Source: Mesorhizobium sp. 65-26 (GTDB taxonomy: Bacteria > Pseudomonadota > Alphaproteobacteria > Rhizobiales > Rhizobiaceae). Taken from it: DNA of 64,000 bases. Both the position numbers and the translations under genes were made by a program. Of the stretch, positions 1 to 64,000 are shown in pieces. The number at the start of each line of letters is the position of its first letter. Positions within the stretch are counted from its first letter, which is position 1. The stretch covers positions 819,569-883,568 of the forward strand of contig MKVL01000010.1 in the NCBI GenBank assembly GCA_001899205.1, given 5' to 3'. The notes below the pieces were generated by a model. That model was not told the DNA's origin. It saw only the letters and a list, made by a program, of their open reading frames with translations, and did no database searches.

Positions 1-188
1 TGCAGGCTGCCGCGGGCGGTGATCTCGACGATGCCGTTGCCATGGCGGAGGGCCGATTCGCAGAGTCCGATCAAGGATTTGGGAGACAAACCTCCAGCGA
101 CGGGGTTGAGCCTCGCCAACAGCCCGTCACCGGTCTGCATGGGTGCCTTCAGGGTCGGGCATGCGCCACGGCGAAGCTCAGCGGTCAT
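1..188 (-). CDS. cobG: Precorrin-3B synthase CobG, N-terminal part only
   Basis: Runs off the left edge of the window, leaving the first 62 residues or so. The reading frame begins MTAELRRGACPTLKAPMQTG and continues GDGLLARL, the N-terminal signature of nitrite/sulfite-reductase-like CobG (GACP..PM.TGDGLL.RL). CobG is a siroheme and [4Fe-4S] enzyme that makes precorrin-3B with O2 in the aerobic cobalamin pathway. Its ATG overlaps the cobN stop codon (ATGA), which implies translational coupling at the end of the cobN operon. The catalytic cysteines lie beyond the window and cannot be checked. Family assignment rests on the short N-terminus and on position next to cobN. Confidence 0.85.
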   Translation of the reverse strand, partial: MTAELRRGACPTLKAPMQTGDGLLARLNPVAGGLSPKSLIGLCESALRHGNGIVEITARGSL

Positions 189-3100
189 GCCGCCACCTCC
201 AGGGCACGGGCTTCCTCGATCAGCGCCGCCAGATCGTCATCGACGGCGTTGCGAAGCGGATGCCAGAGGCCGCGTCGTCGTGCCGACTGGAGCCGCTCGC
301 CGATGACCCTGGCGGCGGCCGGGTTCTCGCGCAAGATGAAGTCGCGGACTGCCGGATCGCCGACATAGGCATCGTGCACGGCGCCGATCAGCGTCCCTGA
401 TATCGCATGCGTCGTCTCGGCGAAGCCGACCAGCCGGTCGACGGTCTCGGCGAACTCCGAAGCGCCGCGCGGACCGTGGCGCATCTGGCCCGAGATGAAG
501 CGCGGATTGACGGCGCGGGCGCGAACCACGCGCGACACGGCCTCGCCAACCGAGCGCGGCCGTGGCTTTTGCGGGTCCGTCGTATCCAGGACGATGACGT
601 CGGCATTGCCGCCGATCGCGGCGAGCGCGGCCGAAAAGCCGCCGATGAAGGCGACGTCGGCCGAGCCTTCCAATATGTCGCGGCCGGGATCGTCGCCGGT
701 ATGGACCAGCAGGTCGGCGTCCGCGACCCGGTTTTCGAAGGCGCCGGGGATGGCGGTGGCTGTGCCTTCTGCGCCGCCATAGGCATGCGAGGTGGCGTCG
801 AGATAGGCGCGGCCGATCTCCTCGCGCGTGCCCCAGTCTCCGGTCGACAGCAGGTCCTCGACGCCGGCGCCGTAGGTTCCAGGCGAGGTGCCGAAGATGC
901 GCGGCCCGAGCTTGCCTTCGGCGCGGGCGCTGGCGGCCAGCGGGTTTTCGTCATCAGCCTCATCGCGGGCGGCGACGGCGTTGGCGGCCTCGTCGATGAG
1001 CGCGATCTGCGTCGGGAACATGTCGCGGAACAGGCCGGATATGCGCCAGGTGACGTCGACACGCGGCCGGCCGAGCGCCGCCGGCGGCAGCACCTCGATG
1101 CCGGTGACGCGGCCCGTCGCGGTATCCCATTGCGGCCGGCAGCCCATCAGCGCCAGCCCTTGCGCGATCTCCTCGCCGCCGGTTCGCAGCGAGGCCGAGC
1201 CCCACAGGTCGATGACCAGCGAGCGCGGCCAGTCGCCATGCGACTGCATATAGGCGCGCACGACTTCGTCGGCGGCCGCCTTGCCGAGGTCGAAGGCGGT
1301 GGCCGTCGGCATGGCGCGGGGGTCGGACGTGAAGAGGTTGCGTCCGGTCGGCAGCACGTCGGCGCGGCCGCGCGCCGGAGCGCCGGCGGGGCCTGCCGTC
1401 ACATGGCGGCCGTCGAGCGCGTCGAGAAGCGCCGCCTTCTCGGACGCCGCGCTTTGCAGGCGGGAGGGATCGATCTCCGTCTCCGTGGCACGCCCATAGA
1501 TGTGGAGCCCGTCCTTGATGGCGAAGTCCTTGAGGTCGCACAGCCATGCATCGATGCGGCGCAACGCTTCATCCGGCGCGTCGGTGCCGGTCACGCCCGC
1601 CTCCATGGCGAGACCCGTGCGCGTCGCCGTCTCGACGATCAGTCCGGCCAGCCGGTCGCGCCGGCGGCGGTCAAGCCCGTCGGCCTGGGCGTATTCGTCC
1701 ACCAGCCGCTCGAGCTTGTGCTGGTCCTCGCTGAGGCCGGCACCGGTCAGCGGCGGCGGCAGGTGTCCGAGCGTGATGGCGGCGATGCGGCGCTTGGCCT
1801 GCGCGGCCTCGCCCGGATTGGAGACGATGAAAGGATAGATGACGGGCAGGGCGCCCGTGACGATCTCGGGAAAACAGGCCTGGCTGAGCGCGACCGTCTT
1901 GCCCGGCAGCCATTCGAGCGTGCCATGGGCGCCGACATGAATGAGAGCGTGGACGCCGAGCAGCTTTCGCAGCCACAGGCCGAACGCGATCAGTTCATGG
2001 CGCGGCGGCAGAGACGGATCATGATAATCGGCGCGGCGGTCGGCCGAGCGCCCGCGATCGGGAGCAAGCGCCACGGTGATGTTGCCGAAGGTGGCGGCGC
2101 GGAACGGGAAGGCTGGCGCATGAACACCCCCCTCTGGCCTGCCGGCCATCTCCCCCGCAAGGGGGGAGATCAGCACTGTTGTCGACGGCTCTCCCGCTAC
2201 TACGCTGGTGATTGGCGAAAGCCGGGATGGAGGCGTAATCTCCCTCCCTGCGGGGGAGATGGCCGGCAGGCCAGAGGGGGGTGCCTCGTGCAATGCTATC
2301 CTGCCCCATGCCGCCTCCACGGCACCTCGCGCCGCATCCGGCAATTCGGCCGAAAGAGCGGCATAGTCCTTGTGGGCGAGTCCGTGCCCGCCGGTCTCCA
2401 GTGCATCGAGCAAGGCGCGGGGCGATTGCGGAATCCCTTCAACCCCATAGCCCTGTTCGCTGAGGTCATGCAGCATGGCGAGCACGCTGGACGGCACGTC
2501 GAGACCCACGGCGTAGCCGGTGCGGCCCGGGGCGCTGGGATAATCCGGGATGAGGATGGCAAGCTTGCGTTCGGCGCGCGTGGTGGCCTTGAGACGCAGA
2601 AAGGCGGCGATGCGGTTTGCCACCTGCACGACGCGATCAGCTTCCGGTCGATTGGCGAAGGCGCGGAAGCCGAGCGCCGGGTCAGCCTCGGCCTCGCCCT
2701 TGAATGACACCGCGCCCGCCAGGATGCGGCCGTCGAGTTCGGGCAGCACGACATGCATGGCGAGATCCGCGGGAGCCAGCCCGCGCTGGTTCGCCTCCCA
2801 GATGTCGCGGCGGGTGGTGGCGACGATGACCTGGAACACTGGCACGCCGGCACGGTCGAACAGCGTCCGGGCGCCGGGGTCGGCGCTGGACGCGAAAGCC
2901 GTGGCGGTGACGATGGCGGCTGGGTTCAGCGCGGCGATGGCGTCTTCGACAAAGGCCAGGGATGTCGGATCTTTCAGACTGGAGACGAAGATCGGAACCG
3001 GCGCCATGCCCTGCGAGCATAGCGCCTCGACCAACGCGTCGATGGGCGCGACGTCGGCGGCCAGCAGCATTGAACGGTAGAAGAGGATAGGGATGACGGG

Positions 3101-3694
3101 GGCGGCGTTTCCCTTCCCCTCGAGGGGGACCGGGACGACACCCCGGCCGGGTTCGTAATAGCCCGCCTTTGGTACGACGACCGGCTCGGAGACGGCCGCA
3201 TCCATGCCGGCGAGCCCTGCCAGCCTTTGCACCAGCGCCGCCATATTGGCCGGGCCGCCCTGGCGGAAATAACCGAGCAGCGCCTCCAGCTCGTCGCGCG
3301 GCAGCGTCGAGCCCTCGATCAGCCTGGGGTCCTCGTCATGGCTCTCGCCCGGCAACAGCGCCAGCTTGATGCCGCGCTCGCGGGCAACCGCCGCGAGCTG
3401 GTCGCAGCCATAGCGCCACCAGTCATAGCCGCCGAGGATGCGCACCAGGATCACCCTGGCATGGCGGGCGACGCTATCGATCCACAGGTCGACCGACATG
3501 GGATGGCGCAGGTCGCGCAGCGCCGCCAACCGCATCGAGGGCAGGCGCGCCGCGTCCGCCTGCCAGGCCTGGGCAAGGCCGGCGAGGTCGCTGTCGGTGA
3601 AGGACAGCGCCACCACGTCCGCCGGCTGCTGCCGCAGATCGACAGGCTCGACGAGGTCGTCGAGCGAGGCTGACGTGGTGGTGAGGATGTGCAT
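185..3694 (-). CDS. cobN: Cobaltochelatase subunit CobN
   Basis: Large subunit of the ATP-dependent cobaltochelatase CobNST, which inserts Co2+ into hydrogenobyrinic acid a,c-diamide. The 1169-residue product shows CobN/magnesium-chelatase H-type blocks, including ILGGYDWWRYG near residue 90, HVGAHGTLEWLPGK mid-protein, DVLPTGRN and FGTSPGTYGAGV later, and a complete C-terminus. Residues about 471-523 are encoded by a palindromic repeat inserted in frame (separate entry) just before the conserved FPFRAATFGN segment. Family members are usually around 1250-1280 residues, so this one is short even with the insert; the missing part seems to lie between HIYGRATE and LDALDGRHV. The start is 18 bp after the cobW stop and cobG overlaps the end. 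Conserved blocks on both sides stay in frame, so the gene probably still works. Confidence 0.95.
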   Translation of the reverse strand: MHILTTTSASLDDLVEPVDLRQQPADVVALSFTDSDLAGLAQAWQADAARLPSMRLAALRDLRHPMSVDLWIDSVARHARVILVRILGGYDWWRYGCDQLAAVARERGIKLALLPGESHDEDPRLIEGSTLPRDELEALLGYFRQGGPANMAALVQRLAGLAGMDAAVSEPVVVPKAGYYEPGRGVVPVPLEGKGNAAPVIPILFYRSMLLAADVAPIDALVEALCSQGMAPVPIFVSSLKDPTSLAFVEDAIAALNPAAIVTATAFASSADPGARTLFDRAGVPVFQVIVATTRRDIWEANQRGLAPADLAMHVVLPELDGRILAGAVSFKGEAEADPALGFRAFANRPEADRVVQVANRIAAFLRLKATTRAERKLAILIPDYPSAPGRTGYAVGLDVPSSVLAMLHDLSEQGYGVEGIPQSPRALLDALETGGHGLAHKDYAALSAELPDAARGAVEAAWGRIALHEAPPSGLPAISPAGREITPPSRLSPITSVVAGEPSTTVLISPLAGEMAGRPEGGVHAPAFPFRAATFGNITVALAPDRGRSADRRADYHDPSLPPRHELIAFGLWLRKLLGVHALIHVGAHGTLEWLPGKTVALSQACFPEIVTGALPVIYPFIVSNPGEAAQAKRRIAAITLGHLPPPLTGAGLSEDQHKLERLVDEYAQADGLDRRRRDRLAGLIVETATRTGLAMEAGVTGTDAPDEALRRIDAWLCDLKDFAIKDGLHIYGRATETEIDPSRLQSAASEKAALLDALDGRHVTAGPAGAPARGRADVLPTGRNLFTSDPRAMPTATAFDLGKAAADEVVRAYMQSHGDWPRSLVIDLWGSASLRTGGEEIAQGLALMGCRPQWDTATGRVTGIEVLPPAALGRPRVDVTWRISGLFRDMFPTQIALIDEAANAVAARDEADDENPLAASARAEGKLGPRIFGTSPGTYGAGVEDLLSTGDWGTREEIGRAYLDATSHAYGGAEGTATAIPGAFENRVADADLLVHTGDDPGRDILEGSADVAFIGGFSAALAAIGGNADVIVLDTTDPQKPRPRSVGEAVSRVVRARAVNPRFISGQMRHGPRGASEFAETVDRLVGFAETTHAISGTLIGAVHDAYVGDPAVRDFILRENPAAARVIGERLQSARRRGLWHPLRNAVDDDLAALIEEARALEVAA
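2125..2283. repeat. MITE-like palindromic element inside cobN
   Basis: A 159-bp element bounded by near-perfect inverted repeats of about 46 bp: 2125-2170 reads CACCCCCCTCTGGCCTGCCG and onward, and its reverse complement is at 2238-2283 with about two mismatches. Its length is exactly 53 codons, and on the cobN strand the frame is open throughout. It encodes motifs such as SPLAGEMAGRPEGG, which I associate with dispersed palindromic repeats in rhizobial genomes. No clear target-site duplication is visible. There is no transposase inside, so any movement would need help in trans. Confidence 0.85.
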
Positions 3695-3712
3695 CGTAAG
3701 TCCGGGTTCGCC

Positions 3713-4750
3713 TCAGCCGGCGAGAATACGCTCGATCGCCGGCCGGTTCAGCCCCTTGAGGCCGATGACGACGAGACGCGAGCGGCGGTCGTCTCCGGCG
3801 GTCCATGCGCGGTCATAGTAGTGGTTCACGCGCGGGCCGACGGCCTGGAGCAAAAGCCGCATCGGCTTGCCGCCGACCTCGACGAAGCCTTTCACGCGCA
3901 GCACGTTTTCCTGTTCAGCGGCGGTCGCGACACGCTTCGCCAACTCGTCCGGATTGGCAATCGAAGGTATGTCGACGATGAAGGTATCGAAATCGTCATG
4001 CTCGTGGTCGAATGCGCCGTCATGATGGGACTTGCGGTTCTCGATGTCGTCCTCGACGGCGAGGCCAAGGCCAAGTAGCACCGACGGATCGACCTTGCCA
4101 TGCGAACTCGGCACGATCTTCACGGCGCGGGCGGAGTGTTCGCCAATGATCGTGTTGGCGCGGGCCGAACCGGCGGCGTCCATCAGGTCGCTCTTCGACA
4201 GAATGATCAGGTCGGCGCAGGCGATCTGGTCCTCGAACACTTCCTCGATCGGATCGTCATGGTCGAGGCTCTCGTCCTGCGCACGCTGCGCCTGCAGGGC
4301 CTCCATGTCGTCGGCGACGCGGCCTTCGGCCAGCGCCGGGCCGTCGACCACGGCGATTACGCCATCGACGGTCACGCGGCTCTTCACCGTCGGCCATTGG
4401 AAAGCCTGAACCAGCGGCTTGGGCAAGGCGAGGCCCGAGGTTTCGATGAGGATATGGTCGACCTTCGGCGTCAGCGACAGGATCTGGTCGAGCGCCGGCA
4501 CGAAATCGTCCGCCACGGTGCAGCAGATGCAGCCATTGGCCAGTTCGACGATGTTTTCCTCCGGGCAGGTGTCGATGCCGCAGCCTTTCAGGATCTCGCC
4601 ATCGATGCCGATATCGCCGAATTCGTTGACGATGATGGCAATGCGCTTGCCGCCTGCGTTTTCCAGGAGGTGGCGGACCAGCGTCGTCTTGCCGGCGCCG
4701 AGGAAGCCAGTGACGACGGTGCAGGGAACGCGCGATACGGAAGCGGTCAT
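3713..4750 (-). CDS. cobW: CobW, G3E-family P-loop GTPase/metallochaperone
   Basis: Member of the G3E family (CobW/UreG/HypB), thought to deliver cobalt for corrin assembly. The 345 residues show Walker A GFLGAGKTT near residue 15, the NEFGD switch segment, the metal-binding CxCC motif (NGCICCTV) near residue 73, and a base-recognition SKSD in place of the usual NKxD. A His/Asp-rich stretch near residue 240 (HHDGAFDHEHDD) precedes the CobW C-terminal domain. It sits between DUF1636 (2-nt gap) and cobN (18 bp) under the upstream cobalamin riboswitch. The pairing with cobN is the classical alphaproteobacterial arrangement, so CobW is preferred over zinc-type COG0523 paralogues. Confidence 0.95.
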   Translation of the reverse strand: MTASVSRVPCTVVTGFLGAGKTTLVRHLLENAGGKRIAIIVNEFGDIGIDGEILKGCGIDTCPEENIVELANGCICCTVADDFVPALDQILSLTPKVDHILIETSGLALPKPLVQAFQWPTVKSRVTVDGVIAVVDGPALAEGRVADDMEALQAQRAQDESLDHDDPIEEVFEDQIACADLIILSKSDLMDAAGSARANTIIGEHSARAVKIVPSSHGKVDPSVLLGLGLAVEDDIENRKSHHDGAFDHEHDDFDTFIVDIPSIANPDELAKRVATAAEQENVLRVKGFVEVGGKPMRLLLQAVGPRVNHYYDRAWTAGDDRRSRLVVIGLKGLNRPAIERILAG

Positions 4751-4752
4751 GA

Positions 4753-5172
4753 TCAGTCCTTCAGGATGTCGAGGGGCGGGATGCGGGCGACGAGGCCACG
4801 CTTGAGGGAATCAGGCCGGCCACGCCAGGGGATAAGGCCGTCGGTCGAGGTGGCGAAGAGTTTCGCGCCGACGACGAGGTCGGCGCCGCTCGTCTCGGTC
4901 AGGTCGCCGAAGACGTAGCTCCAGCAACCGTCGCGCAGCAAGGCAGCGCTCAGGCGGCGCTTGCAATTGCCCAGGCACTCGACGGTGCGGATGCTGATCT
5001 GGTCTTGCGCCGCGGCAAGGCGCGCGTCCTCCGCAAGCAGCGCGCCGGCGCGCGGGTGGGCGTCCGAGCCGGTCGCGTCACGACAGGAGGAGCAGACGAT
5101 GACGGTGACATCGTCCAACGGATCGGACGGAAGGTCCTCGTCTTTTGCCGGAAAACTGCCGTTGCGATCCAA
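4753..5172 (-). CDS. DUF1636 putative metal-binding protein
   Basis: First gene behind the riboswitch. Four cysteines stand out: IVCSSCRD near the N-terminus and VECLGNCKRR mid-protein, a thioredoxin-like [2Fe-2S]-type pattern typical of DUF1636 proteins in cobalamin operons. Biochemical role unknown; a part in cobalt handling or redox is inferred from context. The open frame reaches a GTG at 5220 with no ribosome-binding site, directly at the riboswitch 3' end. I prefer the TTG at 5172, which has AAGGAG seven bases upstream and gives 139 residues starting (M)DRNGSFPAK. The stop is two bases before the cobW start. Confidence 0.8.
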   Translation of the reverse strand: MDRNGSFPAKDEDLPSDPLDDVTVIVCSSCRDATGSDAHPRAGALLAEDARLAAAQDQISIRTVECLGNCKRRLSAALLRDGCWSYVFGDLTETSGADLVVGAKLFATSTDGLIPWRGRPDSLKRGLVARIPPLDILKD

Positions 5173-5225
5173 AACCAGGCTCCTTGCCCGGAAAACCCGC
5201 CGGACGATCGGATACTTCACGTCAC

Positions 5226-5404
5226 GGACGGCAGGTCTCCTGGCTCGCGGTTCATCGCCTCGAATGCCGCCTTCCCGGGAACATCCCAGTGGTTTTCGGC
5301 CGAGGCTCGTCGCTTACAGTTGCGGGGACAGCCGCGGATTTGAGACCGAGATCCCGCACCGCATTCCCTCTTAGCCCTTCCCATTGAAGAGAAGAGACCG
5401 TCTG
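5226..5404 (-). promoter_or_regulatory. Cobalamin (B12) riboswitch
   Basis: Read on the minus strand, this leader carries the landmarks of the AdoCbl riboswitch: the B12 box at 5300-5330 (GCAACTGTAAGCGACGAGCC), then ACCACTGGGATGTTCCCGGGAAGGC split by a short loop, GCGATGAACCGCGAGCCAGG and the closing AGACCTGCCGTC near 5228. It lies between a good promoter and the DUF1636-cobW-cobN-cobG operon, so adenosylcobalamin should switch the operon off. I see no U-tract terminator after it, so control of translation initiation is likelier than attenuation (inference). Confidence 0.9.
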
Positions 5405-5410
5405 GGCCGG

Positions 5411-5439
5411 ATTTAGGCTCTTGCGGGGAGTTGTGTCAA
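5411..5439 (-). promoter_or_regulatory. Promoter of the cobW-cobN operon
   Basis: On the minus strand a perfect -35 TTGACA (5439-5434) is followed after exactly 17 bases by CTAAAT (5416-5411), a good alphaproteobacterial housekeeping-type pair. A start site near 5404 falls just ahead of the riboswitch. Confidence 0.7.
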
Positions 5440-5476
5440 CGCGCGGCTACGACATGGCGATGTCGGCCAGATGCTG

Positions 5477-6160
5477 TCATGTGGGGAGGGCCAAGATAAC
5501 TTGCCTGACTGCTTGATAGCCACCACCATGGTCCCAGTCATGGCTGAGGGCTAGGTCCTGTCCTTCTTGCCAAACCTTATTGTCCAGAAGGACCTCGGAG
5601 CAAATAAGCTCGCCTTTTAAGGCTGCAAAAAAAGTGCGTACAAAATGACTGCCGGGGGAAACGGAGGCTGTGAAGAGCTTTTCCAGCTTGGTGTAGAATG
5701 TTGGATAACCCCGGTTCAGCGAACATAGCTCGGTGGTGGCCTGGGAAATGACCGGTCCACCATAGATTCTCCAGCGACGATTTTTTTGCCAGGCCTTCCA
5801 ACCGGGACTGCTTTGCTGCCAAATCCCAACTTCGGCCTGCATGTTGTTGCAGACATGATCGGCCAATCCTTCGATTGCCACGTGGAAGACGCCACGGAGA
5901 AATTTTTCAAACGCCTGATTTAACTCTTGTTCGGGCGTGTCGCCGAAGCCAGCAAAGGATTCAATGACTGGCTGAACATCCAGCCGTGGAGAAAAAATGT
6001 AGATCTCGAGGACCAGCCGGCCAGCCCCCGTCTGGAACACCTCAGCCTCAAACCGGAGTTGCTCCGCCTGAAGCACAACGTCTTGATCTCTACGGACTGC
6101 ATCGATTCCATGCGCAATCAATGCGCCGTGGATCATGTCGAGCACTTTGTCCGATGCCAT
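5477..6160 (-). CDS. Uncharacterised protein, DUF6348-like
   Basis: A 227-residue protein of unknown function. A segment around residues 65-95 (VIESFAGFGDTPEQELNQAF, then KFLRGVFHV) resembles my recollection of DUF6348, a family without assigned activity; this needs a profile search. It has no signal peptide or membrane segment and is rich in Trp, Gln and Phe. Base composition is visibly lower in G+C than the flanking cob and ycaQ genes, which suggests acquisition by transfer. It starts ATGGCATCGGAC with no strong ribosome-binding site and stands alone behind the divergent cob promoter region. Confidence 0.65.
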   Translation of the reverse strand: MASDKVLDMIHGALIAHGIDAVRRDQDVVLQAEQLRFEAEVFQTGAGRLVLEIYIFSPRLDVQPVIESFAGFGDTPEQELNQAFEKFLRGVFHVAIEGLADHVCNNMQAEVGIWQQSSPGWKAWQKNRRWRIYGGPVISQATTELCSLNRGYPTFYTKLEKLFTASVSPGSHFVRTFFAALKGELICSEVLLDNKVWQEGQDLALSHDWDHGGGYQAVRQVILALPT

Positions 6161-6214
6161 TGCACAACCTACGAGGCTTCCTGGAGTGTCTATGACAGAC
6201 GCTGCAGAGGTTGC

Positions 6215-7411
6215 CTATCTCCTCTCGTCAGCCAACGCCGGGCCGAGATCACCGGCAGGCGTCACCTCGATGCGCTCCAGCCCGAGCCAACCCTGCATCT
6301 GCTTCAACTCCTCGAAGAGTTGGGCGGCCGTGTCCGCGGGCGCGCAGGGCTCGGCATAACTGGCGTGGACGCGCAGCACGCTGGCGGGGCGGTCGGCCCT
6401 GAGGTCGATGCGCGCCACGATCCGGTCGCCGAGCAGGAACGGCAGGACGTAGTAGCCGTACTGGCGCTTGTCGGCCGGCGTGTAGATCTCGATGCGATAG
6501 CGGAAATCGAACAGCCGCTCGGTGCGCGAGCGTTCGAAGACGATCGGGTCGAACGGGGCAAGCAGCGCGCGCGCATCGATCCTGCGCGGCATGCGGGCAT
6601 CCCGGTGCAGGTAGGCCGGCTTGTCCCAGCCTTCGACGCGCACGGGCAGGAGCTCGCCCGCCTCGACCAGTTCTTCTAGCCGCCCCTTCATATCGGCCGG
6701 CGACAGGCGGAAATAGTCACGCAGGTCACCCGCCGTGGCGATGCCGTGCGCGCGGGCCGAAATGCGCAGGAGTTCGCGGTGCGCGTCTTCGGCCGACGGC
6801 ACGGGCATGTCGAGGACGGCCTGCGGCAGCACGCGTTCCGGCAGGTCGTAGTGCCGTTCGAAGCCCCTGCGGTGGGCCGTGGTGATGCGGCCGGCCCAGA
6901 ACAGCCATTCGAAGGCGTGCTTGGCGTGGCTCCAGCCCCACCAGCCGCCCGAGCCTTTCTGGCCCTCCAGGGCGGAAGCGGGGATCGGTCCACCCTCGGC
7001 GACCTGGCGATGGATCTCTTCTATATAGGCGGCGTGCTCGCGTCCCCATTTGGCGAGGCCGAGATACATTTCGTCGCCGCGCGAGGCCCGCTCCATGCGC
7101 CAGCGCATCAGCGGCCAGGTCTCGACAGGCAGGAACGAGGCCTCGTGCGCCCAGTATTCGAAGACCGTGCGCTTGCGCGTGACGGAGGCGTTATCGAGCA
7201 GGGCCATGGGGTAGGGGCCAAGCCGCGAATAGAGCGGCATATAGTGCGCGCGCACCACCGCGCTGACGGAATCGATCTGCAGCAGGCCGGTTCGCGACAG
7301 CACCCGGGCGAAGTGGCGGCGGTCAGGCGTGCCGACCGGTTTCGGGTCGACGAAGCCCTGCGCGCCGAGCGCGATGCGGCGGGCGGCGGCGGCAGAGATT
7401 TTTTCCTTCAT
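6215..7411 (-). CDS. YcaQ-like winged-helix DNA-binding protein (HTH_42)
   Basis: A 398-residue member of the YcaQ/AlkX winged-helix family, some of which are DNA glycosylases that unhook interstrand crosslinks. Recognisable blocks are LLQIDSVSAV near residue 45, EYWAHEASFLP near 120, a GWWGWSHAKHAFEWLFWAGR segment around 160-180, and the C-terminal ALLAPFDPIVFERSRTERLF block. The QID near the N-terminus matches the QxD-type catalytic motif of the family. It is transcribed away from nuoA and appears monocistronic. Glycosylase activity is inferred from family. Confidence 0.85.
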   Translation of the reverse strand: MKEKISAAAARRIALGAQGFVDPKPVGTPDRRHFARVLSRTGLLQIDSVSAVVRAHYMPLYSRLGPYPMALLDNASVTRKRTVFEYWAHEASFLPVETWPLMRWRMERASRGDEMYLGLAKWGREHAAYIEEIHRQVAEGGPIPASALEGQKGSGGWWGWSHAKHAFEWLFWAGRITTAHRRGFERHYDLPERVLPQAVLDMPVPSAEDAHRELLRISARAHGIATAGDLRDYFRLSPADMKGRLEELVEAGELLPVRVEGWDKPAYLHRDARMPRRIDARALLAPFDPIVFERSRTERLFDFRYRIEIYTPADKRQYGYYVLPFLLGDRIVARIDLRADRPASVLRVHASYAEPCAPADTAAQLFEELKQMQGWLGLERIEVTPAGDLGPALADERR

Positions 7412-7743
7412 GCCGAGGCTGTCCTCATAATACGGGAGTGCCGTTAGGGCAGGTGATTCCGCTCATGCTAGCAGGGTTTACGCGGGTTCCATGTCAGGAG
7501 AGAAAAGTGGAGTAAAAAGCGAAGGAAATCAAACGAGAGCGGATCGGACCAGTTTGCGCGCATAAGCCGTCCAGCGCCGCTTTTTGAACAAGGTTTGACT
7601 TGCTTCGCCGGAAGGGCTGCGCTAACCCTCGCCGCGTTGCAGCATAGGCCCCCTTCAAACGGTTCAGCGGTAAAACTGTCACGCTTCCGCAACAGGGTCT
7701 GGTGCTGTAATCAGTGTGATTGGCGCCAACGGAAAGCCGCAGC
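7412..7743. other. Divergent ycaQ/nuoA intergenic region
   Basis: A 332-bp spacer with no credible gene. It must hold the nuo promoter. A TTGACT at 7595-7600 is the best -35 candidate, but the nearest -10-like CTAACC is about 21 bases away, so I do not call the promoter. The nuoA start is preceded by GGAAAG. Confidence 0.5.
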
Positions 7744-8109
7744 ATGAACGCACTTCTCAGTTCGTACCTGCCCATCGTCCTCTTCATAGGAGTGGCGCTG
7801 GTGGTGGGGCTTGCTCTGCTCGTGGCGCCGTTCCTGGTCGCCTACCGCAATCCAGACCCTGAGAAGCTGTCCGCCTACGAGTGCGGTTTCAACTCGTTCG
7901 ATGATGCCCGCATGAAATTCGACATCCGCTTCTACCTTGTGTCGATCCTGTTCATCATCTTCGATCTCGAAGTGGCCTTCCTGTTCCCGTGGGCGGTCTC
8001 CTTCTCGAAAATCGGCATGCTGGGCTTCTGGTCGATGATGGTCTTCCTCGCTGTGCTGACCATCGGCTTTGCCTATGAATGGAAAAAAGGAGCGCTGGAA
8101 TGGGATTGA
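7744..8109 (+). CDS. nuoA: NADH-quinone oxidoreductase subunit A
   Basis: Small membrane subunit of respiratory complex I, at the joint between the peripheral and membrane arms. The 121 residues form three hydrophobic helices (about 8-30, 60-82, 90-112) with the conserved loop [20 protein letters not shown] and the [14 protein letters not shown] helix. The ATG at 7744 follows GGAAAGCCGCAGC; an upstream TTG in frame is rejected. First gene of the 14-subunit nuo operon. nuoB overlaps its end by ten bases. Confidence 0.97.
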
Positions 8110-8681
8110 ACGACAGTTCCGGCACCCTCGTCGCGCCGAAGCCGAAGGGCATCATCGATCCCAACACGGGCAGGCCGGTGGGTGAGGACGATCCCTTCTT
8201 CCTGGAAATCAACAACGAGCTTGCCGACAAGGGCTTTCTCGTCACCTCGACCGAGGCGCTCATCACCTGGGCGCGCAGCGGCTCGCTGATGTTCATGACG
8301 TTCGGCCTCGCTTGCTGCGCGGTCGAGATGATCCATACCTCGATGCCGCGCTACGACTCGGAGCGCTTCGGCGTCGCGCCGCGCGCGTCTCCGCGCCAGT
8401 CCGACATCATGATCGTGGCGGGCACGCTGACCAACAAGATGGCGCCGGCGCTGCGCAAGGTCTACGACCAGATGCCCGAGCCGCGCTACGTCATCTCCAT
8501 GGGCTCCTGCGCCAATGGCGGGGGCTACTACCACTATTCCTATTCGGTGGTGCGCGGCTGCGACCGCATCGTGCCCGTCGACATCTACGTGCCCGGCTGC
8601 CCGCCGAGCGCGGAAGCGCTGCTCTACGGCATTCTCCTTCTGCAGAAGAAGATTCGCCGCACCGGCACGATCGAGCGGTAA
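8100..8681 (+). CDS. nuoB: NADH-quinone oxidoreductase subunit B
   Basis: Carries the terminal [4Fe-4S] cluster N2, which hands electrons to quinone. The 193 residues keep the four ligands: adjacent Cys72-Cys73 in [10 protein letters not shown], Cys137 in [10 protein letters not shown] and Cys167 in VPGCPPS. The start at 8100 is chosen because GGAG lies about nine bases upstream and the resulting N-terminus MGLNDSSG fits the family; it overlaps nuoA in another frame. The short proline-rich N-terminal tail is typical of alphaproteobacterial NuoB. Confidence 0.97.
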
Positions 8682-8686
8682 GGCTG

Positions 8687-9292
8687 ATGAGCGCATCCCT
8701 GAGCGAACTTTCCACCTATCTCGGCGAGAAGCTGGCCGGCCTGATCGGCGAGCCGGTGCTGGCCTATGGCGAGCTCACCGTTCCGGTGGAGCCGGCCAAC
8801 CTGGTCGGCGTCGTGACCTTCCTGCGTGACGATCCGCGCTGCCAGTTCGTGTCGATCATCGACGTCTGCGGCGCCGACTATCCGTCGCGCGCCAGGCGCT
8901 TCGACGTGGTCTACCACCTGTTGTCGCCGAAGCAGAACGTGCGCATCCGCGTCAAGGTCCAGGCCGACGAGGAGACGCTGGTGCCGTCGATCACGGGCGT
9001 GTACCCGGGCGCCGACTGGTACGAGCGCGAGACCTACGATCTCTACGGCGTGCTGTTCACCGGTCATCCGGACCTGCGCCGCATCCTGACCGACTACGGT
9101 TTCGAAGGGCATCCGCTGCGCAAGGATTTCCCGCTGACGGGCTTCGTCGAGGTGCGCTACGACGATGAGGCCAAGCGGGTCATCTACGAGCCGGTCGAGC
9201 TCAAGCAGGAATTCCGCAATTTCGATTTTCTCTCGCCATGGGAAGGCACGGACTACGTGCTGCCGGGCGATGAGAAGGCGAAGGCAAATTGA
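8687..9292 (+). CDS. nuoC: NADH-quinone oxidoreductase subunit C
   Basis: 30-kDa-type subunit of the hydrophilic arm, bound next to NuoD near the quinone site. It has 201 residues; signatures are [15 protein letters not shown] and the family motif [20 protein letters not shown], followed by [12 protein letters not shown]. NuoC and NuoD are separate genes here, as in mitochondria-like complexes, rather than the NuoCD fusion of E. coli. The start ATG lies five bases after the nuoB stop. Confidence 0.97.
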
Positions 9293-9301
9293 GGCGCCAG
9301 A

Positions 9302-10492
9302 ATGGCTGAAACCTCCGTCCGCAACTTCAACATCAACTTCGGCCCGCAGCACCCGGCGGCGCACGGCGTTCTGCGCCTCGTGCTGGAACTGGACGGCGAA
9401 GTGGTCGACCGCGTCGATCCGCATATCGGCCTGCTGCATCGCGGCACCGAGAAGCTGATGGAAGCCAAGACCTACCTGCAGGCCGTGCCCTATCTCGACC
9501 GGCTCGACTATTGCGCGCCGATGAACCAGGAGCATGCCTTCGCGCTCGCCGCCGAGCGGCTGCTCGGCATCGAGGTGCCGAAGCGCGGCCAGTTGATCCG
9601 CGTGCTCTATTCCGAGATCGGCCGCATCATGTCGCACATCCTCAATGTGACGACGCAGGCGATGGACGTCGGCGCGCTGACGCCGCCGCTGTGGGGCTTC
9701 GTCGAGCGCGAAAAGCTGATGGTGTTCTATGAGCGCGCCTCCGGCTCGCGCATGCACGCGGCCTATTTCCGGCCGGGCGGCGTCCACCAGGACCTGCCGC
9801 AGAAGCTGGTCGAGGACATCGGCAAGTGGATCGACCCGTTCCTGAAGTCGATCGACGATCTCGACGCGCTGCTCACGCCCAATCGCATCTTCAAGCAGCG
9901 CAATGTCGACATCGGCACGGTGTCGCTGGCCGATGCCTGGGCCTGGGGCTTCTCGGGCGTCATGGTGCGCGGCTCGGGAGCCGCCTGGGACCTGCGCAAG
10001 TCGCAGCCCTACGAATGCTATTCCGAGATGGATTTCGACATCCCGATCGGCAAGAACGGCGACTGCTACGACCGCTATCTCGTGCGCATGGAAGAAATGC
10101 GCCAGTCGGCCAGGATCATGCGCCAGTGCGTCGACCTGCTGCTGGGCAAGGAAAGCACCGGCCCGGTGTCGAACCTCGACGGCAAGGTGGTGCCGCCGAA
10201 GCGCGCCGCCATGAAGCGTTCTATGGAAGCGCTGATCCATCACTTCAAGCTCTACACCGAGGGCTACCGCGTGCCGGCCGGCGAGGTCTATGCGGCCGTC
10301 GAGGCGCCGAAGGGCGAGTTCGGCGTCTATCTCGTCTCCGACGGCACCAACAAGCCCTATCGCTGCAAACTGCGCGCGCCGGGCTTCGCGCACCTCCAGG
10401 CCATGGATTTCCTGTGCCGTGGCCACATGCTGGCCGACGTCACCGCCGTGCTTGGCTCCCTCGACATCGTGTTTGGTGAGGTCGATCGCTAA
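9302..10492 (+). CDS. nuoD: NADH-quinone oxidoreductase subunit D
   Basis: 49-kDa-type subunit, descended from [NiFe] hydrogenase large subunits, which forms the quinone cavity with NuoB. It has 396 residues with the hallmark N-terminus [19 protein letters not shown], then [14 protein letters not shown], a tyrosine in the [12 protein letters not shown] block, and a C-terminal [10 protein letters not shown] region ending DIVFGEVDR. The stop is immediately followed by the nuoE ATG without any spacer. Confidence 0.98.
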
Positions 10493-11572
10493 ATGTCAGT
10501 CCGCCGTCTCGCAGATGCCAGCGTCCAGCCCGCGTCCTTCGCCTTCAACAAGGCGAATACGGCAGCGGCCAAGCAGTGGATCAAGAAGTATCCGAAGGGG
10601 CGCGAGCAGTCCGCGATCATCCCTTTGCTGATGATTGCGCAGGAGCAGGAAGGCTGGGTGACGAAGGCGGCCATCGAAACGATCGCCGAGATGCTCGGCA
10701 TGCCGCGCATCCGCGCGCTCGAGGTCGCGACCTTCTACACGCAGTACCAGCTCAATCCGGTCGGCACCCGCGCGCACATCCAGGTCTGCGGCACCACGCC
10801 CTGCATGCTGCGCGGCTCGGAAGCGCTGATGGACGTCTGCCGTTCGAAGATCCATCACGACCAGTTCCACACCAATGAGAGCGGCACGCTGTCGTGGGAG
10901 GAGGTCGAGTGCCTCGGCGCCTGCGTCAACGCGCCGATGGTCATGATCTTCAAGGACACGTTCGAGGACCTGACGCCGGAGCGCCTCGCCGAGATCATCG
11001 ATCTCTACGAAGGCGGCAAGGGCGCCTCGGTGGCGCCGGGGCCGCAGAATGGCCGTACCGGTTCCGAGCCCGCCGGCGGCCTGACGACGCTGACGAGCGA
11101 GAAGGCGATCCTGAAGTCGACCCGCGAGCGGGAAGCGAAGGCGGCGGCCAAGGCTGCCAGGGACGCGGCACAAGCGGCTGCTCCGGCGGACCCGGCGCCT
11201 GCCGCCGCGCCGGCCAAGCTGGCGGCCGTCGAGACGCCGAAGGCGACCCCGGCCAAGACTGCCGCCGCCAAGCCGGCAAAGCCTTCGCTTGAAGACAAGA
11301 ACCGCCCGGCTGGCATCGATAGGCCCGTGGCGGTCGACGACCTCAAGCTGATCTCGGGCGTCGGTCCGAAGATCGAGGGCATCCTCCATTCGCTGGGCAT
11401 CTTCACCTTCGCACAGGTGGCTTCCTGGAAGAAGGCCGAGCGCGAGTGGGTCGACGGCTATCTCTCCTTCCATGGCCGTATCGATCGCGACGACTGGGTC
11501 AAGCAGGCCAAGGCGCTCGCCAAGGGCGGCGTGGCCGAATACATCCGCGTCTTCGGCAAGAAGCCGGTCTGA
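10493..11572 (+). CDS. nuoE: NADH-quinone oxidoreductase subunit E with C-terminal HHH-like extension
   Basis: 24-kDa-type subunit with the [2Fe-2S] cluster N1a. The ligands are Cys99 and Cys104 (VCGTTPC) and Cys140 and Cys144 (ECLGAC). Canonical NuoE ends near residue 175. Here a low-complexity Ala/Lys/Pro linker (about 205-275) leads to a folded C-terminal domain (about 282-345) that begins [20 protein letters not shown] and includes [14 protein letters not shown]. The LISGVGPK segment is a helix-hairpin-helix type motif. The same domain ends the extra protein encoded at 12967-13644. The extension occurs in rhizobial NuoE as far as I recall; its function is not known to me. Confidence 0.96.
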
Positions 11573-11582
11573 GGAACGTAAA

Positions 11583-12887
11583 ATGCTTCAGGACAAAGAC
11601 CGCATCTTCACCAACATCTACGGCCTCTTCGACAAGTCGCTGGCCGGAGCACAGGCGCGTGGCCTGTGGGATGATACGCCCGGCCTGATCGCCAAGGGGC
11701 GCGACTGGATCATCAACGAGATGAAGGCGTCGGGCCTGCGCGGCCGCGGCGGCGCCGGCTTCCCGACCGGGCTGAAATGGTCGTTCATGCCCAAGCAGAG
11801 CGATGGCCGGCCGAGCTATCTCGTCATCAACGCCGACGAGTCCGAGCCGGGCACCTGCAAGGACCGCGACATCCTGCGCAACGATCCGCACACGCTGGTC
11901 GAGGGCGCACTGGTGGCCGGCTTCGCCATGGGCGCGATCGCCGCCTACATCTATGTGCGCGGCGAGTTCATCCGCGAGCGCGAGGCGCTGCAGCGCGCCA
12001 TCGACGAGGCCTATGAAGCCAAGCTGATCGGCAAGAACAACACCTCGGGCTACGATTTCGACGTCTACATGCACCACGGCGCCGGCGCCTATATCTGCGG
12101 CGAGGAGACGGCGCTGCTCGAGAGCCTGGAAGGCAAGAAGGGCCAGCCCCGGCTGAAGCCGCCGTTCCCGGCTAATGTCGGCCTCTATGGCTGCCCGACC
12201 ACCGTCAACAATGTCGAGTCGATCGCGGTGGCGCCGACTATCCTGCGTCGCGGCGCGGCCTGGTTCTCGTCCTTCGGGCGGCCGAACAACGCCGGCACCA
12301 AGCTGTTCTGCATTTCCGGGCACGTCAACAATCCGTGCACCGTCGAAGAGGCGATGTCGATCCCGTTCCGCGAGCTGATCGAGACCCATTGCGGCGGCAT
12401 TCGCGGCGGCTGGGACAATCTGCTCGCGGTCATCCCGGGCGGCGCCTCGGTGCCGCTGGTGCCTTCGGCGCAGATCATCGACACGCCGATGGATTTCGAC
12501 GCGCTGCGCGACCTGAAGTCCGGCCTCGGCACGGCGGCTGTCATCGTCATGGACAAGTCGACGGATATCGTGAAGGCGATCGCCAGGCTGTCGTACTTCT
12601 ACAAGCACGAGAGCTGCGGCCAGTGCACGCCGTGCCGTGAGGGTACCGGCTGGATGTGGCGGGTTATGGAGCGCCTGGTGCGCGGCGAGGCGCAGAAGCG
12701 CGAGATCGACATGCTGCTCGACGTCACCAAGCAGGTTGAGGGACACACGATCTGCGCGCTGGGCGACGCGGCCGCGTGGCCGATCCAGGGCCTGATGCGG
12801 CACTTCCGTGGCGAGGTGGAACGCCGCATCGACGAGTTTTCGCGCAATTCGCACCGCGTGCAGCCGGTGATGGTGGCGGCGGAGTAG
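11583..12887 (+). CDS. nuoF: NADH-quinone oxidoreductase subunit F
   Basis: 51-kDa-type subunit that oxidises NADH, binding FMN and [4Fe-4S] cluster N3. The 434 residues show the nucleotide-binding glycine-rich [13 protein letters not shown] at about 51-63, the [16 protein letters not shown] segment, [12 protein letters not shown], and the cluster motif [12 protein letters not shown] near residue 345. The start ATG at 11583 yields MLQDKDRIF; the longer in-frame opening overlaps nuoE and is rejected. Confidence 0.98.
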
Positions 12888-12966
12888 CGGGAAGAACGCA
12901 GTCGGGCGGAAGCCCGGACGACAACAGCAGGGCGGGGCAGAGGAAACAGGGGACCAGGAGACAGCC

Positions 12967-13644
12967 ATGGCGCCGAATTCGATACCCTATCCGATGATGC
13001 CCAATTTGGACCAGATCGAGAAGATGAACCAGGACCTGACCAGGATGATGCCGAAGGAGATGGCCAGCGCCGTCAACCTTCTCGCGCATCCTGTCGCCGG
13101 CGCCGCCGCGATGTCGGCGCTCGGCTTCGGGCTGGCCAACCATGCCTTCGGCGTCTGGCTGGGCGTTCTTTCGGGCACGGCAGACGCCTCGCAGCGGCTT
13201 TTCCATCCGGTCGCCGGGGAGTTCGCTGCGGATGCCGGAAACGCGGCGGCGAAGAATTCCGCCTCCCGCGCGCGCGCCGCGACGAAGACGCTGATCGCCG
13301 AGGCGCAGTCCTTCGCTCGCGAGGTGACGGACATTGCCACGGGCACGGCCGGGCTCGAACAGGCGGCTGCGACGACCGAGGCGCCAGCGGCTTTGATGCC
13401 TGAGGACTTCAGGCAGCCGAAGGCGATCGACCGTCCGGCCATGCCTGCCGACCTGAAGGCGATTTCCGGCATCGGCCCGAAGCTCGAGAAGGTGCTGAAC
13501 GGGCTGGGCATCTGGACCTACGCCCAGATCGCCGCCTGGACACCGGAAGAGATCGCATGGGTCGATGACTACCTGTCGTTTCGTGGGCGCATCGCGCGCG
13601 ATGACTGGATCGGACAGGCTGCGGCGCTTGCCGCGGACAAGTGA
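12967..13644 (+). CDS. Extra nuo-operon protein with phasin-like helices and NuoE-tail domain
   Basis: A 225-residue protein encoded between nuoF and nuoG on the same strand, preceded by AGGAGA. The N-terminal 75 residues are helical and amphipathic to hydrophobic (VNLLAHPVAGAAAMSALGFG), resembling phasin-like segments. An Ala/Glu-rich helix follows (95-140), then a C-terminal domain (162-223) starting ADLKAISGIGPKLEKVLNGL. About 39 of 64 positions are identical by eye to the C-terminal domain of NuoE in the same operon, and rhizobial ribosomal protein L21 carries a similar tail as I recall. No catalytic motif is visible. Role in complex I assembly or anchoring is inferred only from location and shared domain. 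Confidence 0.85.
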   Translation: MAPNSIPYPMMPNLDQIEKMNQDLTRMMPKEMASAVNLLAHPVAGAAAMSALGFGLANHAFGVWLGVLSGTADASQRLFHPVAGEFAADAGNAAAKNSASRARAATKTLIAEAQSFAREVTDIATGTAGLEQAAATTEAPAALMPEDFRQPKAIDRPAMPADLKAISGIGPKLEKVLNGLGIWTYAQIAAWTPEEIAWVDDYLSFRGRIARDDWIGQAAALAADK

Positions 13645-13716
13645 ACGGAATGCCGGCGCGGCATCAATCGCGCCCGGAAATAGAGATTGCGGGAAATCCG
13701 CAGGGGTTTGAGGCGA

Positions 13717-15798
13717 ATGGCAAAGCTTAAGGTCGACGGGAAAGAGATCACGGTACCCGACCACTATACGCTGCTGCAGGCGGCCGAAGACGCCGGCGCG
13801 GAAGTGCCGCGCTTCTGTTTCCATGAACGGCTGTCGATCGCCGGCAACTGTCGCATGTGCCTTATCGAGGTGAAGGGCGGGCCGCCCAAGCCGCAGGCTT
13901 CCTGCGCCATGGGCGTGCGCGACCTGCGTCCCGGCCCGAATGGCGAGCCGCCGGAAATCTTCACCAACACGCCGATGGTCAAGAAGGCCCGCGAAGGCGT
14001 GATGGAGTTCCTGCTCATCAACCATCCGCTCGATTGCCCGATCTGCGACCAGGGCGGCGAGTGCGATCTGCAGGACCAGGCGATGGCCTTCGGCGTCGAT
14101 TCCTCGCGCTACCACGAGAACAAGCGCGCGGTTGAGGACAAGTATATCGGCCCACTGGTCAAGACGGTGATGAACCGCTGCATTCACTGCACGCGCTGCG
14201 TCCGCTTCACCACCGAGGTCGCCGGCATTTCCGAGCTTGGCCTGATCGGCCGCGGCGAGGATGCCGAGATCACCACCTATCTCGAACAGGCGATGACCTC
14301 GGAGTTGCAGGGCAACGTCATCGACCTGTGCCCGGTCGGCGCGCTGACCTCCAAGCCGTTCGCCTTCACGGCGCGGCCGTGGGAACTGACCAAGACCGAG
14401 ACCATCGACGTGATGGACGCCGTCGGCTCTGCGATCCGCGTCGACAGCCGCGGCCGCGAGGTGATGCGTATCATGCCGCGTGTCAACGAGGCGGTGAACG
14501 AGGAGTGGATTTCCGACAAGACCCGCTTCATCTGGGACGGGCTGCGCACGCAGCGCCTCGACCGCCCCTATGTCCGCAAGGACGGCAAGCTCGCTCCGGC
14601 AAGCTGGGCCGAGGCCTTCGCGGCGATCAAGGAGCAGGTCGCCAAGACGGCGCCCGAGAAGATCGGCGCCATCGCCGGCGATCTGGCCGCCGTCGAGGAA
14701 ATCTATGCGCTGAAGCTGCTGATGGCCGCGCTCGGCTCGAAGAACGTAGACTGCCGCCAGGATGGCGCCGCGCTTGATCCGTCGCTCGGGCGCGCGAGCT
14801 ATGTCTTCAACCCGACCATCGAGGGCATCGAGCAGGCCGATGCTGTGCTGATCGTCGGCGCCAATCCGCGTTTCGAGGCCTCCGTGCTCAACGCCCGCAT
14901 CCGCAAGCGCTGGCGCGTCGGCAACCTGCCGGTCGGCGTCATCGGCGATATCGGCGACACGCGCTACGACTATGAATTGCTGGGCGCCGGTCCGGAATCC
15001 CTCAAGGAACTCGCGGACGGCAACGGCAAGTTCTTCCAGACCCTGAAGAAGGCGACGCATCCGCTGATCATCGTCGGCCAGGGCGCGCTGGCGCGCTCGG
15101 ATGGCGCGGCAGTGCTCGGCCAGGCGGCGAAGCTCGCCATGGCGGTCAACGCGGCGCGGGAAGACTGGAATGGCTTCGCGGTGCTGCACAATGCAGCCGC
15201 CAGGGTCGGCGGCCTCGATCTCGGCTTCGTGCCGGGCGAGGGCGGCAAGGACGTCGCCGGCATGCTGGGCGAGACGGAACTGCTGTTCCTGCTCGGCGCG
15301 GACGAGATCGACATGGCCAGGACCGGCGGTGCCTTCGTGGTCTACATCGGCACGCATGGCGATGCCGGCGCGCACCGCGCCAACGTTATCCTGCCGGCCG
15401 CGGCCTACACCGAGAAGTCGGCCACCTACGTCAACACCGAAGGCCGGGTGCAGCAGACCAACCGCGCCGGCTTCGCGCCGGGCGACGCACGCGAGGACTG
15501 GGCGATCCTGAGGGCTCTGTCGGATGTGCTCGGCAAGAAGCTGCCGTTCGATTCGCTGACGCAGCTTCGCGCCAAGCTCTATGGCGAATACCCGCATCTT
15601 GCCCGCATCGACCAGGTCGAGCCCGGCAAGGCCGAGGACATCGCCGGCGTTGCCAAGCTCGGCGGCCGCCTGAACAAGGGCGCGTTCACCTCGCCGGTCA
15701 AGGACTTCTACCTGACCAACCCGATCGCGCGGGCCTCGGCCGTGATGGCTGAATGCTCGGCGCTGGCCAAGAGCGGCTTCAAGCAGGCGGCGGAATAA
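13717..15798 (+). CDS. nuoG: NADH-quinone oxidoreductase subunit G
   Basis: 75-kDa-type subunit and largest in the hydrophilic arm (693 residues). The N-terminal ferredoxin domain binds [2Fe-2S] N1b through Cys34, Cys45, Cys48 and Cys63. [18 protein letters not shown] and [12 protein letters not shown] supply the [4Fe-4S] clusters N4 and N5. The rest is a molybdopterin-oxidoreductase-like fold that has lost its cofactor. The start at 13717 is preceded by GAGG. A spacer of about 70 bp separates it from the extra gene upstream. The C-terminus ([11 protein letters not shown]) is intact. Confidence 0.97.
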
Positions 15799-15800
15799 GC

Positions 15801-16844
15801 ATGGATACCTTCTTCTCCTTCTACGTGCTGCCGGCGCTGCTGATCCTGCTGAAGTCAGTCGTACTGATCGTGGTGCTGCTGGTCTTCGTCGCCTACATTC
15901 TCTATGCCGACCGCAAGATCTGGGCGGCAGTGCAGCTTCGCCGTGGCCCGAACGTCGTCGGCCCCTGGGGCACGTTGCAGGCCTTCGCCGACCTGCTGAA
16001 GTTCGTCTTCAAGGAACCGATCATCCCGTCGGGCGCCAACAAGGGCGTGTTCCTGCTGGCGCCGCTGGTGTCGGCGGTGCTGGCGATCTCGGCCTGGGCC
16101 GTCATTCCGGTCAGCGAAGGCTGGGCGATCGCCAACATCAATGTCGGCATCCTCTATGTCTTCGCCATCTCCTCGCTCGAGGTCTATGGCGTGATCATGG
16201 GCGGCTGGGCTTCCAATTCGAAGTACCCGTTCCTCGGCGCCCTGCGCTCGGCCGCACAGATGGTGTCCTACGAAGTGTCGATCGGATTCGTCATCGTCAC
16301 AGTGCTGCTTACCGCCGGTTCGCTGAACCTGAGCGATATCGTGATGTCCCAGCACGACGGGATCGGCACGCGGCTCGGCCTGCCCAACACGTTCCTCGAC
16401 TGGAACTGGCTGGCGCTGTTCCCGATGTTCGTCATCTTCTTCATCTCGGCGCTGGCCGAGACGAACCGCCCGCCCTTCGATCTCGTCGAAGCGGAATCGG
16501 AGCTGGTCGCCGGCCACATGGTCGAATATTCCTCGACGCCGTTCCTGCTCTTCTTCCTCGGCGAGTATGTCGCGATCGTGCTGATGTGCGCGCTGGCGAC
16601 CATCCTCTTCCTTGGCGGCTGGCTGCCTCCGTTCGATTTCGCCCCCTTCACCTGGGTGCCGGGCGTCATCTGGTTCGTGCTGAAGGTCTGCTTCGTCTTC
16701 TTCGGTATCTCCATGGTGAAGGCGTTCGTGCCGCGCTACCGCTACGACCAGCTGATGCGGCTGGGCTGGAAGGTCTTCCTGCCGATCTCGCTGTTCATGG
16801 TGGTCGCCACCGCCGCCTTCCTCAAGATCACGGGGTTTGCGTGA
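15801..16844 (+). CDS. nuoH: NADH-quinone oxidoreductase subunit H
   Basis: Membrane subunit ND1, which closes the quinone tunnel and couples it to the proton channels. The 347 residues form about eight transmembrane helices. Family landmarks are [20 protein letters not shown] near residue 35, SYEVSIGF, and the acidic loop [20 protein letters not shown] near 215-235. It starts two bases after the nuoG stop, and nuoI overlaps its stop codon (TGATG). Confidence 0.97.
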
Positions 16845-17335
16845 TGTCTGCTCTTTCCCAGGCCGCAAAGTCACTGCTGCTCAAGGACTTCGTCAGCGCC
16901 TTCTTCCTGTCGATGCGCCAGTTCTTCGCTCCGAAGGAGACGATCAACTATCCGCACGAGAAGGGCCCGACCAGCCCGCGCTTCCGTGGCGAGCACGCGC
17001 TGCGCCGTTATCCGAACGGCGAGGAACGCTGCATCGCCTGCAAGCTGTGCGAGGCGATCTGCCCGGCGCAGGCCATCACCATCGAGGCCGGCCCGCGCCG
17101 CAACGACGGAACGCGCCGCACGGTGCGCTACGACATCGACATGGTGAAGTGCATCTATTGCGGCTTCTGCCAGGAAGCCTGCCCGGTCGACGCCATCGTC
17201 GAGGGGCCGAACTTCGAGTTCGCGACGGAGACGCGCGAAGAGCTTTACTACAACAAGGAGAGGCTGCTGGCGAACGGCGACCGGTGGGAGCGCGAACTGG
17301 CGCGCAACATCGCGCTCGACGCGCCTTACCGCTGA
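16844..17335 (+). CDS. nuoI: NADH-quinone oxidoreductase subunit I
   Basis: TYKY-type ferredoxin subunit with two [4Fe-4S] clusters (N6a, N6b), placed between NuoG and NuoB in the electron path. The two motifs are [12 protein letters not shown] and [12 protein letters not shown]. It has 163 residues; an N-terminal amphipathic stretch (about 10-30) attaches it to the membrane arm. The ATG overlaps the nuoH stop. A spacer of 236 bp with a stable hairpin follows before nuoJ, the largest gap inside the operon. Confidence 0.97.
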
Positions 17336-17346
17336 TCGTCACGGTA

Positions 17347-17371
17347 CGGACGAGGCAGGGGGCCTCGTCCG
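17347..17371. other. Hairpin between nuoI and nuoJ
   Basis: A 10-bp perfect stem (CGGACGAGGC / GCCTCGTCCG) with a five-base AGGGG loop, 11 bases after the nuoI stop. No U-run follows, so it is more likely an mRNA processing or stability element that splits the nuo message than a true terminator. The remaining 200 bp before nuoJ hold no gene that I can see. Confidence 0.5.
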
Positions 17372-17571
17372 GAGGGTGAACCCGGAAAAGTGTGGATCTT
17401 TCGGGCGACATCATCCTCTGAAAATTTGAGTCGCGCTGTTTCTTTCGTGCGGGCCTTTCAACCCGAACGGAACATGCGCTAGGACAACGCGGATTCGGCG
17501 CCGGAGGCGGCACGAAGCCATAGAAGCGGACCCGGCAACAGCCGGTCCGGACAGGAACCCGGGGGAACCCC

Positions 17572-18192
17572 ATGCTGAGTGGACTAGAGGCGGCCTTCTT
17601 CTACCTCTTCGCCTTTATCGCCGTGGCGTCGGCCTTCATGGTCATTTCGTCACGCAACCCCGTGCATTCCGTGCTGTTCCTGATCCTGACCTTCTTCAAC
17701 GCGGCCGGGCTCTTCCTGCTGACGGGCGCCGAGTTCCTCGCCCTGATCCTGCTGGTCGTCTATGTCGGCGCGGTGATGGTGCTGTTCCTGTTCGTCGTCA
17801 TGATGCTCGACGTCGACTTCGCCGAACTGAAGAGTGGCGCCCTGCAATACGCGCCGATCGGGGCGCTGGTCGGACTGATCCTGGCGGCGGAGCTGATCGT
17901 GGTGCTTGGCGGCTACACCTTCGCGCCGAAGCTCGCCGGCACCATCGCCAAGCCCATTCCGGATGTCGTCGCCCGCTCCAACACGGCCGCGCTCGGCGAT
18001 ATCCTCTACACGGACTACCTCTATTACTTCCAGGTGGCCGGCCTCGTGCTGCTGGTCGCCATGATCGGCGCCATCGTGCTGACGCTGCGCCACAAGGAAG
18101 GCATCAAGCGGCAGTCCATCGCAGCCCAGGTCGGCCGGACGCCGGCGACCGGCATGGAAATCCGCAAGGTCAAGTCGGGCGAGGGTATCTGA
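17572..18192 (+). CDS. nuoJ: NADH-quinone oxidoreductase subunit J
   Basis: ND6-type membrane subunit that bears the pi-bulge helix thought to transmit conformational change. It has 206 residues with five hydrophobic helices. Typical segments are [20 protein letters not shown] and [20 protein letters not shown], with a hydrophilic C-terminal tail from about residue 170 (RHKEGIKRQ). The start ATG follows GGGGGAACCCC. nuoK begins one base after its stop. Confidence 0.97.
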
Positions 18193-18193
18193 G

Positions 18194-18502
18194 ATGGTCG
18201 TCGGAATCGCACATTATCTGACCGTATCGGCGATCCTGTTCACGCTCGGCGTGTTCGGCATCTTCCTGAACCGCAAGAACGTCATCGTCATCCTGATGTC
18301 GATCGAACTGATCCTGCTGGCGGTCAACATCAATTTCGTCGCCTTCTCGGCGGCGCTCGGCGATCTGGTCGGCCAGGTTTTCGCGCTGTTCGTCCTTACG
18401 GTCGCGGCGGCGGAAGCGGCGATCGGTCTTGCCATTCTGGTCGTCTTCTTCCGCAACCGCGGCTCGATCGCGGTCGAAGACGTGAACATGATGAAGGGTT
18501 GA
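18194..18502 (+). CDS. nuoK: NADH-quinone oxidoreductase subunit K
   Basis: ND4L-type subunit of 102 residues and three transmembrane helices, supplying conserved membrane glutamates to the proton path ([17 protein letters not shown] and [20 protein letters not shown]). It lies directly after nuoJ and ten bases before nuoL, so it is surely co-transcribed and co-translated. Confidence 0.97.
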
Positions 18503-18512
18503 CGGGGCAATC

Positions 18513-20486
18513 ATGTATCAAGCGATCGTCTTCCTTCCGCTTCTCGGCTTCCTGATCGTCGGCCTGTTCGGCAATTCGCTCGGCGCCAAGGCATCGGAAT
18601 ACATCACCTCGGGCTTCCTGGTGATCGCGGCCGTGCTGTCGTGGGTGGCCTTCCTCAGCGTCGGCTTCGGCCATGTCGAGCTGTTCACCGTGCCCGTGCT
18701 GCGCTGGATCCAGTCCGGCGGGCTCGACGTCTCCTGGGCGCTGCGCATCGACACGCTGACCGTGGTGATGCTGGTGGTGGTCAACACCGTCTCGGCGCTG
18801 GTGCACATCTATTCGATCGGCTACATGCACCACGATCCGAACCGGCCGCGCTTCTTCGCCTATCTGTCGCTGTTCACCTTCGCCATGCTGATGCTGGTGA
18901 CCGCCGACAATCTGGTGCAGATGTTCTTCGGCTGGGAAGGCGTGGGCCTTGCCTCCTATCTCTTGATCGGCTTCTGGTACAAGAAGCCGTCGGCCAACGC
19001 CGCGGCCATCAAGGCTTTCGTCGTCAACCGCGTCGGCGACTTCGGCTTCGCGCTCGGCATCTTTGGCGTGTTCGTTCTGTTCGGCTCGGTCAACCTCAGC
19101 ACCGTCTTCGCCAACGCGGCCACGTTCATCCCTGCTGAAGGTGCTGCTCCGGGCGCCGCCGTTCTCACCTTCCTCGGCCATGCCCTCGACAAGCAATCGG
19201 CGCTGACGGTGGTCTGCCTGCTGCTGTTCATGGGCGCCATGGGCAAGTCGGCGCAGGTGCCGCTGCACACCTGGCTGCCGGACGCCATGGAAGGCCCGAC
19301 GCCGGTCTCGGCACTCATCCACGCCGCCACCATGGTGACGGCGGGCGTGTTCATGCTGGCGCGGCTTTCGCCGCTGTTCGAACTGTCGCACTCGGCGCTG
19401 ACCGTGGTCACCTTCATCGGCGCCTTCACCGCTTTCTTCGCGGCGACGGTCGGCCTGGTGCAGAACGACATCAAGCGCGTCATCGCCTATTCGACCTGCT
19501 CGCAGCTCGGCTACATGTTCGTGGCGCTGGGCGTCGGCGCCTACGGCGCGGCGATCTTCCACCTGTTCACGCACGCCTTCTTCAAGGCGCTGCTGTTCCT
19601 CGGCTCCGGCTCGGTCATCCATGCCGTTTCCGACGAGCAGGACATGCGCAAGATGGGCGGCCTGCGCAAGCTGATCCCGACCACCTACTGGATGATGGTC
19701 ATCGGCACGCTGGCGCTGACCGGCGTCGGCGTCCCGGTGACGGTTATCGGCACCGCCGGCTTCTTCTCCAAGGACGCCATCGTCGAAAGCGCCTTCGTCG
19801 GTCACAACGCGGTCGCCGGCTTCGCCTTCGTGCTCCTGGTCATCGCCGCGTGCTTCACCAGCTTCTATTCGTGGCGGCTGATCTTCATGACCTTCCACGG
19901 CAAGCCGCGCGCCAGCCACGAGGTCATGCATCACGTGCATGAATCGCCTCCGGTGATGCTGTTGCCGCTGTTCATCCTGGCGGTCGGGGCTCTGTTCGCC
20001 GGCATCATCTTCCACGGCGCCTTCATCGGCGAGGGCTACGCCGAGTTCTGGAAAGCCTCGCTGTTCACGCTGCCGGACAACCATATCCTGCACGAGATCC
20101 ACGAGACGCCGCTGTGGGTCGAACTGTCGCCCTTCATCGCCATGGTCATCGGTCTGCTGGTGGCCTGGAAGTTCTACATCCGCTCGCCGCAGATTCCCGT
20201 CGACCTGGCCGCCCAGCATCGCGGGCTCTACGCCTTCCTGCTCAACAAATGGTACTTCGACGAGCTCTACGACTTCCTGTTCGTGCGGCCCGCCAAGCGC
20301 CTCGGCAGGTTCCTGTGGAAGACCGGCGACGGCGCCGTCATCGACGGCCTCGGTCCTGACGGCATCTCGGCGCGCGTCGTCGACGTCACCAATCGCGTCG
20401 TCAAGCTGCAGACCGGCTACCTCTATCACTATGCCTTCGCCATGCTGATTGGCGTTGCCGCTCTCGTCACCTGGATGATGCTCTGA
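18513..20486 (+). CDS. nuoL: NADH-quinone oxidoreductase subunit L
   Basis: Antiporter-like subunit ND5 at the distal end of the membrane arm, with the long lateral helix HL. The 657 residues include the proton-translocation motifs [19 protein letters not shown] and [20 protein letters not shown], and [17 protein letters not shown]. The C-terminal lateral helix and final anchor ([20 protein letters not shown]) are complete. The nuoM ATG overlaps the stop codon. Confidence 0.98.
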
Positions 20487-21991
20487 TGACCGCCTGGCCA
20501 ATCCTCTCGCTGGTCACCTTCCTGCCACTGGTTGGTGTGCTGCTCATTTTGCCGATCAGCGATGACGGCGAGAATGCGCGCCGCAATATCCGCATCATCG
20601 CGCTGGCGACGACGGTCGCCACCTTCGTGGTGTCGCTGTTCATCTGGACCGGCTTCGACAATTCCCAGGCCGGCTTCCAGTTCGTGGAGAAATACGCCTG
20701 GCTGGATTCAGGCATTTCCTACCACATGGGCGTCGACGGCATTTCGATGCTGTTCGTCATCCTCACCACCTTCCTGATGCCGCTCTGCATCCTGGCGTCG
20801 TGGGAATCGGTCGAGAAGCGGGTCAAGGCCTATATGATCGCCTTCCTGCTGCTGGAGACGCTGATGATCGGCGTGTTCTGCGCGCTCGACATCGTGCTGT
20901 TCTACGTCTTCTTCGAGGCCGGCCTGATCCCGATGTTCATCATCATCGGTGTGTGGGGCGGCAAGCGGCGCGTCTACGCCTCGTTCAAGTTCTTCCTCTA
21001 CACGCTCGCCGGCTCGGTGCTGATGCTGCTGGCGATCATGGCGATGTTCTACCAGGCCGGCACCACCGACATCCCGACGCTGCTGACGCATGCCTTCCCG
21101 GCGCAGATGCAGACCTGGCTGTGGCTGGCGTTCTTCGCCTCCTTCGCGGTGAAGATGCCGATGTGGCCGGTACATACCTGGCTTCCCGACGCCCACGTCG
21201 AGGCGCCGACCGCCGGTTCGGTCATCCTGGCCGGCATCCTCCTGAAGATGGGCGGTTACGGCTTCCTGCGCTTCTCGCTGCCGATGTTCCCGATTGCCTC
21301 CGAGATGTTCGCGCCGCTGGTGTTCACGCTCTCGGTCGTCGCCATCATCTACACCTCGCTGGTGGCGCTGATGCAGGAGGACATGAAGAAGCTGATCGCC
21401 TATTCGTCGGTCGCGCACATGGGCTTCGTCACCATGGGCATCTTCGCGATGAACCAGGAAGGCGTGCAGGGCGCGATCTTCCAGATGCTCAGCCACGGCC
21501 TGGTTTCGGGTGCGCTGTTCCTGTGCGTCGGCGTCATTTACGACCGCATGCACACCCGCGAGATCGACGCCTATGGCGGCCTGGTCAACAACATGCCGAA
21601 ATACGCTACCGTGTTCCTGATCTTCACGATGGCCAATGTCGGCCTGCCGGGCACCAGCGGCTTCGTCGGCGAGTTCCTGACCATGCTCGGCGTGTTCCGG
21701 GTCAACACCTGGGTGGCCTTCTTCGCCGCCACCGGGGTCATCCTTTCGGCCGCCTACGCGCTTTGGCTCTATCGCCGCGTGATCTTCGGCGCCCTGACCA
21801 AGGACAGCCTCAAGAACCTGCTGGACCTGTCGCCGCGCGAAAAGGCGATCGTCTATCCGCTCGTGGTGCTCGTCATCTTCTTCGGTGTCTATCCGGCGCC
21901 GGTCTTTGACGCCACGGCCGCCTCGGTCAAGGCGCTCGTCACCAACGTTACTGCATCCATCGGCTCCGCGCAGACCGCGGCGGCGAACTGA
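20486..21991 (+). CDS. nuoM: NADH-quinone oxidoreductase subunit M
   Basis: Antiporter-like subunit ND4 (501 residues, about 14 transmembrane helices). The key charged residues lie in [38 protein letters not shown] and the [20 protein letters not shown] segment, which correspond to the Glu/Lys pairs of the proton channel. It overlaps nuoL by one base; nuoN begins 18 bp after it. Confidence 0.98.
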
Positions 21992-22009
21992 CTGGGGTTT
22001 TTGCGAACC

Positions 22010-23446
22010 ATGACGCCGGACCTTCTCTCCAGCCTATCGCTCTCCGCTCCGGAGCTCGTGCTTGCCATCGGCGCCCTGGTGCTGCTGATGGTCGGGGCCT
22101 ATTCGCGCTCCAACAGCACCGGCACGGTCACCGCGCTTGCCGTCATCGTGCTGATCGGTGCCGGCGTCTGGATGCTGTTCTCGCCCAATGACGGTTCCGC
22201 CTACGGTGGCGCCTTCGTGCAGGACAGCTTCGCCCGCTTCATGAAGCTGCTGTCGCTGATCGGCTCGGCCGTGACGCTGGTCATGTCGATGCGCTTCGCC
22301 AAGGCCGAGCGCTTCGACAAGTTCGAATATCCTGTCCTCATCCTGCTGTGCACGCTCGGCATGATGCTGATGATTTCGGCCAACAGCATGATCGGCCTCT
22401 ATCTCGGCCTCGAGCTGCAGTCGCTGGCGATCTATGTGCTTGCCGCGATCAACCGCGACAACCTGCGTTCCACCGAGGCCGGCCTCAAGTACTTCGTCCT
22501 CGGCGCGCTGTCCTCGGGCATGCTGCTCTACGGCATCTCGCTGGTCTACGGCTACACCGGCAACACCGGCTTCCATGAGATCGCCACGGCGCTCGGGAGC
22601 GGCGAGCGCCAGCTCGGCCTGGTGTTCGGCCTGGTCTTCGTGTTGGCAGGCCTTGCCTTCAAGATCTCCGCCGTGCCGTTCCACATGTGGACGCCCGACG
22701 TCTATGAAGGCGCGCCGACGCCGGTGACCGCCTTCCTGGCCGCCGCGCCGAAGATGGCCGCCATGGCGCTTCTCGTGCGCGTGACGATGGGGGCCTTCAA
22801 GCCGATCGCCTCCGACTGGCAGCAGATCATCGTGTTCATCTCGATCGCCTCGATGGCGCTCGGCGCCTTCGCTGCCATCGGCCAGACCAACATCAAGCGC
22901 CTGATGGCCTATTCGTCGATCGGCCACATGGGCTATGCGCTGGTCGGCCTCGCCGCCAACAGCCAGGCCGGTGTGCGCGGCGTCGCCATCTACATGCTGA
23001 TCTACCTGGTGATGACGCTGGGCACGTTCGCCTTCATCCTCGCCATGCGGCGCAAGGAGGGCAATGTCGAGCAGATCGGCGATCTCGCCGGCCTCTCCTC
23101 GACCAACCCGATCATGGCGACCATCCTGACCATCCTGATGTTCTCGCTGGCCGGTATCCCGCCGCTCGCCGGGTTCTGGGGGAAGTGGTACGTGTTCCTG
23201 GCCGCGATCAATGCGCATCTCTACGCGCTGGCGATCATCGGCGTACTGGCTTCGGTGGTGGGCGCCTACTATTATCTGCGCATCATCAAGATCATGTGGT
23301 TCGACGAGCCGGCGGGCGGCTTCGTGCCGATGGCCAGCGAACTGCGCCTCGTGCTCGGCGTCAGCGGCGCCTTCGTGCTGTTCTACGTTCTGTTCGGCGG
23401 GCCGATCGGAACCTACGCCGAAGCCGCTGCCAAGACGTTCTTCTGA
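22010..23446 (+). CDS. nuoN: NADH-quinone oxidoreductase subunit N
   Basis: Antiporter-like subunit ND2 and last gene of the complex I operon (478 residues). Segments [40 protein letters not shown] and [20 protein letters not shown] carry the conserved membrane charges. An in-frame TTG nine bases upstream is less likely than the ATG at 22010. The birA start follows the stop after only four bases, so birA may ride on the nuo transcript. Confidence 0.97.
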
Positions 23447-23450
23447 CGGG

Positions 23451-24272
23451 ATGAGCTTTCGGCTGGCTCCAACCGCCGCGTCGGAAGGGTTCCGGCTCGA
23501 AGCCCATGACAGCGTAGGCTCCACCAACGCGCTGGCGCTCGACCATGCCAGGGCAGGGGATCCGGGCAGGCTTTGGGTCGTTTCCAAGAAACAGGAGAGC
23601 GGGCGCGGGCGCCGCGGCCGTGCCTGGGCGACGCCGGAGGGCAACCTTGCGGCGACGCTGCTGGTCGTCACCGGCGGCGAGCTGCGCCTGGCGGCGACGC
23701 TCGGCTTCGTCGCCGGGCTCTCGCTGGCCGATGCTCTCGATGCCGTGGTTCCCAAGGGGGTTGTGGCGATCGCGCTGGACGGCGCCAGCCAGGGCAGAAA
23801 CCGCTTCGAGCTGAAATGGCCGAACGACGTGCTCGCTTCCGGCGCCAAGCTTGCCGGCATCCTGCTGGAATCGGCTGTACTCGACGGTGGCCGCTTCGCT
23901 GTGGCCGTCGGCATCGGCGTCAATGTGGTCGCGCATCCGTCCGACTTGCCGTATCCCGCAACCTCGCTCAATGCGCTGGGCGCCAATTGCGATGCCGAAA
24001 CGCTGTTCCTGGCCTTGTCCGACGCCTGGAGCCACAATGCCCGGCTCTGGGACGAAGGGCGCGGCCTTGCCGCCGTTCGCCGCCGCTGGCTGGAGCGCGC
24101 CGCGGGCCTGGGCGGCGAGGTTGCTGTCAGGGTTGACGGCAATGTCGTGCGCGGCACCTTCGAGACCATTGACGAGGACTGCCGTTTCGTGATCCGCGAT
24201 GATGACGGTTCCGTCGTGACGATCGCGGCCGGTGACGTGCATTTCGGGGCGGTGGCGTCGGCCCGGGCTTGA
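23451..24272 (+). CDS. birA: Biotin--[acetyl-CoA-carboxylase] ligase
   Basis: Transfers biotin to carboxylase carrier proteins through biotinyl-AMP. It has 273 residues and lacks the N-terminal winged helix of the E. coli enzyme, so it is the monofunctional class without repressor activity. Motifs are DSVGSTNALA near residue 20, KKQESGRGRRGRAW (the flexible GRGRRG adenylate loop) and FELKWPNDVLASGAKLAGIL. The C-terminal SH3-like domain is present. Placement directly behind nuoN and ahead of RNase J is common in Rhizobiales as I recall. Confidence 0.93.
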   Translation: MSFRLAPTAASEGFRLEAHDSVGSTNALALDHARAGDPGRLWVVSKKQESGRGRRGRAWATPEGNLAATLLVVTGGELRLAATLGFVAGLSLADALDAVVPKGVVAIALDGASQGRNRFELKWPNDVLASGAKLAGILLESAVLDGGRFAVAVGIGVNVVAHPSDLPYPATSLNALGANCDAETLFLALSDAWSHNARLWDEGRGLAAVRRRWLERAAGLGGEVAVRVDGNVVRGTFETIDEDCRFVIRDDDGSVVTIAAGDVHFGAVASARA

Positions 24273-24422
24273 CAGAAGGGCATGTTTCCCGAAAGCGGAC
24301 GCCGGGAACGAAGACATGCTTGAAAACAAAAGGCGGAAGCGTCGGGTGCCGGGAGGGATCGTGACGCGCTTTAAGGCCTCCGTGTTTCCAGGGAAACCCG
24401 AAGAGCCGGGAAAGGAATAATC

Positions 24423-26093
24423 ATGGCGACTGCGGGAAACGCCGAACTCGTCTTCGCGCCGCTGGGCGGCGTCGGCGAGATCGGCATGAACTTCGCACTC
24501 TACGGTTTCGGGCCGCCGAATGCCCGCGAATGGATCGTCATCGACGTCGGCGTGACTTTTCCCGATGGCAGCCTGCCCGGCGTGGATCTCGTCCTGCCCG
24601 ACACGCGCTTCATCGAGGAGAATCTCGACCGTCTGCGCGGCATCATCATTACGCATGCGCATGAAGACCACTATGGCGCGCTGCATGACATCTGGCCGAA
24701 GCTGAAAGCACCGGTATGGGCCACGCCTTTCACCGCCGGGCTGCTCGAGGCCAAGCGGCAGGGCGAGCAGGGCGCGCCGAAGATCCCGGTGACGATCTAC
24801 CGCGCCGGCGAGAAGTTCACGATCGGTCCGTTCGAGATCGAGGCCATTCCGGTGGCGCATTCGATCCCCGAGCCGATGTCGCTGGCCATAACCAGCCCGG
24901 CCGGCACGGTCATCCATACCGGCGACTGGAAGATCGACCCGGAGCCGACGATCGGACCGAAAACCGACGAGGCCCGTTTCCGCGCCTATGGCGACAGGGG
25001 CGTGCTGGCGCTGGTGTGCGATTCCACCAATGCGCTGCGCGAGGGCGAATCGCCCTCCGAGGTCGCCGTGGGCGAGGGGCTGAAGGGCGTCATCCAGGCC
25101 GCCAAGGGCCGGGTCGCCGTCACCACCTTCTCCTCCAATGTCGGACGCATCGTCTCGATCGCCAGGGCGGCGCGCGATGCGGGCCGACAATGCCTGGTGC
25201 TTGGACGCTCGCTGAAGCGGGTCATCGATGTCGCCGGCGAGCTCGGCTACATGGACGGCCTGCCGGAGTTCATCTCCGAGGAGGATTACGGGTTCATCCC
25301 GCGCGAGAACCTGGTCATCATCTGTACCGGCAGCCAGGGCGAGCCGCTGGCGGCACTGGCGAAACTGTCGCGCGACGAGATGAAATCCGTGGCGCTGACG
25401 GCCGGCGATACGGTCGTTTTCTCGTCACGCACCATTCCTGGCAACGAGAAGGCGATCCTCGAGATCAAGAACCGCCTGATCGACCTCGGCATGAAGATCA
25501 TCGAGGATGGCGACGCGCTGGTGCATGTTTCCGGCCATCCGCGCCGTAACGAGCTGCGCAAGATGTATGAGTGGGTGCGCCCACAGATCGGCGTTCCCGT
25601 GCATGGCGAGGCCGCCCATCTGGTGGCGCAGGGGTCACTGATGGCGATGGCCGGCATCGGCCAGGTGGCGCAGGTGCGCGACGGCGACCTGCTAAGGCTC
25701 TGGCCGGGCGCAGCGACGATCATCGATCAGGTGCCGTTCGGCCGCATCTACAAGGATGGCCGGCTGATGGGCACCGACCAGGCGATGGGCATTCGCGACC
25801 GGCGCAAGCTCTCCTTTGCCGGCCATGTGGCGGTGAACGTCGTGCTCGACGACAAATACGAGCTCGCCGGCGATCCGGACCTGGTCGCCATTGGCGTCGC
25901 CGAGGCCGATGCCAGTGGCGAGACGCTGGAAGACCTGATGCTCGATGCGGCAATCGGCGCGGTGGACTCCATACCCCGCCAGCGCCGAAAAGACCTCGAC
26001 CTTGTCCAGGAAGCCGTTCGGCGCGCCGTGCGTGGCGCGGCCAACGAAGCCTGGGGCAAGAAGCCGCTGGTGACGGTGTTCGTCACGCGGTGA
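24423..26093 (+). CDS. rnj: Ribonuclease J
   Basis: Metallo-beta-lactamase/beta-CASP RNase for rRNA maturation and mRNA decay (556 residues). The zinc site is THAHEDHYGALHD, giving His78, His80, Asp82 and His83. Later metal and CASP motifs include the IHTGDWKIDPEPT block, CDSTNA and GHPRRNELRKMY (HVSGHPRR). An AAAGGAATAATC ribosome-binding region precedes the ATG. Alphaproteobacteria typically carry this one RNase J together with RNase E. The 150 bp ahead of it contain no other gene. Confidence 0.95.
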   Translation: MATAGNAELVFAPLGGVGEIGMNFALYGFGPPNAREWIVIDVGVTFPDGSLPGVDLVLPDTRFIEENLDRLRGIIITHAHEDHYGALHDIWPKLKAPVWATPFTAGLLEAKRQGEQGAPKIPVTIYRAGEKFTIGPFEIEAIPVAHSIPEPMSLAITSPAGTVIHTGDWKIDPEPTIGPKTDEARFRAYGDRGVLALVCDSTNALREGESPSEVAVGEGLKGVIQAAKGRVAVTTFSSNVGRIVSIARAARDAGRQCLVLGRSLKRVIDVAGELGYMDGLPEFISEEDYGFIPRENLVIICTGSQGEPLAALAKLSRDEMKSVALTAGDTVVFSSRTIPGNEKAILEIKNRLIDLGMKIIEDGDALVHVSGHPRRNELRKMYEWVRPQIGVPVHGEAAHLVAQGSLMAMAGIGQVAQVRDGDLLRLWPGAATIIDQVPFGRIYKDGRLMGTDQAMGIRDRRKLSFAGHVAVNVVLDDKYELAGDPDLVAIGVAEADASGETLEDLMLDAAIGAVDSIPRQRRKDLDLVQEAVRRAVRGAANEAWGKKPLVTVFVTR

Positions 26094-26101
26094 CGAATAG
26101 G

Positions 26102-26183
26102 GGAATAGGTGAGTAAGGCAGTAGGGGAATAGGGAAGGATGAGCAGTTTTCCCTACTCTCATACTGCCCTGGCCTCTTATTCC
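26102..26183. repeat. Imperfect 35-bp inverted repeat downstream of rnj
   Basis: Arms 26102-26136 and 26149-26183 are equal in length and pair imperfectly around a 12-base loop. The outer (GGAATA) and inner (TAGGGAA) ends and a central GGCAGTA block are well matched. The left arm is made of GAATAGGG/GAGTA-type units. It may act as an RNA hairpin at the rnj 3' end, or be a degenerate dispersed repeat. Confidence 0.55.
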
Positions 26184-26260
26184 TGGATTTGTTCTTTGCC
26201 GCATTTGTGCGACGCCAAATGTCTCCATTTGGCTGCAAAATGCTCTAAACGGAGCGTTGA

Positions 26261-26665
26261 ATGCTTGGACGACTGAACCATGTCGCGCTTGCCGTTCCTG
26301 ACCTGGCGGCCGCCGTCGCCTCCTATAGTCAGACCCTTGGCGCCCGCGTGAGCGCGCCGCAGGCGCTGCCGGAGCATGGCGTGACGGTCGTGTTCGTCGA
26401 CGTCGGCAACACCAAGATCGAACTGCTGGAGCCTCTCGGCGCCAATTCGCCGATCGCGGCGTTCATGGACAAGAACCCCTCGGGCGGCATGCATCATCTC
26501 TGCTACGAGGTCGACGATATCCTTGCCGCGCGCGACCAGCTCAAGGCCGCCGGCGCGCGCGTGCTGGGCGACGGCAATCCCAGGACCGGCGCGCATGGCA
26601 AGCCGGTGCTGTTCCTGCATCCCAAGGACTTCTTCGGCACGCTGATCGAGCTCGAACAGTCATGA
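26261..26665 (+). CDS. mce: Methylmalonyl-CoA epimerase
   Basis: Vicinal-oxygen-chelate fold enzyme that interconverts (R)- and (S)-methylmalonyl-CoA in propionyl-CoA and ethylmalonyl-CoA metabolism. The 134 residues hold two beta-alpha-beta-beta-beta units. Metal ligands are expected at His7 (LNHVALAV), in the IELLEPLG strand, at the HHLCYEV histidines and in the final GTLIELEQ glutamate. Length and motifs match the family closely. DUF1467 overlaps its stop (ATGA). Confidence 0.93.
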   Translation: MLGRLNHVALAVPDLAAAVASYSQTLGARVSAPQALPEHGVTVVFVDVGNTKIELLEPLGANSPIAAFMDKNPSGGMHHLCYEVDDILAARDQLKAAGARVLGDGNPRTGAHGKPVLFLHPKDFFGTLIELEQS

Positions 26666-26946
26666 GCTGGGTTTCCTTCATCGCCCTGTTCTTCGCCACC
26701 TGGTGGCTGGTGTTGTTCGTGGTGCTGCCGTTCAGCGTCAGGACGCAGGATGACGACAACGACGTCACGCTGGGCACCGTCTCCAGCGCGCCGCGAGGTC
26801 CTCACATGCTGCGCGCGGTGGTGCGCACGACGATCGCCACGGCGCTTCTGATCGGCGCGTTCTACGGCCTCACGCACGGGCTGGGGTACAGTCTCGGCGA
26901 CTTGCCCCATATCGTTCCCCAGTACAACCACGCGGGCGCGCAGTAA
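26662..26946 (+). CDS. DUF1467 small membrane protein
   Basis: A 94-residue protein with two transmembrane helices (about 5-25 and 57-77). The first ends in the motif WWLVLFVVLPFSVRTQ that typifies DUF1467, a short alphaproteobacterial family of unknown function usually found behind methylmalonyl-CoA epimerase. Translationally coupled to mce through a four-base overlap. Confidence 0.85.
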   Translation: MSWVSFIALFFATWWLVLFVVLPFSVRTQDDDNDVTLGTVSSAPRGPHMLRAVVRTTIATALLIGAFYGLTHGLGYSLGDLPHIVPQYNHAGAQ

Positions 26947-27084
26947 CCACGCAATCGGGCTGCTCCCAAGCCGCAATCCGGCAGGAATCTTCAAGCACAA
27001 GACGAGTTGTCGATTTGCGATGACGAGGCGCTGACGCAACGTCACGCGCTTTGTCAGGCTTGCGGGCTAAGCAGATGTTTGCAC

Positions 27085-27113
27085 AAAAAAAATGCAAGGC
27101 ACGAGGCCTTGCA
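27085..27113 (-). terminator. Rho-independent terminator of the small RNA
   Basis: Eight-bp perfect stem (27113-27106 with 27100-27093), five-base loop, directly followed by eight T on the minus strand. The clearest intrinsic terminator in the window. Confidence 0.8.
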
Positions 27114-27234
27114 ATTTAAACGCGTCCGATCTGTTTCCGGTATCCGGCGGCTGCGAGTAACCGCGCCTAGATCGCATCCTCCCAAGACTTTGACCGCGTA
27201 GGAGGGCAGTTTTTGCTCCGCCCTCTCGGTTATC
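27085..27234 (-). ncRNA. Putative small RNA with intrinsic terminator
   Basis: About 150 nt on the minus strand, antisense to no gene. The predicted order is a 5' hairpin GAGGGC...GCCCTC around an A-rich loop, a larger domain closed by CGATCT/AGATCG that contains a GGCG/CGCC-type hairpin, and a textbook terminator. The terminator is TGCAAGGC, loop CTCGT, GCCTTGCA, then eight T (27113-27085). A matching promoter sits just upstream (27241-27269). No start codon with a ribosome-binding site opens a frame in it. It could be 6S RNA or one of the rhizobial alpha-r sRNA families; I cannot tell by eye. Confidence 0.6.
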
Positions 27235-27240
27235 GCAGTA

Positions 27241-27269
27241 CATTAGCCCAAGGCGGATTGGAATGTCAC
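27241..27269 (-). promoter_or_regulatory. Promoter of the putative small RNA
   Basis: On the minus strand, GTGACA (27269-27264; five of six match TTGACA) is followed after exactly 17 bases by CTAATG (27246-27241), the same geometry as the cob operon promoter in this window. Transcription would begin near 27234. Confidence 0.5.
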
Positions 27270-27566
27270 TAAGAATTTTGCCCTGAAACGGGCAATCTCG
27301 TGCTGCACTGCACAATAGCAAGGCAGTCCTTGCTTCCGAAAAGAACACAAGGCCGCGCGAACTGCTTGCCCGGGCCATGCAACCCGCGGAGGCGGTAAGA
27401 CGTTCCGGAGCTCTCGCGTCGCGCGTCCTGGCGAGTTGCGGGGAAAATCCGGTTTTCGGGGCAATGTGTCCGGGTTTTCATTCTGTCATGAAATGGCTAT
27501 GAAGCCGGGGCAAGCAGCCTGTGCCGCGCCGATTCCCGCGCGGCTTTCTCTCTCACGGACCAGTCC

Positions 27567-28895
27567 ATGCGTTTGTCGCGCTATTTCCTGCCCATCCTCA
27601 AAGAAAATCCGCGCGAGGCCGAGATCGTCTCGCACCGGTTGATGCTGCGCGCCGGCATGATCCGCCAGCAGGGGCAGGGCAGCTTTTCGTGGCTGCCACT
27701 CGGCAAGCGGGTGCTGGACAAGGTCTGCCAGATCATTCGCGAGGAGCAGAACCGGGCCGGCGCGCTGGAAATCCTGATGCCGACGCTGCAGTCGGCCGAG
27801 CTGTGGCGCGAAAGCGGACGCTACGACGACTACGGCAAGGAGATGCTGCGCATCAAGGACCGCCAGGAGCGCGACCTGCTTTACGGACCGACCAATGAGG
27901 AAATGGTCACCGAGATCTTCCGCTCCTATGTGAAGTCCTACAAGGATCTCCCGCTCAACCTCTACCATATCCAGTGGAAGTTCCGCGACGAGGTGCGCCC
28001 GCGTTTCGGCGTCATGCGCTCGCGCGAGTTCCTGATGAAAGACGCCTATTCCTTCGACCTCGATTACGAAGGCGCGAGAGCCGCCTATAACCGGATGTTC
28101 GTGTCCTACCTAAGGACGTTCACGCGCATGGGGCTGCAGGCGATCCCGATGCGCGCCGACACCGGCCCGATCGGCGGCGACCTCAGCCACGAGTTCATCA
28201 TCCTGGCGGAGACCGGCGAGAGCCAGGTGTTCTGCGACCGCGAGTACCTTTCGCTCGATGTGCCGGGCGAGAAGACGAACTTCTCCGACGACCATGAGAT
28301 CGCGGATATCGTCAAGGCGTGGACGACACCCTATGCCGCCACCGACGAGATGCATGACGAAGGAGCCTGGTCGAAGGTTGCCGAAGGCGAACGCCTGTCG
28401 GCGCGCGGCATCGAAGTCGGCCATATCTTCCATTTCGGCGAGAAATACTCGAAGCCGATGAACGCCAAGGTGACCGGGCCGGACGGCAAGGAGCATTTCG
28501 TCTCCGGCGGGTCCTACGGCATCGGCCCCTCGCGGCTGATCGCGGCCATCATCGAGGCGAGCCATGACGAAAACGGCATCATCTGGCCGGAAGCGGTGGC
28601 GCCGTTCGACATCGGCCTCATCAACATGAAGGCCGGCGACGCCGAGTGCGATCGCGTCTGCGAAGAGCTCTACGCCGCGCTCGAGGGCGCCGGTAAGGAC
28701 GTGCTCTACGACGACACCGACCAGCGCCCGGGCGGCAAGTTCGCCACCGCCGACCTGATCGGCCTGCCGCTGCAGGTGATCGTCGGACCGCGCGGCGTGG
28801 CCGCGGGCGAGGTCGAGATCAAGAACCGCAGGACCGGTGAGCGCGAGACGCTGCCGATCGCGCAGGCAAAAGCGCGCCTGGGTATCGCCGCATGA
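27567..28895 (+). CDS. proS: Prolyl-tRNA synthetase (short, no editing domain)
   Basis: Class II synthetase that charges tRNA-Pro. It has 442 residues, much shorter than the roughly 570 of E. coli, because the INS editing domain between motifs 2 and 3 is absent; this is the normal alphaproteobacterial form. Visible motifs are [15 protein letters not shown] (motif 1 region), [17 protein letters not shown] (motif 2) and [15 protein letters not shown] (motif 3), followed by the anticodon-binding domain from about 340 ([13 protein letters not shown]). The lolC-type gene overlaps its stop by four bases. Confidence 0.96.
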
Positions 28896-30178
28896 GCGAA
28901 GCCGCAGCAGCAAGGCCTTCGGCCGCCGGACCCTTTTCGGTGTTCGAGCGCATGGTTGCATGGCGCTATCTGCGGTCACGGCGCAAGGAGACGGTGATCT
29001 CGGTCATCGCCTCCATCTCCTTCCTCGGCATCATGCTGGGCGTAGCCACGCTGATCGTGGTGATGGCCGTGATGAACGGCTTTCGCGCCGAGCTTCTGAC
29101 GCGCATCCTCGGCGTCAACGGCCACCTGATCGTGCAGCCGCTGGATTCGCCGCTTGAGGACTATGCCCAGGTGGCGAGCCGCATCAACGGCGTGCCTGGC
29201 GTCAAATACGCCATCCCGCTGATCGACGGCCAGGTGCTGGCGCAGGGCAATATCGGCGGTGGGACCGGGGCGCTGGTGCGCGGCATACGCGGCGACGACC
29301 TCGGCAAGATCGACATCGTCGCCAAGAACATCAAGCAGGGATCGCTCGCCGATTTCGACGCCGGCGAGGGGGTGGCGATCGGCAAGCGCATGGCCGACAA
29401 CCTCGGCCTGACGCTGGGCGACACCATCACGCTGATCTCGCCCGACGGCGATGTCACGCCGCTCGGCACCACGCCGCGCATGAAGGGCTATCCGATCAAG
29501 GCGATCTTCGAGGTCGGCATGTCGGAATATGACAGCTCGATCGTCTACATGCCGTTCTCGGAGGCGCAGCTCTACTTCAATATGGACGGGCGCGCGCAGA
29601 CCATCGAGATCTATGTCGACAATCCCGACAATGTCGACGCGCTGAAACCGAAGGTGGAGGAGGCTGCGCAGCGGCCGATCGACCTCGTCGATTGGCGCCA
29701 GCGTAACGAGACCTTCTTCTCGGCCCTGCAGGTCGAGCGCAACGTCATGTTCATGATCCTGACGCTGATCGTGCTGGTGGCGGCGCTCAACATCATCTCC
29801 GGCCTCGTGATGCTGGTGAAGGACAAGGGGCACGACATCGCCATCCTGCGCACCATGGGCGCGTCGCGAGGGGCAATCCTGCGCATCTTCCTGATGACGG
29901 GCGCGGCGATCGGCGTCACCGGCACGATCGCCGGCGTGCTGCTGGGTGTCGTGATCTGCCTAAACATCGAATCGATCCGGCAGTTCTTCTCCTGGATGAC
30001 GGGCAAGGTGCTGTTCAATCCCGAGCTCTATTTCCTGAGCCAACTGCCGGCGAAGATGGATCCGCGCGAGACTATCTACGTCATCATCATGGCGCTGGGG
30101 CTGTCCTTCCTGGCAACGGTGTTTCCGGCATGGCGGGCCGCCCGTCTCGATCCGGTCGAAGCGTTGAGGTACGAGTGA
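28892..30178 (+). CDS. lolC: Lipoprotein-releasing ABC transporter permease LolC/LolE
   Basis: Inner-membrane permease of the LolCDE machine, which extracts lipoproteins for transport to the outer membrane. It has 428 residues: first transmembrane helix at about 35-60 ([20 protein letters not shown]), a large periplasmic domain with the family segment [20 protein letters not shown], then three helices from about 290 to the end ([20 protein letters not shown]). Alphaproteobacteria use a single LolC/E hybrid (LolF). Overlaps proS and lolD, so the three genes are coupled. Confidence 0.93.
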
Positions 30179-30858
30179 TGGCCGAGGCCATTATCGAGCT
30201 GAAGAGCGTAGAGCGGCACTATGTGCAGGGGCCGCGCAAGCTCACCATCCTGAATGGCGCCGATTTCTCGCTGCGGCGCGGCGAGATGGTGGCTCTAGTG
30301 GCGCCGTCGGGCACCGGCAAGTCGACGCTGCTGCACACGGCTGGTCTTCTGGAGCGCCCGGACGCCGGCGACGTGATCCTCGCCGGGCGAGCCTGCGGCC
30401 GGCTTTCCGACGACGAGCGCACCTCGATCCGCCGCAACGATGTTGGCTTCGTCTACCAGTTCCATCACCTGCTGCCTGAATTCTCGGCGCTGGAAAACAT
30501 CATGATGCCGCAGCTCATCAAGGGGCTGCCGCGCAAGGAAGCCTCCGAACGCGCCGCGCAACTGCTGGACTACATGCAGATCGGCAAGCGTGCCCAGCAT
30601 CGGCCTTCGGAACTCTCGGGCGGCGAGCAGCAGCGCGTGGCGATCGCGCGCGCCGTCGCCAACGCGCCGCTGGTGCTGCTGGCCGACGAGCCGACAGGCA
30701 ATCTCGACCCGGTGACGGCTTCCTATGTGTTCGAGGCCCTGGAGGCCCTGGTCAGGCAGTCCGGCCTTGCAGCCCTGATCGCCACCCACAATCACGAACT
30801 CGCCTCGCGCATGGACCGCCGCGTCACGCTTGCCGAAGGCAAGGTGGTACCGCTGTAG
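30178..30858 (+). CDS. lolD: Lipoprotein-releasing ABC transporter ATPase LolD
   Basis: Cytoplasmic ATPase partner of the preceding permease (226 residues). Walker A is APSGTGKST near residue 43, then the Q-loop [13 protein letters not shown], the signature [14 protein letters not shown], Walker [13 protein letters not shown], and the H-loop THNHELA. The FHHLLPEF and NIMMPQLI segments are typical of LolD. The ATG at 30178 overlaps the permease stop. Confidence 0.95.
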
Positions 30859-30916
30859 GGCTGCTACGGCCGCTTTCTCCCGACGGCGAAGATCGCAACC
30901 ACGATGCCCTCGTGCA

Positions 30917-31891
30917 TCAGCGGATCACGGGCTCGCCATGGAAACGGCGGCGCGAGGGCCGCGATACGCCAAAGCCGACTTCCATCATCAGGCGCGGCGT
31001 ATGCGCCGGCACTGTGCCCATATGGAAGCCGAACGGATCCTCGACGAAGCCGAGGCCCGCCTTGCCTGTCAGCGTGACCGGGCTTTGTGGACCATAGACA
31101 TTCAGCACATCCTCGGCCGGATGGCCGACCAGCAACGTCAGCTGATGCCTGAGCGCGCGGCGCCTTTGGCTGCCCTTGACATAGACATGCGGGCCGGTGC
31201 CCGCGTCGACCGGAACGAGGTAGAAAAAGAACTTCAACATCCGCCAGTCGTCGAGATCGAAATGATACTTGCCGAGCGAGGCGAGGTTCTTGTCCGCATC
31301 CGAGGCCTTGCCAGTCGGAAAGCTCCACCAGACGCGCGTGGTGATCAGCTTGGCCTGACCGCCGAGATAGTGCCGGGCGACGTCGAGAAGCAGCGGATCC
31401 TTCTGGACTGCAAGGGCGGCCGGGCATTCCAGGATGCGCTCGAAATAGTGGCCGCTGAGCAGCGAGCGGCCGAACTGCCGTTCCGCCTCGGTATGCTCAC
31501 CCGGCATGAATTCGAGACGCCTGTCGAAATTGCCGAAACACGGCGTGCGCTGGGCGAAGGCGGCGATTTCCTCGTGGATCGCCGGTGGCAACAGGAAGCC
31601 TGAGAACAGTCCATCCGAGCGGAGGGCTTCGACCACCGTCTCGGGGTCGGTGCCATCGAACATGGTTCTTCCCGGACTGTCGAATGAGCGGGCTCGCTCG
31701 GCGCCAAGCCAGTGCAAGCGGCGCCCCGGCATGGTGCGTGCGAGAATAAACATCGGTAGCCAGGCCGGGTTTTCGCGCAGGTCCTTCAGATATGTCGGAA
31801 CGCGGACCGCGATGCGCCTGAGCAGGCTGCCGCTACGGGCGACGGCCTCAAGACTGGTCGCATCGGAATTGTCTTTGGTGGCAAGCTTCAT
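30917..31891 (-). CDS. Phytanoyl-CoA dioxygenase (PhyH)-like Fe(II)/2-oxoglutarate enzyme
   Basis: A 324-residue protein convergent with lolD. The central YHFDLDDWRMLKFFFYLVPV segment gives the HxD iron motif of the double-stranded beta-helix dioxygenases, and VYVKGSQRRR follows as in PhyH proteins. The distal FHMGTVPAHTPRLMMEVGFG supplies the second histidine and the arginine for 2-oxoglutarate. The N-terminal 110 residues lack known motifs. Substrate unknown; similar proteins often modify lipids or secondary metabolites. The gene stands alone. Confidence 0.75.
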   Translation of the reverse strand: MKLATKDNSDATSLEAVARSGSLLRRIAVRVPTYLKDLRENPAWLPMFILARTMPGRRLHWLGAERARSFDSPGRTMFDGTDPETVVEALRSDGLFSGFLLPPAIHEEIAAFAQRTPCFGNFDRRLEFMPGEHTEAERQFGRSLLSGHYFERILECPAALAVQKDPLLLDVARHYLGGQAKLITTRVWWSFPTGKASDADKNLASLGKYHFDLDDWRMLKFFFYLVPVDAGTGPHVYVKGSQRRRALRHQLTLLVGHPAEDVLNVYGPQSPVTLTGKAGLGFVEDPFGFHMGTVPAHTPRLMMEVGFGVSRPSRRRFHGEPVIR

Positions 31892-32146
31892 CGGGTCCTC
31901 GCAAGCGTTGGCGTTCGACGAAGCGACAGCCGCTCACCCAATCCCGATTTCCCGCATGAACGATGCTAGTACGAGCAGGCCTTGTGTGCAACGCACAATG
32001 CCCTCGACGGCGGGGGATCAGCTCTCCAGCGAACTCCGACTGGCATCGGGGCAAAGCGACGACACGTACATGAACGGTTGTCTGCCGAGTTTAACCCTTC
32101 GCTAACCGTGCCGATTTTCGCGCCGATCCCCTTATCGCTTTGCGCG
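31892..32146. other. Spacer between dioxygenase gene and SOS micropeptide
   Basis: About 255 bp with no credible gene. It serves as the upstream region for the dioxygenase (minus strand) and leads into the LexA-controlled promoter on the plus strand. Confidence 0.5.
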
Positions 32147-32181
32147 TTGACATTTGAACAAAATTAGAACAAATTGAGAAC
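32147..32181 (+). promoter_or_regulatory. Promoter with two overlapping LexA (SOS) boxes
   Basis: A perfect -35 TTGACA occupies 32147-32152. Over the spacer and -10 region run two alphaproteobacterial LexA boxes, GAAC-N7-GAAC, at 32156-32170 and 32167-32181, sharing the middle GAAC. The -10 at 17-bp spacing (CAAATT) is weak. LexA bound here would block RNA polymerase, so the downstream micropeptide should be DNA-damage-induced. Confidence 0.8.
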
Positions 32182-32203
32182 ATACTAACAACAGGAGAGA
32201 GTT

Positions 32204-32290
32204 ATGACCGATTTCGCTCACGATGTCATCTCGCTGGTGTGCATGAGCACGTTTCTGGTTTCGATGGCGATCTGGATCGGCGCGATGTGA
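32204..32290 (+). CDS. 28-residue SOS-controlled membrane micropeptide
   Basis: The frame reads MTDFAHDVISLVCMST... and ends AIWIGAM, with a stop at 32288-32290. A strong ribosome-binding site (AGGAGAG) lies four bases ahead of the ATG. Residues 8-28 form one hydrophobic helix with a short acidic cytosolic N-terminus. The only regulatory input visible is the double LexA box 22 bp upstream. In Caulobacter the LexA-regulated SidA is a 29-residue inner-membrane peptide that blocks division. Size, topology and regulation match that class, although I cannot confirm sequence homology. Too short for ordinary gene callers. Confidence 0.75.
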   Translation: MTDFAHDVISLVCMSTFLVSMAIWIGAM

Positions 32291-32295
32291 TGAGA

Positions 32296-32313
32296 GGCGG
32301 CGCCAGCGCCGCC
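32296..32313 (+). terminator. GC-rich hairpin behind the micropeptide
   Basis: Seven-bp perfect stem GGCGGCG/CGCCGCC with a CCAG loop, five bases after the micropeptide stop. Only a weak TT follows, so termination would be partial and read-through into the protease gene is possible. Confidence 0.45.
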
Positions 32314-32403
32314 CTTGGAATTCCGCGGCAAGCGGGGCTTGCGCCGTTAAGCCTTTCTTGCCGCCCCCGGCGCTAGGGTCTCCTTCGGACAGGAGTGCGC
32401 CGG

Positions 32404-33660
32404 ATGTCTCCCTTCGTGATCGCCGTGCTCGTGGCGAGCAATCTCGGGCTGATTTTCCTGCTGATGAGAGTGCCGCTTGGCCTGCGCACGGTGCGGCTCA
32501 GCCGGGTCGTTGCCGCCGACAGGCAGCGCCTTTGGCAGGCCTTGTGGCCGCTGGGAAAGGATGCCGGCTGGTCGGGTGAGATCCTCGATGCGCGCGCCCT
32601 GGACGAGGCGGGGCTGGTGGCGGTGACGCTGTCATGGGAAGGCCGCGACGGGCGGCCGATCGAGCGCAAGGCGATACTTGGGGATGTCGTGCCGGGGCGC
32701 AGCTTTTCCATGCGGGTGCTTGAGGATACCGCGCTCGACGTGTCCTTCTGGGCGGACTATCGCGAAACGGTGGAGCTCGCCGACGAAGTTGCCGGTGGCA
32801 CGCGCGTGACGCTTGGCCGCACCGACCGCTACCGCGGCCTCGCCTTCCTGATCTACCGTTATTTCGCCACGCGCCGCGAACTGGCCAAGCTCCAGCACTG
32901 GGTGGTCAGCGGCCGGTACAGCAGGGGTGGCTGGTTCGAGCATCCGCTCAGTCAGATCGGCTTCGCCGTACTCTCGGCGCTCATTCTGTGGCCGTTCTTC
33001 GGGCTCAATTCCGGCGGCCTGGCCCTAGCGGCCATCCTGACGTCGGCGGTCGCCCTGCACGAACTCGGTCACATGGCCGCCTTCCGCCTGATGGGGCATA
33101 ACAGGGCGCGCATGATCTTCATTCCTTTGCTTGGCGGCATCGCCATCGGCGGGCGCCCCTATGACAGCCGCTTCGAGGTCGCGTTCGTGGCGCTGATGGG
33201 GGCGGGCTTTTCCGCGTTCCTCGTGCCGCCGCTGATCGCCGCAAGCGCCCTTGCCGGCGGGGAAGGGCATCGGCTGGCGGCTGCTCTGCTCGCGACGCTG
33301 GCGGGCTTCGTGGCCCTGTTCAACATCGCCAACCTGATGCCGGTCTGGAAATTCGATGGCGGCCAGGTGCTGCGGCAGATCTGCCCCGGTCCGGTCGTGC
33401 TGGCGCTGGCGTCCTTCTCGCTGCTGTCCGGGCTGCTCGCGCTCGGTTGGCGCGCCGGCTTCTCCTCGGGCTTCCTGCTGGCGGCGGGCGCGATCTTCGC
33501 CGTGCTGAGCCTGCTCACCGTCGGCAGCGGCGTTAAGCCGCGCCATGAACTGAAGCCGATCGGCGCCGTGGACCGGCTGGCCATCGCTGCGGCGCTGCTG
33601 GCGGTGTTCGCTATCCATGGCTACGGGGTGCTCTGGGCCTCCGCGCGCCTGGTGGCTTGA
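32404..33660 (+). CDS. Membrane M50-type metalloprotease with N-terminal SRPBCC-like domain
   Basis: A 418-residue protein. After one N-terminal membrane helix, residues about 30-165 look like a START/SRPBCC domain (ADRQRLWQALWPLGKDAGWS through FATRRELAKLQHW). The second half is polytopic: a helix carries HELGH (HExxH zinc motif) near residue 220, and a later helix carries NLMPVWKFDGGQVL, the NxxPxxxxDGG motif of site-2 proteases. This combination supports intramembrane proteolysis, with an unknown substrate. AGGAG lies eight bases ahead of the ATG at 32404. It is 113 bp downstream of the SOS micropeptide on the same strand and ends facing lipB. Confidence 0.8.
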   Translation: MSPFVIAVLVASNLGLIFLLMRVPLGLRTVRLSRVVAADRQRLWQALWPLGKDAGWSGEILDARALDEAGLVAVTLSWEGRDGRPIERKAILGDVVPGRSFSMRVLEDTALDVSFWADYRETVELADEVAGGTRVTLGRTDRYRGLAFLIYRYFATRRELAKLQHWVVSGRYSRGGWFEHPLSQIGFAVLSALILWPFFGLNSGGLALAAILTSAVALHELGHMAAFRLMGHNRARMIFIPLLGGIAIGGRPYDSRFEVAFVALMGAGFSAFLVPPLIAASALAGGEGHRLAAALLATLAGFVALFNIANLMPVWKFDGGQVLRQICPGPVVLALASFSLLSGLLALGWRAGFSSGFLLAAGAIFAVLSLLTVGSGVKPRHELKPIGAVDRLAIAAALLAVFAIHGYGVLWASARLVA

Positions 33661-33676
33661 TCGACCGGCACGTTAG

Positions 33677-34420
33677 TCAGCCCGCCTTGCGGACAGTCCC
33701 GGCAGCGGCGGTGACGGCCGGGCCGAACACCTCTTCGAAGGACGCCTTCAGCGCCAGGTCGAGATCGGCCATCGTCACCGGCAGGCCGAGGTCGACCAAG
33801 CTGGTCACTCCATGGTCCTGCACGCCGCACGGCACGATGCCGCCGAAATGGCCAAGGTCGGGCTCGACGTTGATGGCGATGCCGTGGAAGCTCACCCAGC
33901 GCCGCAACCGGATGCCGATGGCGGCGATCTTGTCCTCGGCGGGCGAACCGTCGGGCATTGCCGGCCGGTCCGGCCGGACCACCCAGACACCGACCCGGTC
34001 CTCGCGCCGCTCGCCATGCACGTTGAACGCTGCAAGCGTGCCGATGATCCATTGCTCGAGCGCTGCGACGAAGGCACGCACGTCCTCACGCCGCCGTTTC
34101 AGGTCGAGCATGACGTAGGCCACCCGCTGTCCCGGCCCATGATAGGTGTACTCGCCGCCGCGTCCGGCCGCGAAGACCGGAAACCGATCGGGATCGATGA
34201 GGTCTTCCTGGCGGGCGCTTGTGCCCGCCGTATAGAGTGGCGGATGCTCCACCAGCCAGACCAGTTCGCCGGCCTCGCCGCGGCGGATTGCCTCGGCCCG
34301 GGCCTCCATGAAGGCGAGCGCTTCGGGATAAAGGGTCAATCCCGGCTCGATGCGCCATTCGACGGGAGACGAGCCGGGCAGGGGCAGGAACGACGTGGCG
34401 ATCTGGCTGCGTTCTGACAT
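33677..34420 (-). CDS. lipB: Octanoyl-[acyl-carrier-protein]:protein N-octanoyltransferase LipB
   Basis: Transfers octanoate from ACP to lipoyl domains, the first step of lipoate assembly. The 247 residues include [20 protein letters not shown], the [20 protein letters not shown] block with the active-site lysine, and [17 protein letters not shown] with the catalytic cysteine. A C-terminal stretch of about 30 residues beyond the core is usual in rhizobia. Convergent with the protease gene. Confidence 0.95.
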
Positions 34421-34678
34421 GATTCTTCCCGTCCGGCTGGGATTCGCGCAAAGGCGCTGCCCGGCCGTCTTACAATCTCATGGCGCGACCGCGAAAGATC
34501 GCCGTCCGGCACCGCTCTTCATATGGCGGCAATCGCGCGAAACGTCCAGTTTGGGTGCAAATCGCAAAGCTGTGGAACGTTGTGCCAGCCTGCTACGAAT
34601 ATTGCGCGCGACGCTCTTGTTTCGCCGGAAACGATTTGCTACACGCCGCGAGCCGGTCGGTTCCGGCTCCTACCACGT

Positions 34679-34763
34679 GCGGTCGTGGCGGAATTGGTAG
34701 ACGCGCAGCGTTGAGGTCGCTGTGGGGCAACCCGTGGAAGTTCGAGTCTTCTCGACCGCACCA
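34679..34763 (+). tRNA. tRNA-Leu (anticodon GAG)
   Basis: An 85-nt gene with a 7-bp acceptor stem GCGGTCG/CGACCGC. The anticodon arm has stem CAGCG/CGCTG and loop TTGAGGT, so the anticodon is GAG. It has a long class II variable arm (TGGGGCAACCCGT), T-loop TTCGAGT and a genomically encoded CCA end. All arms pair, so the gene looks functional. It decodes CTC and CTT leucine codons. Confidence 0.95.
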
Positions 34764-34912
34764 TTCTCCTTCTCTTTTTTGATGCCAGCTGTCCTCCGCG
34801 AGGACTGGCGCGATGACGTCTTCGCACGAAGGGTGTTCGCTCGACATTCGAAGCCGCACGGCGTGCTCATCGAGGGAAGGCTGGTGCCAAGGGCGAAGGC
34901 TGACGCCAAGCT

Positions 34913-35047
34913 TCAGTCCGGCCACCAGACAAAGTAAAAGCGGCCGATCTTCAGGACGGGGACTTTGCGTGCCCGCTCGGCTTCCCTCAGTTCGCGATAG
35001 ACTTTTATCTTGAACGTGCCGCCGGGCAGTTTCAGCCGAAATGCCAT
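34913..35047 (-). CDS. Small basic protein of 44 residues
   Basis: The frame begins MAFRLKLPGGTFKIKVYREL and ends GRFYFVWWPD. AGGGA lies six bases ahead of the ATG. It is highly charged (Lys/Arg-rich) with an aromatic tail, like other small rhizobial hypothetical proteins, but I know no function. A longer open frame reaches upstream to 35500 through sequence without coding character; the short form is preferred. Confidence 0.5.
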   Translation of the reverse strand: MAFRLKLPGGTFKIKVYRELREAERARKVPVLKIGRFYFVWWPD

Positions 35048-35378
35048 TCGTGGTCCCTGTCGAAGGGCAATGCGCGAATGGCCGGCGCCGTAGGGGGGTG
35101 GGGGGAGGTGGCCATCAGCGCCGGCCCAGCGGGTATCAGGTCCGCCGCCAGTCATGGATGCCAGACTCTCCCTACAGGGGTTATGGTGTGATCGCGGAAC
35201 TGGGTGGTCCCACCGTCCGATTTGTGCCGCGCCAACGTTCTGCAAACGCCGGAAAAGCCTTGTGATTCGCCGATGCGGACAACCCAGCCAACGCCGGGAA
35301 GCCGAGTTCGATCCAATGCAGGTTAAGTCGAACGGTCGGTCGTGGCGAGAGATGGAGCAAAGCGCTGTGAGCAGCGAA
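35048..35378. other. Spacer without recognised gene
   Basis: About 330 bp containing a G-rich run (GGGGGGTGGGGGGAGG near 35091-35106). No supported coding frame, tRNA or promoter was found. Confidence 0.4.
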
Positions 35379-35411
35379 TGACACCGGAGCGACATTGCCG
35401 CTCCGGTGTCA
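35379..35411 (-). terminator. Strong hairpin at the 3' end of ppa
   Basis: Thirteen-bp perfect stem TGACACCGGAGCG/CGCTCCGGTGTCA with a seven-base loop, 13 bases past the pyrophosphatase stop. The U-tract is poor (TTCGC), but position and stability fit a transcript end. Confidence 0.6.
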
Positions 35412-35423
35412 GCCACGAGAGGA

Positions 35424-36026
35424 TTACTTCTTCTTGTCGGCGTAGGCCTTGATCGCCGCGGCGACTTCGTTCTCCGCGGCTGCCGCGGTATCGAAGCCAT
35501 CCAGCTCGACCTTCTTGCTGCCTTCCGGAAGGTCCTTGTAGACGCGGAAGAAGGCCTGGAGGCGCTGCTGCTCGATCTCCGGCAGGTCGGACACTTCCTT
35601 GATCGCCTTGTACGTGGGGTCGATCTTGGCGGCGGGCACGGCGATGATCTTGCTGTCCTTCTCGCCGCCGTCGATCATCTTGAGCACGCCGATGGCGCGC
35701 ACGCGGATGATCGAGCCGGGCGCGATCGGCTCGCGGGAATAGACGAGGGCGTCGAGCGGATCGCCGTCGCCGCCGAGCGAACTGGTGATCGAGCCGTAGT
35801 TGGTCGGGTAGGCCATGGGCATGGACAGGAACCGGTCAACGACGATGTGCCCGGTATCGGCATCGATCTCGTATTTGGTGAACGAACCAGCGGGAATTTC
35901 AATGGCCGTATAGAATTCCTTGCTGTCGGTCGGCTGAGGATAATCGAGGAAGGAAACATATTCTGCGGCAATGACGGGTGTGGCGCTCAGAAATGTGGCG
36001 AGGGCTGTGGCGAGTATGGTTTTCAT
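35424..36026 (-). CDS. ppa: Exported inorganic pyrophosphatase (family I)
   Basis: Hydrolyses pyrophosphate to phosphate with Mg2+. The 200 residues begin with a clear Sec signal peptide (MKTILATALATFLSATPVIA, cleavage after ...VIAA), so the enzyme is periplasmic rather than cytosolic. The catalytic core shows the YPTNYGSITSSLGGDGDPLD region with the DGDPLDALV metal-binding motif, and KIIAVPAAKIDPTY. The usual cytosolic PPase would be encoded elsewhere. A secreted copy may scavenge phosphate from external pyrophosphate (inference). Confidence 0.88.
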   Translation of the reverse strand: MKTILATALATFLSATPVIAAEYVSFLDYPQPTDSKEFYTAIEIPAGSFTKYEIDADTGHIVVDRFLSMPMAYPTNYGSITSSLGGDGDPLDALVYSREPIAPGSIIRVRAIGVLKMIDGGEKDSKIIAVPAAKIDPTYKAIKEVSDLPEIEQQRLQAFFRVYKDLPEGSKKVELDGFDTAAAAENEVAAAIKAYADKKK

Positions 36027-36498
36027 GGAAGGCCTCGTTTGTGTTGAACAAACGCCGCCTAGACGCCGGTTGTTACAGGTAGATGACGAACGTCATTGAC
36101 GATCTTCTTGATGTTCGCCGCTGGACATCGTCCGGGTCTTGCGGATGGCGGGAAGCCGGCTTGTGCCAGATTTCCGACCGCGACGGCGACAACGGCCATC
36201 ATTCGCCGATGTCGACACCATCGAACCGGAAGGCGCCGAGCGGGCTCTGGATGAAGCCTTCGACATTCTTGCGCATGGGAACGACGGCAGCCTTCGAAAT
36301 GCAGCCAGCCAATCCGGGGGCTGTCTGCCGCCATGCGGTGGTCGGCAGGCGAATGGGAGACCGCACATTCCATGTCTCTGCTCCTCACTCTATCTATTTG
36401 TTTTTGCCATGTTTCGGGCGTGTTGGGTGATTTCACCCCGTCGCAAAGTACGTTAGAGGTGACCGGTCTTTCCGAAATGCCAGAGGTCGGAGGTGCCG
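36027..36498. other. Spacer between ppa and mgtE
   Basis: About 470 bp with only short non-conserved frames. A GTTTGT/ACAAAC inverted repeat lies just upstream of ppa (about 36040-36056). I looked for an M-box or other Mg2+ sensor ahead of mgtE and saw none. Confidence 0.4.
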
Positions 36499-37911
36499 GT
36501 GGAACGCGAAGCAACGACCGGTCCACAGGCCGCCGAACAGGTCCGCGCCGACATCTATGGCGAGGATGGCGCGGTGCTGCCGTCCTTTCTCACGACGATC
36601 GAAACCGCGATTGCCGGGCGCGACGCGCCCGCTCTGAAGCGCGAGGTGGACGATCTCCACCAGTCCGAGCTTGGCGACCTTCTGGAAGCCCTGCACCCCG
36701 ACCAGCGTCGGGCGCTGGTCGAGTTGCTCGGCGCCGATTTCGACTTCTCGGCGCTGACCGAGGTCGACGAGGCGATCCGTCTCGACATCGTCGAGAACCT
36801 GCCCAACGCGCAGATCGCGCAGGCGGTGCAGGAGCTCGATTCCGACGACGCGGTCTACATCCTGGAAGACCTGGACGAGGAGGACCAGGACGAGATTCTG
36901 TCGCAGCTTCCGTTCACTAAACGCATCCGGTTGCGTCGCTCACTGGACTATCCGGAGGAGACGGCCGGTCGCCGCATGCAGACCGAGTTCGTCGCCGTGC
37001 CGCCGTTCTGGACCGTCGGCCAGACGATCGACTACATGCGCGAGGACAAGAACCTGCCCGACCGGTTCAGCCAGATCTTCGTCATCGATCCGACCTTCAA
37101 GCTGGTCGGCGCCGTCGACCTCGACCAGATCCTGCGCTCCAGGCGCAACGTCAAGGTCGAGGAGATCATGTATGAGACCCGGCATGCGATCCCCGCTACC
37201 ATGGACCAGGAAGAGGCGGCCCGCGAATTCGAGCAATACGATCTCCTGTCCGCGGCCGTCGTGGACGAGAACGAGCGGCTGGTCGGCGTGCTGACCATCG
37301 ACGACGTGGTCGACGTCATCCAGCAGGAGGCCGAGGAGGACCTGCTGCGCATGGGCGGCGTCGGCGACGAAGAGCTCTCCGACAACATTTTCTCCACATC
37401 GCGCTCGCGCGTTCCCTGGCTGCTGATCAATCTCTTCACCGCCTTCCTGGCGGCGTCGGTGATCGGGCTGTTCGACCGCACGATCGAGCACATCGTGGCG
37501 CTCGCCGTGCTGATGCCGATCGTGGCCGGCATGGGAGGCAATGCCGGCTCGCAAACGATGACGGTGACCGTGCGCGCGCTGGCGACGAAGGATCTCGATA
37601 TCTACAATGCCGGCCGCATCATCCGCCGCGAGATGGGCGTCGGCTTCATCAACGGCATCGTCTTCGCGATCCTCATCGGCTGCGTCGCGGCAACTTGGTT
37701 CCACGATCCCAATCTTGGCGGCATCATCGCCGCGGCGATGATCATCAACATGTTCGTCGCAGCGCTCGCAGGCATTCTCATTCCGCTGCTGCTCGACCGC
37801 TTCAAGATCGACCCCGCCGTGGCCTCGGCGGTCTTCGTCACCACCGTTACCGACGTGGTCGGCTTCTTTGCCTTCCTCGGCCTTGCCACCTGGTGGTTCG
37901 GCTTTCCTTAG
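36499..37911 (+). CDS. mgtE: Magnesium transporter MgtE
   Basis: Mg2+-selective channel/transporter, 470 residues from the preferred GTG at 36499 (GGAGG five bases upstream; another GTG lies two codons earlier). The order is an MgtE N superhelical domain (about 45-145, with LEALHPDQRRALVELLG), a CBS pair (about 145-270, FVIDPTFKLVGAVDLDQIL and VVDENERLVGVLTIDDVVDV) and a five-helix pore domain carrying MPIVAGMGGNAGSQTMTV. The cytosolic domains gate the pore by sensing Mg2+. Monocistronic. Confidence 0.95.
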   Translation: MEREATTGPQAAEQVRADIYGEDGAVLPSFLTTIETAIAGRDAPALKREVDDLHQSELGDLLEALHPDQRRALVELLGADFDFSALTEVDEAIRLDIVENLPNAQIAQAVQELDSDDAVYILEDLDEEDQDEILSQLPFTKRIRLRRSLDYPEETAGRRMQTEFVAVPPFWTVGQTIDYMREDKNLPDRFSQIFVIDPTFKLVGAVDLDQILRSRRNVKVEEIMYETRHAIPATMDQEEAAREFEQYDLLSAAVVDENERLVGVLTIDDVVDVIQQEAEEDLLRMGGVGDEELSDNIFSTSRSRVPWLLINLFTAFLAASVIGLFDRTIEHIVALAVLMPIVAGMGGNAGSQTMTVTVRALATKDLDIYNAGRIIRREMGVGFINGIVFAILIGCVAATWFHDPNLGGIIAAAMIINMFVAALAGILIPLLLDRFKIDPAVASAVFVTTVTDVVGFFAFLGLATWWFGFP

Positions 37912-37954
37912 GGCGGCGAAGAGGGGCTCAAGGCGGAACAACGGCCTTGGCGTC

Positions 37955-38356
37955 TCAGCCTGAAGCAATCGCGCGAGCCGCGTCGACAGCTCGGTCCAGC
38001 AGGATTCTATAACGGCCTTGTCCTATCTCGCGTCGATATTCCGCGAGGGACCAGATTTGCACGTCCTGTGGAAGGGCTCCATCGGCGCGCTGGATTTCAA
38101 ATTGGACCACCATTTTTGCATCGATGAGCAGGACATACCCGTCTTCGTGTTGGTCCGGTATATCCCGCATCAAATGGAAGACGGTGCCGCTCAATCCCAG
38201 CGAGGCGACGGCCTTGATCAGGGCCAAATCGCGAGAGGATTCTTCCGGCCTCAGCCTCAGTGGTTCAATGTCGTAGCGATCTCTAAGGTACTTGGCCGGC
38301 ATCAGGTTGGTCGCTTCTTGAAAGGGTCGCGCTTGCCCGGTTCGGCGCAATGGCAC
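37955..38356 (-). CDS. Hypothetical protein
   Basis: A 133-residue frame opening with GTG; an internal ATG at residue 19 (MPAKYLRDRYDIEPLRL) is an equally good start. Contents are mixed alpha/beta without known motifs; HLMRDIPDQHEDGYVLLIDA and VQFEIQRADGA resemble strands of a small globular domain. Ribosome-binding sites are poor for both starts and G+C is lower than in mgtE. It could be a decaying fragment, since a competing frame upstream (MEDLCEKMGAIAPN) runs into it. Confidence 0.5.
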   Translation of the reverse strand: MPLRRTGQARPFQEATNLMPAKYLRDRYDIEPLRLRPEESSRDLALIKAVASLGLSGTVFHLMRDIPDQHEDGYVLLIDAKMVVQFEIQRADGALPQDVQIWSLAEYRREIGQGRYRILLDRAVDAARAIASG

Positions 38357-38495
38357 CCATCTTCTCGCAAAGATCTTCCATCGACCAGAGAGTTAGCGAC
38401 AGCCGGCCGCCAGCGAGCCTCTTTCAGCCCTTCAAACCAAGTTCCTTGGCGATGGCGATGATAATACCTCAGCGGATACGCAAATCCTAACTCAG

Positions 38496-38515
38496 ACGCG
38501 GCTCGACAGCCGCGT
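38496..38515 (+). other. Hairpin ahead of the MerR gene
   Basis: Eight-bp stem ACGCGGCT/AGCCGCGT with a CGAC loop, followed by TATTTGACTTTT. It could be a terminator, but no plus-strand transcript is known to end here. The rest of 38357-38657 shows no gene. Confidence 0.35.
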
Positions 38516-38518
38516 TAT

Positions 38519-38534
38519 TTGACTTTTACGTAAG
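38519..38534 (+). promoter_or_regulatory. Candidate MerR/LiuR-type operator
   Basis: TTGACTTTTACGTAAG resembles, with two differences, the TTGACGTTTACGTAAA-type operator I recall for LiuR-like MerR regulators of branched-chain acyl-CoA catabolism. It lies about 125 bp ahead of the MerR gene and could mediate autoregulation. Confidence 0.4.
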
Positions 38535-38657
38535 TGCCATGCGAGGCTGCTGGAGGAGGGCGTTGTTGATTCCGTTGCGGAATACGCCCTGGACACGGGC
38601 TTGCGCGATATCGCCTGGGAAGGCGATGGACGCCACATGCCGGCACGCGGAGCAACC

Positions 38658-39044
38658 ATGCGGGAATATTATTCGATAACCGAGCTGACCCGCGAATTCG
38701 ATATCTCGACGCGGACTTTGCGCTTCTACGAGGACGAGGGCCTCGTGCAGCCGGTTCGGCGCGGCCGTACGCGTCTGTTCCGGCCCTCCGATCGGCATCT
38801 GATCCGCCAGATCATGCGCGGCAAGCGGCTGGGCTTCTCGATCAACGAGATTCGCGAAATCATCCAGATGTACAAGGAACCGCCGGGCGAGGTGGGGCAG
38901 CTCAAGCTGATGATCAAGCGCATCGAGGAAAAGCGCGAGGACCTCCGGCAGAAGCGGCGCGACCTCGAGGAGACGCTGGCCGAGCTCGACCAGGCCGAGG
39001 AATCCTGTGTCGAGCGGCTGGCGGAACTCGGCGTCAACACCTGA
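38658..39044 (+). CDS. MerR-family transcriptional regulator (LiuR-like)
   Basis: A 128-residue regulator with an N-terminal winged helix: YYSITELTREFDISTRTLRF, then EDEGLVQPVRRGRTRLF. A linker (RLGFSINEIREIIQMY) leads to a long dimerisation coiled coil (about 80-120, RIEEKREDLRQKRRDLEE). The C-terminus ends GVNT and lacks the metal-binding cysteine pairs of MerR/CueR; the single Cys is in the coil end. Start 38658 is chosen for GGAG five bases upstream. Close rhizobial relatives sit beside isovaleryl-CoA dehydrogenase genes, but none is nearby here. Confidence 0.88.
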   Translation: MREYYSITELTREFDISTRTLRFYEDEGLVQPVRRGRTRLFRPSDRHLIRQIMRGKRLGFSINEIREIIQMYKEPPGEVGQLKLMIKRIEEKREDLRQKRRDLEETLAELDQAEESCVERLAELGVNT

Positions 39045-39484
39045 CGATCGCAATGCCGGATTTGCGCCGGGTCTGATCGCTCCGAGTTGGCAGGCGTGGG
39101 ACACGTCGTGGGCGGCATCCTGGCCGTTCCTTATGCTCGCGGCACCGTTGCCTATTTGGCGCGATGCGGCGCCACCCCTTGCCGGCAGCTCCCCTAGTAT
39201 CTCGATGCCGGGATCGCGAATGCCGGTTTGAGAAAGTTCCCGTTTCGTTCTATAATCCATACATGGAACGCGCCTAATGATTTGCGACCCGGCGCGCTCC
39301 ATTCCTTTGTTTCTCACGGCAACCCAAAGAAAGTCCGAGGGATAAACCCCTGGGATCTGCGCTTTGTCTTTCAATCCGGATGGCGACATCTGGAAAGGCG
39401 GAGCCGTGGCCGGAGCAAAGGGTGGAACCGCGGCAGGGAATACGATCCTGCCGTCAGCGAACTCTCGTGTGGAGAAAGTACCTT
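39045..39484. other. Leader region of the tailspike-like gene
   Basis: About 440 bp with no supported gene. It contains the promoter at 39228-39256 and a leader of some 220 nt. Short frames inside it do not resemble proteins. Confidence 0.5.
39228..39256 (+). promoter_or_regulatory. Sigma-70-type promoter ahead of the tailspike-like gene
   Basis: TTGAGA (39228-39233), exactly 17 bases, then a perfect TATAAT (39251-39256). Such a canonical -10 is unusual in this G+C-rich genome and hints at strong or foreign-type transcription. Confidence 0.65.
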
Positions 39485-41833
39485 ATGGCTACAGCAGCCT
39501 TTGCAAATCCCGTCATTTCCGTCCTTGCGACACCGCCGGGCTCGCCGGTCGATGGCGACCGCTACCTTGTTGCCGGTTCCGGTACGAGCGGTGTTTTCGT
39601 CGGCAAGGAGAACCAGGTCGCCGAACGTTCGAGCGGCGCCTGGGTCTTTTCCGGTGCGCCGGCCGCCGGTCAGCAGCTCAGCGTCGGGCAGTTGCTCCTG
39701 CAGTACAATGCCGGCTGGAAGCTCTCGCCGGCCAATGTATTCGATACGGTCACGGCATTGCTTGTCGCGACCGCGGCGTATGGCCTTGCGGACGGCGTTT
39801 CTTTCCGGTGCGCTGGCCGCGCCAGCGCCAAGGACGGCGGCGGGGCCGATTTCTACTATGACGCTTCCGACAGCTCCACCGCCGACAATGGCGGCACGGT
39901 CCGTGTCGACGGCGCCAGCCACCGGCTGAAGGCGAAGGTCATCGACCCGCGCCAGTTGCCGGCCATTTTCGGTATGGTGGCGGATGGCACGACCGACGAC
40001 AAGACCGCCTTCCAGGCGATGGTCAACTGGGCCTATGCACAGAAGATCCGGGACGTCTACCTGCCGCGCGGCGACATCGCGCTGTCGGGCTCGGTCTTCG
40101 TCCCCTATGGCATCATGGTGCGCGGGCAGTTGAGCGGCACCGACCCGTCGCGGCCGGCCACACGCATCGTCACCAGGACGAGCGCGTCCTACACCAACGG
40201 CTTCATGCTCGGCTTCAACACGGCTGACAATTCCACCCAGTCGGCCAACGCCAACTACTATGGGGGCGGCATGGAGGATGTCTGCTTCTATGACGTCGCC
40301 AATCTGAAAACGGCCAAGGGCATTGCCGTCTTCGGCAACAACTACGAGTTCAGGAACGTCGGCGGCCGCTTCATGCTGCAGATCCTGAAGCGCGGGGGTC
40401 TCCCGACCTACAGCGACAATCTGCACCTGTTCAATCCATACTACAGCGCCCCGGTCGATCCCACCGTTGCGCAGTTCGAGATTTCGGGTTCTGGCGATGG
40501 TCTGATCATCGACGGCGGCAACTTCCCGCCGGACCAGTCTCTGGCGATCTCGCTGGTGTATTACACTCAGGGGGCTTGTTTTGGCGGCGTCATCCGCCAG
40601 TGCATCAACGGCTCGATGTATATCGACGCCCGCAACATCACGATCGAGAATTGGCACGCCGAGAACTCTACCTTGAAAGTCGATTCCGACGCCCACGTCC
40701 TGATGGTGAATTCAAGCATAGCTCAGAACACCGAATTGACGGCGCCTGTTATCCAGATGATCGGTAGCTTCGAGGGCGGTAATTCGAATTGCCTGGAACT
40801 GGACAACGTCTCCTTCCGCTGGCAGTCGGCAAGCCAGTTCGCCTCGTCGAGTCCCTTTGATGTCTCCCTGGGGCAGGGGTGCCGCCTGGTCGTTCGGAAC
40901 TGCCGCCGGACCGTGAATGGCACGAATTCCGCTCTAAACGATGTTGGCATCAGGATCGGCCAGGACGACAACACGACGCCTGTTCCCGGTTGGAAGAGCT
41001 ATGCCGATCTGCTGAGCCGCAACGGTGAAGTCCTGCCGGGCTACAATGTCGTGTTCGATCACGTCATTCCCGCTGCGAGCGGTACCTATCTCGGACCATA
41101 CAGCGCGATCGCGTTTGCGAGTTTCGCTAATTCCTGGAAGATCGCCACCGGAACCTACTACTACCGCGCAGTGCGCATGTATGACGTCGAAAAGCGTATC
41201 GGCAACGTTGGGGCCAACGCCGAGGTCAGCGCCACCATCTCCAATACGTCTTCACTTCTCAGTATCTCCGCCTACTGCGCCTCTCGCACACCGGGCGCCG
41301 GTCCTGTGCAGGGCATGACGCGCTTCTATCGTGGCACGGCCAGCGGCTCCTACAATGTTTATGCGGATGTGCCGCTCATCGCCACCGACCCCGCCGGCGT
41401 CGTCGACAATGGCGATACCATCAACGGTGTTCCGTGGATCAGCCGCACGGCGTCCGGCATCGACACGATTTATCCGCCAGACATGACCGTTCCGTGGCGC
41501 GTCGGCGGAGTTGGCCTGCTCCTGAACGGGCAGCCGATCGTTACGTCGCCAGGCAATGCCGCCACCACACTTGGCGTGGCCTCCGAGCAACAGGTGATAT
41601 ACGGCGCAGCCCTGACGGCGGCGCGGGCGGTGACCTTGCCGGCGCTCGGCCGCAAGGGCGACAAGGTGCGGGTCACCCGTACGGCTGTCGCGACCGGCGC
41701 CTTCAACGTGACTGTGGCTTACGGCTCTGGTGGCGGCTCCACCGCGACGATCGCCGCGCCGACCTCAGTGGCTTTCGCCGACCTCGAGTATAATGGCACG
41801 TATTGGGACCTGATGGCCAAAGCGACCGTCTAG
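39485..41833 (+). CDS. Tailspike/pectate-lyase-fold protein with DUF2793-like N-terminus
   Basis: A 782-residue protein. Residues about 3-70 (NPVISVLATPPGSPVDGDRY then GKENQVAERSSGAWVFSGAP) look like the DUF2793 attachment domain found on phage tail and gene-transfer-agent-like proteins. From about 165, GMVADGTTDDKTAFQAMVNW opens a right-handed beta-helix of the pectate-lyase/tailspike type, which runs to about 520. The C-terminal 150 residues are beta-rich and Gly/Thr/Ala-rich. No signal peptide is visible. No other phage gene is nearby; the neighbours are polysaccharide genes, so the likely target is a surface or secreted polysaccharide (inference). GGAG lies about 11 bases ahead of the ATG. 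Confidence 0.8.
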   Translation: MATAAFANPVISVLATPPGSPVDGDRYLVAGSGTSGVFVGKENQVAERSSGAWVFSGAPAAGQQLSVGQLLLQYNAGWKLSPANVFDTVTALLVATAAYGLADGVSFRCAGRASAKDGGGADFYYDASDSSTADNGGTVRVDGASHRLKAKVIDPRQLPAIFGMVADGTTDDKTAFQAMVNWAYAQKIRDVYLPRGDIALSGSVFVPYGIMVRGQLSGTDPSRPATRIVTRTSASYTNGFMLGFNTADNSTQSANANYYGGGMEDVCFYDVANLKTAKGIAVFGNNYEFRNVGGRFMLQILKRGGLPTYSDNLHLFNPYYSAPVDPTVAQFEISGSGDGLIIDGGNFPPDQSLAISLVYYTQGACFGGVIRQCINGSMYIDARNITIENWHAENSTLKVDSDAHVLMVNSSIAQNTELTAPVIQMIGSFEGGNSNCLELDNVSFRWQSASQFASSSPFDVSLGQGCRLVVRNCRRTVNGTNSALNDVGIRIGQDDNTTPVPGWKSYADLLSRNGEVLPGYNVVFDHVIPAASGTYLGPYSAIAFASFANSWKIATGTYYYRAVRMYDVEKRIGNVGANAEVSATISNTSSLLSISAYCASRTPGAGPVQGMTRFYRGTASGSYNVYADVPLIATDPAGVVDNGDTINGVPWISRTASGIDTIYPPDMTVPWRVGGVGLLLNGQPIVTSPGNAATTLGVASEQQVIYGAALTAARAVTLPALGRKGDKVRVTRTAVATGAFNVTVAYGSGGGSTATIAAPTSVAFADLEYNGTYWDLMAKATV

Positions 41834-41908
41834 CTGCGCCCATAGTAAATTGTGAAAGGCGGGGGCAGGCCGCGACGTTGGTCTGCCCCAACATTAGGAG
41901 GGTACCAA

Positions 41909-43000
41909 CTAGGATCTTTCGCCTACGCCTGTGGCTACGGCTGCGAATGTCGTTTGGCGAGGCTTTCTTTTGCCGCTCAAGATACGAAGCATCGGCTTCT
42001 CTACTGTCTTGTGGATCACCAGGGCGGCCGTGCATGAGACCACGATGCTGATCGTCGCTGTTAGGATCACAGCCATTGCGGTGTCGGCGCCAATGGTACG
42101 CTTGGCCAGATGAACCACCGCGCCGACGACGAATATATGTGACAGGTAAAGGGTATAGGATGCGTCGCCGAGTTTCTCGAACAGGTTCCACTGGCCGAGT
42201 TTCGACTCCAGCAGAAGGCCAAGCACAAGAAGGCAGGTAGCCCACACGATCTGACCAGCAAACCCCAACGTGCCACCGTCGGCAAACGCAAGGGCGAGGC
42301 CCCCGGCGGCGACCAAGCCAAGTGCCAGAATTCGGCGCTTGTTGGACGTGACCTCACCATTCAGAAACAGCCAGCCGATCCATGTGCCGGCGGCGAATGC
42401 AAGTGGGGCAGGGTGCAGATAGAACTGCAGCACCGGGTTGGTGGGCGGGGCGAGCAGCCCTACCAGCCACGCGCCTATGAACAAGATACTCAACAAGATC
42501 ACACGGGGGCCCACGTGCAAGAAAGCAACCATCGCGAAGGCAATGTAGAAGTAGACCTCGTAGTTGAGCGTCCAACCCAGTGAGAGAAGCGGGCTCAGGC
42601 TGCCTGTCTTGGGGGCTTCGTGAACAATGAACAGAAGCGACTCGAGGAAGTGCGGCCATGTGAAGATGGTTCGCTGGAACAGGTTCGGCAGCAGAGCCGC
42701 GAGCAGGGCGGCAAAGATGGTGAATAGCCAATAAAGCGGTACGATACGGATGGCCCTGCGCTTCAGAAAAGTGAGAGCCGAGAATGGTGCTTCGCCGGAA
42801 ATGTAGACCATTATGAAGCCGCTGATGACGAAGAAGAGCATGACGCCCAAATGACCGGTAAGCCCAACGAAGGGAGCGTGGTCACCAACCTGGTAGGAGA
42901 ACGAATGTGTCACCAGCACCAACAGCGCGGCACATGCACGCAGATACTGAACCGAGCTGAGTTTCTCCACCCTGTCCTCCCGTGAGGCTTTTTCGTTCAC
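41909..43000 (-). CDS. Acyltransferase 3 family (OafA/NodX-like) membrane protein, copy 1
   Basis: Polytopic O-acyltransferase (363 residues, about ten helices) of the kind that adds acetyl or succinyl groups to surface polysaccharides. Family signatures are SVQYLRACAALLVLVTHSFS with the catalytic-type His in helix 1, LFFVISGFIMVYISG, KRRAIRIVPLYWLFTIF and the SLGWTLNYEVYFYI block. It is divergent from the polymerase-like gene and closely matches the copy at 44696-45757, including C-terminal TGVGERS. Confidence 0.9.
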   Translation of the reverse strand: MNEKASREDRVEKLSSVQYLRACAALLVLVTHSFSYQVGDHAPFVGLTGHLGVMLFFVISGFIMVYISGEAPFSALTFLKRRAIRIVPLYWLFTIFAALLAALLPNLFQRTIFTWPHFLESLLFIVHEAPKTGSLSPLLSLGWTLNYEVYFYIAFAMVAFLHVGPRVILLSILFIGAWLVGLLAPPTNPVLQFYLHPAPLAFAAGTWIGWLFLNGEVTSNKRRILALGLVAAGGLALAFADGGTLGFAGQIVWATCLLVLGLLLESKLGQWNLFEKLGDASYTLYLSHIFVVGAVVHLAKRTIGADTAMAVILTATISIVVSCTAALVIHKTVEKPMLRILSGKRKPRQTTFAAVATGVGERS

Positions 43001-43161
43001 GGTTGATTTGCCGCAACCAACGTACTACCGGCGTCGTTCTGCCACGTAGCAATCCTACTTGTTAGCAGCAATGTATGAGCCAGCGATTACTGCGGGCTTC
43101 ATCGATTTGAAAGGTTAACGGGATTAGCCTTGGCCTTCGGCGTTTCGAATTCGGAGCAGCG

Positions 43162-44556
43162 ATGACAGCGAGTTGGAGGCCGGGCGAACAGTCACTCGGC
43201 CATTCTGTGCTCAGCGCTCCGCAGCAAACGGGCCGTGGCCTCGTCGATGTGCTGCTCGTCCTTGGTGTCGTGGCGATGATGACACTTTCGAGCTTCGCCC
43301 TGGGCTTTTTCGGCATACCTTATGATTCCGCGGGCGGCTCGATCGTCACAAAAATCCATCCGGGCACTTATCTGTTTTCCTTGGCCCTTGCGCTTGCCGT
43401 GATCGCCAATCGCAACCCGGTCGTCTATACGCTGGATCTGTTCCTGCGATGCCTTGGTTCGACCTTTCTTCTGCTAGCCTGTCTGCTGATGTGGGCGTTC
43501 ATCTCCCGCTTCAAGCCCGACTACACAGTATCTTTCCTCATCGACAGCCTGATCGCTCCAGCCCTGATCGTCTTCCTGTTTGCGGACGCCGGATCACGTA
43601 CGCGTCTTACCATCGCCCGCCTGGTTCACATCATTCTGGTGTTCAACTGTTTTTTGTCGATTGTTGAAGGCCTAAGCGGCTGGCGTCTTTTTCCCTTTAT
43701 CCTGAATGAGCGCGCACAGACATGGGAGTACCGCGCGACTGGTCTGTTGGGCCATCCCCTGATCGGCGCCCTTATCACCGGCGTCTATGCCGTCATTTTG
43801 ATGACCGTGAGGGATGTTCGCGGATTGAGCGAGCGTTGGCGAAAACCGATCGTGTTGTTGTGCCTGGTGACTATGCCATTCATCGGCTCTCGAACCTCTT
43901 TCACCGTTGTCTATGCCGTGGGAGCTGTGATCGCGGGGCGGAGCATTTGGGGCTTCCTGCGTGGCCAAGCCATCAGTGTACGGACACAAGTGGCGCTTCT
44001 GGTGCTCGTCCCACTTGCCTTGGTAGCCCTTGCGGGGCTGTACCATGCGGGGGTGTTCGACAAGTTCATCGACCGCTTCACACAAGACAAAAGCAGCGCC
44101 CAGAGCCGGGTTTTGCTCTTCAACCTGTTCAAGGATTCCAGCCTTGCCGATTGGCTGTTCGGACAAAGCAGCGCCGCTCTCGACACGAATGTGCGGCTTA
44201 ACGGCTTGACGGAAGGCATCGAGAATTCCTGGGCTGGTCTTCTCCTGCGCTTCGGTCTCGTAATGTCGACAGTGTTGTGGTTCGGCGTCATAGCGTGGTT
44301 TACCGACCTGTTGCGCGCCGCAGGGCGGGGCGCCGTGCTACCGATCGTCTTCGTCCTGCTGATCGTTTCGACCACCACCGGGTTCAGCGGCAAGACAACC
44401 ATGCTCACCATCCCGGCAATCCTGATCCTCGCGCTGGTCGCTAAGGTGTCGAATGTCGAGCGGTCTTTCGAGGGTAACGACCTGGTTTTGCAGATCAGGC
44501 GTCAAGCGCCGCAGGCGGCTTCGGGCGGCATCAGGCGCTCTTCGAGGCGTCGTTGA
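43162..44556 (+). CDS. O-antigen ligase/polymerase-like membrane protein (VpsF-like)
   Basis: A 464-residue polytopic protein with about 11 helices in the pattern of Wzy/WaaL/VpsF proteins: hydrophobic helices, a short RFKPDYTVSF loop, then a large periplasmic loop around 300-350 (DKFIDRFTQDKSSAQSRVLL) with conserved-looking Arg and Gln residues. It probably polymerises or ligates a polysaccharide; the substrate cannot be deduced. It shares its divergent promoter region with acyltransferase copy 1. Its first codons and upstream region are repeated at 45947 as a truncated remnant. Confidence 0.78.
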   Translation: MTASWRPGEQSLGHSVLSAPQQTGRGLVDVLLVLGVVAMMTLSSFALGFFGIPYDSAGGSIVTKIHPGTYLFSLALALAVIANRNPVVYTLDLFLRCLGSTFLLLACLLMWAFISRFKPDYTVSFLIDSLIAPALIVFLFADAGSRTRLTIARLVHIILVFNCFLSIVEGLSGWRLFPFILNERAQTWEYRATGLLGHPLIGALITGVYAVILMTVRDVRGLSERWRKPIVLLCLVTMPFIGSRTSFTVVYAVGAVIAGRSIWGFLRGQAISVRTQVALLVLVPLALVALAGLYHAGVFDKFIDRFTQDKSSAQSRVLLFNLFKDSSLADWLFGQSSAALDTNVRLNGLTEGIENSWAGLLLRFGLVMSTVLWFGVIAWFTDLLRAAGRGAVLPIVFVLLIVSTTTGFSGKTTMLTIPAILILALVAKVSNVERSFEGNDLVLQIRRQAPQAASGGIRRSSRRR

Positions 44557-44695
44557 GGACATGGGTGTTCTCGATGGTGGCGCTTTGTGAACCAGACGCC
44601 CGTCTTTCCCTCCTAAAGGGAAGCGGGATACTGCGCGGCGGTGACGGAGTGGGGGGCGCGCCAAATGCGATTGCGCCACCCCGCTCGCCAATCGG

Positions 44696-45757
44696 CTATG
44701 ATCTTTCGCCGACGCCTGTGGCAGTGCGTGGAAATGTTGTCCGGTCAGGCTTTCTCTTGTCGTTCATGATGTGAAGCATCGGCTTTTCGATCGTCCTGTG
44801 GATCACCAGGGCTGCCGCGCAAGCGACCACGATGCAGGTCGCTGAGGTCAATGTCACCATCGTTGCACCCTGGTCGCCAACAGTGTGTCTGGCCAGTTGA
44901 ACCACGGCGGCAACCACGAAAATATGCGACAGGTAGAGGGAGTAGGATGCGTCGCCCAGTTTCTCGAGCAGGCTCCATTGGCCTAGCTTCGATTCCAGCA
45001 GAAGGACAAGCAGAAGCAGGCCGATGGCCCACCCGAATTGGCCTGCAAAGCCAAGTGCGCCAGGAAAGGTAATCCCTATCGTGAAGCTCGCGACAATGGC
45101 AATGCCAAGTGTGCATAACTGGCGTTTGTTGGAAGTGACTTCGCCGTTCAGAAAGAGCCAGCCAACCCATGTGCCGGCGGCGAATGCCAGCGGGAAAGCA
45201 TTCAGATAGAACGGCAGAACCGGATTGGTGGGCGGAGCGAGCAACCCTACCAGCCATGCGCTGATGAACAGGATGCTCAGCGCAATCAGGCGCGGCCCTG
45301 CGCGCATGAAAGCAACCATTGCGAAGACAATATAGAAGTAGATCTCATAATTCAGCGTCCAGCCAAGTGAGAGAATTGGGCTGAGGCTCTTTGTTACAGG
45401 GGCTTCGTGTACAATGAACAGAAGCGACTCAAGAAAGTGCGGCCACGTGAAGACCGTCCTCTGGAACAGGCTCGGCAACAGTGCCGCCAGCAGAGCGGTG
45501 AAGATCGTGAACACCCAGTAAAGCGGTACGATGCGGATGGCCCTGCGCTTGAGAAAGGTGAGGGCGGAGAACGGTTCTGTTCCAGAGATGTAAACCATTA
45601 TGAAGCCGCTGATGACAAAGAACAGCATCATGCGCATATGGCTGGTGAGGTGGAGGTAGGGTGCGTCGTCGCCGAGTTGATAGGTGAGCGAGTGTGTCGT
45701 CAGCACCATCAGCGCGGAAAAAGCACGCAGATACTGAACCGACCTGAGCTTCTTCAC
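44696..45757 (-). CDS. Acyltransferase 3 family membrane protein, copy 2
   Basis: A 353-residue paralogue of the 41909-43000 product, sharing long identical stretches such as FSALTFLKRRAIRIVPLYW and LESLLFIVHEAP, with N-terminal KLRSVQYLRAFSALMVLTTH. Divergence is concentrated in the helices around residues 225-245 and near the C-terminus, which may alter donor or acceptor choice. Similarity extends into the DNA upstream of both starts, so this is a segmental duplication. Confidence 0.9.
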   Translation of the reverse strand: MKKLRSVQYLRAFSALMVLTTHSLTYQLGDDAPYLHLTSHMRMMLFFVISGFIMVYISGTEPFSALTFLKRRAIRIVPLYWVFTIFTALLAALLPSLFQRTVFTWPHFLESLLFIVHEAPVTKSLSPILSLGWTLNYEIYFYIVFAMVAFMRAGPRLIALSILFISAWLVGLLAPPTNPVLPFYLNAFPLAFAAGTWVGWLFLNGEVTSNKRQLCTLGIAIVASFTIGITFPGALGFAGQFGWAIGLLLLVLLLESKLGQWSLLEKLGDASYSLYLSHIFVVAAVVQLARHTVGDQGATMVTLTSATCIVVACAAALVIHRTIEKPMLHIMNDKRKPDRTTFPRTATGVGERS

Positions 45758-45946
45758 GCTTTCCCCCCGAGACGTTTTCGGCTACGGCTGATCTGTCGCG
45801 ATCAACCCGCTCCCGGCATCATTCTGACACGTAGAAATGGTCTTTGTTAGCATCGATGTATGAGCTGGCGATTACTACGATCTTCTTCGATTCGAAACGT
45901 TAACGGAATTAGCGTGGGCAATCAGCGTGTCGAATTCGAGGCAGCT

Positions 45947-45964
45947 ATGACAGCAAGACGATAG
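45947..45964 (+). pseudogene. Remnant of a second polymerase gene start
   Basis: The DNA upstream of acyltransferase copy 2 (45758-45946) aligns with that upstream of copy 1 (43001-43161), including TGTATGAGC and TAACGG.ATTAGC blocks. At the position of the polymerase ATG it reads ATGACAGCAAGACGATAG: five codons, then a stop. The rest of the polymerase is missing. Downstream, 45965-46227 shows no gene. Confidence 0.6.
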
Positions 45965-46227
45965 TTGGCGAGTGTCGATCTCGGCAATTCAGCGGCTTTA
46001 CTTCGCGGCGGATGCAACGCCGTTCTGACCTGCGTGGTTGTGCGTGATTTGGATGTGGCGGCTGGTTCCTCTCACCGCTCCGTCCCTCAATAGCATGCTT
46101 TTCGCATACGCAGGCTTTGGAAGTGTCGTTCCTGGCGAACTTGGTGTAATTGTTGATCTGACAGGTCATCACGACGTTGTTATCCGGGTTGAGATTTGTT
46201 TGCGCACAGGACGGGCACTGTTTGCCA

Positions 46228-47508
46228 ATGCCGATGACACGACGTGAATTTCTTTCAGCTTCCGCGGCGGCACTTCTCACGTTGCCTTCCGGAGGCGAGG
46301 CCGCCACCATATCCACGGCGAACTTCCGCCGTGGCGGCTCGATCCATTCGATGATGAATTGGGGGACGTTGCGGGACGGCGATCCGCAGCACTATGTGCC
46401 ACGCCCCTTCGAAACGCCGCGAAACGACTTTCCAGCTGCCTTCACCAGGGATTTCGCGCGCTCGGGATTCGATTTCATTCGCCTCACCCTGGATGTCGGG
46501 CCGTTCATGCAGTTGCAGGGTGCCGACCGTCAGGCGCTGGAACGCAAGCTCATCGACAATATCGGCCTGTTCCATGATCTCGGGCTCGCGGTGATCGTCG
46601 ATTGCCATCCCGTTGAACAGGTGCCGACCTATTCGCCGCAGTCCATTCTGAACGATCTGGAGGGGCCGCTTTTTGTCGAGTACACGTCGATGATCGGTCG
46701 ATTGGCGACCTTGCTCGCCGACTTCCCGCCGGGGCGAGTGGCGCTGGAATTGATGAACGAACCCACGATGCGCGATACGAGCCACCGAACCCAGGTCAAG
46801 GTCTGGGGCGCTGCTCAACTTGTCCTGCACGATGCCGCGCGGCGGGCGGCCGTCGATCTGCCGCTCCTGCTGACGGGGGCGGACTATGGTGGGATCAGCG
46901 GACTCAGGGATCTTGATCCGTCACCCTTCATCGACAGCAACACGCTGTTCTCGTTCCACTACTATATGCCGCTTAGCTTCACCCACCAGGGAACCGATTT
47001 TGGAGTGCCCGACGCTCCCGCCTCACCCTATGCTGTCGGACTTCCTTATCCGTATGACGCTGTGCCGCCGAAGGATATCGCAGCAGCGATAGAGGAGCGC
47101 ATCGCCGCCGATACCAAGCTCGACGCGGCCGGGAAGGACGTTGCGCGAAGCGATGCCAGGCGGATCCTGGCGGGCTTCCTGTCGGACGCCTGGAATCGTG
47201 CGCGCATCGAGAGCGACTTTGCCAGGGTCGGGGCATGGGCCGACCGTAACGGCATCGCGCGTCACCGGATCATTCTGGGCGAATTCGCCGCGACCCGTCG
47301 GGTGGCTGGATTTACCGGCGCGGACACACCGTCGCGCCTGCGCTGGCTGTCCGATGTGACGCATCTGGCACAGGCCGGCGGTTTCGGCTGGGCCCTATGG
47401 GGGATCAACGGTCGCGACATGGGTATCGACAAGGTACTCGACAACGGTCAAATCGACCCCGATATGGTCGATCCCGAGCTCGTCGCCGCGCTGGCGATGT
47501 CCGCTTAG
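46228..47508 (+). CDS. TAT-exported glycoside hydrolase, GH5/cellulase-like
   Basis: About 426 residues. A twin-arginine signal (MTRREFLSASAAALLTLPSG) starts the protein, so it is exported folded; a second ATG at 46234 is an equally good start. The barrel shows FDFIRLTLDVGPFMQL, VIVDCHPVEQ, the acid/base segment VALELMNEPTMRDTSH (NEP, as in GH5) and the nucleophile-type IILGEFAATR near residue 345, with FGWALWGING after it. It probably cleaves a beta-glucan or the local exopolysaccharide; neighbours suggest the latter (inference). Confidence 0.85.
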   Translation: MPMTRREFLSASAAALLTLPSGGEAATISTANFRRGGSIHSMMNWGTLRDGDPQHYVPRPFETPRNDFPAAFTRDFARSGFDFIRLTLDVGPFMQLQGADRQALERKLIDNIGLFHDLGLAVIVDCHPVEQVPTYSPQSILNDLEGPLFVEYTSMIGRLATLLADFPPGRVALELMNEPTMRDTSHRTQVKVWGAAQLVLHDAARRAAVDLPLLLTGADYGGISGLRDLDPSPFIDSNTLFSFHYYMPLSFTHQGTDFGVPDAPASPYAVGLPYPYDAVPPKDIAAAIEERIAADTKLDAAGKDVARSDARRILAGFLSDAWNRARIESDFARVGAWADRNGIARHRIILGEFAATRRVAGFTGADTPSRLRWLSDVTHLAQAGGFGWALWGINGRDMGIDKVLDNGQIDPDMVDPELVAALAMSA

Positions 47509-47514
47509 AGGTTT

Positions 47515-47537
47515 CCGGGAGCGGTTACTTTTCCCGG
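47515..47537 (+). terminator. Possible terminator after the glycosidase gene
   Basis: Six-bp stem CCGGGA/TCCCGG with a loop containing TTACTTT, seven bases after the stop codon. Weak: no U-run follows. Confidence 0.35.
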
Positions 47538-47596
47538 AGCGGTCGAGCGTTTCAGATGCTGGCGGAAAAGTGGCCTCTCCCGATCGGCCCCTGTAT

Positions 47597-48076
47597 TCAG
47601 ATCCAGCGCCGGACCGTTTTCGAATAGTCCCGGTATTTCTTGCCGAATTTCATGGCCAGCACCTTCTCCTCCCGCTCGACGACGAGCTTCTGGGTGATGA
47701 AGGCGGCGATGAAGGCGAGCGGCAGCAACCACGCGTTGCCGGTGATGAACGCCAGGCCGATGAGCAGAAGCGTGTTGGCGAGATAGATCGGGTTGCGGGT
47801 TACCGCGAAAGGCCCTGACGTGAGGAGATGGTCCGGCACGCCCGTCGGGTTGAGCGTGGTTTTCGCCCGTATCATGGCGCGGATGGCGGTGAACCAGAGC
47901 GCGACGACAGCGAGCACCGCCACCCAGCCGGCGGCGAACAAGATGTCGCCCAGCAGGTCGCCGATCCAAGGCAAGGGATAGAGCAGGCCGAGCACGATGC
48001 CGATGACGATGGCCGCAAGGTAGATAAGCGGCGGCCATGGAATGCCATGGCCCGTCTTCGGCTGGGTTTGGCTCAC
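47597..48076 (-). CDS. Isoprenylcysteine methyltransferase-like membrane protein
   Basis: A 159-residue membrane protein of the ICMT/PEMT (NNMT-like) family, with four or five helices. The SAM-binding signature is LTSGPFAVTRNPIYLANTLL followed by EREEKVLAMKFGKKYRDY. Bacterial members methylate lipids or small molecules; the substrate is not known here. Its start overlaps the stop of the DUF1624 gene (ATGA-type overlap), so the pair is co-translated. Confidence 0.85.
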   Translation of the reverse strand: MSQTQPKTGHGIPWPPLIYLAAIVIGIVLGLLYPLPWIGDLLGDILFAAGWVAVLAVVALWFTAIRAMIRAKTTLNPTGVPDHLLTSGPFAVTRNPIYLANTLLLIGLAFITGNAWLLPLAFIAAFITQKLVVEREEKVLAMKFGKKYRDYSKTVRRWI

Positions 48077-49077
48077 TGCGTGCCTCCCTGGTTCAGACTG
48101 TCCTCCGTACTCGCGGTGCAGGCGCTGGCGAGCTCGGACAGATGCGCCTTGAATTCAGCAGTCTGATCGTTGCCATAGAGCTTATCAAGCCCTGCCTCGC
48201 CCTGGAGGGAATCGAGCATGCAGCCGCAATAGCTCTTGCAGAATTTGGCGTCGCGCTGCTGCTCGCAGGAAACCTGGCAGGCTTTGAGGAACTCGGTTTC
48301 CTTGGGCACCACCGGAGCCGGCATGATCTGGGAGAACAACCACACACAGCCGATGAGCACCGGCTGGTGGATCAGGTAGAAGGCAAGGCTGTGGCGGCCG
48401 ATGAAGACGAGGGGATTGGCCCAGCGTCCCGGCGTCACATGGCCAAGGCGGGCGAGGGCGCCGCTCGATGCCGCGAGCTTCGCCACGCCGAGACCGACCA
48501 GCACGGCGCCGAACCAGGGAAACAGCGGCACATAATCGTTGGAGCGCGGGTTGGTGGCTGAAAGCCCAACCCACCAGAGGGCCGGATGGTCGAAGGCGGT
48601 CGACCGGAAATAGAAGGGCAGGGCGATGACAGCCGCCGCGACGAGCAGCGTCAGCAGCGCCGGCAGGCGCAGAAACAGCAGGCCGAGCAGGCTTGCCAGC
48701 GCGATCTGGTGCAGGATGCCGAAGAAGATGAAGCTGTCGGGGGTAGCAAAGCGCGTCACCACGGAAATGGCGATCGCGGCCGCCGCGACCATGGCGAAGC
48801 GCTTCCAGAAGCCCGGCCAGCGAATGCCCCGGCCATGCGCGAGGAAGAGGCTTACCCCGACCAGGAAGAGGAATGTCGAGGCGATGCAGCGCGCGTAGAA
48901 TTTCCACCAGCCGAAGGCGGTGAGGCCTGGATCGGTGTAGCCGAAGAATTCGAGATCCCAGGTGAAGTGGTAGCTCGCCATGGCAATGAGGGCGATGCTG
49001 CGCAGCACGTCGATGGCAACGATGCGTCCGGGCTTCTGGGAGCCTTCGACGGGCTCGATCGGCTTGGGAAGGCTCAT
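48073..49077 (-). CDS. DUF1624 / heparan-alpha-glucosaminide acetyltransferase-like membrane protein
   Basis: A 334-residue protein with about nine helices. The N-terminal RIVAIDVLRSIALIAMASYH and later IGRHSLAFYLIHQPVLIGCV are DUF1624 hallmarks, suggesting transmembrane acyl transfer to sugars. Unusually, the C-terminal 80 residues form a soluble Cys-rich tail (CQVSCEQQRDAKFCKSYCGC) that looks like a small disulfide or metal-binding module. Coupled to the methyltransferase gene. Confidence 0.82.
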   Translation of the reverse strand: MSLPKPIEPVEGSQKPGRIVAIDVLRSIALIAMASYHFTWDLEFFGYTDPGLTAFGWWKFYARCIASTFLFLVGVSLFLAHGRGIRWPGFWKRFAMVAAAAIAISVVTRFATPDSFIFFGILHQIALASLLGLLFLRLPALLTLLVAAAVIALPFYFRSTAFDHPALWWVGLSATNPRSNDYVPLFPWFGAVLVGLGVAKLAASSGALARLGHVTPGRWANPLVFIGRHSLAFYLIHQPVLIGCVWLFSQIMPAPVVPKETEFLKACQVSCEQQRDAKFCKSYCGCMLDSLQGEAGLDKLYGNDQTAEFKAHLSELASACTASTEDSLNQGGTQ

Positions 49078-49295
49078 GGTCTCGCTGATCTTGTTTCGAC
49101 GGTGTTCTGAGGACTAGCACGGTTCTCACGCGCAGCAGAAGCGCGCTCGCGCCGCACCTCGGAATCCGGCTTGGTCCAGCAGCCGAAAGCCCTTGGCCGG
49201 CTTCGCTTTTTGCCTCCGACAGGTCGGTTTCCTGTTACTCGCCGCGCGCACTGTCCCGCAAAGTTTGCGCACGATTCCAAGAGCGATGAGAACAA

Positions 49296-50495
49296 GTGTC
49301 CACCCATGTGCGCCATCCGGTGTGGCTTCCAGCCCTAAAGGCCGCGGACGCGCGCACCTTTGCCTCGCTCTACGCCGTGGAATCCTTCGCCCGCGCCGTC
49401 GTTTCCAGCGTCATTCCCATCCAGGCCTACGAGATCCTGCACAACGAGCAGATCGTCTCCATCCTCTACACGATCGTGGCGATGCTCGGCCTGTCGGTGA
49501 CGCTGTTCATGCCGATGCTGATCCGCCGCTTCGCGCGGCGCTGGGTCTACACGGCGGGCGCATGCCTGCTTGCCGTCGGCTCGCTGTTTTTCGTCACGCA
49601 CACGCTGGCCGGCCAGATCGCCGGCATGTTCTGCCGCGTCATGGGCGCCAGCGCGCTCGCCATCACGCTCAACCTCTACATCATGGACCATATCCGCAAG
49701 ACGGACTTCATGCAGGCCGAGTCGTTGCGCATGGCGTGGTCGATGTTCGCCTGGACCGGCGGTCCGACGCTGGGCATCTTTCTCTACGCGCATTTAGGCA
49801 TCTATGCCGCGCATGGCGCCGTCGCCGTCTTCGCGCTGGCCCTTCTGGCGCTGTTCTGGACCTACAGGCTGGGCGACAATCCATCGATCCGGCCGGGCAA
49901 GATGCGGCCGGCCAATCCGCTCGCCAATATCGGCCGCTTCATCGCGCAGCCGAGGCTGAGGCTCGCCTGGCTGATCGCCTTCGGCCGCTCCTGCTTCTGG
50001 TCGACCTTCTTCGTCTACGGACCGCTGTTCATGGTCATCACCGGCCAGGGCGACATTGCCGGCGGCCTGCTGGTCTCTGCCGGCAACGCGCTCTTGTTCG
50101 TGGCGATCTTCTGGGGGCGGGCGGGCAAGCGCTTCGGCGGCCGGCGCGTCATGACATTTGCCTATTTCGCCATGTCGGCTGCGCTCTTCGCGGCTGGCGC
50201 CGTCGGGGCCGCCGCGCCGCTGCTCACCGGTGCGTTTCTTCTGTGCGGCGCCTTCTTCACCATCGCGCTCGACGCGCTCGGCTCGACGGCGTTCATGCGC
50301 TCGGTCCGCACCTACGAGCGGGCGCAGATGGCGGCCGTATACCGCACCTATCTCGATTTTTCCGAACTCACGCCGCCGCTGGTCTATTCGGTGGTGCTTG
50401 CCTTCTTCGGGCTAGGCTCGGTTTTCGCCACGCTCGGCGTGCTGGCGGCGGCTTGCGGCTTCATCACCTGGCGCTACCTGCCGAAATCTTTCTGA
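49296..50495 (+). CDS. Major facilitator superfamily transporter
   Basis: 399 residues with about 12 helices. The loop between helices 2 and 3 (MLIRRFARRWVYTAGACLLA) and the symmetrical VAIFWGRAGKRFGGRRVMTF have the basic MFS cytosolic-loop character. The start codon is GTG with a weak ribosome-binding site. No substrate can be assigned. Divergent from the DUF1624 gene and convergent with the Rieske gene. Confidence 0.82.
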   Translation: MSTHVRHPVWLPALKAADARTFASLYAVESFARAVVSSVIPIQAYEILHNEQIVSILYTIVAMLGLSVTLFMPMLIRRFARRWVYTAGACLLAVGSLFFVTHTLAGQIAGMFCRVMGASALAITLNLYIMDHIRKTDFMQAESLRMAWSMFAWTGGPTLGIFLYAHLGIYAAHGAVAVFALALLALFWTYRLGDNPSIRPGKMRPANPLANIGRFIAQPRLRLAWLIAFGRSCFWSTFFVYGPLFMVITGQGDIAGGLLVSAGNALLFVAIFWGRAGKRFGGRRVMTFAYFAMSAALFAAGAVGAAAPLLTGAFLLCGAFFTIALDALGSTAFMRSVRTYERAQMAAVYRTYLDFSELTPPLVYSVVLAFFGLGSVFATLGVLAAACGFITWRYLPKSF

Positions 50496-50509
50496 GCCCA
50501 CGTCGCCTG

Positions 50510-51679
50510 TCAGGCTCCGTGAGCGGCGTGCCTCGCGCGCACCCATTGATGGAAGCGGTGCAGATCGTATTCCTCGGGCATCAGCACGCCGGCTTGGTGG
50601 CGGAGCGAGCGCAGGCCCCTCTGGTTGACCTCGCAGATACCGGCGTCCTCCTCGAGCACCTGTGTGCCGAAGGCGACGATGTTGTCGATGTCGGTCGCGG
50701 CTAGCGCTTCCGGCGAGAACAGCCATTCGGCCGTCAGTTCGGTTTGCTCCGGCCCGAGGGGTGCAAGCCGCACGACCCTGACATAGTCGACATGGCCGAC
50801 GATGAACATCGACGGCAGGCTGGTGGCATAGGTCTGGCCAGCGGCGCGCTCGGCCGCCGTCAGACCGGCAAAGGCCGGGCCGTGCGCGCGACCGTCACGC
50901 GACCATGTCTCTGCTCCGTCGCGCAAGCCGCCGGAAAATTCCGGCGCGTCACTGTCGGCATGACGCTTCCATTCGGGGTCGTCGTGCCGGGCCATCAGGC
51001 CGCGACCATAGATCGGCACCAGCCTGGACAATTCCTTATGAACGCCCGGGCAGTGAAGGCATTCGTTGAAGTTTTCCCAGAAGATCTTCCAGTTGCAGTT
51101 CATCACCTTGCGCAGAACATGGCCGCTGACGAGGCCTTCCAGCGGCCAGTTGCCGAGGTCGCCCGAGGCGGGATCGAAGGACGAAGGCGCGGTGCCTTCG
51201 GGGTTCTCCGCGAGATTGACGAAGACGAAGCCGCGCCATGTCGACAGCGCCACGCGGTAGAGCGGGTGGTCGGCCTTGTCGAACCCATCGGGAAGCGACT
51301 TCGAGGGGACGCGGACCAGATCACCGCGCAGCGAATAGGACCAGGCATGGTAGGGGCAGGTGAGAAGCCGCGCCTTGAGCCGGCCCGCGCTTTCCTGGCA
51401 GAGTTGCGAGCCCCGATGCCGGCAGGTGTTGTGGAAGGCGCGCAGCATGCCTGTTTCGTCGCGCAGCAAGATGATCTCTTGCGTGCCGATGCGGACGGTG
51501 CGGAACGCCAACGGCTCGGCAAGATCGGACTCGCGGCAGGCGAATAGCCAGCTTCGGTACCAGATGGCGTCAAGGTCTCTTTGGTAAGCGCCAGCTTCCC
51601 AATAACTCGATGAAGGCAGCGTCGCCTCCGCTGCGGCCAGTCCGTTGTAGCTGGGCTCCTGGCTGGACACGGGCTGCAT
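50510..51679 (-). CDS. Rieske-type ring-hydroxylating/N-demethylating oxygenase, alpha subunit
   Basis: 389 residues. The Rieske [2Fe-2S] domain shows CRHRGSQLC and CPYHAWSYSLRGDL (C-x-H, 17 residues, C-x2-H). The catalytic domain has NWKIFWENFNECLHCPGVHK with the mononuclear iron ligands. Overall it resembles the GbcA/stachydrine-demethylase group that attacks quaternary ammonium compounds more than aromatic-ring dioxygenases, by length and motifs. No reductase or beta subunit gene lies next to it. A perfect palindrome 17 bp upstream probably controls it. Confidence 0.85.
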   Translation of the reverse strand: MQPVSSQEPSYNGLAAAEATLPSSSYWEAGAYQRDLDAIWYRSWLFACRESDLAEPLAFRTVRIGTQEIILLRDETGMLRAFHNTCRHRGSQLCQESAGRLKARLLTCPYHAWSYSLRGDLVRVPSKSLPDGFDKADHPLYRVALSTWRGFVFVNLAENPEGTAPSSFDPASGDLGNWPLEGLVSGHVLRKVMNCNWKIFWENFNECLHCPGVHKELSRLVPIYGRGLMARHDDPEWKRHADSDAPEFSGGLRDGAETWSRDGRAHGPAFAGLTAAERAAGQTYATSLPSMFIVGHVDYVRVVRLAPLGPEQTELTAEWLFSPEALAATDIDNIVAFGTQVLEEDAGICEVNQRGLRSLRHQAGVLMPEEYDLHRFHQWVRARHAAHGA

Positions 51680-51695
51680 TGTTGGGCTCCATTGC

Positions 51696-51713
51696 TGGCT
51701 GAACGTTCAGCCA
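51696..51713. promoter_or_regulatory. 18-bp perfect palindromic operator
   Basis: TGGCTGAACGTTCAGCCA, a perfect palindrome 17 bp upstream of the Rieske gene start. The core TGAACGTTCA is reminiscent of TetR-family (BetI-like) operators as I recall them. A degenerate AACGTT copy occurs at 51726-51731. Confidence 0.65.
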
Positions 51714-51754
51714 ATACCTCGTCACGAACGTTGTCAATCTCGGCCGCACAGGCG

Positions 51755-51826
51755 AGGGACAGCTTGCTTTCCGATCGCCCCACTTTCCAATGACAGCGTC
51801 GTCCAGCCGGAAAGCAAGCTGTCCCT
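51755..51826. repeat. 19-bp perfect inverted repeat upstream of cobU
   Basis: AGGGACAGCTTGCTTTCCG (51755-51773) and its exact reverse complement (51808-51826) enclose 34 bp. The interval between the Rieske gene and cobU contains no gene. It could be an RNA hairpin in the cobU leader, a terminator-like boundary, or a short dispersed element. The remaining leader to 51961 has no B12-box, so no riboswitch controls this cob block from here. Confidence 0.7.
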
Positions 51827-51961
51827 GGAGCCGCCGCGCCCTGACGGCGATTGCCGGCGATTTCAGCGATGAATGACGGAACCGGCTTGCAAGCCCGCCA
51901 ACGGGAGGCAATAGGAACAGGATGAAGATCGCTATTACGTTCCGGCGCGCCTGATCCAGTG

Positions 51962-52489
51962 ATGACCGATCCCGATCCATACAGGGGAGCACTGACCTTC
52001 GTCATCGGCGGAGCCCGCTCTGGCAAGAGCCGGCATGCCGAACTGCTGGTCACGGCGCTGCCGTCGCCATGGACCTACATCGCAACGGCGCAGGCCTATG
52101 ACGACGAGATGCGCGAGCGCATCGCCCTGCACAGGGCGCGGCGCGGCGAAGGGTGGACGACCGTCGACGCGCCTCTCGACCTCGTGGGCGCGATCGAGGC
52201 CCTGCCGGACGGCCAACCCTTACTGGTCGACTGCCTGACGTTGTGGCTCACCAACCATATGCTGGCGGATCATGATGTCGAGGCCGAGGGCCGGCGGCTG
52301 GCGGAGGTACTGTCGCGGCCGCGCGGCCCATGGTTCGTGGTATCGAACGAGGTCGGCCTCGGCATCGTGCCCGACAATGCGCTGGCGCGCCGGTTCCGCG
52401 ACGCGGCGGGTCGGCTCAACCAGCATGTCGCCGCGGTCGCGGACAGCGTGCTGCTGATGGTGGCGGGGCTGCCGCTCAAGCTGAAATGA
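51962..52489 (+). CDS. cobU: Adenosylcobinamide kinase / guanylyltransferase
   Basis: CobU (CobP) phosphorylates adenosylcobinamide and attaches GMP to give AdoCbi-GDP. The 175 residues start with the P-loop FVIGGARSGKSRHAELL, then YIATAQAYDDEMRERIALHR with the GMP-accepting histidine region, and VDCLTLWLTNHM and FVVSNEVGLGIVPDNALARR. The start ATG at 51962 has only a weak ribosome-binding site. cobO follows after 18 bp with a strong GGAGG. Confidence 0.94.
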   Translation: MTDPDPYRGALTFVIGGARSGKSRHAELLVTALPSPWTYIATAQAYDDEMRERIALHRARRGEGWTTVDAPLDLVGAIEALPDGQPLLVDCLTLWLTNHMLADHDVEAEGRRLAEVLSRPRGPWFVVSNEVGLGIVPDNALARRFRDAAGRLNQHVAAVADSVLLMVAGLPLKLK

Positions 52490-52507
52490 CATTGGAGGTG
52501 AGGTGAC

Positions 52508-53122
52508 ATGGCCGCGATCGATGACAAGGACGCCGAGCGCCACCGCGCCAAGATGGAGAAGCGCAAGGCGGTACAGGATGCCGAGGTCGCGGCCAAGACC
52601 ATCGAGAAAGGGCTACTGATCGTCAATACCGGTCCGGGCAAGGGCAAGACCACAGCTGCGTTCGGCCTTGCGCTCAGGATGCTCGGCTACGGCAAGCGCG
52701 TCGGCGTCGTGCAGTTCATCAAGGGCAAATGGCACACCGGCGAGAAGGATGCCTTCGCCGCCTTCGGCGACCGCGTCGCCTGGCATGCGATGGGCGAGGG
52801 GTTCACCTGGGAGACGCAGGACCTGAAGCGCGACATCGCCGCCGCCGAGGCTGCCTGGGAAAAGGCGCTTCAATTGATGGCCGATCCGTCGATCAGCCTG
52901 GTGGTCCTCGACGAGCTCAACATCGCGCTACGCTACGATTATCTCGATCTCGAAAAAGTGGTCGCGGCGCTGAAGGCGCGCCGGGACGATCTGCACGTGA
53001 TCGTCACCGGCCGCAACGCCAAGCCGCTGCTCGTCGAGGCTGCCGACCTGGTGACCGAGATGGGTCTGACCAAGCATCATTTCTCCGCCGGCGTGAAGGC
53101 GCAGCAGGGAATCGAGTTCTGA
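52508..53122 (+). CDS. cobO: Cob(I)yrinic acid a,c-diamide adenosyltransferase
   Basis: CobA/CobO-type adenosyltransferase that forms the Co-C bond using ATP (204 residues). Its motifs are the P-loop VNTGPGKGKTTAAFGLALR near residue 40, VGVVQFIKGKWHTGE, and SLVVLDELNIALRYDYLD. A charged N-terminal helix (DKDAERHRAKMEKRKAVQD) matches the family. The gene pairs with cobU and ends about 30 bp before the convergent cobD. Confidence 0.95.
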   Translation: MAAIDDKDAERHRAKMEKRKAVQDAEVAAKTIEKGLLIVNTGPGKGKTTAAFGLALRMLGYGKRVGVVQFIKGKWHTGEKDAFAAFGDRVAWHAMGEGFTWETQDLKRDIAAAEAAWEKALQLMADPSISLVVLDELNIALRYDYLDLEKVVAALKARRDDLHVIVTGRNAKPLLVEAADLVTEMGLTKHHFSAGVKAQQGIEF

Positions 53123-53153
53123 TACCTCTTTTGAGGCCGCTTTCCCTGTTCGA

Positions 53154-54122
53154 TCAGGCTATGAGCCAGAGGACGGCGATGACGCCGAGCAGGCCGACCA
53201 GCAGCATGTCGGCCACCCAGTAGAGGCTGAGCGCGCGCCTTATGTCGGCACTGCCGGCGTCGCGCCGGCCGCCTTCGCCCATGAAGACGTCATCGACCAT
53301 GACGCCGCCATAGCTGCGCGGCCCGGCCAATGCCAGGCCGAGTGCACCGGCCATGGCCGCTTCCGGCCAGCCGGCATTGGGAGAGCGATGTTTCCCGGCG
53401 TCGCGCCACACGGCGCGCCATGCGTTGCCGGGACTGGCGCCGCGAACGATGAAGGCGGCGAGTACGATCAGCAGCGCCGTCAGGCGGGATGCCGGAAGAT
53501 TGATGAGATCGTCGAACCGCGCCGCCGCCCAGCCGAACGCCTCGTGGCGCGGAGTGCGGTGGCCGATCATCGAATCGGCCGTGTTGGCGGCCTTGTAGGC
53601 GACGCCACCGGCCAACCCGCCGACGGCGGTCCAGAAAGCCGGAGCGACGATGCCGTCGGAAAAATTCTCCGCCAGGCTTTCGATCGCGGCGCGGCCGACG
53701 CCGGCCTCGTCGAGCTTCTCCGGATCGCGGCCGACGATCAGGGACACGGCTTTGCGGCCTGCCGGCAGGCCACCTGTGTCGAGCGCGTCGGCGACCGCCC
53801 GCACATGGCTGGCGAGGCTTCTCTGCGAGGGTAGCGCGCTGGCCAGCACGGCGGTGGCGAGGAAGCCGGCCGGCAGCACGGCGAGCAAGGTCTCGATGCC
53901 GAAGGCGATCGCCGCCGGCGCCATCACGATGACCAGCAGCGCCGCGACACCACGGCCGCGACGCCGGGCGTCGGAATCAGCGGCGTGGTTGAGGGTCCGG
54001 TCGAGAAAGGATATCAGCCAACCGAACCACGTCACCGGATGGCCGATGGCGCGGAACAGCCGATCCGGATAGCCGAAGACGGATTCGATGGCCAAGGACA
54101 GAAAGGCGACCAGAACAGACAT
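53154..54122 (-). CDS. cobD: Adenosylcobinamide-phosphate synthase CobD (CbiB)
   Basis: Membrane enzyme that joins aminopropanol phosphate to adenosylcobyric acid (322 residues, about five helices). Signatures are GYPDRLFRAIGHPVTWFGW, GRAAIESLAENFSDGIVAPA, YKAANTADSMIGHR and FDDLINLPASRLTALLI, with RDAGKHRSPNAGWPEAAMAG. It is convergent with cobO, and its start codon overlaps that of the divergent cobC (both share the bases CATG). Confidence 0.95.
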   Translation of the reverse strand: MSVLVAFLSLAIESVFGYPDRLFRAIGHPVTWFGWLISFLDRTLNHAADSDARRRGRGVAALLVIVMAPAAIAFGIETLLAVLPAGFLATAVLASALPSQRSLASHVRAVADALDTGGLPAGRKAVSLIVGRDPEKLDEAGVGRAAIESLAENFSDGIVAPAFWTAVGGLAGGVAYKAANTADSMIGHRTPRHEAFGWAAARFDDLINLPASRLTALLIVLAAFIVRGASPGNAWRAVWRDAGKHRSPNAGWPEAAMAGALGLALAGPRSYGGVMVDDVFMGEGGRRDAGSADIRRALSLYWVADMLLVGLLGVIAVLWLIA

Positions 54123-55176
54123 GAAGCTTCTTGATGGAGCGGTGGCGGCGGTGGATCACGGCGGAAGCCTTGGCCGGGCGAGGGCGCTTTTTCCTCAGGC
54201 GCCGCAGCCTTTCGTCGACCTCTCGACCGGGATCAATCCGCACTCCTATCCGCTTTTCGAACTCCCCGCCACCGCGCTTTCGCGACTGCCGGAAACGGCG
54301 CGCGCCTGCGACCTGACCGAGGTCGCCGCGGTGGCCTACGGGGCGCCGTCCGCGGCCCATATCGTCGCTGCTCCGGGCACGCAGATCCTGCTGCCGCGCG
54401 TCGCCTCGCTGATCGCCAAAGGCAGGGCGCTGGTGCTCGGGCCGACCTATGCCGAGCACGCGCGCGCCGCGGCGATCGCCGGACACAGTGTCGCCGAGGT
54501 GAGGGATTTCGACGCGCTGGCCGAGGCCGACCTTGCCATTGTCGTCAACCCCAACAATCCGGATGGGCGGGTAATAGCGCGCGACAGGCTGTTGTCATTG
54601 GCCGCGACGCTGCATGCGAGAGGTGGCCTGCTGGTCGTTGACGAGGCATTCATGGATGTCGGGCCGCGCGAGCACAGCCTCGCGGGCGAGGTCGGGCAAG
54701 GCGGGCTCGTGGTGCTCAGGTCGTTCGGCAAGTTCTTCGGTCTTGCCGGGGTGCGGCTTGGCTTTGCGCTGGCCGATCCACGGACGGCGGCGCGGCTGGA
54801 TGGACAGCTTGGCCCCTGGGCCGTTGCCGGCCCGGCGCTCGAATACGGCATCCGCGCGCTGGGCGACCATGACTGGCAGTCGGCGATGCGCACCACGCTG
54901 GCGCGTGAGGCTGCGCGGCTTGACGCGCTGTTTGCCCGTTTTGGCATCGTCGTCGCGGGCGGCACGACGTTGTTCCGCTATCTCAGCTTCGCGGGCGCCG
55001 CCACATTGTTTTCCGCCCTCGGGCATGCCGGCATTCTGCTGCGCCATTTCACCGACCGGCCACACGTCCTGCGTTCCGGGCTGCCCGGGTCGGAGCTGGA
55101 ATGGGAGCGGCTGGAGGCGGCACTTGATGGTTGGGCGCGGGCTGATGACGCCATGGCACGGGAGATGAAGCGATGA
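54121..55176 (+). CDS. cobC: Threonine-phosphate decarboxylase CobC (PLP-dependent)
   Basis: Produces the aminopropanol phosphate used by CobD. A 351-residue class I/II aminotransferase-fold protein with FVDLSTGINPHSYPLF near the N-terminus, IVVNPNNPDGR, LLVVDEAFMDVGP and the PLP-lysine motif LRSFGKFFGLAGVRLGFAL. The start at 54121 overlaps the divergent cobD start; an in-frame ATG at 54088 is an alternative. The phosphatase gene overlaps its end. Confidence 0.93.
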   Translation: MKLLDGAVAAVDHGGSLGRARALFPQAPQPFVDLSTGINPHSYPLFELPATALSRLPETARACDLTEVAAVAYGAPSAAHIVAAPGTQILLPRVASLIAKGRALVLGPTYAEHARAAAIAGHSVAEVRDFDALAEADLAIVVNPNNPDGRVIARDRLLSLAATLHARGGLLVVDEAFMDVGPREHSLAGEVGQGGLVVLRSFGKFFGLAGVRLGFALADPRTAARLDGQLGPWAVAGPALEYGIRALGDHDWQSAMRTTLAREAARLDALFARFGIVVAGGTTLFRYLSFAGAATLFSALGHAGILLRHFTDRPHVLRSGLPGSELEWERLEAALDGWARADDAMAREMKR

Positions 55177-55682
55177 TCCATGTCTGTTCGCTGGCCAGGA
55201 TGGAAGAAACCGTCGCCAGAAGCGGTGCCGAGCGCCTGCTGTCGCTGCTCGCCGCGGGCACGGACGTCACGCGCCCGGCCTCGATTGCGCGGGAGAACCA
55301 CCTTCACCTGGTGATGCACGATATTGCCGTGGCACAGGACGGCATGACCATGCCCGGCGAGGAGCACGTGCGCAGCCTGCTCGATTTCGGGCGGCGCTGG
55401 GACCAGGCACAGCCACTGGTCATTCATTGCTATGCCGGAATCAGCCGCTCGACCGCCTCGGCCTACATCATCGCCGCGGCGCTGGCGCCCGGCCGCGACG
55501 AGATGGAACTGGCGCAAACGCTGCGGGAGCTGTCGCCGTCGGCGACGCCCAATCCAAGGCTCATCGCGGTCGCCGATATGCTGCTCGACCGCAAGGGGCG
55601 CATGGTGGAAGCAATACAGTCGATCGGAAGAGGGGCGGATGCCTTCGAAGGCACGCCCTTCGTCCTCGACATCGGCCGATGA
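55173..55682 (+). CDS. Dual-specificity/tyrosine phosphatase-like protein in the cob operon
   Basis: 169 residues of the cysteine-phosphatase fold. The P-loop VIHCYAGISRSTASAYIIAA contains HCX5R with the catalytic cysteine. An acidic stretch before it (MHDIAVAQDG) may hold the general acid Asp. It overlaps cobC by four bases, so it is co-translated with the aminopropanol-phosphate gene. No classical alpha-ribazole phosphatase is in the window. A role in removing the phosphate from AdoCbl-5'-P or alpha-ribazole-P is a hypothesis from context. Confidence 0.85.
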   Translation: MIHVCSLARMEETVARSGAERLLSLLAAGTDVTRPASIARENHLHLVMHDIAVAQDGMTMPGEEHVRSLLDFGRRWDQAQPLVIHCYAGISRSTASAYIIAAALAPGRDEMELAQTLRELSPSATPNPRLIAVADMLLDRKGRMVEAIQSIGRGADAFEGTPFVLDIGR

Positions 55683-55688
55683 AGCGCC

Positions 55689-56492
55689 TCAGGCAAGCCA
55701 GTCCGCTAGCTTGGCCTTGCGCACGTCCTTCAGCAGGGTGATGAAGCCATCGGCCTGATGCTCGGCGGTAAGTCGACCCTTTTCGGCGGTTGCGAGTGCG
55801 GCTTCGCCGACGACGCCGTGCGGGTTGAGATCACGCGCCATCCAGGCGAAGGCATGCGTGCCGGTGTGGCGAAGCAGCGAAAATTCCTTTTCGGCGCGCG
55901 CGACGTTGGAGACGAAGTTCTCGGCCTTGCCCATGTCGACGAGGTCCGGACGGAAATGCAGCATCAGCGACGTCTCGACGTCGCCGCCGTGGATGCCCTG
56001 GCGCTCCTCGAGATCGCTGTACATGCCGGCGGGCCGGCCGAAGCGCTGCCAGCTCGTCTTCACCGCCAGCATCTTCTCGCGCACGCGCAGCTCGCGCGTC
56101 ACGATACCCATGATCTCCTCGTTGCCGCCGTGCGAATTCACCACGATCAGCTTGCGCACGCCGGCGCGCGCTATGGAAAGGCCGAGTTCAGTCCAGGCCG
56201 CGATCAGCGTCGGCGCCGTCAAGGTGAGCGTGCCCGGCGCATGCAGATGTTCGTTCGACTTGCCGACCGCCTGCACGGGCAGGATGCGGATGTCGAGTTC
56301 GGCCGGCAGGCGGGCGATCATCGTCTCCAGCATGCCGTTCATGATCGTCGTGTCGGTCGAAACGGGCAGATGCGGGCCATGCTGCTCGATCGCCGCCACC
56401 GGCAGCACGGCGATCGTGCCTTCCGGGTCGATCGAGGCATATTCCGTGGTCCGGTAGTCGCCCCACCACACGCGTCTGTTTGCAACCGTCAT
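55689..56492 (-). CDS. Creatininase-family amidohydrolase
   Basis: 267 residues from the preferred ATG at 56492 (GAGG about six bases upstream). Creatininase-type metal ligands appear in VAAIEQHGPHLPVSTDT (Glu, His, Asp), VVNSHGGNEEIMG and GIHGGDVETSLM. The family opens cyclic or N-formyl amides such as creatinine or FAPy. It is convergent with the phosphatase gene and lies beside ridA, facing away from the transporter operon. Which cyclic amide it cleaves is unknown. Confidence 0.88.
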   Translation of the reverse strand: MTVANRRVWWGDYRTTEYASIDPEGTIAVLPVAAIEQHGPHLPVSTDTTIMNGMLETMIARLPAELDIRILPVQAVGKSNEHLHAPGTLTLTAPTLIAAWTELGLSIARAGVRKLIVVNSHGGNEEIMGIVTRELRVREKMLAVKTSWQRFGRPAGMYSDLEERQGIHGGDVETSLMLHFRPDLVDMGKAENFVSNVARAEKEFSLLRHTGTHAFAWMARDLNPHGVVGEAALATAEKGRLTAEHQADGFITLLKDVRKAKLADWLA

Positions 56493-56589
56493 GTCGAACC
56501 TCGATAAGTGGAAGGCGGATCGTCTAGGCGTCAATCCCGGCCGGTTTAGCGCCGCTTGGCCGGCGTGTCGATCCGATAGATCCCGCCTT

Positions 56590-56973
56590 TCATCCTGCCG
56601 CGATCACTTCGACCTCGACCTTGAATTCCGGGCGGGCGAAGCCTGTCACGATCATCAGCGTCGAGGCGGGCGCCGGGTCCGAAAACAGCCGATTGCGGAC
56701 TTCCATATAGGCCTGCAGATACGCGCGCTCCGTGACGAAGGCATTGATGCGCACGACGTCGTTCAACGTCAGGTCGGCCTCGCCGAGGATGGCAGCGATG
56801 TTCCTGAAGCACAGCACGGTCTGCGCGCCGACGTCCTCGGGGATGTGGTCGTCCGGCGTGATCGCGACCTGACCCGAGCAAAGCACCAGCCTCTTGCCTG
56901 GCGCTACCTCGACACCGTGGCTGTAGCGGGCGAAGGGCGGCTTGATGGTTTTGGGGGTGAGGAACTTGAACAT
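56590..56973 (-). CDS. RidA/YjgF-family protein
   Basis: 127 residues with the RidA trimer fold. Key segments are FARYSHGVEVAPGKRLVLCS, GQTVL-like QTVLCFRNIAAILGEADLTL, and the conserved arginine in MIVTGFARPEFKVEVEVIAA. RidA proteins hydrolyse reactive enamine/imine intermediates released during amine catabolism, which suits the surrounding genes. The start is set by GGAG six bases ahead of the ATG; a longer frame upstream is rejected. Confidence 0.88.
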   Translation of the reverse strand: MFKFLTPKTIKPPFARYSHGVEVAPGKRLVLCSGQVAITPDDHIPEDVGAQTVLCFRNIAAILGEADLTLNDVVRINAFVTERAYLQAYMEVRNRLFSDPAPASTLMIVTGFARPEFKVEVEVIAAG

Positions 56974-57161
56974 CGCGATCTCCATTGCTCGGCCAGAGTA
57001 TGGCCTCGATCGCCGGCTCTTCAAGATCGCGGTGCATGCCGGCGGGGCGATTGTGGACACGCGTTCAAAAAATAGGCACGATGCCCACCGTACAGCAGAC
57101 CCTTCCGTTTCTTTGCGCGCGGCGGCGGCGAAAGACGGTCGGAGCCGGCGCCCGCCGCCGG

Positions 57162-57177
57162 TGGCATACGTCTTGCT
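57162..57177 (+). promoter_or_regulatory. Sigma-54-type -24/-12 promoter candidate
   Basis: TGGCATACGTCTTGCT matches the RpoN pattern TGGCAC-N5-TTGCW with one difference, and the GG and GC are separated by the required ten bases. It is 62 bp upstream of the binding-protein start. Sigma-54 control in rhizobia usually means nitrogen regulation through NtrC. I found only a GGTGCA half-site (57041-57046), no full NtrC palindrome. Confidence 0.6.
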
Positions 57178-57239
57178 TCTTGAACCTGTGGTGTCGGACC
57201 CGGCGCATGGCGTTCCGGGGCAAACGGAGGGTGGTGTCG

Positions 57240-58244
57240 ATGCACGGAAAACGGAAGATTGCGCTGGGCGCCGTGGTGTTGCTCGCGGCGAGCACGCTGG
57301 GCGCGGCGGCAAATGAGAAAGTCACGTTCGGCACCAACTGGCTCGCCCAGGCGGAACATGGCGGTTACTATCAGGCCTTGGTCGATGGCACCTATGCCGC
57401 CTGCGGCCTGGATGTCACCATCATGCAGGGTGGCCCGCAGGTCAGCGGCCGGCCGCTGCTGCTCGCCGGCAAGATCGATTTCTACATGGGCGGCAACATG
57501 CTGCAGGCCTTCGACGCGGTGCAGCAGGGCATTCCGCTGCGCGTCGTCGCTGCGGACTTCCAGAAGGAGCCGCAGGTCATCATGGCCCATCCGGGCGAGG
57601 GCCTCGACAAGTGGGAGGACCTCAAGAACGCCGACCAGTACATCATCGGCGACGAGGGCGCGACGAGCTTCTTCCTGTGGATGACCAGCGAGTTCGGCTT
57701 CGATCCCGCGAAACGCGTTCCCTACACCTTCAACCCGGCGCCGTTCATCGCCAACAAGAAGTCGATCCAGCAGGGCTACGTCACGTCCGAACCGTTCGCT
57801 GTAGCCAAGGAAGGCGGCTTCCAGCCGAACCTGTTCCTGCTCGCCGATTACGGTTTCAACACCTATTCCACCACCGTAGAGACGATGCAGGACACGATCG
57901 ACAAGCGGCCGGAGGTGGTTCAGTGCTTCGTCGATGGCTCGGCGAAGGGCTGGTACAAGTACCTCTATGGCGACAATTCCGCCGCCAATGCCGCGATCAA
58001 GAAGGACAATCCTGACATCACCGACGAGCAGATCGCCTTCTCGATCGAGCAGATGAAGAAGTTCGGCATCGTCGATTCCGGTGACGCCGAGAAGCTCGGC
58101 ATCGGCGCCATGACCGACGAGCACATCCAGAGCTTCTATGACAAGATGGTCAAGGCCAAGGTCATTCCCGCCGGCATCGACATCAAGAAGTCCTACACGC
58201 TGGCCTTCGTCAACAAGGGCGTCGGGCTCGAGCTGAAGAAGTGA
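57240..58244 (+). CDS. ABC transporter substrate-binding protein, NMT1/THI5-like
   Basis: 334 residues with a Sec signal peptide (MHGKRKIALGAVVLLAASTL, cleavage near AANEK). The mature part is the SsuA/ThiY (NMT1) fold: FGTNWLAQAEHGGYYQALVD, GKIDFYMGGNMLQAF and VTSEPFAVAKEGGFQPNLFL. The family binds pyrimidine precursors, sulfonates, nitrate-like or other small N/S compounds; the ligand is unknown. GGAGG lies nine bases ahead. The ATPase gene overlaps the stop (GTGA). Confidence 0.88.
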   Translation: MHGKRKIALGAVVLLAASTLGAAANEKVTFGTNWLAQAEHGGYYQALVDGTYAACGLDVTIMQGGPQVSGRPLLLAGKIDFYMGGNMLQAFDAVQQGIPLRVVAADFQKEPQVIMAHPGEGLDKWEDLKNADQYIIGDEGATSFFLWMTSEFGFDPAKRVPYTFNPAPFIANKKSIQQGYVTSEPFAVAKEGGFQPNLFLLADYGFNTYSTTVETMQDTIDKRPEVVQCFVDGSAKGWYKYLYGDNSAANAAIKKDNPDITDEQIAFSIEQMKKFGIVDSGDAEKLGIGAMTDEHIQSFYDKMVKAKVIPAGIDIKKSYTLAFVNKGVGLELKK

Positions 58245-59056
58245 GGTTGGATAAAGTGGCGCCTGCGATGGCGGAGGGAAGGCCGACGCTGCTCGCACTG
58301 CGTGGCGTCGGCAAGGCCTTTTCCAATGGCGTGACGGCGTTACGCGACGTCGACCTGACGATACGGGAGGGCGATTTCCTAAGCCTGCTCGGCCCCTCCG
58401 GTTGTGGCAAGTCGACAGCGCTGCGCCTGATTGCCGGCCTGTCGACGCAGACCTCGGGCGCGCTCGACTGGCGCGTCAAGGTCGATCCCGCGCAGATAGG
58501 CTTCGTCTTCCAGGAGCCGACGCTGCTGCCTTGGGCAGATGTCTTCGACAATGTCTGGCTGCCTCTGCGGTTGAAGGGCGTGTCGCGGGCCAAGGCCGAG
58601 CCGGCGGTCATGGCCGTGCTGGAGCGGGTGCATCTGGAACGCTTCGCCAAGGTGGTGCCGCGCGAGCTCTCGGGCGGCATGAAGATGCGGGTCTCGATCG
58701 CGCGCGCGCTCGTCACACGGCCGCGCGTGCTGCTGATGGACGAACCTTTCGCGGCGCTCGACGAGATCACGCGTTTCAAGCTCAACAACGATCTCTTGTC
58801 GCTGTGGCAGGACGAGCGCTTCACGGTGGTGTTCGTCACCCACAGCGTGTTCGAAAGCGTCTTCCTGTCCAATCGCGTGGTCGTCATGGCGGCACGACCG
58901 GGCCGAGTCTTCGGCGAGCTTGCCGTCGACGCGGCCTATCCGCGCGACGAAGGATTCCGAACCTCGGCCGGCTACGCGGCGCTCTGCCGCGAGGCGTCGG
59001 ACGTGCTGGCGGGCGCCATGAACGCCACAGCGGGGTCACAAGATGACGGTCATTGA
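58241..59056 (+). CDS. ABC transporter ATP-binding protein (TauB/SsuB-like)
   Basis: 271 residues with Walker A LGPSGCGKSTALRLIAGL near residue 50, Q-loop FVFQEPTLLPWADV, signature LSGGMKMRVSIARA, Walker B VLLMDEPFAALDEIT and H-loop FVTHSVFESVFL. The class matches importers of the nitrate/sulfonate/taurine type. It starts with GTG overlapping the previous stop; ATG at 58268 is an alternative. The permease gene overlaps its end. Confidence 0.9.
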   Translation: MRLDKVAPAMAEGRPTLLALRGVGKAFSNGVTALRDVDLTIREGDFLSLLGPSGCGKSTALRLIAGLSTQTSGALDWRVKVDPAQIGFVFQEPTLLPWADVFDNVWLPLRLKGVSRAKAEPAVMAVLERVHLERFAKVVPRELSGGMKMRVSIARALVTRPRVLLMDEPFAALDEITRFKLNNDLLSLWQDERFTVVFVTHSVFESVFLSNRVVVMAARPGRVFGELAVDAAYPRDEGFRTSAGYAALCREASDVLAGAMNATAGSQDDGH

Positions 59057-59894
59057 CCAGCCTGCCGCCGGCCTCGATGTGGAGGAGGCGCGCCGTGTGC
59101 GGCGGGAACGGCTGGAGCGGATCGGCAGATGGGCATTGCCGCTGGCGATCATGATCCTGGCGATCTGGCTGTGGGACCGCATCTGCGTCTGGAACAACAT
59201 TCCCAAATATATCCTGCCGCGCCCGGGCGTGGTGCTGCAGACGATGTATGACGATGCCGGCCTGCTGTTCTCCTCACTGCTGGTGACGCTCAAGATCACC
59301 TTCCTCAGCCTGGCGCTGGCGGTGATCGGCGGCGTCGGGCTGGCGGTCCTGTTCGCCCAGTCGAAATGGGTCGAGATGTCGTTCTTTCCCTTCGCCATCG
59401 TGCTGCAGGTGACGCCGATCGTGGCGATTTTTCCGCTGATCAACATCTATGTCGACAACCAGACCGCCAAGCTCCTGCTCTGTGCCTGGATCGTCGCCTT
59501 CTTCCCGATCCTGTCGAACACCACGCTTGGTCTCAATTCGGTCGATCGCAATTTGCTCGACATGTTCAAGTTGAATGGCGCGACGCGCTGGCAGCAATTG
59601 CGCTACCTGCGGTTGCCGGCGGCGATGCCCTATTTCCTGGGCGGTCTTAAGATCGCCGGCGGCCTGTCGCTGATCGGCGCGGTGGTGGCGGAGTTCGTCG
59701 CGGGCGCCACCGGGCAATCCTCGGGGCTGGCCTCGCGCATCATTGAGGCCGGCTACAGGCTCAACGCGCCGCGCCTGTTCGCGGCGCTGGTGCTGATCTC
59801 GCTCACCGGCATCCTCATCTTCCTCGTCCTGTCGCTTGTATCGCACCTGATCCTGCGGCGCTGGCACGAGAGCGCGATCAAGCAGGAGCGCTGA
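59043..59894 (+). CDS. ABC transporter permease (TauC/SsuC-like)
   Basis: 283 residues with six or seven helices and the BPD_transp_1 signature region. ILPRPGVVLQTMYDDAGLLF is typical of SsuC/TauC/ThiX permeases, and the EAA-like loop is FKLNGATRWQQLRYLRLPAA. The first 25 residues are charged and cytosolic. It overlaps the ATPase gene by 14 bases, and the amidohydrolase gene follows directly. Confidence 0.9.
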   Translation: MTVIDQPAAGLDVEEARRVRRERLERIGRWALPLAIMILAIWLWDRICVWNNIPKYILPRPGVVLQTMYDDAGLLFSSLLVTLKITFLSLALAVIGGVGLAVLFAQSKWVEMSFFPFAIVLQVTPIVAIFPLINIYVDNQTAKLLLCAWIVAFFPILSNTTLGLNSVDRNLLDMFKLNGATRWQQLRYLRLPAAMPYFLGGLKIAGGLSLIGAVVAEFVAGATGQSSGLASRIIEAGYRLNAPRLFAALVLISLTGILIFLVLSLVSHLILRRWHESAIKQER

Positions 59895-59896
59895 TA

Positions 59897-61195
59897 TTGA
59901 TACCCACGACCGGCGCCTATCGCCTGAGCAATGCGCGGCTTCACCGGTCGCTGACTCCCGGTCTTGCCGCGAACTTCGACGGCGACGGTTTCGCGCTTGC
60001 CGACATCAGCGTCGCCGAGGGCAGGGTCGCCGGCATCGTCGCGCGTGGCGGATCGAGCGCGGGCGAGACGATCGATCTCGGCGGACGCATCGTCCTGCCG
60101 TGCTTCGTCGATTGCCACACCCATATCGACAAGGGGCACATCTGGCCGCGCAAGCCCAATCCCGACGGCACCTTCATGGGAGCGTTGAACGCCACCGGCG
60201 CCGACCGCGCGGCACGCTGGAGCGCGGAGGATGTCGCACGCCGCATGGATTTCTCGCTGCGTTCGGCCTACGCGCACGGAACCGCGGCGCTGCGAACCCA
60301 TCTCGACAGCGTGGCGCCGCAGGAGGAGATTTCCTGGCCGGTTTTCGAGACGATGCGCGACAGATGGCGCGGCCGCATCGACCTGCAGGCGGCCTGCCTG
60401 CTCGGCATCGAGGGCGTGCGTGACAGGAAGTGGTTCGGCAGGCTGGCGAAGAGGGTCGCCGCGGCCAACGGCGTGCTTGGAGTCGTCACCTACATGGTGC
60501 CCGACCTCGAGGAACTGCTCGACCATGTCTTCGCGCAAGCGATCAAGCATGGGCTCGATCTCGATTTCCATGCCGATGAGACGGACGACGTCGCGGCGAT
60601 ATCGTTGAAGAAGATCGCCGAGGCAGCGCTTTGGAGCGGCTTCGAGGGCAATATCCTCGTCGGCCATTGCTGTTCCCTGGCGCGCCAGCCGGACCTCGAC
60701 GTGCACGACACGCTGGACAAGGTGGCGAAGGCGGGTCTCGCCGTCGTGTCGCTGCCGATGTGCAACCTCTACCTCCAGGACCGGCGTGACAATGGCACGA
60801 CGCCTCGCTGGCGTGGCGTGACGCTGCTGCATGAGATGAAGGCGCGCGGCATCCCGGTGGCTGTAGCCTCCGACAATACGCGCGATCCGTTCTACGCCTA
60901 TGGCGATCTCGACATGCTGGAGGTCTATCGCATGGCGACGCGCATCCTGCATTTCGACCATCCCGTCGGGGATTGGCCGAAGGCGGTGGCGGCAACGCCA
61001 GCCAGCGTCATGAGGCTCGATGGCGCCGGCGTTCTCTCGGCCGGCGGCGCCGCCGATTTCATTGTCTTCAAGGGGCGGAGTTGGACGGAATTGCTGTCGC
61101 GGCCCGAATCGGATCGCATCGTGGTGCGGGCGGGCAAGGCAATCGAGCGTAGCCTGCCGGACTATGCCGAACTCGATGAACTGATGGTGGGATGA
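59897..61195 (+). CDS. Cytosine-deaminase-like amidohydrolase
   Basis: 432-residue member of the metal-dependent amidohydrolase superfamily, CodA branch. Motifs are FVDCHTHIDKGHIWPRKP (HxH), LDFHADETDD (HADE), LVGHCCSLAR (second His) and VAVASDNTRDPFYAYGDLDM (Asp). CodA relatives deaminate cytosine, isoguanine, creatinine-like or other cyclic amidines. The start is TTG, supported by AGGAG eight bases upstream. The gene directly follows the permease, so the product probably acts on the imported compound. Confidence 0.88.
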   Translation: MIPTTGAYRLSNARLHRSLTPGLAANFDGDGFALADISVAEGRVAGIVARGGSSAGETIDLGGRIVLPCFVDCHTHIDKGHIWPRKPNPDGTFMGALNATGADRAARWSAEDVARRMDFSLRSAYAHGTAALRTHLDSVAPQEEISWPVFETMRDRWRGRIDLQAACLLGIEGVRDRKWFGRLAKRVAAANGVLGVVTYMVPDLEELLDHVFAQAIKHGLDLDFHADETDDVAAISLKKIAEAALWSGFEGNILVGHCCSLARQPDLDVHDTLDKVAKAGLAVVSLPMCNLYLQDRRDNGTTPRWRGVTLLHEMKARGIPVAVASDNTRDPFYAYGDLDMLEVYRMATRILHFDHPVGDWPKAVAATPASVMRLDGAGVLSAGGAADFIVFKGRSWTELLSRPESDRIVVRAGKAIERSLPDYAELDELMVG

Positions 61196-62601
61196 TGGAT
61201 ATCGCTGCGCTGAAGCGCGACCTCGAAGGTATCAAGGTCGACGATCATCCGGCCATCGTCCAGCAGAAGAGCCGCGACTTTTATTGGTACAGTCCAGTGC
61301 TCAAGCAGCAACTCGACCACATCACCGGCGACCTGGTCGTCACACCCAGGACCGAAGCCGAGGTGATCAGCGTGCTTGCCGCCTGCTACAGGCATGGCGT
61401 GCCGGTGACGCCGCGCGGCAGCGGCACCGGCAATTATGGCCAGGCGATGCCGCTGTCGGGCGGCGTGGTGCTGAACCTCGCCGAGATGAACGACATCAGG
61501 TCGATCGCGCCCGGGCGCGTGGTGACCGGACCGGGAGCCATTCTCGCCGACATCGACAAGGCGACGCGGGCGCATTCCGGGCAGGAGCTCAGGCTGTCGC
61601 CCTCGACCTACAACACGGCCTCGATCGGCGGTTTCATCGCCGGGGGCTCGGGAGGCGTCGGCTCGATCAATTTCGGCGGCCTGCGCGATTTCGGCAATGT
61701 GCTGCGGCTGCGCGTGGTGACCATGGAAGCCGAGCCCAGGGCGCAGGAGCTCACCGGCGAGGATCTGCACAAGGTCACGCATGCCTATGGCACCAACGGC
61801 ATCATTACAGAAGTCGAGATGCCGCTGGCGGCGGCCTATGACTGGGTCGATGTCATCGTCGGCTTCGACCAGTTCATGGACGCCGCCCGCTATGGCAATG
61901 CGCTGGCCTGCCAGGACGGCATCCTGACCAAGCTGATCACGCCGATCGCGGCGCCAGTGCCGTGGCTCTATTTCAAACGGCACCAGAAGTTCCTGCGCGA
62001 GGGACAGAGCATCTGCGTCGTCATGGTGGCGCCACACGGCCTCGACGCTTTCCTGGCCTTCACGCGGCGCGGCGGCGGCGAAGTCGTGTTCAACGCCGCG
62101 ACGGCGACCGACGAGCAGAAGAAGGGCCTACCGCCCGCCTATGAACTCGCCTGGAACCACACGACGCTGAGGGCGCTTCGCGTCGACCCGTCGATCACCT
62201 ACCTGCAATCGCTCTACCCGTTTCCGAACCAACTCGCGCTGGTCGAGAAGATGGACGCGATGTTCCCCGGAGAGGTCTTTTCACACCTCGAATTCGTGCG
62301 GCTGGACGGCAACATCACCTGCTTCGGCCTGCCGCTGGTCAAGTTCACCACCGAGGCACGTCTGGACGAGATCATCCGCTTGCATGTGGACAATGGCTGT
62401 CCGATCTTCAATCCGCACCGCTACACGCTGGAAGAGGGCGGCATGAAGCAGACGGACGAGATCCAGCTCGCCTTCAAGCGCGAGACGGATGCGCGAGGGC
62501 TGCTCAATCCGGGCAAGATGATCGCCTGGGAAAACCCGGACTACGACTACCGCTCCGGCCGGACGTTCCTGTTCAAGGGGTTGCAGAAAGCCGGCAAATG
62601 A
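61192..62601 (+). CDS. FAD-linked oxidase (FAD_binding_4 / VAO family)
   Basis: 469 residues with the PP-loop FAD domain at the N-terminus: VTPRTEAEVISVLAACYRHG, then PRGSGTGNYGQAMPLSGGVV and SIGGFIAGGSGGVGSINFGG. The C-terminal half is the substrate domain of glycolate-oxidase/lactate-dehydrogenase-like enzymes, ending LNPGKMIAWENPDYDYRSGR. It would oxidise a hydroxy or amine group, with a quinone or the neighbouring flavodoxin-fold proteins as partner (inference). It overlaps the previous stop by four bases. Confidence 0.87.
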   Translation: MMDIAALKRDLEGIKVDDHPAIVQQKSRDFYWYSPVLKQQLDHITGDLVVTPRTEAEVISVLAACYRHGVPVTPRGSGTGNYGQAMPLSGGVVLNLAEMNDIRSIAPGRVVTGPGAILADIDKATRAHSGQELRLSPSTYNTASIGGFIAGGSGGVGSINFGGLRDFGNVLRLRVVTMEAEPRAQELTGEDLHKVTHAYGTNGIITEVEMPLAAAYDWVDVIVGFDQFMDAARYGNALACQDGILTKLITPIAAPVPWLYFKRHQKFLREGQSICVVMVAPHGLDAFLAFTRRGGGEVVFNAATATDEQKKGLPPAYELAWNHTTLRALRVDPSITYLQSLYPFPNQLALVEKMDAMFPGEVFSHLEFVRLDGNITCFGLPLVKFTTEARLDEIIRLHVDNGCPIFNPHRYTLEEGGMKQTDEIQLAFKRETDARGLLNPGKMIAWENPDYDYRSGRTFLFKGLQKAGK

Positions 62602-63179
62602 ACGTCCTCGTGCTCTACGCCCATCCGGTCGAGACAAGCTTCAACGCAGGCCTGCACCGGACGATCGTCGAGCGGCTGAAGGCGGCCGGACATAATGTCG
62701 ATGATTGCGATCTCTACGCCGAGAATTTCGACCCGAGGCTGACGCGCGCCGAGCGGCTTGGCTATCACGACCAACGCGGGCCGGACGATGCGGTTGCAGG
62801 CTACGTCGAAAGGCTTCAGAGGGCCGAGGCGCTGGTGCTGTCCTTCCCGGTCTGGAACTACGGCTACCCGGCGATCCTCAAGGGCTTCTTCGATCGCGTC
62901 TTCCTGCCTGGCGTGTCCTTCAAGCTTGTCGACGGCAAGGTTCGACCGACGCTGCAAAATATCCACAAGCTGGCCGCCGTCACCACCTATGGCGGCAGCC
63001 GTTTTCGCGCCATGTTGATGAGCGACCCGCCGCGCCGCCTGGTGAAACGGCTGCTGCGGGCGACGATAAAACCCGGAGCTCCGGTTTCCTATCTCGCGCA
63101 CTACTCGATGAACCTGTCGACCGACGAGACGCGGTCACGCTTCATCGCCAGGGTCGCGGCCAACATGGATGCGTTCTGA
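62598..63179 (+). CDS. NAD(P)H oxidoreductase, flavodoxin fold (MdaB/YwrO-like), copy 1
   Basis: 193 residues. The N-terminus LVLYAHPVETSFNAGLHRTI is the Flavodoxin_2 phosphate-binding motif, and VLSFPVWNYGYPAILKGFFD surrounds the isoalloxazine ring. It reduces quinones or other acceptors with NAD(P)H through FMN or FAD. The ATG overlaps the oxidase stop (ATGA). It is followed immediately by a second member of the same family. Confidence 0.9.
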   Translation: MNVLVLYAHPVETSFNAGLHRTIVERLKAAGHNVDDCDLYAENFDPRLTRAERLGYHDQRGPDDAVAGYVERLQRAEALVLSFPVWNYGYPAILKGFFDRVFLPGVSFKLVDGKVRPTLQNIHKLAAVTTYGGSRFRAMLMSDPPRRLVKRLLRATIKPGAPVSYLAHYSMNLSTDETRSRFIARVAANMDAF

Positions 63180-63766
63180 TGCGTGCCCTGGTCGTCTATT
63201 GCCATCCGGTGCCGGAGAGCTTCTGCGCCGCCATCCGCGACAGCGCCGTCGACGTGCTCAAGGCGCGGGGGTGGCAGGTGCGGCTGCTCGATCTCTACGC
63301 GGAGAAGTTCGACCCGGTGATGAGTTGCGAGGAGCGCCGTTCCTATAACGAGCAGGCGCCTCGGGATCCGGCACTGCAGCCACATTTCGAACTTCTCGGC
63401 TGGGCCGAGGCGATCGTGTTCGTCTATCCCACATGGTGGTACGGGCTGCCGGCGATGCTGAAGGGCTGGCTCGACCGCGTATGGGCGACCGACATTGCCT
63501 TCAAGCTGCCGGCGGGCAAGGGCAAGATCCAGTCGCTGATGACGCATGTCACCAAGGTCGGCGTCATCACCACCTGCGGCGCGCCGACCTGGTGGAGCGT
63601 GGTGGTCGGGCAACCCGGGCGCAAGACCCTTCTGCGCGGCATGCGGGCATTGTGCGCCAGGCGTTGCAGAACCTTTTTCCTGGCGCACTACCTGATGGAC
63701 ACGTCGACGCCGACAAGCCGGGCGGCATTCCTGGCCAAGGTCAGGGTAAAGCTGGAGAGGTTTTGA
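63179..63766 (+). CDS. NAD(P)H oxidoreductase, flavodoxin fold, copy 2
   Basis: 195 residues with the same architecture as the previous gene: ALVVYCHPVPESFCAAIRDS and VFVYPTWWYGLPAMLKGWLD. The two are clearly paralogous yet diverged, so they may form a heterodimer rather than duplicates (inference). The start overlaps the preceding stop by one base. Last gene of the transporter operon; a hairpin follows. Confidence 0.9.
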   Translation: MRALVVYCHPVPESFCAAIRDSAVDVLKARGWQVRLLDLYAEKFDPVMSCEERRSYNEQAPRDPALQPHFELLGWAEAIVFVYPTWWYGLPAMLKGWLDRVWATDIAFKLPAGKGKIQSLMTHVTKVGVITTCGAPTWWSVVVGQPGRKTLLRGMRALCARRCRTFFLAHYLMDTSTPTSRAAFLAKVRVKLERF

Positions 63767-63775
63767 AGTTAGCGT

Positions 63776-63802
63776 CCTTCTCCCCGTAGAACGGGGGGAA
63801 GG
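63776..63802. terminator. Palindrome between convergent genes
   Basis: Twelve-bp stem CCTTCTCCCCGT/ACGGGGGGAAGG (one G-T wobble) with an AGA loop, between two convergent stops. The sequence type recurs as an intergenic palindrome in rhizobia as far as I recall, and probably acts as a bidirectional terminator. Confidence 0.6.
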
Positions 63803-63812
63803 CAAGACCGCG

Positions 63813-64000
63813 CTACATTTTCGTCCGCTCGGCCTTCGGATCGTACATCGGCTTCAGCGATGCTTCGGCGGCGAAGCGCTCACCGGCGATTTCCACTTCG
63901 TAGGACGAGGCGAGCAGATCCGCCTCGCTTTCGCCCTTGCTGGGCACGTAGCCGAGGCCGATCGCGCCGCCGAGATGGTGACCGTAATTGCCCGACGTGA
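63813..64000 (-). CDS. C-terminal end of a GcvT-fold/DMGDH-type FAD oxidoreductase
   Basis: Only the last 62 residues lie in the window. The frame reads TSGNYGHHLGGAIGLGYVPS and ends ASLKPMYDPKAERTKM. The pattern (S.G..GH.....IGLGYVP, then YEVEIAGERFAAEASLKPMYDP) is the C-terminal glycine-cleavage-T barrel found in dimethylglycine/sarcosine dehydrogenases. It would oxidise N-methylated amines and pass the one-carbon unit to folate. It is convergent with the transporter operon. The FAD domain is outside the window. Confidence 0.8.
   Translation of the reverse strand, partial: TSGNYGHHLGGAIGLGYVPSKGESEADLLASSYEVEIAGERFAAEASLKPMYDPKAERTKM

Follow-up and report, generated by a model that had tools for sequence, protein, structure and literature searches.

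A LexA-boxed 28-residue membrane peptide of Mesorhizobium and its family as a probable divergent orthologue of the Caulobacter division inhibitor SidA

SidA, the SOS division inhibitor of Caulobacter, is a 29-residue inner-membrane peptide that interacts with FtsW and FtsN; its effect is suppressed by FtsW or FtsI mutations, and it is named as one of the genes that are not related to those in other species (PMC4211646). The gene is CCNA_02004 (PMC10769358). Low-confidence AlphaFold 3 models put SidA on TM7 of FtsW; the same source describes YneA as reported to interact with FtsW, and SosA and ChiZ as modelled on it (PMC13396833). For rhizobia, Agrobacterium and Brucella, the titles and abstract openings listed by searches of the open-licence literature included no report of SidA or of another SOS division inhibitor.

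The window analyzed here is a stretch of 64,000 nucleotides from Mesorhizobium sp. 65-26. The earlier note on this DNA had pointed out a 28-codon frame encoding a single transmembrane helix, and that description held. The frame (32204..32290, plus strand) runs from an ATG at 32204 to a TGA at 32288-32290, its product is MTDFAHDVISLVCMSTFLVSMAIWIGAM, 28 aa, and the top Kyte-Doolittle mean over 19 residues, 2.1, starts at residue 8. The AGGAGAG motif noted before the frame is at 32193..32199 on the same strand, with 4 bases between its end and the ATG, and was taken as the ribosome-binding site. A pattern scan for GAAC-N7-GAAC placed LexA box 1, GAACAAAATTAGAAC, at 32156..32170 and LexA box 2, GAACAAATTGAGAAC, at 32167..32181, both on the plus strand. 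These boxes had been said to overlap each other and a TTGACA promoter. They do overlap each other, with one GAAC in common, but not the hexamer. TTGACA (32147..32152, plus strand), the presumed -35 element given its sequence and a spacing kept in relatives, starts 9 nt before box 1, and 3 bases separate the two. The LexA-type boxes thus lie just inside the presumed promoter rather than on the hexamer. A simple sigma-70 scan for a full promoter found 0, with 0.2 expected, and no hairpin terminator could be established downstream of the stop (z averaged -0.78 over 65 loci, with 23% below -2).

Taken only as sequence matches, the boxes give little evidence of operators. The window holds 4 matches to GAAC-N7-GAAC compared to 1.63 expected, a number reached by 11 of 100 shuffles, and the genome holds 162 compared to 117 for the reversed pattern. 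However, the boxes at the peptide gene are more than chance because they are conserved in homologous loci. An exact box was present within 80 nt upstream in 58 of the 69 loci with enough upstream DNA (L053, at a contig end, was left out), while four scrambled patterns and the opposite-strand pattern each gave 0/69. Two boxes were found within that distance in 18/69 loci. The first box most commonly started at -48 from the first codon (23 of the 58 boxed loci), and TTGAC or TTGCA began exactly 9 nt ahead of the first box, wherever it lay, in 37 of the 58. A lexA gene in the window's genome scored 175 bits, above the cut-off, and a box of this type, GAACACAACTGGAAC, lies 89 nt upstream of its start. 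GAAC-N7-GAAC boxes are therefore plausible operators in this genome.

The 11 loci without a box include L050, L057, L066, L072 and L073, which lie in a different, partly prophage-like context; some of these five copies have a longer C-terminus. An exonuclease VIII relative (phrog_412) was seen near L050 and a phrog_2045 protein near L057, and the context of L066, L072 and L073 was judged prophage-like by eye. Phages may use such box-less copies to block division, which would be in keeping with the SidA reading. Another copy, L075, has no exact box within 80 nt, and its upstream neighbor resembles ssb (by eye), not lolD.

The earlier note had asked, among other things, whether the frame and boxes would be conserved in orthologous loci, beyond close strains, and with nonsynonymous change below synonymous change. 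All of this was seen. A tblastn search with the window peptide matched 84 of 151 genomes of the window's family, presumably Rhizobiaceae in the broad sense (E<=10), and the 70 loci read were the best 70 of 99 matches, the 29 weakest being left out. With profile A1, built from 40 members, the peptide was found in 298 of 394 family genomes and 96 of 109 genera at E<=0.01, the other 96 genomes having no match at that threshold. Among 384 other genomes of the class, A1 gave 0 matches at E<=0.01 and nothing below E 0.0141. The class-level matches at E 0.014-1 were rejected as noise; those listed were partial or broken, many of them inside long frames. A tblastn search with the peptide of L012 gave no match in phage or plasmid records.

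The aligned frame is exactly 28 codons from first codon to stop in 64/69 loci; L025 has GTT and L038 has TTG as the aligned first codon. Among the 63 loci whose 28-aa frame begins with M, pN was 0.124 and pS 0.458 over 131 close pairs, values that are descriptive only since the pairs share ancestry, as is the pN/pS of 0.47 over all pairs. Differences per codon position were 0.40/0.16/0.56. With L010, a same-genus relative, identity is 0.83 within the frame and 0.29 immediately downstream of it, and reaches 95% over the bases from -22 to -1. All 40 profile members carry D or E at residue 7, and 37/40 do so at position 3; F17 never varies, and 35/40 have W24. The 28-codon frame is a real gene whose codons look to be under purifying selection at the amino-acid level.

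The window shows the gene order lolC/E, lolD, minus-strand ORF, peptide, M50 peptidase, lipB. The lolC/E permease (28892..30178, plus strand) scored 506.5 bits with NCBIfam TIGR02212, over the cut-off, and lolD (30175..30858, plus strand, start approximate) scored 257 bits with TIGR02211 (E 1.2e-76), under the cut-off of 307.75. Directly downstream of the peptide, an M50 peptidase-like protein is encoded at 32395-33660 on the plus strand (PF02163, 35.8 bits). The 324-codon ORF between lolD and the peptide (30917-31891, minus strand, from the ORF list) had no Pfam or NCBIfam match at E<=1. It was within 1.5 kb of the peptide in 1/70 loci, the window's own.

Across the 70 family loci, lolD is the conserved upstream neighbor (within 1.5 kb in 46). 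Downstream, dnaE follows on the same strand within 1.5 kb in 16, lipB lies on the minus strand in 19 and the M50 peptidase was found in 9; 11 loci matched none of six reference neighbor proteins. What lies downstream (lipB, the M50 peptidase or other genes) differs between loci and points to no functional link. In 10/70 loci, lolC/E, lolD, the peptide and dnaE are all together on one strand, which is likely the ancestral order. The window genome's dnaE is on another contig (G000:C42), so the peptide and its boxes persist without dnaE as a neighbor. Ribosome profiling in S. meliloti detected a translated small ORF, sORF25, in the dnaE1 5'-UTR (PMC10117765). Going by position alone, sORF25 is probably the S. 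meliloti copy of the peptide gene. Another S. meliloti candidate for the orthologue, SEP6 (<30 aa, one predicted helix), was set aside because sORF25 fits by position.

The same position is occupied by sidA in Caulobacter. Six Caulobacter genomes were chosen by the S-layer protein RsaA, dnaE was looked for in five, and in all five dnaE was immediately preceded by a small ORF for a single-helix peptide, together with a box. This ORF encodes 29 aa, identical or nearly so, in four genomes and 30 aa in the fifth. At L205 the peptide is SidA (NF033228, 74 bits, cut-off 35), and the other neighbor is an inosine-uridine nucleoside hydrolase (PF01156), also seen by look in L206, L207 and L208 and absent in L204. 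The identity of the L205 ORF fits the published tags because the hydrolase CCNA_02005 (PMC3667746) is numbered next to sidA, CCNA_02004; the Caulobacter dnaE is CC1926 (PMC1839093).

In the order to which Caulobacter belongs, the position of sidA is known for part of the genomes: tblastn with one SidA peptide matched 25 of 100 at E<=1. This search yielded 27 rows, and 26 loci were examined after L245, inside a 1048-codon frame, was left out. In 20 of the 26, dnaE is downstream, with an exact box within 150 nt in 17 of these 20. The full arrangement of lolC/E-lolD-sidA-dnaE was found in 4/20 (L225, L228, L229 and L230; L228 without an exact box). The new observation is a gene position shared with Caulobacter SidA before dnaE. 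One genome of this order (G799) also has a second, longer SidA-like copy, L244, of 37 aa and without a box.

The class was then covered through dnaE itself, by reading 70 dnaE upstream regions, one from the window's own genome, out of 267 genomes with a match. GAAC-N7-GAAC occurred within 500 nt upstream of dnaE in 14/70 regions; of the controls, the opposite-strand pattern occurred in 5/70, and the six scrambled patterns in none, except for one that occurred in a single region. An ATG frame of 20-50 aa coding for a hydrophobic helix followed the box at 30-75 nt in 12/70 regions, a combination counted 0 times with all seven control patterns. A thirteenth boxed junction peptide, L173, has a GTG start. 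The thirteen span seven families (f2, f7, f12, f44, f84, f123 and f128), and f2 belongs to the window's order. At L129, L134, L168, L174, L178, L182, L183 and L193, the boxed peptide before dnaE has a single helix and a length of about 32-47 aa, which varies with the start chosen. Each junction peptide could be the SOS division inhibitor of its own lineage. The fourteenth boxed region is that of the window genome's own dnaE (L128), where a GAAC-N7-GAAC with a G+C-rich spacer lies 97 nt before the first conserved motif, and no helix-coding small ORF was found behind it; this match is perhaps chance.

Position was then complemented by comparing profiles. A SidA profile of 19 rows was made without the duplicates L222 and L237, the longer box-less L244 and the chance frames L234, L238, L241, L242 and L243. 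L208 was added, L219 is the same gene as L206, L230 (in-register GTC) was given M, and four rows of greater length were trimmed to 29 aa. The A1 and SidA profiles scored best at register 0, start to start and without gaps. Column permutation at register 0 gave p values of 0.00025 (all columns) and 0.0012 and 0.0008 (within blocks), which weaken to 0.004, 0.012 and 0.009 when the best of 13 offsets is allowed. As a single comparison, hhalign in local mode aligned residues 1-19 (Prob 81, E 1.2e-5), and its global mode gave Prob 3.3 and E 0.0044. The similarity is confined to about residues 1-18, with columns 19 and 22-25 scoring negative.

Searches of small ORFs pointed the same way for the two main groups. 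Among 655 small ORFs of loci from Caulobacter's order, 19 of the 20 best rows with the A1 HMM were SidA frames, alternative starts counted (best E 7.8e-4), and the fourth row, L234, was a chance frame. Among 2113 small ORFs of the family loci, the 25 best rows with the SidA HMM were all family frames, again with alternative starts counted (best E 0.009). At the dnaE junctions, the best four of 1579 small ORFs with A1 were boxed peptides (L129 twice, L182 and L168) at E 0.05-0.5, and the boxed peptides reached by the SidA HMM were only L129 and L193 (rows 1, 3 and 6 of the best 12). Scores against shuffles separated the two main sets with AUC 0.87-0.98; for the junction peptides of other families the separation was weak (0.78 and 0.67).

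Single peptides carried much less signal. In the window, the peptide fell outside the best eight of 631 small ORFs with the SidA HMM, and against its own shuffles it had p 0.22, the related L012 peptide having p 0.37. In a first test with the A1 profile, three Caulobacter peptides had p 0.027, 0.038 and 0.26, and single peptides of other families had p 0.003-0.27. The curated SidA model NF033228 had no match to the window peptide at E<=1, and in its genome gave two partial sub-cut-off matches elsewhere, the best with 18.3 bits (cut-off 35). Homology to SidA would thus be visible only at the family level, where members are not independent.

Common descent with SidA is nevertheless supported because both peptides occur in lolC/E-lolD-X-dnaE on one strand, mostly boxed, and their profiles align without gaps. 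Orthology is probable when position, control, size and family-level similarity are combined; a pairwise score does not carry it. The earlier proposal of a SidA-type candidate, drawn from size, topology and control, gained support from synteny and the gapless profile alignment, and what had been an analogy can now probably be read as orthology. We accordingly list 32204..32290 as a candidate SidA-type 28-aa single-helix membrane peptide, by frame conservation, boxes, synteny and profile comparison.

Our main reading, to which we give a probability of about 0.7, is that the window gene is a divergent SidA orthologue, a LexA-repressed inner-membrane peptide that blocks late division via FtsW after DNA damage. 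DNA damage would activate RecA, LexA would be cleaved and the peptide promoter would be freed. The peptide would then enter the inner membrane and hold the FtsW/FtsI/FtsN septal wall-synthesis complex inactive, its helix most likely packing against FtsW, a target transferred from the published SidA work. With a late division step blocked, the cell would not split before repair. For this peptide we infer LexA binding, damage induction, membrane insertion, the division block and the FtsW target from SidA. The shared N-terminal half (acidic 7, S/A 10, L/F 11, S/A 13 and F17) could be a common contact surface, and the diverged C-terminal half and acidic N-terminus may mean that partner fit or topology has changed.

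An unlikely alternative, though the best placed of the others, is that the gene encodes an SOS-induced, TisB- or DinQ-like peptide that damages the membrane and lowers membrane potential and growth, with a cis antisense RNA as antitoxin. Size, the single helix and the LexA-type boxes would fit, and DinQ is an SOS-regulated toxic single-transmembrane peptide (PMC3567139). However, any K or R occurs in only 3/40 members, so that the peptide has hardly any basic residues, and conserved synteny with family-level SidA similarity favors a checkpoint gene. An Rfam search of both strands of 31880-32480 gave no match at E<=1, leaving a known RNA element there unsupported, though an undescribed RNA would escape such a search.

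It is improbable that the peptide, while sitting at the sidA locus, regulates another membrane protein under SOS control, for example an envelope protease, a transporter or a respiratory complex. The C-terminal half and charges are unlike SidA, so the partner surface may have changed, but the peptide has kept the N-terminal half, the gene position, the control and the size. We consider it slightly less probable again that the short ORF is mainly a leader, translated to adjust the gene after it (originally dnaE) as part of SOS control. The same-strand dnaE of the 16/70 loci would suit a leader, and the translated sORF25 was discussed together with possible uORFs (PMC10117765). Yet opposite-strand lipB is downstream in 19/70 loci, purifying selection on amino acids along the frame is unexpected of a mere leader, and the boxes and peptide are kept in the window genome with dnaE elsewhere, on which ground a dnaE leader is rejected as the main role. 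A chance ORF beside chance boxes, compatible with the unremarkable box count of the window alone, is ruled out by conservation in 96/109 genera with 0/384 for other genomes of the class at E<=0.01, codon-level constraint, and boxes in 58/69 loci with 0 for the controls.

If the divergent-SidA reading is true, a missing checkpoint gene is named for the window's family, and this checkpoint gene is old and conserved by position. It would also offer a large natural alignment for reading residues that may touch FtsW. A wider picture, which we hold to be somewhat less likely than not, is that of one ancient, vertically inherited SidA-type checkpoint that already lay between lolD and dnaE in a common ancestor of several orders. 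Release of LexA would stop septation and, where the ancestral order remains, transcription could run on into dnaE, so that the replicative polymerase rises too; prophages would have picked up copies as division blockers.

Compared to known systems, the peptide resembles TisB and DinQ of E. coli as an SOS-regulated small membrane peptide, but these are toxins with antisense control, and the window locus had no Rfam match. DidA of Caulobacter is likewise a small DNA-damage-induced membrane division inhibitor, but has 71 aa, is SOS-independent (DriD) and binds FtsN (PMC4211646). YneA (B. subtilis), SosA (S. aureus) and ChiZ (M. tuberculosis) are DNA-damage-induced small membrane division inhibitors too; YneA and ChiZ differ in having a LysM domain (PMC13396833), and no homology with the peptide is claimed. 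SidA (NF033228; CCNA_02004) is the closest. The window peptide is unrecognized by the SidA model, its C-terminal half is different and dnaE is displaced in the window. In every one of the 19 rows of the SidA profile, position 3 is R, K, H or Q and position 6 is R, and the N-terminus, basic in SidA, is acidic in the window's family, so topology may differ. In common are 28 compared to 29 residues, one hydrophobic helix, a LexA box just upstream, the lolC/E-lolD-X-dnaE position in part of both groups and the gapless similarity over about residues 1-18. By the curated SidA model the peptide is not a member, and we class it as a divergent variant with, most likely, the same mode of action as SidA.
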